Part shown: positions 1 to 39,168 of the stretch, piece by piece
Numbering within the stretch: the first letter of the stretch is position 1
Layout of the letters: the number at the start of each line of letters is the position of its first letter
Assembly (NCBI GenBank): GCA_902602655.1
Contig: CACKRM010000007.1
Location: 1-39,168, forward strand
Direction of reading: 5' to 3'
Source: an uncultured Pelagibacteraceae bacterium
Lineage (GTDB): Bacteria > Pseudomonadota > Alphaproteobacteria > Pelagibacterales > Pelagibacteraceae
DNA length: 39,168 nt
The notes under the pieces: generated by a model
Database searches by the model: none
Seen by the model: only the letters and a program-made list of their open reading frames with translations
Told to the model about the DNA's origin: nothing
Position numbers and translations under genes: made by a program

Positions 1-193
1 ATTCAGAAATTAATTGTAATTTGCTTGGAACTAGTTTTTTTTCTTTAGTTCCAAGAAACAACAATAGACATACACAGGCTGCACTTATAATCATAAAAAG
101 ACTAGCGTTAGTAAAGGATAGGTCTGCACCAGCTATTTTAATTTCTGGTCCAATTTTAAATACATTAAATTGGTGCATTGGGTTTGTTGCCAT
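1..193 (-). CDS. atpB: ATP synthase F0 subunit a, N-terminal fragment (runs off window start)
   Basis: Reverse-strand reading from the CAT at 191-193 gives MATNPMHQFNVFKIGPEIKIAGADLSFTNASLFMIISAACVCLLLF..., typical of the AtpB N-terminus; lies directly downstream of an AtpI-like gene. Confidence 0.85.
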   Translation of the reverse strand, partial: MATNPMHQFNVFKIGPEIKIAGADLSFTNASLFMIISAACVCLLLFLGTKEKKLVPSKLQLISE

Positions 194-205
194 TATTTAA
201 TCCTT

Positions 206-493
206 TTAATTATCCTTTTGCATATTTTTTGCTGTTTTAATTACATTCCATATTCCTGCCGCCGATCCCAAAAAAAAGAATGTTATCATTAACCATGGTT
301 TAGTACCAAAAGTCATATCTAAAATATAGCCAATTATTGTCCCAACAGCGACAGCAGAAACAAGCTCTGTGCCAAGTTTGAACGCATTTCCCATAAATAA
401 ACCTTTTTTCTCCCCATTGTCTTTGAAGGTTTTTTTATCTAACTCTGATTTTGCAATCTTTAGGCGAGTTTTGAAATCTTTTTCGTCTGGCAT
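206..493 (-). CDS. atpI: ATP synthase protein I-like (AtpI family)
   Basis: 95 aa with two TM segments (VGTIIGYILDMTFGTKPWLMITFFFLGSAAGIWNVIK); immediately upstream of atpB on the same strand. Confidence 0.8.
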   Translation of the reverse strand: MPDEKDFKTRLKIAKSELDKKTFKDNGEKKGLFMGNAFKLGTELVSAVAVGTIIGYILDMTFGTKPWLMITFFFLGSAAGIWNVIKTAKNMQKDN

Positions 494-499
494 AATTTT

Positions 500-3085
500 T
501 TAAGCAACTAGCTCTTCGGCTTTCTGTAAGTCAACAGCCACTAACTGGCTAACGCCTTTTTCTGGCATAGTAACTCCATACAATCTATGCATTCTAGACA
601 TTGTTAGAGCATGGTGAGAAATAATTACAAACTTAGTTCTAGTAATCTTAGTTAGTTCTTCTAACAATGAGCAAAATTTATTAACGTTGGCATCATCCAA
701 GGGTGCATCTACCTCATCCAAAACACAAATGGGGGAAGGATTTACAAGAAATACTGCAAAAACCAGAGCTAATGCTGTTAAAGCCTGCTCTCCACCTGAG
801 AGTAGAGTTATTGATTGCAGTCTTTTTCCTGGTGGCTGAACAAGCATCTCAAGACCAGCTTCCAAAGGATCCTCAGAGTCCACAAGTTCTAGTTTTGCAT
901 TTCCACCGCTAAATAATTTTGTATAAACTTCGCTAAACTTTCTATTAATTTTTTTGTAAGCGTCCAGCAACTTCTCTCTTCCTTTTTGATTTAATTCGTC
1001 AATACTTGTTTTTAATTTTACTATTGCAGAGTACAAATCCTCTCTATCATCTTCCATCTTTTTAATCTCATCTTTGTACTTTTGTGTTTCTTCATCAGCT
1101 CTTAAGTTAACAGATCCCAAAGCATCTCTTTGTTTAATTATCTTTTCTAATTTTCCTTCCTGATCTGTTATAGATGGATAATTCTCTGTACTTAAATCAC
1201 TTAAGTCTGAAACTGAAAGAAGACTACTCTCACTTTCTAACTTAAGTTCATTTTTTAGAGAGTATAAAATATCCTTTTTTCTTTTTTCAATACCATCAAC
1301 GGTTGCTTCGTTTCGCGCTTTATTTTCTCTTAAACTAGATAATTTTTCTTGAATTTCATTTATATTACTATTAATTGCATTAAACTTACCTTCAGCTTTT
1401 AATAAAGAACCTTCTAGTTCCTCAATATTTTTTTTGGTATTTTCAAGATTTTGGATATTTTGTCCTTTGTTAGTAGCTATTTTTTCTGGATTTTTTTGAT
1501 TTTCTGTAATTTCTAATTTTATTTGTTTTTTCCTATCATTTAATTCAACTGACATTTTTTCTGAATTAGATTTTAGATTTTTCCAATTCTCTAATTCAAT
1601 ATCTATATTTTTAATTCTTTCTTTCCTTTTTATTGAGTCATTTTTTAAAGTCTCATTTTTACTATACGATGTAGCATATTTTTCCTGTAAAGAAGTTATT
1701 TGACTAATATATTCCTTTAATGATGAAATAAAATTTGTAGTTTCCGAAGATTTAATTTTATCAATTTCAATATTTAAAATTTCCTCTATATTGTCTAAAT
1801 ATTCTTTAGCATTCTCCATTTTACCATTTTTGATATGGTCCTTGGTATCATTTACTTTCCTATTTAACTCCTCATACAATTTCAATTGTGTTTCATTGTC
1901 TAATAAATGTTTCATATCTTTAAAAAGTGAGTCGAGCTCAAATATTCCAGAGTCCAAATCTTGTTTTGAACTATCAAGTTTTGCCTCATAGTTTTTTTCT
2001 GTTTCCAAGAGACCTTTTTCAGTTTTTATTAAATCACTTTTTTCTTCTGAGATTCTTTTTTCATTTAAAGTTGAGTCTAAAGTAATACTTTTTTCCCTTT
2101 CTAAATCTGAGTCAACTTCTTCTAAAGATTTTTGCAGTTTTATTTGAACACTTTTGATTCTAGCTTCCTCTTTATCTAAATTTGTCATATCTAAATTTAT
2201 TTTTTGTAATTTTGCCAAATTTTCCATCTTTCTATCTCGAAGGGGAGCGAGCCTACTATTTTCTTCTTTAAGTAAATCGTTATTATGGTTTAAATCAATT
2301 TTTACAGCACTTATTTCATCTTCAAGTTCACTTAGTTTTTCTTCAATTTTTTTCTTTTCATTTTCAATTTCTGATAATTTTAAAAAATATAGACCTGCTT
2401 GAATACTTTTTATATCTTTTGAAATCTCTTTATATCGTGTTGCTTCCTCAGCTTGTTTTTTTAAATTTTCTAATTGTTTTTCTTGTTGTTTTTTTAATTC
2501 ATCTGCTCTTTTTAAATTATTTTCTGCAGCGTTTAATCTTGTTTCAGCCTCATGTCTTCTAGCATGGATCCCTGAAATTCCTGCAGCTTCTTCTAATATG
2601 GATCTTCGCTCAATAGGTTTGGATGTAACTAACATTCCAATCTTTCCTTGACTTATTAATGAAGGAGAGTGAGCTCCAGTCGATAAATCAGCAAAAAAGG
2701 TTTGAGCGTCTCTCGCTCTGACTTCTTTTTGATTAATAAAATATTTTGATCCCTTATCTCTTTCAATTCTTCTTGAGACAATAATTTCTTCTAATTCATT
2801 ATATTGCGACGGGCCCTCTTTCTGTTTGTTATCCAAATAAATAGATACCTCTGAAATATTTTTTTGTGGTTTATTTGATGTTCCAGAAAAAATAACATCT
2901 TCCATTCCAGAACCTCTCATACTTTTTGCTGAAGTCTCACCCATACACCATCTTAAAGCTTCGACAATATTTGATTTTCCACATCCATTTGGTCCGACTA
3001 CACCAGTTAAACCCTCTTCAATTAAAAATGAAGTTTTATCAAAAAAGGATTTAAAACCTGAAAGTTCTAGTTTTTTAAATTTCAT
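500..3085 (-). CDS. smc: Chromosome segregation protein SMC (short form)
   Basis: Walker A GPNGCGKSN, signature LLSGGEQALTALAL, Walker B ICVLDEVDAPLDDANV, long coiled coil; 861 aa. Confidence 0.95.
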   Translation of the reverse strand: MKFKKLELSGFKSFFDKTSFLIEEGLTGVVGPNGCGKSNIVEALRWCMGETSAKSMRGSGMEDVIFSGTSNKPQKNISEVSIYLDNKQKEGPSQYNELEEIIVSRRIERDKGSKYFINQKEVRARDAQTFFADLSTGAHSPSLISQGKIGMLVTSKPIERRSILEEAAGISGIHARRHEAETRLNAAENNLKRADELKKQQEKQLENLKKQAEEATRYKEISKDIKSIQAGLYFLKLSEIENEKKKIEEKLSELEDEISAVKIDLNHNNDLLKEENSRLAPLRDRKMENLAKLQKINLDMTNLDKEEARIKSVQIKLQKSLEEVDSDLEREKSITLDSTLNEKRISEEKSDLIKTEKGLLETEKNYEAKLDSSKQDLDSGIFELDSLFKDMKHLLDNETQLKLYEELNRKVNDTKDHIKNGKMENAKEYLDNIEEILNIEIDKIKSSETTNFISSLKEYISQITSLQEKYATSYSKNETLKNDSIKRKERIKNIDIELENWKNLKSNSEKMSVELNDRKKQIKLEITENQKNPEKIATNKGQNIQNLENTKKNIEELEGSLLKAEGKFNAINSNINEIQEKLSSLRENKARNEATVDGIEKRKKDILYSLKNELKLESESSLLSVSDLSDLSTENYPSITDQEGKLEKIIKQRDALGSVNLRADEETQKYKDEIKKMEDDREDLYSAIVKLKTSIDELNQKGREKLLDAYKKINRKFSEVYTKLFSGGNAKLELVDSEDPLEAGLEMLVQPPGKRLQSITLLSGGEQALTALALVFAVFLVNPSPICVLDEVDAPLDDANVNKFCSLLEELTKITRTKFVIISHHALTMSRMHRLYGVTMPEKGVSQLVAVDLQKAEELVA

Positions 3086-3087
3086 AT

Positions 3088-3687
3088 TTATAAAAATTTT
3101 TCAATTTCTTTTTTGAAGTGCTTATAGTTATGTTTCCCTTCATACTTTTTTTCATTGATAAAAATTGTTGGAGTAGAGCTAATTTTAAATCTCTTTTTTG
3201 CATCAATTAATTTTTCTAAAATTTTTTCTTGAATATTATCATCTTTTAAACACGAATTCATATCCTCTTCTTTCAACCCTGATTTTTCACCGATTTTTTT
3301 AAGTGCTTTATTTATATCACCAATATTACTTCCTGACGCCCAATTTCTTTGCTCTTTATATAAATTAGTTAATAACTCAAATCTTTTTTCTTTATTATCA
3401 ATGCAATGTAGAATTTTTTCAGCATTAAGGGCTTTTATTTCAAGTGGAAAGCTATGATGTTCAAATTTAACAATATCTTTTAGCGAATTGTCATTTTTCA
3501 ATGAAACAATAACTTTCGCATGAAAATTTGCACAGTGAGGACAGGTCAAAGATGAATAAACTTTAACAATTAGTTGTTCGGCTTTTACGTTATTTTTTGG
3601 AGTTTTTTCGCAAGCTGATAAAAAAATAACTATAAAAAATATGCCGATGATATTGAAAAAAAATTTATAAAGAAAATTGTTAGTCAT
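3088..3687 (-). CDS. DsbA/thioredoxin-like lipoprotein (thiol:disulfide interchange family)
   Basis: N-terminal hydrophobic segment with lipobox-like LSAC; CPHC redox motif (SSLTCPHCANFH); cis-Pro region SSTPTIFIN. Confidence 0.85.
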   Translation of the reverse strand: MTNNFLYKFFFNIIGIFFIVIFLSACEKTPKNNVKAEQLIVKVYSSLTCPHCANFHAKVIVSLKNDNSLKDIVKFEHHSFPLEIKALNAEKILHCIDNKEKRFELLTNLYKEQRNWASGSNIGDINKALKKIGEKSGLKEEDMNSCLKDDNIQEKILEKLIDAKKRFKISSTPTIFINEKKYEGKHNYKHFKKEIEKFL

Positions 3688-4171
3688 TTTTATTTTTATA
3701 TGCTTTCAGAATACTACTCAATTTTTTCTTTAACTCTGGATTATTTATTTTATCAACTTTACTCAATAACTTTTTATCAAGTTTCTTTGGGTGTGCATTT
3801 CTTTTATTTAAATCTAATTTTTCTTTTATAATTCTTAATTTTATTTCTTTAATACACTTATAGCCAAAAAAACTATTAATTTTATCAATGATCTCATTTT
3901 TACTGTACTCAACTTCTAATTCATTTCCGTGCATTACGTTTAAAGTTAAAATTCCATTATTCATCTCTCTGCTCATTTTTATAGTTTTAGGGTAACAAAT
4001 ATTTGAAATTTCCTTTCCAACCATTTTGGTCCAATTATTAACAATATTAGAAAAGTTATACCCACCTTTTTTAAGGATTTTTTTTAATCCATGTGGCATA
4101 GAGCTAGAAAGCGGTCTTAAGCCTTGTAAGAAATTTTGGCTTTTATTACTATTAATTTTTTTGTTATGCAT
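3680..4171 (-). CDS. DUF721/DciA-like protein
   Basis: 163 aa; WTKMVGKEISNICYPKTIKM...GILTLNVMHGNELEVEYSKNEIIDKIN pattern typical of DUF721; neighbours mutY and smc. Confidence 0.7.
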   Translation of the reverse strand: MHNKKINSNKSQNFLQGLRPLSSSMPHGLKKILKKGGYNFSNIVNNWTKMVGKEISNICYPKTIKMSREMNNGILTLNVMHGNELEVEYSKNEIIDKINSFFGYKCIKEIKLRIIKEKLDLNKRNAHPKKLDKKLLSKVDKINNPELKKKLSSILKAYKNKND

Positions 4172-5167
4172 ATAAATTTTAATTTACCAAAAAAAATTCT
4201 AGCTTGGTATGATAATAACAAGCGACATCTTCCATGGCGTGTTGGTAAAAGATCAACAAAAAAGCTCTATTACAGACTTTTAAGTGAATTTATGTTGCAA
4301 CAAACTCAAGTTAAAACAGTTATTCCCCATTTTCAAAAATTCACAAAAAAAATTAAAACTTTAAATTCTCTTTCAATGTGTAGTGAAAAAAAAATTTTAA
4401 AACTATGGGAAGGCCTTGGATATTATAGAAGAGCAAAAAATCTCTTATCAACTTCAAAGATTTTAGTAAAAAGATATAATTCAAAATTACCTAAAACGAT
4501 AGACAAAGTTAAAGAATTACCAGGTATTGGAAATTACACTGCAAATGCACTTTTAGGCTTAGTTTATAATCAACCAGTTATTGCACTAGATGGAAATGTT
4601 AAAAGGGTTTTTTCTAGAATTATTAATAAAGACGAAAATAAAATAAATTTTGAAAAATTTTTTGATTTAAATAAATCTAAATTATTTAATGAAAAAAGAA
4701 ATTCTGACTTTGTTGAAGCTTTAATGGAATTTGGGGCATTGATTTGCAAGCCTAAAGATCCAGAATGTAAAATTTGTAGTTTGAATAAATCTTGTAAATA
4801 TTTTAACTCTTCAAGAAAATTTAAAAAAAATAAGAATAAGATTATAAAAAATAGATATTATAATATTTTTTGTTATATAAATAAAAAAAAACAAATTGCA
4901 TTAACAAAAAAAAATAATCTTGGATTTCTTAATGAATTTAACTTACCTGAAATTAAAGATGGAAAAAATATCCTCATTACTAAAGACTGGAAATTTTTAA
5001 AAAAATATAATAACTCTATTTCGAATAAAAAATTAAGTATAAACTTGTATTATAAATTTTCAAATACAAAACCCAAATCATTTACTTGGCACTCAATTGA
5101 AAAAAATAAAGAATTTATACCATCGTTCACAAAAAAAATTTTTAATCAGGTATCAATTTTATTTTAA
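4166..5167 (+). CDS. mutY: A/G-specific adenine glycosylase
   Basis: HLPWR, LSEFMLQQTQVKTVIPHF, ELPGIGNYTANALLG (HhH-GPD), CX6CX2CX5C Fe-S loop. Start set at the internal ATG 4166 rather than the ORF-track 4136. Confidence 0.93.
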   Translation: MHINFNLPKKILAWYDNNKRHLPWRVGKRSTKKLYYRLLSEFMLQQTQVKTVIPHFQKFTKKIKTLNSLSMCSEKKILKLWEGLGYYRRAKNLLSTSKILVKRYNSKLPKTIDKVKELPGIGNYTANALLGLVYNQPVIALDGNVKRVFSRIINKDENKINFEKFFDLNKSKLFNEKRNSDFVEALMEFGALICKPKDPECKICSLNKSCKYFNSSRKFKKNKNKIIKNRYYNIFCYINKKKQIALTKKNNLGFLNEFNLPEIKDGKNILITKDWKFLKKYNNSISNKKLSINLYYKFSNTKPKSFTWHSIEKNKEFIPSFTKKIFNQVSILF

Positions 5168-6300
5168 TGAAAAAGAAAGTTGCAATAATTGGCGCTGGTA
5201 TCGCAGGACTTACTTTAGCAAATTTCTTAAAAAAAAATTCTAAATTTGAATTTATGCTTTACGAAAAAGAAAAAAGTTTACCGCTCGAAGAAGGTTTTGG
5301 AATACAATTAGCTACCAACAGTATTTCAATTTTAAATCAAATAGGTTTTAATAAAATAAATTCAGAAAATATTTTTCATCCGAAAAATTTAGACTTTTAC
5401 ACAATTAAAAATAAGAAAGTTTGTGATTTAGATCTGAGCCAATTTAATTCAGAAAACCATAAATATACAACTTTAAAAAGATCAACCTTAATAGAGTTTT
5501 TAAAAGATGAGATTTACTCTCAAAATTTAAGATTTGGAAAACAAATTAAAGAAGTAAGAGAATTAAAAGGAAAAATTTTAATAAAGTTTGATGACAACAC
5601 AAATGATCTTGTAGATTTCTTAATAGGCGCTGACGGTATTTTTTCAAACACTAAATCTTTTTTTGAGACTAATAAAAATAAACCCAAGTTCAAAAATGCG
5701 ATAGCCATCAGATTATTGCTTCAATCAAAAAAAAATTTAGAAATTGATGAAAAAAATATAAGTATATTTATGGGTTCAAATATGCATTTAGTAGTTTATC
5801 CAATAAATAAAAAAAAAGAATTAAATTTAGTCTGTGTTATAAGAACCAAAAGTTATAACCCTTCTAATATTTTAACTTTGATAGAACGAGAGGTTTTAAG
5901 CCAAAATCATAACTTAAAAGACTTGTTTAAAAGCAATTTTAAATCGTGGCCTTTGTATTCAACATCTAAAATAATCCCTTCAACTAATAGGAAAGTTTTT
6001 TATATTGGAGATGCATTTAATGGCTTTTTACCCACTTTAGCTCAAGGTGCAGGACAATCAATTGAGAGTGCTTTTGAATTATTTAACTTAATCAAAGATG
6101 ATAATTTAAATGCTTCAAATCTTTATTTTAAAACAAGATTAGCAAGAGTAAAAACTATAGGCAGAAGATCAAACTTTAATTTTTTTGCATTTCATTTTTC
6201 AACTTCTATTATGCAAAAAATAAGAAATTATTTTTTAAGGTTCCTGATTAAGAGAAAAGGTTTTATAAATAGTTATCTTGGAACGATTTATAAAAATTAG
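5167..6300 (+). CDS. FAD-dependent monooxygenase (UbiH/salicylate hydroxylase-like)
   Basis: GAGIAGLTLANFL dinucleotide-binding motif; GDAFNGFLPTLAQGAGQSIESAFEL second FAD motif. Confidence 0.85.
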   Translation: MKKKVAIIGAGIAGLTLANFLKKNSKFEFMLYEKEKSLPLEEGFGIQLATNSISILNQIGFNKINSENIFHPKNLDFYTIKNKKVCDLDLSQFNSENHKYTTLKRSTLIEFLKDEIYSQNLRFGKQIKEVRELKGKILIKFDDNTNDLVDFLIGADGIFSNTKSFFETNKNKPKFKNAIAIRLLLQSKKNLEIDEKNISIFMGSNMHLVVYPINKKKELNLVCVIRTKSYNPSNILTLIEREVLSQNHNLKDLFKSNFKSWPLYSTSKIIPSTNRKVFYIGDAFNGFLPTLAQGAGQSIESAFELFNLIKDDNLNASNLYFKTRLARVKTIGRRSNFNFFAFHFSTSIMQKIRNYFLRFLIKRKGFINSYLGTIYKN

Positions 6301-7370
6301 GTCTGTTTTGTAGATATAAATTTCTGTCTTAAACTATCAATTAGCACAGTAGATCCATTTATATTGCAATACCAGTAGGTCCATCCATTATAACTTTCAG
6401 TGCCCATAATCTTAGCAGCTACTTTATGTATAGATCCTTCGGACTCCTTATATTTTATACTTCCATCAACCATAATTTTAGCATTAATTTTCTTTTCAGT
6501 ATCAAATAGTGTAGTACCTGGTTTTAAAATTCCTAGTTCAACCAAAGAACCAAAAGGGACTCTTGGTTTAGACTTATTGTTTTCAATTATGTCTAGATAA
6601 TTGTCTTCAATTTTCTTAGTTTTGTTAATTCTATCCTGAGCTGCTTTAAAATATTTTTTATCTTTTTCTATACCAAAATAATTTCTACCCAATTTCTTTG
6701 CCACAACAGCAGTAGTGCCAGTACCTATAAAAGGATCAAATATAGTATCACCTTTGTTTGTGGTAGCTAGTATAATTCTATGAAGAAGAGCTTCGGGTTT
6801 TTGTGTTGAGTGAATTTTTTTACCATCTTTTTTTAATCTTTCTTTTCCATTACAAATTGGAAGCATCCAGTCCGACCTCATTTGTAAATCATCATTTAAA
6901 CATTTCAATGATTGATAATTAAAAGTGTATTTTGATTTTTTGCTCTTTGATGCCCAAATTAATGTTTCATGAGCGTTAGTAAATCTTGTGCCCCTAAAGT
7001 TAGGCATTGGATTATTTTTTCTCCAAATCACGTCGTTTAATAACCAGAAATTTAAATTTTGCAAATGATAACCAAGACGAAAAATGTTATGGTAAGTTCC
7101 TATAACCCAAATACTTCCATTGTCTTTTAGAATTCTTTTACATTCTATTAACCATGATTTGCAAAAATCATCATAGTGTTTGAAATTTTTGAACCGATCC
7201 CACTTGTCATTAACACCTTTTACTTTACTAGCATCAGGTCTAGTTAAAGTTTCACCAATCTGCATGTTGTATGGAGGGTCAGCAAAAACAAGTTCGAAAG
7301 TTTTGTCTGGAATTTTTTTTAATTCTTCTAAACAATTTCCGTTTATAATATTATTAAAAACTTTTGACAT
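6297..7370 (-). CDS. ccrM: Orphan adenine-specific DNA methyltransferase, CcrM-like (predicted GANTC)
   Basis: ADPPYNMQ catalytic motif, FDPFIGTGTTAVVAKKLGRNYFGIE SAM motif, C-terminal RAMA-like domain (VPFGSLVELGILKPGTTLFD...). No restriction gene nearby. ATG 7370 preferred over the TTG at 7382. Confidence 0.9.
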   Translation of the reverse strand: MSKVFNNIINGNCLEELKKIPDKTFELVFADPPYNMQIGETLTRPDASKVKGVNDKWDRFKNFKHYDDFCKSWLIECKRILKDNGSIWVIGTYHNIFRLGYHLQNLNFWLLNDVIWRKNNPMPNFRGTRFTNAHETLIWASKSKKSKYTFNYQSLKCLNDDLQMRSDWMLPICNGKERLKKDGKKIHSTQKPEALLHRIILATTNKGDTIFDPFIGTGTTAVVAKKLGRNYFGIEKDKKYFKAAQDRINKTKKIEDNYLDIIENNKSKPRVPFGSLVELGILKPGTTLFDTEKKINAKIMVDGSIKYKESEGSIHKVAAKIMGTESYNGWTYWYCNINGSTVLIDSLRQKFISTKQT

Positions 7371-7375
7371 TTTAA

Positions 7376-7396
7376 GATTCAACCTTAAATTGAATC
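7376..7396. repeat. Inverted repeat GATTCAA-N7-TTGAATC, each arm containing a GANTC site
   Basis: Read directly: gattcaa (7376-7382), ccttaaa, ttgaatc (7390-7396), just upstream of the predicted ccrM start; a third GANTC (gagtc) at 7425-7429. Confidence 0.85.
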
Positions 7397-7447
7397 GACG
7401 GTCAAATTATTTTTAAGAAAAAAAGAGTCCTCTTGTGTTTTAAAATT

Positions 7448-8038
7448 TTATTTTGACAATATCTTGTGTATCGGTTTAAAGGATTTTCTATGATGGGAGG
7501 TGATGCCAAATTTCCTTAAACCCTCCATATGTGCTTTTGTTCCATATCCAAAATTTCTTTCCCAAGCATAATTTTTATATTTTTTAGACAATTTAATCAT
7601 TAATAAGTCTCGATAAACTTTAGCTATAATCGAGGCAGCACTAATAGATTTTATTTTTTCATCTCCATTAATAATTGTTTTATAATTTTTTATTCCTTTA
7701 GGAGAAAAATTTCCATCAATTAAAATTAATTCAGGATTGATTGGCAGTTTATCAATTGCTCTTTTCATTGAAAGCAAGGAAGCTTGCAGAATATTAAAAG
7801 TTAAAATTTCTTTAACCGAAGCTATACCTATTGAATAATGAGAGCATAATTTTATATGTTCTGCTATTTTTACACGATTTTTAAAGTTAATTTTTTTTGA
7901 GTCTCTTAACAGTTTTAAATCAATATTTTCATTTAAAATTACAGCTGCTGAAACCACAGGACCAGCTAAACATCCTCTTCCTACTTCATCAACTCCAGCT
8001 ATAATTTTTTTATGTTTCAATTTTAGTTTTGAGATCAA
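7448..8038 (-). CDS. rnhB: Ribonuclease HII
   Basis: GVDEVGRGCLAGPVVSAAV; LILIDGN; SAASIIAKVYRD. Confidence 0.95.
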   Translation of the reverse strand: MISKLKLKHKKIIAGVDEVGRGCLAGPVVSAAVILNENIDLKLLRDSKKINFKNRVKIAEHIKLCSHYSIGIASVKEILTFNILQASLLSMKRAIDKLPINPELILIDGNFSPKGIKNYKTIINGDEKIKSISAASIIAKVYRDLLMIKLSKKYKNYAWERNFGYGTKAHMEGLRKFGITSHHRKSFKPIHKILSK

Positions 8039-8723
8039 ATAATTTTTTTCTTATCATTTTAAGATCAATCCATGCAAGTTTCTTTTGATCAGGCTGTCTC
8101 ATTAAAAAGGCAGGATGGAAAGATGCTATTACTTCGGTTTTACATAAACCAATTTGTTTTTGAGTCCATTTACCTCTGGCCTTAGAAATAACCTCTTGAT
8201 TTCCAATTATAGCGTTTAGAGCTGTACTTCCGAGAAGAACTAAAATTTTTGGGTTTATTATTTCAATATGCTTAGTCAAAAAAGGTAGATATCTTTTTAT
8301 TTCTTCTTCAGAAGGCTTTCTATTCATCGGAGGTCTATAATTAACAACATTGGAAATATATACATTCTGTCTATTTAAATTAATTGAATTCAACATTTTA
8401 TCTAAAAGTTGACCCGCTCTTCCTACAAAGGGCAAACCTTCCTTATCTTCATTGGCCCCAGGGCCTTCTCCGATAATCATTACTGATGCGTCAGGATTTC
8501 CATCTGCAAAGACTAGATTATTTGCATTTTTTTTTAATTCACAGTTTTTTATTGAGCTAATTGTTATAATAAGTTTTTCAAGTTTTTCTAATTTTTTCTT
8601 GTTTGTAGCAAAAGGTTTTTTGTTATACCTATTTATTGATTGATTATTATAAACTAGGTTATAATTTATCAAATTGTAATATTTTACAAGTTTTGCAAAT
8701 TTATTATTAATTTTTTTTGTCAT
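8010..8723 (-). CDS. Uracil-DNA glycosylase, family 4-like (Fe-S)
   Basis: IIGEGPGANEDKEGLPFVGRAGQLLDKML, NVVNYRPP, ASFHPAFLMRQP. Confidence 0.9.
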   Translation of the reverse strand: MTKKINNKFAKLVKYYNLINYNLVYNNQSINRYNKKPFATNKKKLEKLEKLIITISSIKNCELKKNANNLVFADGNPDASVMIIGEGPGANEDKEGLPFVGRAGQLLDKMLNSINLNRQNVYISNVVNYRPPMNRKPSEEEIKRYLPFLTKHIEIINPKILVLLGSTALNAIIGNQEVISKARGKWTQKQIGLCKTEVIASFHPAFLMRQPDQKKLAWIDLKMIRKKLFDLKTKIET

Positions 8724-8731
8724 ATTATATT

Positions 8732-10441
8732 ATGAAATTTAAAACACATATTTATTTTTTATTATACTTATTTTTATTTTTAAACATATCAAATTTACTC
8801 TACAGCAGTAACTATCATAAAGCTTATAAGGCAGAAAACATTTCCCGATACTTTTCAGCAGCAGTTTCAATTTATGACAACGATTACGCGAATTCTTATA
8901 AAAATCTTAAACAAATTGAAAATATAAAATTAAATCATGGAAATTTTCATAACAATTATCAACAGACTTTAATAAACTTAGGAAAATTTAGAGAGGCATA
9001 TTTTTTTTCAAAAAAATTAGAAGGAAAGAATCTAGATACATTTGAAAGTAATTTAATTATTGGTGTTTATTATTTAAAAAATAAAAATTCAAAAAAAGCT
9101 CAAAAGTATTTTAAAAAGATAAAAGATAAATCTGGAAAGGATCCATTAAAAACGCTGATATCTGTTTCTTTAATAAACTGGACTAGTTTTACTAATCTCA
9201 ACTTAACCGATGCGTTAAGTCTTAATAATAATATTCCCAAAAATTTTGAAAATGTAAAAAAAATTCAAAACGCATTTACTCATTGTTATTATAGTTCAAA
9301 CCAAACAGATCAAATTTTTTATAAACTTCATGAGAGCGAAGAGGTAAATTTTTCTAGATATAGTTTTTTTCACGCAAATTATTTGCATAGCCTAGGAGAG
9401 GGTAAAAAAGGGGAGGCTTTGCTCGAAGAGTCCTTAAAAAATAATCCAAGAAATTTAATTTTAAATCAACTAAAAAAAGATATTAAGATAAATAATAATA
9501 AAAAATTTGTAGATAAATTCGATTGCAAAAATATATCAAATGTAATTGCAGAAATTTTTTACGTATTTGCTAATTCTTTATCATCCCAATCAATCTATAA
9601 GTTGTCAAACTTTTATCTAAGTATTGCTAAATATTTAAATCCTGATTTTTCTTCTTATCAAATTTTATACGCGGAAAATTTTTATTATGAAAATAATTTA
9701 GATGAGTCAAAAAAAATTTATGAAAATATTTCAAGAAAGAGCAGTACTTATAAATGGTACGCCTCTAAACAAATTTCAAAAATTTTCTTATTAAAAAAGG
9801 AAAAAGATAAAGCAATAAATTTAATGAAAAAAACTTTTGACAATATGAAGAATCCCTCTGTTTATGAAATTTACGATTATGCTAGCTTTTTAAGAAGAAA
9901 TGAAAAATTTGATAGTTGTATAAAAAATTATTCTAAAATTTTAAAATTAATTGATAAAAAAAATTCTCTCTACCCAAAAGTAACTGACGGAAGAGGCATT
10001 TGTTATGAGAGAACCAACAACTGGAAGAACGCAGAAAAAGATTTTCTTAATTCATTAAGCGTTCAACCTGACCAAGCGTATGTAATAAATTACTTAGCAT
10101 ATTCCTGGATAGAAAAAGGTATTCATATAGAAAGGTCCTTAGCGATGTTAGAAAAGGCAAATGAATTGAAAAGTAATGATGGGTATATAATAGATTCATT
10201 AGGATGGGCTTTATATAAGCTTAAAAAATATGATGAATCTGAAAAGTTTCTTAGACTTGCAGTGCAAATAATGCCATCAGATCCGATAGTAAATGATCAT
10301 TATGGAGATTCGCTTTGGATGAACAAAAAAAATCTTCAAGCAAGATATTATTGGAATTATGTTTTAAATTTAGAAGATGCTGAAGAAAAGTTGAAAAATA
10401 CTATTAAGAAAAAACTTATCTTTGGTTTACAACTTGAATAA
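8732..10441 (+). CDS. Tetratricopeptide-repeat protein with N-terminal signal segment
   Basis: Hydrophobic N-terminus; repeated TPR-like helices (e.g. AYVINYLAYSWIEKGIHIERSLAMLEKANELKSNDGYIIDSLGWALYKLKKYDESEKFLRLA). Start placed at ATG 8732. Confidence 0.85.
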   Translation: MKFKTHIYFLLYLFLFLNISNLLYSSNYHKAYKAENISRYFSAAVSIYDNDYANSYKNLKQIENIKLNHGNFHNNYQQTLINLGKFREAYFFSKKLEGKNLDTFESNLIIGVYYLKNKNSKKAQKYFKKIKDKSGKDPLKTLISVSLINWTSFTNLNLTDALSLNNNIPKNFENVKKIQNAFTHCYYSSNQTDQIFYKLHESEEVNFSRYSFFHANYLHSLGEGKKGEALLEESLKNNPRNLILNQLKKDIKINNNKKFVDKFDCKNISNVIAEIFYVFANSLSSQSIYKLSNFYLSIAKYLNPDFSSYQILYAENFYYENNLDESKKIYENISRKSSTYKWYASKQISKIFLLKKEKDKAINLMKKTFDNMKNPSVYEIYDYASFLRRNEKFDSCIKNYSKILKLIDKKNSLYPKVTDGRGICYERTNNWKNAEKDFLNSLSVQPDQAYVINYLAYSWIEKGIHIERSLAMLEKANELKSNDGYIIDSLGWALYKLKKYDESEKFLRLAVQIMPSDPIVNDHYGDSLWMNKKNLQARYYWNYVLNLEDAEEKLKNTIKKKLIFGLQLE

Positions 10442-10447
10442 TTATTA

Positions 10448-11290
10448 ATGATTAGATCATATTGTAAAATTAACCTTTCTTTACGTGTAATAAAAAAACT
10501 TAAATCAGGGCTGCACAATATTCAATCAAATATATTTATTTTAAATTTATTTGATGAAATAGAGATCAGCAAATTAAAAAAAAAAAGTGATCTAGTAATT
10601 TTTAAAGGTCAATTTAAGAAACATATCAATCCAAAAAAAAATTCAATTACTGAAACATTAAGATTGTTGCGACAAAAAAAATTAATAAAGGTTAATCAAT
10701 TTTATAAAGTCACCGTTCTTAAAAAAATTCCAGTTTTCGCTGGCTTTGGCGGTGGTACAAGCAACTCTTATTTTGTAACTAAATACTTTTTAAAAAATAA
10801 AATTAATAATAAAAAAATTATCAAAGAACTCGAGAAAAAGATCGGCTCTGATTTAAGGGTTTTTAAACATCAACAGATGTACCAAATAAGTTTAAGACAA
10901 TTCAATAAATTTAAAAAAAAATTAAATTTTTATTTTGTGCTTGTTTATCCAAACTTAAGATGTTCTACAAAGATGATTTATGCAAGAGTAAAAAATTTAA
11001 GTAAATTTCAAAAAGATGTAACTTCTAATGTTAAATCAAAAAACAATTTTATTGATATAATTAAAGAAGATAAAAACGACCTCGAAAAAATATCAATTTT
11101 AAAGTATCCAAAAATAAGAAAAGTTTTAAGCAGCCTTTCTATGCAAAATAAATGTATATTATCAAGAATGACCGGATCAGGTTCTGCATGTTTTGGAATG
11201 TTTTCCACAAAAAAATCAGCATTATTGGCATTGAGAAAAATTAAAAATAAATTTCCTGGATACTGGTGCGTAACAGCAAAATCTATTTAA
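10448..11290 (+). CDS. ispE: 4-diphosphocytidyl-2-C-methyl-D-erythritol kinase
   Basis: GHMP kinase motifs: KINLSLRVIKKLKSGLHNIQS, PVFAGFGGGTSNSYF, ILSRMTGSGSACFGMF. Confidence 0.9.
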   Translation: MIRSYCKINLSLRVIKKLKSGLHNIQSNIFILNLFDEIEISKLKKKSDLVIFKGQFKKHINPKKNSITETLRLLRQKKLIKVNQFYKVTVLKKIPVFAGFGGGTSNSYFVTKYFLKNKINNKKIIKELEKKIGSDLRVFKHQQMYQISLRQFNKFKKKLNFYFVLVYPNLRCSTKMIYARVKNLSKFQKDVTSNVKSKNNFIDIIKEDKNDLEKISILKYPKIRKVLSSLSMQNKCILSRMTGSGSACFGMFSTKKSALLALRKIKNKFPGYWCVTAKSI

Positions 11291-11324
11291 TTATCAATTT
11301 TTATGATATATCAAAATCATACAT

Positions 11325-11398
11325 TGGGGCATAGCCAAGCGGTAAGGCAGTGGTTTTTGGTACCACCATCCTAGGTTCGAATCCTAGTGCCCCAGCCA
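11325..11398 (+). tRNA. tRNA-Gln (anticodon TTG), encoded CCA
   Basis: Acceptor TGGGGCA/TGCCCCA, anticodon stem GTGGT/ACCAC with loop TTTTGGT (anticodon TTG), T arm CTAGG TTCGAAT CCTAG, GCCA 3' end. Confidence 0.97.
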
Positions 11399-11403
11399 AA
11401 TGA

Positions 11404-12699
11404 ATGAAACAATTGATAACAAAAACTAAAATATATCAAAGAGTAAAAAAAATATTTTCACCATTTTACAAGCAGAAAATTATTTCAAAAATTTTTAGTA
11501 TTTTAGAAAAAGATTTTCCTAAAGACAAAAAAGTTGCGATGTTTGTTGGTGGATGCGTTAGAAAATATATTTGTAATGAAGAAATAGATGATATTGATAT
11601 TGCAACAATTTTAACTCCTGAAGAGGTTAAAAAAAAATTTGAAGGTACAGGAATTAAGGTTCTTGACACAGGAATAGAACATGGATCAGTAACTTTAGCA
11701 TATAAAGATAATAAATTTGAAATTACAACTTTAAGAAAAGACATAAAGACTGACGGAAGACACGCTCAAATTTCTTTTACCGATGATTGGCAATTAGATT
11801 CAGAACGCAGAGATTTTACAATTAATGCAATTTACTTAGATAGAAAAGGAAAAATATTTGATCCTCAGTTGGGCTTAAAAGATCTTCAAAATGGAGTAAT
11901 TAAATTTATTGGAGACCCAGGTAAAAGAATAGAGGAAGATTTTTTAAGAATCATTAGATTTATTAGATTTGCAATAGAATACAAACATAAAACTTTTGAA
12001 TCTTCTACTATTGAGGCAATCAAACTTAATTTAAATGGCATTAAAAATCTTTCTAAAGAAAGAATTTTTAATGAGCTTACAAAGATTTTTAAATTAAAAA
12101 ATTTATATGAAATCTTAGAAAGTAAAGAATTACTTGAAATTTTTAATTTAATTTTTCCAGAATTAAAAGAAATGAATCATATTTCTAAATTAAGCTCAAT
12201 AAGAGAAAATCAGTCTCTTAAAATAGATACTGACTTAATACTATCATCAATACTTGTCACTGACACAAAAGATTATGAGTATTTTTGCCATAAATATAAA
12301 GTTTCCAATTCAACAAAAGACAAAATGATATTTTTAGCAAATATTTTTGAAAAATATAAATCTGAGAAACTTTTTTTTACAAAATATTTAAATAAAAAAA
12401 TATATTTTTATGGAAAAGAAAATTTAAAAGAGTTTGTAATATTTCTATACTTAAAAAATAAAAATTTTAAGCAATTGGATTTGCTTGAATTAACAAAAAA
12501 AATTGAGAAGTTTACTACCCCGAACTTTCCGTTCAATGGAAAGTATCTTCAAAAAAAAGGTATTAAACAAGGAAAGATTATGGGTAAAACTTTGAAACAG
12601 TTAGAAAGCGCTTGGATTGAAAATGATTTTTCACTATCAGATCAACGAGCAAATGAAATTATTAAAAAGGCAAATAAATTAAACGTACTGAACATCTAA
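11404..12699 (+). CDS. cca: CCA tRNA nucleotidyltransferase / poly(A) polymerase family
   Basis: MFVGGCVRKYIC, DDIDIATILTPEEV, RRDFTINAIYLD, EEDFLRIIRFIRFA. Confidence 0.93.
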   Translation: MKQLITKTKIYQRVKKIFSPFYKQKIISKIFSILEKDFPKDKKVAMFVGGCVRKYICNEEIDDIDIATILTPEEVKKKFEGTGIKVLDTGIEHGSVTLAYKDNKFEITTLRKDIKTDGRHAQISFTDDWQLDSERRDFTINAIYLDRKGKIFDPQLGLKDLQNGVIKFIGDPGKRIEEDFLRIIRFIRFAIEYKHKTFESSTIEAIKLNLNGIKNLSKERIFNELTKIFKLKNLYEILESKELLEIFNLIFPELKEMNHISKLSSIRENQSLKIDTDLILSSILVTDTKDYEYFCHKYKVSNSTKDKMIFLANIFEKYKSEKLFFTKYLNKKIYFYGKENLKEFVIFLYLKNKNFKQLDLLELTKKIEKFTTPNFPFNGKYLQKKGIKQGKIMGKTLKQLESAWIENDFSLSDQRANEIIKKANKLNVLNI

Positions 12700-13155
12700 G
12701 ATTTCAAAATTTCTTTCTCCAGAGGGTGTTTTTACTGTTAATAAGTCATTTATTTTTTTTCCTATCAAAGCTTTTCCAATTGGAGATTTAAAATATATAA
12801 GATTTTTAGCCACATCAGCTTCATCTTTACCAACAATTCTATATTTAACTTTTTTTTTATTTTCTAGATCATTCACAGTTACTGTTGAACCAAATATAAC
12901 ATTTCCATTGTTTTCGATCTTTGTTACGTCAATGACATTAGCTCTAGCAATAATATCATTAATAGATATTACTCGACTTTCTAATTGAGCCTGCTGCTCT
13001 TTTGCAGCATGATACTCTGCATTTTCTTTTAAATCACCATGAGATCTTGCCTCTGCTATTGCGGATACAATTTTTGGTCTTTTAATATTTTTAAGTTCCT
13101 CAAGCTCTTCTTTAAGCTTGCTTAACCCAGTCAGTGTTATAGGTTCTTTATCCAT
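12679..13155 (-). CDS. greA: Transcription elongation factor GreA
   Basis: ITLTGLSKLKEELEELK, EARSHGDLKENAEYHAAKEQQ, SPIGKALIGKKINDLLTVKTPSGERNFEIL. Confidence 0.97.
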   Translation of the reverse strand: MDKEPITLTGLSKLKEELEELKNIKRPKIVSAIAEARSHGDLKENAEYHAAKEQQAQLESRVISINDIIARANVIDVTKIENNGNVIFGSTVTVNDLENKKKVKYRIVGKDEADVAKNLIYFKSPIGKALIGKKINDLLTVKTPSGERNFEILDVQYV

Positions 13156-14007
13156 TTATTTCCATTTTGCGTTTGGGGGTAATGACATTAGTATTGCTTC
13201 TAAGTCTCCTCCAGAATTTAATCCAAATTTTGTTCCTCTATCGTAAAGAATATTAAATTGTATATATTTTGCTCTTTTCAAAAGTTGTTTATTTTTCTCC
13301 AAAGCTTTCCAACTAAGATTTTGTTTTGTTTTAATAAGAACATTGGTAATATCCAAAAAACCAATTCCTAAATCTCTTACAAACTTAAAATTTTCAAACC
13401 AATTTTTATTTTCGTAATCAAAAAAAATTCCACCAATGCCTCTTGTCTCCTGGTGGTGAGCTAAATAAAAGTACTTATCACACCAGTTTTTATAAAACTT
13501 ATAATTTTTTTTGTTAGATTCACAGATTTTTTTTAATTTTCGATGAATTTTTAAACTCTCTTTTTTGTTTGAAATGCAAGGAGTTGCATCCATACCTCCA
13601 CCAAACCACTCTTTTTCAGTGACTATGAATCTCGTGTTAAAATGTAAAGCAGGTATTTTGGGATTTTTCATATGAGCAACAACTGAAATTCCTGAGGCCC
13701 AATACCTCCCATTTTTTGCAGCTCCTAGAATTTTTGATCTAAATTCCTTTTTAAAAGTCCCCGAGACTGTTGATTGATTAATACCAACTTTATCGAAAAC
13801 CTTTCCATTTTTTAAAATAAAATAAGTTCCTCCACCCTCACTAATATTATTTTTATTCCACTTTTTTTTAATAAATCTTCGCACCTTACCCTTTTTAGAT
13901 TTAGAAAATTCTTTCTCAAAATCCTGAAACTGTTTTAAGATCTGTGACTGTAAAAAAACAAACCAATTACTTACAAATTTTTTTTTTGTTTCGCTGTTAT
14001 TTATCAT
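13156..14007 (-). CDS. hemF: Oxygen-dependent coproporphyrinogen III oxidase
   Basis: HFNTRFIV, WFGGGMDATPC, HHQETRGIGGIFFDY, LYDRGTKFGLNSGGDLEAILMSLPP. Start set at ATG 14007. Confidence 0.96.
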   Translation of the reverse strand: MINNSETKKKFVSNWFVFLQSQILKQFQDFEKEFSKSKKGKVRRFIKKKWNKNNISEGGGTYFILKNGKVFDKVGINQSTVSGTFKKEFRSKILGAAKNGRYWASGISVVAHMKNPKIPALHFNTRFIVTEKEWFGGGMDATPCISNKKESLKIHRKLKKICESNKKNYKFYKNWCDKYFYLAHHQETRGIGGIFFDYENKNWFENFKFVRDLGIGFLDITNVLIKTKQNLSWKALEKNKQLLKRAKYIQFNILYDRGTKFGLNSGGDLEAILMSLPPNAKWK

Positions 14008-14133
14008 TCTTATATAAAGCAATATTTATCATTTTTGAGTTATTTAATTAATTTATAAACTATAATTTAAAAATTTGCTTCAATTACTTTAATTCATCAT
14101 GTATATAAACAAAATAAGCTTTAAATAATAACA

Positions 14134-15339
14134 ATGAAAAAAAATTTTTCTAAAATACCATATGGCAAAAATGTTTACGACAAGAGGGAAGTAAAAGCTG
14201 TTGTACAAACACTAAAAAACTCAACGCAAATGGGTAAGGCAGTAAATTCTTTCGAGAATAAAGTTGCCAAAACGTTTTCAAAAAAATATGGTTTGATGGT
14301 TAACTCAGGATCATCAGCTTTAATTTTAGCAATTCAAGTAATGAATTTAAAAAAAGGAAGTGAAATAATAACTCCTTGTTTGAATTTTGGTACAGCGGTT
14401 TCCTCTATAATTCTAAACAATTTAAATCCAGTTTTGGTAGATTGTAAAATTAATACTTTGCAAATAGATCCTGATAAAATCGAAGAAAAAATTTCAAGAA
14501 AAACAAAAGCTATTTTGGTACCTAATTTAATTGGAAATGTTCCAGACTGGAGCAAATTAAGAAAAATTGCCAAAAAACATAATTTAATGATAATAGAAGA
14601 CTCTGCTGATACTCTCGGAGCAACCATTAACAATAAACCCACAGGAATATATAGCGATATATCTATAACAAGTTTTTATGGTTCACATACTATTAGTTGC
14701 GCTGGTAACGGCGGAATGTTTCTTACAAATAACAAAAATTTTTTTACTAGGGCAAAAGTTTTAAGAAGCTGGGGTCGTATGTCGACATTAATAAAAGACT
14801 CAGAAAATATAAATAAAAGACTTGGAATTAAGTTAAAAGGTTTTGATTACGACAGAAAGTTTGTATTCTCAGAGGCAGGTTATAACTTTGAGCCTTCAGA
14901 GGTAGGAGCATCTTTTGGTTTAGTTCAATTAAAAAAATTTAATAATTTTAATAGATTGAGAAATAGAAATTTCAATTTACATTGGAATTTTTTTAATAGT
15001 CTAAATGATAATTTTATAGTTCCAAAAATTGAAAAAAACGTAAAAACTAATTTTTTAGCATATCCTATTATTTTAAGAAGTGATGTAAAATTTACTAGAA
15101 AAGAATTTCAAATATTTTTAGAAAAGAATAAAATACAAACTAGACCTATTTTTAGTGGTAATATCTTACGCCATCCAGCATTTAGTAAAATTATAAATAG
15201 TAAAAATAAATTAAATGCATTTGAAAATTCTGATTATATAATGAGGTATGGTTTATTAATTGGATGCCACCAAGGTTTATCAACTAAAGATATTTCCTAT
15301 ATACACTCAATTGTAAAAAAATTTAAAAAAATTAAATAA
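14134..15339 (+). CDS. DegT/DnrJ/EryC1/StrS-fold protein with His at the PLP-lysine position (RfbH/ColD-like 3-dehydrase candidate)
   Basis: NSGSSALILAI, LVDCKINTLQIDPDKIE, IIEDSADTLGA; the usual SFxxxK motif reads SFYGSH (His185 at 14686-14688); GYNFEPSEVGASFGLVQL. Confidence 0.9.
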   Translation: MKKNFSKIPYGKNVYDKREVKAVVQTLKNSTQMGKAVNSFENKVAKTFSKKYGLMVNSGSSALILAIQVMNLKKGSEIITPCLNFGTAVSSIILNNLNPVLVDCKINTLQIDPDKIEEKISRKTKAILVPNLIGNVPDWSKLRKIAKKHNLMIIEDSADTLGATINNKPTGIYSDISITSFYGSHTISCAGNGGMFLTNNKNFFTRAKVLRSWGRMSTLIKDSENINKRLGIKLKGFDYDRKFVFSEAGYNFEPSEVGASFGLVQLKKFNNFNRLRNRNFNLHWNFFNSLNDNFIVPKIEKNVKTNFLAYPIILRSDVKFTRKEFQIFLEKNKIQTRPIFSGNILRHPAFSKIINSKNKLNAFENSDYIMRYGLLIGCHQGLSTKDISYIHSIVKKFKKIK

Positions 15340-15389
15340 TGAACTTATTAGATTATGTATTAAAATTTTTAATTTCAAAAAAAATATGA
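15339..15389 (+). other. Possible 16-codon micro-ORF overlapping the flanking stop and start codons
   Basis: ATG 15339 in TAATG; stop TGA 15387-15389 in ATGA; peptide MNLLDYVLKFLISKKI. Confidence 0.3.
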
Positions 15390-16165
15390 AATTTTTAAAA
15401 AAAGTTGTTCAAAATATAAGAAAAAACATAATTGTTTTAACTCACCAAGCAAAGTCATCACATATAGGGAGCTGTCTATCTATCGTTGAGATACTTACTT
15501 ATTTGTATTTCCGTGTTATTAAAAAAAATAGACAAGATAGATTTATTCTAAGTAAAGGACATGGCACTTTGGCACTTTACTGCGTACTTCATGAAAAAAA
15601 AATTTTAAACAAAAAAATCCTTTTTTCTTATGGAAAAAATAATAGTTTGCTCATGGGTCATGCCAGTCATCATGTGCCTGGAATTATTTTTTCAACTGGA
15701 TCTTTAGGCCACGGTTTACCAGTTGCAGTAGGTTTGGCTCTTTCTTCGAAAATAAAAAAAAAACCTAAAAAAGTATATGTTTTACTTAGTGATGGAGAGT
15801 TAAATGAAGGTTCTGTTTGGGAAGCTTTAATGTTTGCCTCCCATCATAATTTAGATAATTTATGTGTTATAGTTGATTATAACAAAATACAAAGCCTAAC
15901 GTCGGTCAAAAATACTATAAAGATTGAGCCGCTGAGAGATAAATTTAAATCTTTTGGTTGCCAAGTAGTAAATATTAATGGGCATAATTTTTCTCATTTT
16001 AAAAGAGCCTTTAAGAGTTCTGCTATTAGAAAACCCAAAGTTATTATTGCTAATACTGTTAAAGGAAAAGGAGTTAGTTTTATGGAGAACAAAATTTCCT
16101 GGCATTATAAATCTCCAAATAAACGGGAACTTGATTTAGCATTAAGGGAGATTGACAATGCGTAA
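15386..16165 (+). CDS. Transketolase, N-terminal (TPP-binding) subunit
   Basis: SKGHGTLALYCVL, GSLGHGLPVAVGLALSSK, LSDGELNEGSVWEALMFASHHNLDNLCVIVDYN. Confidence 0.92.
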   Translation: MKFLKKVVQNIRKNIIVLTHQAKSSHIGSCLSIVEILTYLYFRVIKKNRQDRFILSKGHGTLALYCVLHEKKILNKKILFSYGKNNSLLMGHASHHVPGIIFSTGSLGHGLPVAVGLALSSKIKKKPKKVYVLLSDGELNEGSVWEALMFASHHNLDNLCVIVDYNKIQSLTSVKNTIKIEPLRDKFKSFGCQVVNINGHNFSHFKRAFKSSAIRKPKVIIANTVKGKGVSFMENKISWHYKSPNKRELDLALREIDNA

Positions 16166-17054
16166 GATTTTTATCGATGAGCTAATTTTGGCAGCAAAAA
16201 AAAATAAAAACATTATTTTAGTTGTAAATGACTTGGGTTATAATGTAGTTGAGCCTTTCGCAAAAAAATTTCCAAAACAATTTTATAATGTTGGTGTAGC
16301 GGAACAAAATATGATGGGCATAGCCGCAGGTTTGGCAATTGAAGGTCATCATGTATTTGTATATTCTATCGGAAATTTTCCAACTTTTAGATGTGCTGAA
16401 CAGATAAGAAACGACATCGATTATCACAACCTACCTGTTACGATAGTTAATGTTGGAGGAGGAGTAGGATATGGTAATCTAGGATATTCGCATCACTCAA
16501 TACAAGATTATGGACTAATGAGATTATTCCCTAATATTTTGATTTCATCTCCAGGAGATAATTTAGAAATTAAGGCTTGTATTAAATATTTGTTGAAAAA
16601 CCCTCAGCCATCTTATCTCAGACTATCGAAAACAAAAGGCTTAAATTTGCACAAAACAATTCCAACTGTTAGACCAGGTTCTTGGACTCAAGTTGTTAAA
16701 AACAAAAAAACTTCATTGAAAAAAACTTTTTTAACAACTGGTAACACCTTACATTTAGCGAAAAAAATAATTTTAGATAAAAAATTTAAGGACTATTCCA
16801 TTTACTCAATACCTCTTTGGGGAATGAAATATAAGAAGCTTCAAATAAAACTTGTTAAAAATTGGGATAAAGTAATTGTATTAGAAGATCATTTGGAGGA
16901 TGGAGGATTGGCATCTTGGATAAAGGAGTCTAATAACAAAATAAGTACTTTGAGTAATATTTCATCAAGCTCTATTAATAGAAATGTAGTTGGAAAAGTT
17001 GGCTCAGAGGAATATTTATTAAATAAATTTTTTTTTAAAAATTTCGGAAAATAA
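16158..17054 (+). CDS. Transketolase, C-terminal/pyrimidine-binding subunit
   Basis: FYNVGVAEQNMMGIAAGLAIEGHHVFVYSIGNF, YSHHSIQDYGLMRLFPNILISSPGD; overlaps the N subunit. ATG 16158 preferred. Confidence 0.92.
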   Translation: MRKIFIDELILAAKKNKNIILVVNDLGYNVVEPFAKKFPKQFYNVGVAEQNMMGIAAGLAIEGHHVFVYSIGNFPTFRCAEQIRNDIDYHNLPVTIVNVGGGVGYGNLGYSHHSIQDYGLMRLFPNILISSPGDNLEIKACIKYLLKNPQPSYLRLSKTKGLNLHKTIPTVRPGSWTQVVKNKKTSLKKTFLTTGNTLHLAKKIILDKKFKDYSIYSIPLWGMKYKKLQIKLVKNWDKVIVLEDHLEDGGLASWIKESNNKISTLSNISSSSINRNVVGKVGSEEYLLNKFFFKNFGK

Positions 17055-17056
17055 CT

Positions 17057-17971
17057 TTGAAAAATTTAACTATAATTGGAGGAAGTGGATTTGTTGGTAA
17101 ATCAATTATAGATTCGTACAAAAATGGGACAATAAAAAAATTTAAGATTAAAAAAATTAGTATTATTTGCAGAAAACCATCCAAAATAAAAAAAATAAAA
17201 AGTTTAGATTTAAACAAAATTAAATTAATAAAAGGAGACATTAGCACTATCAGGCAACTACCCAAAAGTGACATAATAATTTACGCTGCTGAGTCAAGTA
17301 ATACACAAAATTACAAAAATAATAAAAATTTTATTGATAACCATAAAAAAGCTGTGAAAAATTTTTGTAAGATAGTAAAGAAAATGAAAAAAATAAAAGT
17401 TTTATATGTTAGTAGTGGTGCAGTTTATAGAAATAAAATTTCTAATTCCGACCTTAAAAAATTTAAGCATACCTACTCGGATCTCAAGATTTATACCGAA
17501 AATCAAATTAGAAAGTTAGTTAACTTTAAAATTAAAACTTCCATAGCAAGATGCTTTTCATTTGTTGGACCACGCCTACTAGACTACGACCACTACGCTA
17601 TTGGAAGTTTTATAAATGATGGCTTGAATAAAAAATTTATTAAAGTTAAAGCAAAACAATATGTTGTAAGAAGCTACATGTACTCTGACGATTTAGCTTA
17701 TTGGTTAATTAAGATAGCTGACAAATCTAATGTTAATTGTCCTGTTTATAATGTTGGGTCGGATCAACCAGTAGAATTGGGTGAATTAGCAAAAATTATT
17801 GGAAAAATATTTGATAAACCAGTATTAATTAAAAGAAAAAATAAAAAAGTAGATAAATATATCCCTAATATAGGTAAGGCAAAAAAGAATTTAAATTTAA
17901 GAATTAACTTTAATTTAATGCAGTCAATTTATTACACTATTGGAAATCATTTGAATGAAAAAATCATATGA
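17057..17971 (+). CDS. NAD-dependent epimerase/dehydratase (extended SDR)
   Basis: TIIGGSGFVGKSIID; VSSGAVY; YSDLK (YxxxK); YNVGSDQPVELGELAKIIG. TTG start. Confidence 0.88.
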   Translation: MKNLTIIGGSGFVGKSIIDSYKNGTIKKFKIKKISIICRKPSKIKKIKSLDLNKIKLIKGDISTIRQLPKSDIIIYAAESSNTQNYKNNKNFIDNHKKAVKNFCKIVKKMKKIKVLYVSSGAVYRNKISNSDLKKFKHTYSDLKIYTENQIRKLVNFKIKTSIARCFSFVGPRLLDYDHYAIGSFINDGLNKKFIKVKAKQYVVRSYMYSDDLAYWLIKIADKSNVNCPVYNVGSDQPVELGELAKIIGKIFDKPVLIKRKNKKVDKYIPNIGKAKKNLNLRINFNLMQSIYYTIGNHLNEKII

Positions 17972-18548
17972 ACAATTAATCGAGTCTCTGAAAGCACAAG
18001 GTTTTAAGTTTACTTTTGCAGAATTTGATGAAATCGGCAATTATTTACCTGAAGACTCAGATTGGAATTACAAAGATGTTACGCATCTTAATCATGTTCA
18101 CACAAAAGTTCACAGTGTCTTGGCAACTGCTTTAGATGACATGACAACTTGTATAAATCTTCAGAACATATCTCTTTTAGGAGTCAAAATACCTTTATCT
18201 ATGGTTAATTATGAGTTTGATAAGTTTAATCAAATATACTTTACTTCCTCAGGACCATTTGTAATTATCGGTAACACATTAAGCGAATTACATGGTAAAG
18301 ACCAAACTAAAGTAATTACTAAATTTGCTATTGGTTCCAAAGGATTTGTCTCAATTTTTCATCCATTAATTAAATTTGTTTTATCAAAAAATCATAAGAA
18401 ATTGATGGAAGAAGACACACCTATGCGAGTTCGTAGAGGTTTGCTTAGAAAAAATGGGCACTCTTTTTATATTCCAAAAGAAACATATCCATTTTATTTT
18501 TCAGAGGAAATAAGTAGATCAAACATTTTTTTAAAAAAAAATCGATAA
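17955..18548 (+). CDS. Hypothetical protein, SRPBCC/Rieske-oxygenase-catalytic-like; probable first half of a Rieske protein split at an A9 run
   Basis: 197 aa; HLNHVHTKVH cluster; MRVRRGLLRKNGHSFY; ends just after A9 and is followed in the +1 frame by a Rieske domain. Confidence 0.65.
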   Translation: MKKSYEQLIESLKAQGFKFTFAEFDEIGNYLPEDSDWNYKDVTHLNHVHTKVHSVLATALDDMTTCINLQNISLLGVKIPLSMVNYEFDKFNQIYFTSSGPFVIIGNTLSELHGKDQTKVITKFAIGSKGFVSIFHPLIKFVLSKNHKKLMEEDTPMRVRRGLLRKNGHSFYIPKETYPFYFSEEISRSNIFLKKNR

Positions 18549-18918
18549 TGGAATTTCAATTTCTAAAAAAGATCTTTATAAAAAAGGTGAAAAAGAAGAA
18601 AGCATAGGTGAAGAAATTGGTATCTATTCTTTTTTTACAACAAATAAAGATGGACAAATCAGCCTTTGGACTTCAACGTGTTCTCACGAAGGTGCTTTTT
18701 TAAGCAAACAATGTTTAAAAAAAAATATATTAAAATGCCCTTGGCACGGAAGAAAAATACAACCACTTTTAACAGTCAATAATGAAAAGAATATAAAGAT
18801 TATTCCAAGCATTGATTATGTTGTAAGAGAAGAAACAGATCATATCAAAATAAAATTTAGAAATGAGCCTGAATATTATAACAAAAAACCTTATAAATTC
18901 TTAAGTTTTGAGAATTGA
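18535..18918 (+). CDS. Rieske [2Fe-2S] domain reading frame (+1 relative to 17955-18548), no conventional start; probable second half of a frameshifted gene
   Basis: Manual translation NGISISKKDLYKKGEKEES...LWTSTCSHEGAFLSKQCLKKNILKCPWHGRKIQPLL...KFLSFEN*; CxH-X16-CxxH motif; no ATG/GTG/TTG upstream of the motif in frame. Not in the supplied ORF track. Confidence 0.75.
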   Translation, partial: KKIDNGISISKKDLYKKGEKEESIGEEIGIYSFFTTNKDGQISLWTSTCSHEGAFLSKQCLKKNILKCPWHGRKIQPLLTVNNEKNIKIIPSIDYVVREETDHIKIKFRNEPEYYNKKPYKFLSFEN

Positions 18919-19008
18919 GCAAAATTGTTTATAACTCCAAAATTTTTATGTGTCATTCTGACCCAAAAAGTTTATACAAATTTAAATTAAAAAGCATATA
19001 TTAAAACT

Positions 19009-19521
19009 ATGGACGAAAAGCCAAAAAAAAGTAAAAGAGATTTTTTATTCACAGCTAGCTACACTTTGGGTGCAGTCGGAATTGGTGCAACGATCTGGCC
19101 ATTAATTGATCAGATGAATCCTGACACTTCCGTTAAAGCTCTAGCAACTACTGAAGTTGACTTAACCCAGATTGAGCCTGGAAATTCTATAACTGTTTTA
19201 TGGAGAGGCAAACCGGTATTCATAAAAAGAAGAACTCAATCCGAAATAGAAGAGGCTGAGTCCGTTAATTTAACTGAACTACCTCATCCTGAAAAGGATC
19301 AGGATCGCGTAAAAAAAAAGGAGTGGTTAGTAATGTTAGGTGTATGTACCCATCTTGGTTGCGTGCCTCTTTCAGATAAGGGAGAATATAACGGTTGGTT
19401 TTGCCCTTGCCACGGATCTCACTACGATACTTCTGGGAGAATAAGAAAGGGTCCAGCCCCAACTAACATGGAAATACCAAAGTACGAATTTGTAAATAAC
19501 AATACAATAAAAATTGGATAA
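19009..19521 (+). CDS. petA: Ubiquinol-cytochrome c reductase iron-sulfur subunit
   Basis: Single TM plus [11 protein letters not shown]...[28 protein letters not shown]. Confidence 0.97.
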
Positions 19522-19526
19522 AAATA

Positions 19527-20744
19527 ATGAGTGAAAAAACATACGTACCATCAACTAAATTTGGAAAGTGGTTTAACGATAGATTGCCATTATTAAGTTT
19601 GAGTGCACATCTAATGGAATATCCAACTCCAAAAAATTTAAATTACTGGTGGACTTTTGGTGGAATTCTAACTTTTTGTTTAGCTTCACAGATAGTAACT
19701 GGGATAGTTTTAGGTATGCATTATATTGCTCACACCGATATGGCTTTTAATAGCATTGAACACATTATGAGAGATGTAAATTATGGCTGGCTTTTAAGAT
19801 ACATTCATAGCAATGGTGCATCAATGTTTTTCTTGGCAGTTTATATTCACATTTTTAGATCTTTATTCTACGGCTCTTATAAATCACCAAGAGAGATAAT
19901 TTGGATACTTGGAATGATGATTTATTTATTAATGATGGCTACAGCATTTATGGGATATGTATTACCTTGGGGACAAATGAGTTTTTGGGGAGCAACTGTA
20001 ATAACTAACTTATTTAGTGCGATCCCATTAATTGGTGATAGTATTACAACTTGGTTGTGGGGAGGATATTCTGTCGACAATCCAACTTTAACAAGATTTT
20101 TTAGTTTACATTATCTTCTACCATTTATGATACTTGGTTTGGTAGTCTTACATATTTGGGCGCTTCACGTTCCTGGTAATAACAATCCTATTGGTATAGA
20201 TATTAAGAAACCATCTAAGGACACCGTTCCGTTTCATCCGTATATAACAATTAAAGATCTTTTTGCTCTATTAATTTTTGTAATTATATTTGCTGGTTTT
20301 GTATTTTTTTCTCCTAACATTTTAGGACATCCAGACAATTATATTCCTGCTAATCCACTCATAACTCCAACTCATATAGTTCCAGAATGGTATCTTTTAC
20401 CTTTTTATGCTATTTTGAGATCTGTTCCAGATAAACTTGGCGGAGTAATACTTCTTTTTGCATCAATCTTCATTTTATTTGCATTACCATGGCTCGACAG
20501 AAGCAAGGTAAGATCTGCAATTTTTAGACCTTTATATAGACAATTTTTTTGGATTTTAATGATTGATGTTTTTGTTCTTGGATACATGGGAGCAATGCCG
20601 GCAGAAGGAACTTACCTATTGATTGCTAGAATTGCTACTGCTTACTATTTCGTCCATTTTTTGGTTGTTTTACCAATATTAAGCTCAGTTGAAAAAACAG
20701 AACCAATTCCACTTGGAATATCCGATCCCGTTTTAAAAACCTAA
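19527..20744 (+). CDS. petB: Cytochrome b of the bc1 complex
   Basis: [67 protein letters not shown]. Confidence 0.98.
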
Positions 20745-20748
20745 TTAT

Positions 20749-21525
20749 ATGTTACTGAAGAAAAATATTTTTTATATTCTCGTCACTTCTTTAATTTTAA
20801 TGTCAAGTTTATCAGCTGAAGAAAAAAAATTAATAGAGGTGGATTGGAGTTTCAAAGGGGTTGCAGGTAAATTTGACCGATCTTCTTTGCAAAGAGGTTA
20901 CCAAGTCTATACAGAAGTTTGTGCATCTTGCCATTCAATGAATTTACTTAGTTATAGAAATTTAGGTGAAAATGGGGGGCCAGAATTTTCAATTGATCAA
21001 GTAAAAGCAATAGCTTCTGCAGCTGAGGTTATGGACGGTCCAGATAGCCAAGGTGAAATGTTTACTAGACCTGGAAGACCATCTGATAAATTTGTGTCCC
21101 CGTATCCAAATGTAGAAGCTGCAACTGCTGCAAATGGTGGAGCTTACCCTCCAGATATGTCAGTCCTAGTTAAGGCAAGAAAAGGTGGTTCGAATTATAT
21201 TTACTCTGTTCTTATGGGTTATGAGGATCCTCCAGTAGGCTTTCAATTAGATGATGGTGTTTATTACAATAAGTACATGCACGGAAATAAAATTAAAATG
21301 TCCAACCCTTTATCCGAAGGAATAGTTGATTATGCAGATGGAACAAACGCTTCTGAGGAACAAATGGCAAAAGATGTGACCACTTTTTTAACTTGGGCTG
21401 CAGAACCTCACTTAGAACAAAGACATAAAATGGGAGTTAAAGTTTTAATATTTTTAATTATTTTAACAACGTTAGTTTACTTCAGTATGAGAAGACTTTG
21501 GTCAAGGATTGACACGGAAGTGTAA
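20749..21525 (+). CDS. petC: Cytochrome c1
   Basis: Signal peptide, CASCHSMNLLSYRNL heme site, YPNVEAATAANGGAYPPDMSVL, C-terminal TM anchor. Confidence 0.96.
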   Translation: MLLKKNIFYILVTSLILMSSLSAEEKKLIEVDWSFKGVAGKFDRSSLQRGYQVYTEVCASCHSMNLLSYRNLGENGGPEFSIDQVKAIASAAEVMDGPDSQGEMFTRPGRPSDKFVSPYPNVEAATAANGGAYPPDMSVLVKARKGGSNYIYSVLMGYEDPPVGFQLDDGVYYNKYMHGNKIKMSNPLSEGIVDYADGTNASEEQMAKDVTTFLTWAAEPHLEQRHKMGVKVLIFLIILTTLVYFSMRRLWSRIDTEV

Positions 21526-22575
21526 TACATCGCCATCTTTAACAATATAATCTTTGCCCTCAATTCTAAGTTTTCCATTCTCTTTACATTTTTCTAGACT
21601 TCCATATTTAATAAAATCGTTACTTGTTACTACCTCTGCTCTAATAAAATTTTTCTCAAAGTCTGTGTGAATGACACTAGCAGCCTTAGGGGCAGATGTT
21701 TCTTTTTTAACGGTCCAAGCTCTGCTTTCCTTTGGGCCTGAAGTAAAAAAAGTATTTAAATTTAAAAGATCATAACCCTCTCTTATGAGTTTATTTAAGC
21801 CAGTTTTGTCCAACCCAATTTCTTTCATAAAATTTTCTCTCTCATTTTTATCTAAACCCATTAGTTGATCTTCTATATCTGCACAAATAATTATAACTTT
21901 TTCATTTAAATTTTTTTGTCTACAAATTTTAGTATAATTATTACCTTCAGAAACACTTTTTTCATCAACATTACAGACGATAATTTTCGGTTTTAAACTC
22001 AATAATCCTAACTTATTTAAATAAACCTTTTCAGAGAGATCTAGATTCTCCAATCCTTTCTTCTCTAAATTTAAAAATTTTAAATACTTTTCTAGAATAT
22101 TTATCTCTTTATCACTTAAAATTTTTCTCTTTCCTTTTGAAAGTTTTTTTTCGAGCATATCAATGTCTGACAATAAAATTTCAGTTTGAATTGTTTCTAA
22201 ATCTTTTATTGGGTCTATGGTTGAATTTACATGCTGTATTTTTTCAGAATCAAAACATCTTACTAAATGAATTATTGCATCCACTTCTTTTATATGCGAT
22301 AAAAATTTATTACCAAGACCTTCGCCTTTTGAGGCTCCTTTGACTAATCCAGCAATATCGACAAAAGTAATATTGGTGTATATTTTTTTTTTTGAATTAG
22401 ATAATTGTGAAAGTTTATCCAATCTAACATCAGGAACATCAACAACTCCTATATTGGGGTCAATAGTACAGAATGGAAAATTCGCTGCTTCAGCATTTTT
22501 TGATGCGGTTAGAGCATTAAAAAGAGTAGACTTACCCACATTTGGTAAACCTACGATCCCACATTTAAATCCCAT
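21502..22575 (-). CDS. ychF: Ribosome-binding ATPase YchF
   Basis: GIVGLPNVGKSTLFNALT, ANFPFCTIDPN, FVDIAGLVKGASKGEGLGNKFLSHI, KDGDVLHFRVNP. Confidence 0.97.
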   Translation of the reverse strand: MGFKCGIVGLPNVGKSTLFNALTASKNAEAANFPFCTIDPNIGVVDVPDVRLDKLSQLSNSKKKIYTNITFVDIAGLVKGASKGEGLGNKFLSHIKEVDAIIHLVRCFDSEKIQHVNSTIDPIKDLETIQTEILLSDIDMLEKKLSKGKRKILSDKEINILEKYLKFLNLEKKGLENLDLSEKVYLNKLGLLSLKPKIIVCNVDEKSVSEGNNYTKICRQKNLNEKVIIICADIEDQLMGLDKNERENFMKEIGLDKTGLNKLIREGYDLLNLNTFFTSGPKESRAWTVKKETSAPKAASVIHTDFEKNFIRAEVVTSNDFIKYGSLEKCKENGKLRIEGKDYIVKDGDVLHFRVNP

Positions 22576-23137
22576 TTAGATTTTTATTAACTTTGCTTGA
22601 AAATAAATCAATTTTTTTTTCAATCAATGTTGGGACAAGCTTAACTATATTTTCTGTAATTTCCTGAATTTTAGTTTCTTCATCTTCTTTAAAATCTTCA
22701 AGCACATGACTATTTACTTTTTTTTTCTCTTTAGGATGCCCAATACCTATTCTAACTCTAGAGTAGTCTTTTCCTATAAATTTATCTATGGACTCAATAC
22801 CATTATGGCCCGCACTTCCTCCACCAAACTTTGCTTTTACCTTACCAAAATCTATATCCATATCATCATGAAAAACAATTACGTCTTTTGCATCAATTTT
22901 AAAATAGTCAATTAGTTCTTTAATTGCTGTTCCAGAATTATTCATAAATGTCAGGGGCTTAATGGCGTAAACCTTTTTTGTTTCAATATTTCCTGTTGTT
23001 AAAAGACCTTTAAATTTTGGTTTCTGTTTTGAAAGTTTGTAGTGAAGATTTATAGCATCAATGATCTTCCATCCTATGTTATGACGATTGTTTGCGTTAT
23101 TAGGTCCTGGATTGCCTAATCCAACTAGTAATAGCAT
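22565..23137 (-). CDS. pth: Peptidyl-tRNA hydrolase
   Basis: LLVGLGNPGPNNANNRHNIG, PLTFMNNSG, VFHDDMDIDFGKVKAKFGGGSAGHNGI. Confidence 0.97.
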   Translation of the reverse strand: MLLLVGLGNPGPNNANNRHNIGWKIIDAINLHYKLSKQKPKFKGLLTTGNIETKKVYAIKPLTFMNNSGTAIKELIDYFKIDAKDVIVFHDDMDIDFGKVKAKFGGGSAGHNGIESIDKFIGKDYSRVRIGIGHPKEKKKVNSHVLEDFKEDEETKIQEITENIVKLVPTLIEKKIDLFSSKVNKNLNGI

Positions 23138-23143
23138 AATAAA

Positions 23144-23905
23144 TTATTTTTTTTCAGGTTGTTTTTTTTCTGTAGCCGGTTTTTTACTGGCAGCAGCTTG
23201 TTCTTTTCCTTTATCATCTTTTTTTGGAGCTTCGCCATCTTTAGGCGGGCTACCAGCAGAAGCCTCAGTAGCTTCGGTTCCTGGTGCAGCTTCTCCTTCC
23301 GCTCCTTCAGCTGGCGTTTCTTCAGCAGGTTTTTCTGGTTCTTTAACAATTGTTGGTGCTGCAACAGTGGCTATTACAAAATCTCTATCTGCTATTGTAG
23401 GCTTAACTTCTTGAGGTAAGTTTACTGAAGATATTTTAATACTAGATCCAATATCCAAACCTGCTAGATCAACGACTAAACTTTCAGGAATTTTATCTGC
23501 AGGACACTTTAGTTCAACTTTTCTTCTAACAATATTAAGAACTCCACCTTTTTTTAAACCTGGGCAGTCAGCGTTATTTTTAAATTGAACTGGAATTTCT
23601 ATTACAATTTTTGATCCACTTACAATTCTCATAAAGTCAATATGTATCGGCTCATCAGACACAACATGATAAGAGACTTCTCTTGGTAAAACTTTTTGTT
23701 TGTTTCCATCTAAATCTAACTCAACAATGGTTGATAAAAAAGAGTCTGAATTTAAAATATTTTTAACAGATTTCATTTCCACAGAAATTTTTGTATTAGG
23801 ATCTTTTCCTCCATAAAGGATAGCAGGGATTAAACCACTCTTTCTTAATTGATTGATTTGACCAGTGGATCTATTATCTCTTTTTTTTGCTTTTAAATTA
23901 TTCAT
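23144..23905 (-). CDS. rplY: 50S ribosomal protein L25/CTC with long charged C-terminal tail
   Basis: NRSTGQINQLRKSGLIPAILYGG, HIDFMRI, followed by a P/E/A/K-rich tail; adjacent to pth. Confidence 0.93.
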   Translation of the reverse strand: MNNLKAKKRDNRSTGQINQLRKSGLIPAILYGGKDPNTKISVEMKSVKNILNSDSFLSTIVELDLDGNKQKVLPREVSYHVVSDEPIHIDFMRIVSGSKIVIEIPVQFKNNADCPGLKKGGVLNIVRRKVELKCPADKIPESLVVDLAGLDIGSSIKISSVNLPQEVKPTIADRDFVIATVAAPTIVKEPEKPAEETPAEGAEGEAAPGTEATEASAGSPPKDGEAPKKDDKGKEQAAASKKPATEKKQPEKK

Positions 23906-23955
23906 TATAATTATTGGATGTGCTATTTAACTCAACTTCAAAAATAAAACAAGTA

Positions 23956-24888
23956 TTAATTAAACAAATCTGACACAGATGTTGAGTTAGAAATTCTTTT
24001 AATAGCTTCCGCCATTAATTGAGATATGGATAATACCTCAATTTTCTTATTATTTTTTATTTTTTGTGCATTGTCGATTGAGTCAGTTATAATTAATTTC
24101 TTGACTTTTGACTTACTAATTTTACTTGCAGCATCTTTACTTAAAACAGCGTGCGTAATAAAGACGTAAACATCAGCTGCTCCTTGTTTTTTTAATTCTT
24201 CAGCAGCATTAACTATTGTTCCTCCGCTATCAATTATATCGTCTACAATTATACAAGTTTTCCCTCTTACATTTCCAATTATATTCATTACTTTTGACTG
24301 CCCTGGTTTAGGTCTTCTTTTGTCTATAATTGCTAAGTCAGCTTTTATTCTTGTAGCTAAACCTCTAGTTCTCTGCACTCCACCAACATCAGGTGAAACA
24401 CAAATTAAATTTTTACTTTTAAGTTTTCTTTTTATATATTTTGCAAACAAAGGTGTTGTGAACAGGTTATCTACTGGCATATCAAAAAAACCTTGAATTT
24501 GTCCTGCATGTAAATCAACAGTTACAACTCTACTAGCACCAGCATTTGTAATTAAATTTGCTACAACTTTTGCTGAAATAGATGTCCTTGGGACAACTTT
24601 TCTATCTTGTCTTGCGTAACCAAAGTAAGGAATTACCGCAGTAATATTTTTTGCAGATGATCTTTTTAAAGCGTCAATAACAAGTAACAATTCCATTAGG
24701 TTATCGTTAGCTGGATTTGAGGTTGATTGAATAACAAAAATACTATTACCTCTTATGTTTTCATTTATTTCAACATATATTTCTCCATCTGCAAATCTTT
24801 TGATATTTGTGTTTACAAGTTTTAGCTTTAATTGTTTGCAGATATTCTTACTTAGCTTAGAATTACTAGTTCCAGATAAGATTTTCAT
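23956..24888 (-). CDS. prs: Ribose-phosphate pyrophosphokinase
   Basis: FADGEIYVEINENIRG, YFGYARQDRK, CIIVDDIIDSGGTI. Confidence 0.97.
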   Translation of the reverse strand: MKILSGTSNSKLSKNICKQLKLKLVNTNIKRFADGEIYVEINENIRGNSIFVIQSTSNPANDNLMELLLVIDALKRSSAKNITAVIPYFGYARQDRKVVPRTSISAKVVANLITNAGASRVVTVDLHAGQIQGFFDMPVDNLFTTPLFAKYIKRKLKSKNLICVSPDVGGVQRTRGLATRIKADLAIIDKRRPKPGQSKVMNIIGNVRGKTCIIVDDIIDSGGTIVNAAEELKKQGAADVYVFITHAVLSKDAASKISKSKVKKLIITDSIDNAQKIKNNKKIEVLSISQLMAEAIKRISNSTSVSDLFN

Positions 24889-24933
24889 GAAATATGATTA
24901 TTTATACAATATTTAATTAAGTTTTCAAACAAA

Positions 24934-25698
24934 TTAATTTTTAATGAGGCTTATTGTTGAGATACACCTTCCATAATCGGCTTGTTCTAATTTTTTAGAC
25001 CTTCTGTAACTAAAGAAATTATCGCTATCTTTAAAGGTATCAAAATTTATATTTTCTATATAAGACACCACGGACACTGAAAGCTTCTTATTCACATAAT
25101 TTCTAATATCAAACAAAAATTTATTATTGTTTTTTCTTATAAAAAATTTTTTATTAATTTCAGATTCTCTTAAAAAAAAATCATAAAATTCTTGTGAGAC
25201 CTCATAACTTTCTTTTCCTATACAAGGTCCAATGGCAGCAATAATTTTAGCGTTTTTATTTATTCTTTTAAATTGATCAAGAGTATTTTCTATTATACCT
25301 GAAGCTGCCCCTTTCCAGCCGGCGTGGATACACCCAACTATTTTATTAACCTCATCATATAAGATTATAGGAACACAATCTGCAGTCAGAACACCTATAG
25401 CAACACCTTCTATTTTTGTTAAAAGAGCATCGGCAGTTATTTTTTTATTTTTTTTATTTTTTTCATCAATAAAAACAACCTTGTTACTGTGAGTTTGATG
25501 CATTAAAAATAAATTTTCGTTTTTTACGCCTATTTTTTTCGAAACATAATCTAAATTTTTTTCAACATTTATTCTGTCATCGTTTGAACCTAAACCGCAA
25601 TTTAATTCTTTGTATAGACCTGATGAAAATCCATTTTTTCTAGAAAAAAAACAATGTTTTAAATTGCTAAATTCTTTTAATTTTTTTGAATAAAACAC
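24934..25698 (-). CDS. pgeF: Peptidoglycan editing factor / polyphenol oxidase family (YfiH)
   Basis: HQTHSNKVV, LTADCVPIILYD, GCIHAGWKGAASGI, IGPCIGKESYEV. Confidence 0.93.
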   Translation of the reverse strand: MFYSKKLKEFSNLKHCFFSRKNGFSSGLYKELNCGLGSNDDRINVEKNLDYVSKKIGVKNENLFLMHQTHSNKVVFIDEKNKKNKKITADALLTKIEGVAIGVLTADCVPIILYDEVNKIVGCIHAGWKGAASGIIENTLDQFKRINKNAKIIAAIGPCIGKESYEVSQEFYDFFLRESEINKKFFIRKNNNKFLFDIRNYVNKKLSVSVVSYIENINFDTFKDSDNFFSYRRSKKLEQADYGRCISTISLIKN

Positions 25699-26741
25699 TA
25701 TTTAAATCCTAATGAAATTTTTTTTTTACTTTTATAAGCACATATCACTTTAAATAATTGACCCATTTGTTTTGGATCAAGAAGTCTTTGTAATCTATAA
25801 TATAAATCTGACTTCTCTTTAAAAGACATTTTATTACTCAATATTCCCGCTCTTTTAATGATACCAACTCTCTTTAAAAAAAAACTTTGAGATACTACAT
25901 TGTTAACATTTAAATTTTGTATCTTAAGAAAATTTTTTAAAAGGTCAAAATTTACTAAGTATGTAATATCAGCTTTTCCAATATTATCAAAAATCATATT
26001 TTTTTTGTGTTTTTTTACTGATTGTAAAGTACTAACGTTATTTTGTCCTAAGAAACCATAATCTACTAGTAGCAGCCCCCCTCCAACACTCTTAATTTTT
26101 TTTGAAACTAAGGCCAACTCTTTAAGGCCAGACTTAGGATATTCAAAAATACCGTCAAATTTTAAAATTCCATATTTCCCAAGCTCTTGTAACATGCTAG
26201 ATGAAACTTTTTTATAAACAGTTTTAAGAAATTTTTTTTCTTTAAATTTAAAATATTTTTCATAAATTTCATTATTTTTTTTTTTAAATTGTTTAATGGG
26301 GATGGCATCAAAAAATTCATTTCCGAAAAAAATAGCTGGACAATTTTTTAATGTTTTAAAATTTTTTATCCATGAAATTTTTTGTCCTTTTAAGTTTTTT
26401 TTTTGAATTTTAATTAGTTTTTCACTTTTTTCGTATAAATAAATTTTTGTAGAATTTTTGAATTGTGGAAATTTTTCAAAAGTGTTCAAAAGAGTTTTAC
26501 ATAAACGCCCATCTCCAGGACCTAATTCCACAAAACTAAAATTTTTAGGTTTACCTATCATTTCCCAAAAATAAATAATCCATATTGCTATCATTTCACT
26601 GAAAAGAAAAGATATTCCGGGAGAAGTAATAAAATCTCCGTCTTTTCCAAAAGGATCTTTTGAAAAATAATAACCAGTCTTTTTATTATAAAGTGCTTCT
26701 TCAATAAATTTGTCTACTGGAATTGTTTTTAAATCTCTCAT
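25698..26741 (-). CDS. MidA/NDUFAF7-like SAM-dependent methyltransferase
   Basis: EALYNKKTGYYFSKDPFGKDGDFITSPGIS, FVELGPGDGRL, GNEFFDAIPIKQF. Confidence 0.88.
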   Translation of the reverse strand: MRDLKTIPVDKFIEEALYNKKTGYYFSKDPFGKDGDFITSPGISFLFSEMIAIWIIYFWEMIGKPKNFSFVELGPGDGRLCKTLLNTFEKFPQFKNSTKIYLYEKSEKLIKIQKKNLKGQKISWIKNFKTLKNCPAIFFGNEFFDAIPIKQFKKKNNEIYEKYFKFKEKKFLKTVYKKVSSSMLQELGKYGILKFDGIFEYPKSGLKELALVSKKIKSVGGGLLLVDYGFLGQNNVSTLQSVKKHKKNMIFDNIGKADITYLVNFDLLKNFLKIQNLNVNNVVSQSFFLKRVGIIKRAGILSNKMSFKEKSDLYYRLQRLLDPKQMGQLFKVICAYKSKKKISLGFK

Positions 26742-27220
26742 TCTATAATTTCTTGTTCTAGACCATTCGTCATTTTTACTAAATCATTATAACTTATTTT
26801 AAATACACAATCAGGATGCCCTGCCGCACCATAAACAAAATCAAATCTTTTTAAAGATTTATCTATAAAAATATTTAACTTTTTTAAATGAGCTACAGGT
26901 GCGACGCCGCCTATGGAAAATCCAGTAATCTTTTTCACCTCATCTGCATTTGCCATAGACAGATTCTTTTTAAACAAAATCTTTTTTAATTTATTTAAAG
27001 AACATTTTTTATCACCTGAGACTAGACAGATAACAAAGTCCCCGTTAGATTTAAAAACCAGGCTTTTAATAATTGCACCTAAATTACATTTAAGAGAGCT
27101 CGCAGCATCCCTAGCAGTTCTTGCTGTTTTTTTTAAAATAATAATTTTTAAATTTGGATTAAATTTTTTAAGAAAAAATTCAACTCTCTTAACCGTATCT
27201 TTTTCTAACAAATTGTTCAT
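26738..27220 (-). CDS. YbaK/EbsC-family aminoacyl-tRNA editing protein
   Basis: TARDAASSLKCNLGAIIKSLVFK, SIGGVAPVAH, VYGAAGHPDCVFKIS. Confidence 0.88.
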   Translation of the reverse strand: MNNLLEKDTVKRVEFFLKKFNPNLKIIILKKTARTARDAASSLKCNLGAIIKSLVFKSNGDFVICLVSGDKKCSLNKLKKILFKKNLSMANADEVKKITGFSIGGVAPVAHLKKLNIFIDKSLKRFDFVYGAAGHPDCVFKISYNDLVKMTNGLEQEIIE

Positions 27221-27999
27221 TTTTTAATTTTAACAAAAATTAAAACACCAAACACAATCATCAAAGCACTCAACAAACTTCCCATTGTGAAATAATTATA
27301 AATATATCCTATTTGAACATCTGGTTCTCTAAACTGCTCTGATACGATTCTAAAAATTCCGTACACAATAAGAAAAAGACTTGAACAAGTTCCTAATTTA
27401 AATTTTCTTGTAAAATTTACATACATTAGAATAATAAATAAAAATAATCCCTCCAGTGTTGCCTCATAAAGTTGTGAAGGATGTCTCGACAAATTATCAA
27501 CTTTAGGGAACACAACTGCCCACGGAAGGTTTGATGGCGTTCCATAAAGTTCAGAGTTTATAAAGTTTGCAATGCGACCAAAAAATAATCCTATAGGTGC
27601 AACTGATGCTATCACGTCCAATAATAAAAAAAGATTTATCCCTCTTTTTTTTGCAAATATATAGGTACCAATTATTATTCCTATAAGCGCGCCATGAAAT
27701 GACATTCCTCCTTCCCAAATTTTTAAAACACTTAGAGGGTTTTTTAAATAATATTCAAAATTATAGAAAATTATGTAGCCAAATCTTCCGCCTATAATTA
27801 TCGAAACGATTAAGTAAGAAATTAAATCGTCAAAATAATTCAATTTTATAGATGTGGCATATTGTTCATTCTTTAATTTGATTAACTTTTTTCCTAATAT
27901 CCAGCCAATTAAAATTCCAAAAATATAGGCTAAAGAATACCATCTGATTTCAAAAAAACCAAAGTTAAATAAAACAGGATTTAAATTATGAATATACAT
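27217..27999 (-). CDS. lgt: Prolipoprotein diacylglyceryl transferase
   Basis: MYIHNLNPVLFNFGFFEIRWYSLAYIFG, GGMSFHGALIG, GRIANFINSELYG, RHPSQLYEA. Start set at the Lgt-typical MYIHNLNP; ORF track begins at 28038. Confidence 0.95.
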   Translation of the reverse strand: MYIHNLNPVLFNFGFFEIRWYSLAYIFGILIGWILGKKLIKLKNEQYATSIKLNYFDDLISYLIVSIIIGGRFGYIIFYNFEYYLKNPLSVLKIWEGGMSFHGALIGIIIGTYIFAKKRGINLFLLLDVIASVAPIGLFFGRIANFINSELYGTPSNLPWAVVFPKVDNLSRHPSQLYEATLEGLFLFIILMYVNFTRKFKLGTCSSLFLIVYGIFRIVSEQFREPDVQIGYIYNYFTMGSLLSALMIVFGVLIFVKIKK

Positions 28000-28050
28000 C
28001 GAAATAAATATCATAATTGAAATTATTTTTTTAATCAATTAAGATTACTT

Positions 28051-28302
28051 ATGAAAAGTTCAGAAAAATTTTTAAAACTAGTATCTAGCATAGTAGAAAA
28101 TGGAATATTAACTTCCCAAGATATGAGAAAAGAAATCTTAACAAACCTAAGGTTTCAAAAAGATAGTATTATTGACTCCTTAAAATTAGTCTCGAGAGAA
28201 GAGTTTGAAGTATTAAAAAAAGTTATTCAAAGACAAGAAATTGAAATTAAAAAATTAAAATTAAAGAAAAAAAAACCACCTAAAAAGGCAAAGAAATCTT
28301 AA
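28051..28302 (+). CDS. ubiK: BMFP-domain accessory factor (UbiK-like)
   Basis: 83 aa: LVSSIVENG...VSREEFEVLKKVIQRQEIEIKKLK; divergent from lgt. Confidence 0.72.
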   Translation: MKSSEKFLKLVSSIVENGILTSQDMRKEILTNLRFQKDSIIDSLKLVSREEFEVLKKVIQRQEIEIKKLKLKKKKPPKKAKKS

Positions 28303-29605
28303 CTTGAAGGCCTCCACGCTTACTTGTTGATAGTAAGATATTTCCACCGTGAGATTTAATAATATCTTCTGAAATAGACATTCCAAGACCGACACCTGAT
28401 TGATTTAAACTTCTACTTTTATCTAATCTGTAAAAAGGCTTAAAAACATTTTGGTATTCATCTTTAGGAATTCCCGGGCCATCATCATCTATGAAAACTA
28501 TTAATCTATTAGTGGATTTTGTTATACTAATGTAAACATTTTTTCCATACGATAGTCCGTTTTGAACAAGGTTATTAAAACATCTTTTTAAAGCATTTCT
28601 TCTTGCTGCTAAAACCAAATTTTCTTTGCTTTGGACAAAATGTAAATTTTTATTATTTAAATCTCTTATTATTTCTTCAAAAAATTCGTTGATATTTATC
28701 GAAATTGAACTTTCTTTTAATTGAGTTTTTGAAAATTCTAGGTAATCATTGAGCATTCTTTCCATTTCATCAATATCATTTGACATTTTTTTTACTATTT
28801 CTTTTTGATTTATCATAGCGAGTTGCAGCTTTAATCTTGTTAGAGGAGTTCTTAAATCATGACTTATTCCAGACAACATTTCTGATCTTTGCGTAAGATG
28901 TCTATTAATTCTCTTTACCATTCTATCAAACTCATAGGCCGCCTTTCTTATTTCCGAAGCACCTGATGGTCTAAATTCATTTATATAATCACCTTTACCA
29001 AATCTTTCCGCGGCTTTAGCTAAATTTACTATTGGTCTAGTCTGATTTTTTAAAAAAATAATAGCAATAAATATTAATAACAACGATGGAACCGTTATCC
29101 ATAATAGAAATAGTCTGACAGAAGATGTTGCAATTTTTTCTTTAGGAAATAGAAATTGAATAATTTTATTTTTTGTTTTAATCCTAACTTCTACAATATC
29201 TTTGTATTTCGTAGTATCAAACCAATAATTATTATTTCCAAATGAAGATTTTAACTCTCTTCTTAAAGACCTGTCCATTGGACTAAATCTTCTTTCTCCC
29301 TCAACTTTAGGAAGACTCTCATCTTCGTTTACATTAATTACAAAATCAAAATTTTCCTTATAACTTTTTGTTAAGAAGTTAATTTGATTTTGATCATTTC
29401 CTTTATGAACGTCTATTAGAGTTTTAATTTCACCAACAACAGATCTTGTCATTCCTTTATTGGCTTTAATCCAAATACTGTCAAAAAAAACTATTGTTAT
29501 TGTAATCTGCAATATAATTATTGGAGCCGCAACAATTATAAGTGATCTATAGAAAAGACCTTTAGGTAATAATATTTTAAGAAATTTATTCAATCCAAAG
29601 AACAT
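28280..29605 (-). CDS. EnvZ-like sensor histidine kinase
   Basis: HAMP region, H-box SGISHDLRTPLTRLKLQLAM, N/G boxes (DDDGPGIP, GVGLGMSISEDIIKSHGG). Start placed at ATG 29605. Confidence 0.92.
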   Translation of the reverse strand: MFFGLNKFLKILLPKGLFYRSLIIVAAPIIILQITITIVFFDSIWIKANKGMTRSVVGEIKTLIDVHKGNDQNQINFLTKSYKENFDFVINVNEDESLPKVEGERRFSPMDRSLRRELKSSFGNNNYWFDTTKYKDIVEVRIKTKNKIIQFLFPKEKIATSSVRLFLLWITVPSLLLIFIAIIFLKNQTRPIVNLAKAAERFGKGDYINEFRPSGASEIRKAAYEFDRMVKRINRHLTQRSEMLSGISHDLRTPLTRLKLQLAMINQKEIVKKMSNDIDEMERMLNDYLEFSKTQLKESSISININEFFEEIIRDLNNKNLHFVQSKENLVLAARRNALKRCFNNLVQNGLSYGKNVYISITKSTNRLIVFIDDDGPGIPKDEYQNVFKPFYRLDKSRSLNQSGVGLGMSISEDIIKSHGGNILLSTSKRGGLQVKISLPF

Positions 29606-30266
29606 AACCTGACCCTCTAATTGTTTGAAGATATTTTGGATTTTTAGGATCAATCTCTATTTTTTGTCTTAGTCTAGTTATCATAACGTCTATTGATCTT
29701 TCTTGAGAAATATTTGAAATTTCACCTATTTGTATCCTTGTATAAGTTTTTCCTGGATTAGACAACATTTCTACAAGAACTTTTTTTTCTGCAGTATTAA
29801 TTTTTCTCACTTTATCATTTAAATTTATCGACATTTTATTAAGATCTACTTTTGCTTTCCCAATATTTTTTATCTTATGAATGTCTATTTTTTTATTTTT
29901 ATTAACGATATTTTTAATTCTTAATAGCAATTCTTTCGGTTCAAATGGTTTTCCTAGATAATCATCAGCGCCTATCTCCAAACCTTTTATTCTATTTTCA
30001 ACCTCACCTTTTGCAGTTAACAAAATTATTGGTAAATTTCTATCTCTCTTTATTTCCTTTGTAAGATTGAAACCATCTTGGCCTGGCATCATTACGTCTA
30101 ATACTATTAAATCAAATTTAAAATTAAAAATTTTATCTTTTGCCATTTCTGCATCTATAGCAGTTGAAACAATAAAATTTTTTTCCTGAAGATACTCTTT
30201 AATAAGATCTCTAATTCTATCATCATCATCAACAACTAATATGTGTTTTTTATTATTACTTTCCAT
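29586..30266 (-). CDS. OmpR/PhoB-family response regulator (PetR/OmpR-like)
   Basis: ILVVDDDDRIRDLI receiver, LDVMMPGQDG, winged-helix QERSIDVMITRLRQKIE...TIRGSGYVLW. Confidence 0.93.
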   Translation of the reverse strand: MESNNKKHILVVDDDDRIRDLIKEYLQEKNFIVSTAIDAEMAKDKIFNFKFDLIVLDVMMPGQDGFNLTKEIKRDRNLPIILLTAKGEVENRIKGLEIGADDYLGKPFEPKELLLRIKNIVNKNKKIDIHKIKNIGKAKVDLNKMSINLNDKVRKINTAEKKVLVEMLSNPGKTYTRIQIGEISNISQERSIDVMITRLRQKIEIDPKNPKYLQTIRGSGYVLWIE

Positions 30267-30696
30267 TTATTATTTTTCTTAACATTTCTTTAAATTTTAC
30301 TACAGCATCTGGCTCAGAGTCCTTAAAAGCATCGTAAAATCTTTTTTTTTGTGACTCATAAATTTTTTCAAAAAGTTGTTTTCCATCCTTATCTAAGAAT
30401 AGCTTCTTTTTTCTAGTATCTTTATCATCTTTAATTTGTCTAATCATTTTTGATTTTATTAATTCTCTCAAAACTCTATTTAAGCTTTGTTTTGTAATTT
30501 TAAGTTTAAACATAAGTTCACTTAAACTTATTCCAGGATTTCTCTCAATTAAACTGATTGCTCTAAGGTGCGCTGGTCCAAAAAATTTTTTCTCAAATAA
30601 GCCTTTTGAATTAGAAAATACTTCTCTATAAGCGTAAAAAAGCAAATGAATAAACTCTTTAATTTGTTCATCTTTTAGATAAAGTAAATTTCTCAT
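30256..30696 (-). CDS. MarR-family transcriptional regulator (PetP-like)
   Basis: 146 aa wHTH: LSELMFKLKITKQSLNRVLRELIKSKMIRQIKDDKDTRKKKLFLD; overlaps the response regulator gene. Confidence 0.88.
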   Translation of the reverse strand: MRNLLYLKDEQIKEFIHLLFYAYREVFSNSKGLFEKKFFGPAHLRAISLIERNPGISLSELMFKLKITKQSLNRVLRELIKSKMIRQIKDDKDTRKKKLFLDKDGKQLFEKIYESQKKRFYDAFKDSEPDAVVKFKEMLRKIINGK

Positions 30697-30701
30697 AATG
30701 G

Positions 30702-30737
30702 TAAGTTATATTGACTTATTGTATTAAGAAATATACT
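30702..30737 (+). promoter_or_regulatory. Candidate operator/promoter between MarR gene and ilvE
   Basis: TAAGT-N7-ACTTA dyad (30702-30718) overlapping TTGACT (30711-30716), N15, TATACT (30732-30737). The 15 nt spacer is short. Confidence 0.3.
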
Positions 30738-30770
30738 TTTTTGTAACTAAAAAATTTTTATTATTATTTT

Positions 30771-31658
30771 ATGGAAACTGTACCCTACGATAAAAGATCA
30801 GGAAAAATTTGGTTTAATGGTGGAACGATTGACTGGGGTTCCGCTAAAATTCATCTATTAAGTCATGGTTTGCACTATGCAAGTTGCGTATTTGAAGGGG
30901 AAAGAGTCTATGATGGTGAAATATTCAAGTTAGAAGAACACACGGAAAGATTGTTTTACTCTGCAAAAAGGATGGGGATAAAAATACCTTATAGCGAAGA
31001 AGAAATTAATAAGGCTTGTGAGCAAATCGTAAATATTCAAAAGGTTCAAAACGGTTATGTTAGACCTGTAGTTTGGAGAGGAAGTGAAATGATGGCTATC
31101 TCAGCTCAAAAAAATAAAATTCACGTTGCGATCGCAACTTGGGAATGGGGCTCGTATTTTGATCCAAAATTAAAGTTAGAAGGAATCAAGCTAAATATTT
31201 CTTCATGGAGAAGGCCTTCTCCGAACTCAGTTCCATGGGACACTAAAGCATCAGGTCTATATATGATTTGTACACTTTCTAAACATGAGGCTGAAAGTCA
31301 AGGATATACAGATTCCTTAATGTTAGACCATGAGGGAAATATTGCTGAGGCTACTGGTGCTAATATATTTTTTAAAAATAAAAACGGAGAAATTCACACA
31401 CCAACACCAGACTCGTTTTTAGACGGAATAACAAGAAGGTGCATTATCGAAATAGCAAAATCAAAAGGAATTAAAATTATTGAGAGAAAGATAGATCCCG
31501 ATGAGATGAAGGATTTCGTTGGTTGTTTTCTTACTGGGACAGCAGCGGAAGTAACACCTGTTTCTCAAATAGGGAAATATAAATTTGAGGTTTGTTCTTT
31601 AATTAAAGATTTATCAAAAAGTTACCAAAGTTTGGTTAGAAAAAAAACTGCAGCTTAG
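30771..31658 (+). CDS. ilvE: Branched-chain amino acid aminotransferase
   Basis: LSHGLHYASCVFEGERVYDG, GYTDSLMLDHEGNIAEATGANIFF, FLTGTAAEVTPV. Confidence 0.95.
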   Translation: METVPYDKRSGKIWFNGGTIDWGSAKIHLLSHGLHYASCVFEGERVYDGEIFKLEEHTERLFYSAKRMGIKIPYSEEEINKACEQIVNIQKVQNGYVRPVVWRGSEMMAISAQKNKIHVAIATWEWGSYFDPKLKLEGIKLNISSWRRPSPNSVPWDTKASGLYMICTLSKHEAESQGYTDSLMLDHEGNIAEATGANIFFKNKNGEIHTPTPDSFLDGITRRCIIEIAKSKGIKIIERKIDPDEMKDFVGCFLTGTAAEVTPVSQIGKYKFEVCSLIKDLSKSYQSLVRKKTAA

Positions 31659-32239
31659 TCTTTTTCATCTTTGTTCATAGCATGATCAAGACCCTTTAAC
31701 AAATAATCATAGCCGGTATAAAGTGTAAGGAACGATGAAAGCCATAAAAGTATAATTCCAATGGTTTGAGCGTTATAATCTTGAAAATTGATGATTTTAT
31801 TTCCACTCTCTCCAGTTAGTAGAATTGCGATAGAAAACATTTGTATGAACGTTTTAAGTTTTGCTAACCCTGTTACCGGTACCGCCACACTTGCTTTGGC
31901 CAAAAACTCCCTCAATCCTGAAACTAAAATTTCTCTAGTTAAAATTATTATAGCTGCTATAACTTCATAATTTTTTATTGTTCCATTCATAACTAAAAGT
32001 ATTAAAGCTGCAGAAACAAGAATTTTATCTGCAATTGGATCAAGCAATTCTCCTAACTTAGATTCCTCCTTAAACATTCTTGCAAGCAGTCCATCCAAAT
32101 AATCTGTAAAGCTAGCTAAAACAAAAAGAAAAAAAGGTATTAAATCTCCAAAGAATCCTGGTAAGAAAAAGGAGAGAACAAATACTGGTACAATAATTAT
32201 TCTACCAATCGTTAATAAGTTTGGAATTTTAAATTTCAT
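31655..32239 (-). CDS. pgsA: CDP-diacylglycerol-glycerol-3-phosphate 3-phosphatidyltransferase
   Basis: IPNLLTIGRIIIVPVFV, CDP-OH-P motif DYLDGLLARMFKEESKLGELLDPIADK. Confidence 0.95.
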   Translation of the reverse strand: MKFKIPNLLTIGRIIIVPVFVLSFFLPGFFGDLIPFFLFVLASFTDYLDGLLARMFKEESKLGELLDPIADKILVSAALILLVMNGTIKNYEVIAAIIILTREILVSGLREFLAKASVAVPVTGLAKLKTFIQMFSIAILLTGESGNKIINFQDYNAQTIGIILLWLSSFLTLYTGYDYLLKGLDHAMNKDEKD

Positions 32240-32241
32240 GT

Positions 32242-34080
32242 TTATTCGTGAAAGTAATCATATATTTTCCTTGCAACACTCTCCTCAATACCTTCTACAG
32301 ATTTTAGATCTTCTAAACTAGCTGATTCTACTGACCTAGCTGATCCAAAATGATTTAATAAAGACCTTTTTCTTTGTTTTCCTATACCTTCGATTTGATC
32401 TAATAACGATCTGCTTAAACTTTTTTTCCTTTTGGCTCTATGGGTGCTTATGGCAAACCTGTGAGCTTCATCTCTTAATCTTTGAATAAAAAACAATAGG
32501 GGATCATTTTTCTTTAAAATATATTCTTTATTTTCATGATAAATTTTTTCTTCTCCGGCGTTTCTATTTTTACCTTTCGCAACAGCCAATATAGGCAAGT
32601 CATGTAGACCAAGCTCATTTAACACTTCCCTACTCACGGAATATTGACCCTTACCTCCATCTATAAGAATTAACTCAGGCAAAGAAAGAGAGCCAGATTT
32701 TTCCTTTATTGCCTTTGAAAATCTCCTAAAAAAAACTTCTTTCATCATACCATAATCGTCATTTCTTACTTTTTCATTTTTAATATTAAATTTTCTGTAT
32801 CTTTTTTTTACAAATCCCTCGTTACTAAAGCATATCAAGGCACCAATGGAGTCACTTCCTTGATTGTGACTATTATCATAAACTTCTATAAGATTTATAT
32901 TATTGTTCAGATTAAATTTATTTGCCAAATTTTCTATTAGGTTATTATTACTATCGGTTTGATAAAGTTTTTGAGTTAAAGCTTGTTTTGCATTTTTTTC
33001 TGCAAGTTTGGATATACTTATCTCATTATTATTTTTAGCTTTTTTTATCGAAATAATCCTTTTTTCTTTGTGTGAAAAAGCTTTTTCTAAAAGCTTTAAA
33101 TCTTTAATTTCCGTATTTGTTATAATCATTTTTGGGACTACTTTATTTTCATAAAATTGAGTTAGAAATGAAGAAAGTATTTCTTTCACATCATCATCAC
33201 TATCATGCTTTGGATAAAATGCTTGGTTACCCCAGTTTTGTTTAGATCTAAAGAAAAATACTTGAATACACGTTTTTCCGGACTCTTTATAAATACTTAC
33301 AACATCAGCTTCGTTGAGGTTAGTTTGATTTATTTTTTGTGAAGTTTGAATTTGAGTCAAAGCTTTTATTCTGTCTCTTGCTATCGCAGCTTTCTCAAAA
33401 TCTAATTCTTTACTGGCCTGCTCCATGTCTTTTGATAAAGATTTTTGTATTCTTCTAGATTTCCCTGAAATAAAATCTATCGCATCAGAAACAGTTTTTT
33501 TATACTGAGTTTCACCAATATGACCGACACATGGACCTGAACATCTTTTAATTTGATATAAAATGCAAGGTCTTTCTCTGTTTTTAAAAACAGTGTCATC
33601 ACAAACTCTTATTTGAAATATTTTTTGGAGAATTTTTATTGTCCAATTTGCAGATCCAATTGATGCGAAAGGACCAAAATAATATCCGTTTCTAGATTTT
33701 TTTCCTCGAAGTTTAGTTAGCTGAGGCCATTTATCTTTGTGACCAATATAAATATAAGGAAATGACTTATCATCTCGTAATAAAATATTAAATCTTGGTT
33801 TGTGTTTTTTAATTAAGTTTGCCTCTAGGAGAAGAGCTTCACTCTCATTGTTCGTAGTAGTTACCTCAAGATTATGTGTTAAAGATAGCATTCTTTCTGT
33901 CCGTATCGGCAAGTTAGACTCTGTTACGTAGCTTTTTAATCTATTTGGAATATTTTTAGCTTTACCAATATATAAAATTTCCCCAGAGACACTTATCATT
34001 CGATAAACACCCGGATTTTTTGGAATTAAAGGTATCTTTTCTTTAATTATTTTTTTTCCTATTTCTAAACTATTATTCAT
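32242..34080 (-). CDS. uvrC: Excinuclease ABC subunit C
   Basis: GIY-YIG domain ([29 protein letters not shown]), UVR motif, [35 protein letters not shown]. Confidence 0.97.
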
Positions 34081-34471
34081 CTCTTCTTTTTGATACTTCG
34101 ATTCCTACGGACTCGGTGTTTTTAATAATATCCAATTTTTCTAATTTAAGATTTACTTTTTTTACTATTTTATTTTCGAATATTATATCAAAAATATTTT
34201 CTGCTAAATCCTCTAGGAGCTCATGATGTTTTAAATTAGTAGCAGAAACAATTTTTTTTATAGATTCTTCATAATTAACAATAGATAGTAGGTTTTTATT
34301 GTCAGGTTTAATATTTGAGTCAGTTGTAATGTCAATATTAAATCTTACTCTCTGCTTTTTTTTCTTCTCAAAATCATGGAGACCAATAGAAATTTTAAGA
34401 ACTAAGTTTTTAATGTTAACTTTTCTATTGTATTTATATTTTTTTTTCTCTTTGAATTTTATTATTTTCAT
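34073..34471 (-). CDS. folB: Dihydroneopterin aldolase-family protein
   Basis: [24 protein letters not shown]...[19 protein letters not shown]. Confidence 0.82.
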
Positions 34472-35223
34472 TCTTTTGTTTTTATAATATCAGGTGTCAA
34501 CCACGCAAGTCTTTGACCACTATCTACGTTTATTATCTCTCCAGTTATGTTATCATTTTTTATAAGAAATTTTATCGTATCACAGATATTTTCTAAATTT
34601 ACTTTCTTTTTTAACAAAACAGACCTCCATTGTTTTTTAAAATGAGATTCTGACTGCCTTTTATTTTTTAATGTTGGACCAGGAGATATTGCATTTACTC
34701 TAATATTGGGCGCTAATCTCATTGCCGAAGTTACTGTAAGTGTCACTAAAGCTGACTTACTCAGAGTGTAAGATAGAAAATAAGGAGTTAGTTTTTCAAC
34801 TCTTTGATCAATAATATTAATGATATTTCCATATTTGTTTTTAACATATTTTTTAAAATTTTGAGTTAATATAGCCGGAGCTTTTAAATTGACATTTATA
34901 TGTTTTGAAAAACTTTTATCATTAAAGTTAATAAGATTATCATTTTCAAAAATTGAAGCATTATTTATCAAACAGTCTAAACCATTCATTTTTTTAAATG
35001 CATCCCTAATTAATTTCTGTGCCTGATAAGCATTGTTTAAGTCAGCTTTTATTAAAAAAACTCTGCTTCCTAAATTTTCTAATTCTTTTTTCAATTTTTT
35101 AGCTGAATTTCTAGATTTATTAAAGTGCACAGTAATGTCCACTTCATATCCGGCTAAGCTTTTTGCTATAGCTGCACCAACTCTAGTAGCCCCACCAGTA
35201 ATTATTATTTTTTTGGCTTCCAT
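34468..35223 (-). CDS. SDR oxidoreductase, FolM/pteridine-reductase-like
   Basis: [17 protein letters not shown] (TGxxxRxG, characteristic of the PTR1/FolM group), YTLSKSAL (YxxxK), overlaps folB. Confidence 0.75.
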
Positions 35224-37376
35224 TTTTTAATAGCTTTTCTAGGCTTGGTGCCTGGCATTCCCATAGTTGATCTTCCTTTAGGGTATACTTTATTTTTTAA
35301 TTTGTATTGATTAATTTTTGGTTTAAGAGATATCTCTAACTCGTTTGCTTCTAATTTTCTTATTTCATCACGAATTTTAGCTGCTTCCTCAAACTCTAAA
35401 TTAGCAGCAGAATCTTTCATTTTTCTATTAAGAGCTTTTAAATGTTTTTTAAGATTACCGCCAACATTAGAACCTTCGCTAATTTTGACATAATCTTTCT
35501 CGTAAACAGATTCTAAAATATCATTAATTTCTTTTTTTACTGACTCAGCTGTAATCTTATTTTTTTTGTTATATTGCAATTGTTTATTTCTTCTTCTATC
35601 TGTTTCTTTGATAGCTTTATCTATACTTTTTGTAACTTTATCGGCGTATAAAATTACTTTTCCATCTACATTTCTAGCAGCTCTTCCTATTGTTTGAATT
35701 AAAGATGTTTCAGATCTCAAAAATCCCTCTTTATCTGCATCAAGTATCGCAACTAAAGCACACTCAGGGATGTCCAAACCTTCTCTTAATAAGTTAATTC
35801 CAACCAAGATATCGAACACTCCCATTCTGAGATCTCTTATTATTTCTATCCTTTCTAAAGTATCTATATCGGAATGCATGTATCTAACTTTCAAACCATT
35901 CTCATGAAGATACTCTGTTAAATCTTCTGCCATCTTTTTTGTTAAAGTTGTTGCCAAAATTCTAAAACCTTTTTTAACTATTTCCTTTGCTTCATGCATT
36001 AAATCATCCACTTGAGTTTTTGCCGGCCTTATTTCTACTGGCGGGTCTATCAAACCAGTTGGACGAATAATTTGATCAATATATTCATTTTTTGTTTGTT
36101 TTAATTCCCAAGGCCCGGGAGTAGCAGATACAAATATTGTTTGAGTTCGCATCAAATCCCATTCTTCAAACTTTAATGGCCTATTATCCATACATGAAGG
36201 AAGTCTAAAACCATATTCTGCCAAAGTACTTTTTCTAGTCCTGTCACCTTTGTACATTCCATTAAGCTGTGGAACAGTCACATGGCTCTCGTCCACAAAA
36301 ATAATTGTATTATCAGGAAAATATTCAAATAATGTTGGAGGAGGTTCTCCAGGTTTTCTTCCAGATAAAAAACGTGAATAATTTTCTATTCCAGCACAAG
36401 TCCCAGTTGCCTCGATCATCTCTAAATCAAATTTTGTCCTTTCTCTTAATCTTTGTGCCTCTAATAATTTATTATTGTCTTGATGTTTTTTTAAAGTAAT
36501 TTTTAATTCTTTTTTAATTTCTTGAATAGCCTGATCTATAGTAGGTTTTGGGGTAATGTAGTGGCTATTTGCATAAATTTTAATTATAGAAAAATCATTA
36601 GTTTTATTTCCTGTTAAAGGATCAAATTCTTCAATTTTCTCTAACTTATTTAAATTTAAACTTAACCTCCATGCCCTATCCTCTAGATGTGATGGAAATA
36701 TTTCTAAATTTTCTCCTCTCACCCTAAAAGTTCCTCTAAAAAAATTTTGATCATTTCTTTTATATTGTAAGTTTATAAATGCTCTAATTAATTGATCTCT
36801 GTCATATTCATAGTTTTTTTTGAGAGTTATAGTCATTTTTGAATAAGCCTCAACAGATCCGAGACCATAAATACATGAAACACTTGCAACAATAATTACA
36901 TCGTCTCTTTCTAATAGTGATCTAGTTGCCGAGTGTCTCATCCTATCTATTTGCTCATTTATAGACGCCTCTTTTTCTATGTAAGTATCAGATCTTGGGA
37001 CATATGCTTCTGGCGTGTAATAGTCATAATACGAAACAAAATATTCGACTGCATTACCAGGAAAAAAATTTTTGAATTCACCGTAAAGCTGAGCGGCTAA
37101 AGTCTTATTGGGAGCTAACACTAAAGCAGGCCTATTTGATGCTTCAATAACTTTAGCCATAGTAAAGGTTTTTCCTGAACCAGTGACGCCTAGCAAGACC
37201 TGTTCATGCTTTTCTCCTTTAAGATTTGAAATAAGTTTTTTGATAGCTTGAGGCTGGTCTCCAGCAGGTTGAAAATTACTTTTAATTTTAAATTTAATAC
37301 CACCCTCTAATTTTTTATTTATAGAGTTGTTAGTAGTTTCTATATCTAGTACTTTTTCTTGATACGTATTTTGCAT
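35205..37376 (-). CDS. uvrB: Excinuclease ABC subunit B
   Basis: [93 protein letters not shown]. Confidence 0.98.
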
Positions 37377-37414
37377 TCTGTGATATTAATAATAACAAAA
37401 TATTATAAATTTCA

Positions 37415-38602
37415 ATGAGCATAGTTTCCAATAGTTTAAAGCGAATAAAACCTTCACCTACTATAGCTGTTACGTCAAAAGCCAGGGAAATGAGGGCCGC
37501 AGGTAAAGATGTAATTGGTTTAGGGGCAGGAGAACCTGATTTTGACACTCCAGACAATATAAAAGAAGCGGCTATTCAGGCAATTAAAAATGGTGAAACA
37601 AAATATACCGCTGTCGACGGAACACCAAAACTAAAAAAAGCAATTAGAGAAAAATTTTTGAGAGAGAATAATTTAAGTTATGATTTAGATCAAATATCTG
37701 TAGGTACTGGAGGCAAACAAGTTCTTTATAATGCTTTTATGGCAACATTAAATCCAGGTGATGAGGTAATTATTCCGGCACCGTATTGGGTATCTTATCC
37801 AGATATGGTTTTATTAGCTGGTGGTAAACCTAAAATTATTAAGTGCTCTGAAAAAAATGAATTTAAAATTACAGCGAAGGAGCTTCAAAAAGCAATAAAT
37901 AAAAAAACTAAATGGCTTATAATTAATTCTCCTTCAAACCCAACAGGCTCCTGTTATACAAAAAGAGAACTGACTGACCTATCAAAAGTATTGTTAAAAA
38001 ATAAAAAAATTTATATTCTTAGTGATGATATTTATGAGCACATCACTTACGAAAATTTCGAATTTTTTACAATTGCACAGATCAAAGCTTTAAAAAATAG
38101 AACTTTAACTATGAACGGTGTGAGCAAATCTTACTCGATGACGGGTTGGAGAATAGGATATGGCGCTGGACCAAAAGATATAATTAAAGCTATGGCAAAA
38201 ATTCAGTCTCAATCTACAACTAATCCTTCTTCAATTAGTCAAGCAGCTGCTGTAGAAGCTTTAAACGGAACCCAAGATTTTATAAAAATTAGGTCAAACT
38301 CTTTTAAAGAGAGAAGAGATTTTGTGATTAAAAGCATAAATAATATTAAAGGCTTAAGTTGCTTAAAACCAAATGGTGCTTTTTATATTTTCCCTAATTG
38401 TAAAAATTTATTAGGAAAAAAAACAAAATTAAAAACGGATAAGGAGTTTGTTGAAAAATTATTGGAAAAAGCTGAGGTAGCTGTAGTTCAAGGTTCTGCT
38501 TTCGGTCTAGAAGGGTATTTTAGGATATCTTACGCAACTTCTATGGATAATCTAAAAAAAGCCATGGATAGAATAAAATCTTTCTGTGAAAATCTTACTT
38601 AG
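37415..38602 (+). CDS. aspC: Aspartate aminotransferase (class I PLP)
   Basis: VIGLGAGEPDFDTPDNIKEAA, NSPSNPTGSCYT, NGVSKSYSMTGWRIGYGAGP, FRISYATS. Confidence 0.93.
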   Translation: MSIVSNSLKRIKPSPTIAVTSKAREMRAAGKDVIGLGAGEPDFDTPDNIKEAAIQAIKNGETKYTAVDGTPKLKKAIREKFLRENNLSYDLDQISVGTGGKQVLYNAFMATLNPGDEVIIPAPYWVSYPDMVLLAGGKPKIIKCSEKNEFKITAKELQKAINKKTKWLIINSPSNPTGSCYTKRELTDLSKVLLKNKKIYILSDDIYEHITYENFEFFTIAQIKALKNRTLTMNGVSKSYSMTGWRIGYGAGPKDIIKAMAKIQSQSTTNPSSISQAAAVEALNGTQDFIKIRSNSFKERRDFVIKSINNIKGLSCLKPNGAFYIFPNCKNLLGKKTKLKTDKEFVEKLLEKAEVAVVQGSAFGLEGYFRISYATSMDNLKKAMDRIKSFCENLT

Positions 38603-39168
38603 AGCCTGAAAGGTATTTCTCTGCTTCAAGTGCGGACATACATCCCATTCCTGCTGCTGTAACAGCTTGTCTAAATATTTTATCTTTAACATCACCCGCT
38701 GCAAAAACTCCAGGTATGTTCGTTACAGTAGAGTCAGGTTTTGTTACTATGTATCCATCTTTATCCATTTTAATCTGATCTTTAAATATAGATGTAGCCG
38801 GATCATGGCCTATCGCAATAAATAAACCATCAAGTTTTAATTCTGAAATTTTACTATCTTTTACATTTTTTATTTTAATACCAGTCACTGCTTTAGGATC
38901 TTTGGTTCCAATGACATCTTCAACAACCGAGTCCCAAATTATTTCAATTTTTTTATTTGCTTTTAGTTTTGCTTGCAGCATTTTTTCCGCTCTAAGTTCA
39001 TTTCTTCTATGTATAAGTTTTACTTTAGATGCAAATTTTGTTAGAAACATTGCCTCTTCCACCGCAGCATTACCACCTCCAACCACAGCTACTTCTTTTT
39101 CTTTAAAAAAAAATCCATCACATGTTGCGCATGCAGATACTCCAAAACCTCTAAATTCTGTCTCAGAT
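38595..39168 (-). CDS. trxB: Thioredoxin reductase, C-terminal part (start lies beyond the window)
   Basis: Reverse frame reads through the window edge: SETEFRGFGVSACATCDGFFFKEKEVAVVGGGNAAVEEAMFLTKFASKVKLIHRR...; CATCDG redox motif and GVFAAGDV. Confidence 0.95.
   Translation of the reverse strand, partial: SETEFRGFGVSACATCDGFFFKEKEVAVVGGGNAAVEEAMFLTKFASKVKLIHRRNELRAEKMLQAKLKANKKIEIIWDSVVEDVIGTKDPKAVTGIKIKNVKDSKISELKLDGLFIAIGHDPATSIFKDQIKMDKDGYIVTKPDSTVTNIPGVFAAGDVKDKIFRQAVTAAGMGCMSALEAEKYLSGSK

Follow-up and report, generated by a model that had tools for sequence, protein, structure and literature searches.

The window, by which we mean the whole 39,168-nucleotide stretch of DNA from an uncultured Pelagibacteraceae bacterium that was analyzed, contains at positions 14134-18918 an accessory insertion in a Pelagibacterales (SAR11) genome, and the five genes of this insertion form a cassette that can firmly be said to work on a sugar. 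The end product is most likely a CDP-linked deoxysugar that has been further modified and is destined for a glycan of the cell surface. Our tentative reading, held with rather more doubt than assent, is that CDP-linked 3,6-dideoxy sugars are tailored by an unnamed family of Rieske oxygenases of reversed domain order together with a dedicated methyltransferase, and that in the window a split transketolase, and not a YerE-like decarboxylase, introduces the C-branch into the sugar.

Few cells on Earth are as abundant as those of SAR11, and the glycans on their surface have a bearing on how phages recognize them; to our knowledge, the sugars of these glycans are largely unknown. The cassette offers enzymes that can be tested, namely a cluster-free clade of RfbH-like dehydratases, a candidate for transketolase-based branching at a ketone, and a rare Rieske family.

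Cassette layout and proposed pathway

The cassette genes all lie on the forward strand between hemF (13156-14022, reverse strand) and petA (19009-19521, forward strand), and neighboring genes are separated by minimal gaps or overlap throughout, in agreement with the preliminary description of this DNA. The hemF-petA site of related genomes contains just one gene of about 149 amino acids, and the cassette, an accessory module, was probably gained laterally. Pfam matches were obtained to DegT_DnrJ_EryC1, Transketolase_N, Transket_pyr and Epimerase and, in another frame, to Rieske.

In the proposed pathway, the products of the RfbF (glucose-1-phosphate cytidylyltransferase) and RfbG (CDP-glucose 4,6-dehydratase) genes, located elsewhere in the genome, would supply CDP-4-keto-6-deoxyglucose. 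The DegT-family enzyme of the cassette (DegT*), acting with PMP and no iron-sulfur cluster by a ColD-like mechanism, would then remove the C3 hydroxyl to yield CDP-4-keto-3,6-dideoxyhexose, and the split transketolase would extend the C4 ketone with a two-carbon ketol unit, thereby filling the role of the YerE/acetolactate synthase-like (ALS-like) enzyme of related clusters. The newly made ketone would be reduced by the SDR, after which the Rieske oxygenase would hydroxylate the sugar or oxidize it in some other way; the final cap would come from a methyltransferase whose gene lies apart from the cassette. What the sequences show is the gene content, the family assignments, the order of the domains, the conservation of catalytic residues, the partners that recur and the occurrence of the partner genes in this genome; each of these reactions, their order, the branch at C4 and the action of the oxygenase and the methyltransferase on this sugar are our inference. 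The overall scheme, in which transketolase chemistry puts a C-branch on a CDP-3,6-dideoxyhexose that is also reduced, oxidized and methylated, has in our judgment slightly less than an even chance of being correct.

The scheme resembles the yersiniose A/erwiniose pathways, in which a YerE-type ThDP enzyme branches CDP-4-keto-3,6-dideoxyglucose, in having CDP-glucose genes, an RfbH-like 3-dehydratase, a ThDP carboligase and an SDR. It differs in that the window encodes a split transketolase, which uses a ketol donor, and not a YerE-like decarboxylase, in that the dehydratase is cluster-free, and in that a Rieske oxygenase and a methyltransferase are extra.

A probable cluster-free 3-dehydratase in a CDP-sugar context

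The first gene (14134..15339, forward strand) encodes DegT*, a DegT-fold PLP/PMP enzyme similar to the sugar 3-dehydratases RfbH and ColD. The reported His variation was borne out: the protein has SFYGSH where the PLP enzymes of the family have Lys, and the His aligns with that of E1. Although the Pfam family is made up mainly of aminotransferases, so that DegT* might be an ordinary aminotransferase and the cassette product an aminosugar, this seems hardly credible, because the Schiff-base Lys is replaced by His in the window and in every typical DegT* member inspected, and because the nearest solved relatives, E1 and ColD, are both 3-dehydratases.

The DegT* sequences form one clade (support 100/99) separate from E1 and ColD, that is, a third clade beside these two. 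With RfbH/E1, the CDP-4-keto-6-deoxy-D-glucose-3-dehydrase (3bcx), DegT* shares the His for Lys replacement, 32% sequence identity and a CDP-glucose gene context, but it has lost all of the [2Fe-2S] cysteines: where E1 has its DCC and CYC...C...C motifs, the window and typical DegT* members have DSA and residues other than Cys. The score of DegT* against the NCBIfam RfbH equivalog model (299 bits) is below the cut-off of 423. The RfbH of locus L103, which belongs to a Methylomonas strain and is 73% identical to E1, retains the cluster cysteines. ColD, the GDP-4-keto-6-deoxymannose 3-dehydratase (2gms), functions cluster-free and, like DegT*, has His for Lys and no iron-sulfur cluster; DegT* differs from it in forming a separate clade and in occurring in a CDP- rather than a GDP-sugar context.

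This context is seen in loci L092, L100, L169, L171 and L172, where DegT* orthologues are found near RfbF and RfbG. The genome of the window encodes RfbG on contig C10 (427 bits, above the cut-off of 278) and an RfbF homologue on contig C12 (249 bits, below the cut-off of 300) that has 43% identity to the RfbF of L100. The proposal that the cassette modifies a sugar nucleotide and includes an RfbH/ColD-like dehydratase is upheld, because DegT* orthologues adjoin CDP-glucose genes and both of these gene families are also present in the same genome, and the product is likely of the CDP-3,6-dideoxy type.

Recurrence of the gene set

The preliminary description had called for a check on whether the five families recur together. 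The complete set was found in the window only, and it is overlapping subsets that recur across phyla; no second locus with all five genes was found around homologues from 61 close relatives, from 397 genomes of the order and from 385 of the class, or among the 24 Rieske loci. Genes for DegT*, SDR, the Rieske protein and an ALS-like ThDP enzyme occur together in the gammaproteobacterial and alphaproteobacterial clusters L092, L099 and L100. The SDR of the window (17057..17971, forward strand), an extended SDR of the NAD-dependent epimerase/dehydratase family with GxxGxxG and Y-x3-K motifs, is 40% identical to the SDR of L092, which is encoded near DegT* and Rieske genes. An ALS-like ThDP enzyme is encoded within 10 kb of 8 of 19 core Rieske loci, compared with 1 of 18 DegT-homologue loci.

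The split transketolase

The second and third genes encode the two halves of a split transketolase, as had been described: an N-terminal, ThDP-binding half (TkN; 15386..16165, forward strand) and a C-terminal, pyrimidine-binding half (TkC; 16158..17054, forward strand, from the ATG at 16158, with an alternative TTG start at 16152). They match Transketolase_N and Transket_pyr, respectively, and the ThDP motif (SDG...YN, in TkN) and the catalytic Glu (in VAEQN, of TkC) are present across the two chains. The best PDB matches and nearest solved structures are 6yak, a Carboxydothermus split transketolase, for TkN and 6yaj for TkC. A housekeeping role for the pair was considered and rejected, as a housekeeping transketolase is encoded elsewhere in the genome (contig C3, 668-aa frame, 435 bits).

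The suggested two-carbon-branched deoxysugar is a fair proposition, because DegT*, SDR and Rieske genes recur with an ALS-like ThDP enzyme, and because Rieske, TkN/TkC and RfbF genes, along with the methyltransferase gene, recur in L088 and L089; outside the window, the transketolase pair and a Rieske gene are joined only in two similar loci. The substrate of YerE is CDP-4-keto-3,6-dideoxyglucose, and for Streptomyces nucleosides sugar branching by split transketolases is a published proposal that awaits in vitro demonstration (PMC12247030). Those of miharamycin and amipurimycin biosynthesis are of the same split-gene type, and their proposed reaction is the transfer of a hydroxyacetyl group onto a keto sugar; all of those reported are from Streptomyces (PMC12247030), whereas the window represents a marine alphaproteobacterial glycan setting. 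The cassette lacks a YerE-like ThDP decarboxylase, the ALS-like enzyme being present in related loci only, and the transketolase pair would carry out the branching at C4. If true, this would be the first such branching by a split transketolase in a surface glycan.

A rather unlikely alternative is that DegT* and the SDR make a plain, unbranched CDP-3,6-dideoxyhexose, as RfbH does with an abequose/paratose-type synthase, and that the transketolase makes a separate precursor from an aldose and merely shares the operon. Many DegT* loci are without any ThDP enzyme, and therefore DegT* can serve simple dideoxysugars; RfbF, RfbG, DegT* and SDR genes occur without a recognized ThDP enzyme in L169 and L171, and the SAR11 glycan loci L082-L084 pair a split transketolase with other DegT-family enzymes and have no DegT*. 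However, the transketolase genes of the window are located between those of DegT* and the SDR, where neighbors overlap or lie a few bases apart, and ThDP enzymes recur alongside DegT* and SDR in L041, L092, L099 and L100.

A Rieske protein of reversed domain order

The last gene (17955-18918, forward strand) had been described as encoding a split SRPBCC-like/Rieske protein. It was found to be one gene with a frame change inside: the N-terminal SRPBCC domain (17955..18545) is followed in the next frame by the C-terminal Rieske [2Fe-2S] domain (18544..18918), and the shift falls in an A9 tract (18533..18541, forward strand). The orthologues are uninterrupted single ORFs of 303-324 aa that are 42-48% identical. 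Because the gene is interrupted in this assembly, the last steps of the pathway may be off in this cell. The frame change could also point to a cassette in decay, with the Rieske gene a pseudogene and the other genes a relic, but we consider this unlikely: the four other ORFs are intact with the checked catalytic motifs present, all of the residues invariant in the Rieske protein are kept on both sides of the frame change, the partner methyltransferase gene is intact, and errors in homopolymer length are possible in a draft assembly. The sequence gives no hint of phase variation at the A9 tract, since tracts of this length are common in the genes of the window, which contain 28 tracts of 9-11 A/T.

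In known Rieske oxygenases the Rieske domain comes first (residues 42-82 in SxtT), whereas in this family it lies at profile positions ~227-267 of 313, C-terminal to the SRPBCC domain. The N-terminal domain had no Pfam match in 22 members; its fold is SRPBCC, and its best matches among solved structures include Rieske oxygenases. A D-x2-H-x4-H...D pattern is invariant in the 22 sequences (numbered D42, H45, H50 and D155; D41, H44, H49 and D154 in the window), as is the Rieske C-x-H...C-x2-H, and the profile matches the Rieske domains of SxtT and CarAc. The two His and the distal Asp may form a 2-His-1-carboxylate iron site. The Rieske fold model had a pLDDT of 92 and a pTM of 0.86. The protein thus shares with the Rieske non-heme iron oxygenases GxtA, SxtT and KshA the SRPBCC fold, D-x2-H-x4-H with a distal Asp, and the C-x-H/C-x2-H domain, but differs in its reversed order, its length of about 320 aa and an N-terminal domain invisible to Pfam. 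Judged by its sequence, it appears to be a Rieske oxygenase variant built backwards, which no public family model names. The reversed order raises the question of the electron route to the iron site.

With 24 loci found among 84,980 genomes, the family is rare; no relative was found in the viral contigs searched, and in a phylum-wide sample of 399 genomes the genome of the window gave the only match. Among open papers, nothing relevant was found that deals with Rieske proteins together with O-antigen, with Rieske domains at the C-terminus or with transketolase loci of SAR11.

The preliminary description allowed for either an oxygenase or an electron donor. The second role, in which the protein substitutes for the lost [2Fe-2S] cluster of E1 in DegT*, would account for the missing cluster ligands and for the proximity of Rieske and DegT* genes in the window, L092, L099 and L100, but it is very improbable: most DegT* loci examined are without a Rieske homologue and most Rieske loci without DegT*, L103 combines a Rieske gene with a canonical cluster-bearing RfbH, and ColD needs no cluster. 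The retention of the putative iron-site pattern in the N-terminal domain also argues for an oxygenase, which would act on the sugar of the cassette. No dedicated reductase or ferredoxin for it was identified.

Most core loci have a methyltransferase gene next to the Rieske gene, and the methyltransferase would act on the same sugar. Among 397 Pelagibacterales genomes, this methyltransferase was found only in G000, the genome of the window, and G231, which are the two that have the core Rieske subfamily; in G000 the gene is on a different contig from the cassette.

Layout and insertion site of the cassette

The cassette at window positions 14134-18918 contains five genes, all on the + strand: a DegT gene (14134-15339; Pfam DegT_DnrJ_EryC1), the N- and C-terminal halves of a split transketolase, TkN (15386-16165; Transketolase_N) and TkC (16158-17054, with an alternative TTG start at 16152; Transket_pyr), an SDR gene (17057-17971; Epimerase), and an SRPBCC/Rieske gene (17955-18918; Rieske). 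It is flanked by hemF (13156-14022, - strand) and petA (19009-19521, + strand), in line with the preliminary description of co-directional genes between these two. In nine related genomes (L179-L187), the hemF-petA interval was found to hold only one gene of about 149 amino acids, oriented like hemF. Therefore, the cassette is an accessory insertion between core genes. The GC content of the cassette (27.8%) matches that of the window (28.6%). The complete five-gene set was found as a unit once, in the window alone.

Within 14022-19009, the gene of about 149 residues found in the relatives is missing and the cassette occupies its place. The window is contig 7 of a 724-kb draft assembly with a completeness of about 62%; in this genome, sugar-nucleotide and glycan genes are small insertions dispersed among core genes (L117, L119, L124, and L192 on contigs 10, 8, 12, and 2, respectively), not one island only.

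Every fold in the cassette is already known. As far as the open literature and family libraries show, what is new is a candidate Rieske oxygenase family of reversed domain order, an RfbH-like clade in CDP-sugar clusters that is free of the iron-sulfur cluster, and a transketolase standing where a glycan cassette would have its branching enzyme.

DegT*, a probable sugar 3-dehydratase

The window's DegT protein shares 32% identity with E1/RfbH and resembles ColD as well; like both, it has a histidine at the position of the Schiff-base lysine of aminotransferases, which bears out its earlier classification as a His-variant enzyme of this kind. Whereas E1 has [2Fe-2S] cysteines, the window's protein lacks all of them. 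In a tree including E1, ColD, and their relatives, 22 sequences formed a separate clade (DegT*; support 100/99), the typical members of which, including the window's, share the histidine and the cysteine loss; the three members that diverge most (L176-L178) did not fit this motif pattern. Because the cluster is missing, we infer that the mechanism would be ColD-like, with glutamate regenerating PMP.

The substrate is likely a CDP-4-keto-6-deoxyhexose, because glucose-1-phosphate cytidylyltransferase (RfbF) and CDP-glucose 4,6-dehydratase (RfbG) genes lie near DegT* orthologues and both families are present in the window's genome. In L092 and L100, both exceed the NCBIfam cut-offs, and homologues of both adjoin DegT* orthologues in L169, L171, and L172. 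In the window's genome, contig 10 encodes a CDP-glucose 4,6-dehydratase (427 bits; cut-off 278), and contig 12 a cytidylyltransferase homologue that is 43% identical to the L100 copy and scores 249 bits, below the cut-off of 300.

The split transketolase

TkN and TkC retain the ThDP motif and the catalytic glutamate, and the closest solved structure is the Carboxydothermus split transketolase. The possibility that the pair is the sole, housekeeping transketolase was ruled out by a full-length copy at another site in the genome. Split pairs are present in several SAR11 glycan loci. An acetolactate-synthase-like (ALS-like) ThDP enzyme accompanies DegT*, SDR, and Rieske proteins in L092, L099, and L100. 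YerE, an ALS-like enzyme, attaches two carbons to CDP-4-keto-3,6-dideoxyglucose, and comparable branching by split transketolases in Streptomyces nucleoside pathways has been proposed, not demonstrated (PMC12247030). By its position, the window's TkN/TkC pair would be the branching enzyme.

In another genome of the SAR11 order, an ALS-like ThDP gene next to DegT* and SDR genes (L041:12300-14091) consists of two overlapping frames, which suggests that it is interrupted.

The reversed-order Rieske protein

The SRPBCC-like and Rieske parts, previously regarded as two genes, are one gene, the reading frame of which switches inside an A9 tract (18533-18541); the orthologues, 42-48% identical, are each one unbroken ORF. 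The protein was joined across the frame change for searches only. The change is either an assembly error or a true mutation; nothing points to phase variation or programmed frameshifting, because A/T tracts of at least 9 are frequent within genes of the window.

When 84,980 species genomes were scanned, 24 loci of this family turned up, in SAR11, Neomarinimicrobiota, Hydrogenedens, SAR116, Gamma- and Betaproteobacteria, and others, the closest named relatives of the window's gene being in Pelagibacteraceae single-cell genomes. The fold model was confident (pLDDT 92, pTM 0.86), and the N-terminal domain has an SRPBCC fold; among its best solved matches are GxtA and SxtT, both Rieske oxygenases, as well as aromatase/cyclases and further SRPBCC proteins. 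Among 22 aligned members (L085 numbering), D42-x2-H45-x4-H50 and D155 are invariant in the N-terminal domain, as are C244-x-H246 and C263-x2-H266 in the C-terminal Rieske domain. We take D-x2-H-x4-H with a distant Asp in a long C-terminal helix to be the Rieske-oxygenase pattern of a bridging Asp and a 2-His-1-carboxylate site, predicted here. The Rieske motif lies at about 227-267 of the family profile, in contrast to residues 42-82 in SxtT, and therefore the domain order is reversed. Pfam matched none of the members' N-terminal domains, and no NCBIfam family was matched by any member.

The preliminary description allowed the Rieske protein to be either an oxygenase or an electron donor. The donor role is disfavoured, since DegT* occurs without the Rieske protein in most loci, the Rieske protein is paired with a cluster-bearing RfbH in L103, and the iron-site residues of its N-terminal domain are conserved; the oxygenase role is favoured.

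A divergent subfamily from SAR11 and SAR116 (L104:6776-7774, L105:9989-10981, and L106:9983-10981) has additional residues between both Rieske motifs, and in L104 a canonical Rieske oxygenase adjoins the gene. Immediately ahead of the full Rieske gene in L089 is a 154-aa ORF (9468-9932) that resembles the SRPBCC domain alone (29%).

Partner genes and proposed pathway

Neighbours were counted up to 10 kb per side of the Rieske gene in the 19 core loci (L085-L103), several shortened by contig ends; the counts are raw and ignore kinship, and L088 and L089, which have the same layout, may be one lineage. Of the 19, 16 had a methyltransferase (the exceptions being L092, L097, and L100) and 8 had an ALS-like ThDP enzyme; RfbF was found in 5 (L088, L089, L092, L100, and L103), DegT* in 3, and a transketolase pair in 2. 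Among 18 control loci, picked by DegT homology, one had an ALS-like enzyme when at least 30% identity was required. The methyltransferase is the strongest partner link of the Rieske protein: 2 of 397 Pelagibacterales genomes encode it, the window's own and G231, which are the two carrying the core Rieske subfamily. The copy in the window's genome (contig 2, 51845-52717; 50% identity) is on another contig than the Rieske gene, and therefore linkage does not explain the match; the odds that the single further methyltransferase genome among the 397 coincides with a Rieske carrier by chance are 1 in 396.

The proposed route would convert CDP-glucose to a C3-deoxy, C4-branched, reduced, oxidised, and methylated sugar. 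By homology and context, RfbF and RfbG would form CDP-4-keto-6-deoxyglucose from CDP-glucose and DegT* would deoxygenate it at C3; by position and precedent, TkN/TkC would add two carbons at C4. The SDR would then carry out a reduction and, judged from co-occurrence alone, the Rieske protein an oxidation and the methyltransferase, encoded at a separate site, a methylation.

Another gene of the L098, L099, and L100 clusters encodes a putative sugar-phosphate phospholyase related to AroB, for which TIGR04425 is the best NCBIfam model in L100, with a score below its cut-off. Together with the SDR and the ALS-like ThDP enzyme of these clusters, it may form a second sugar module, carbocyclic in type, that is linked to the Rieske gene.
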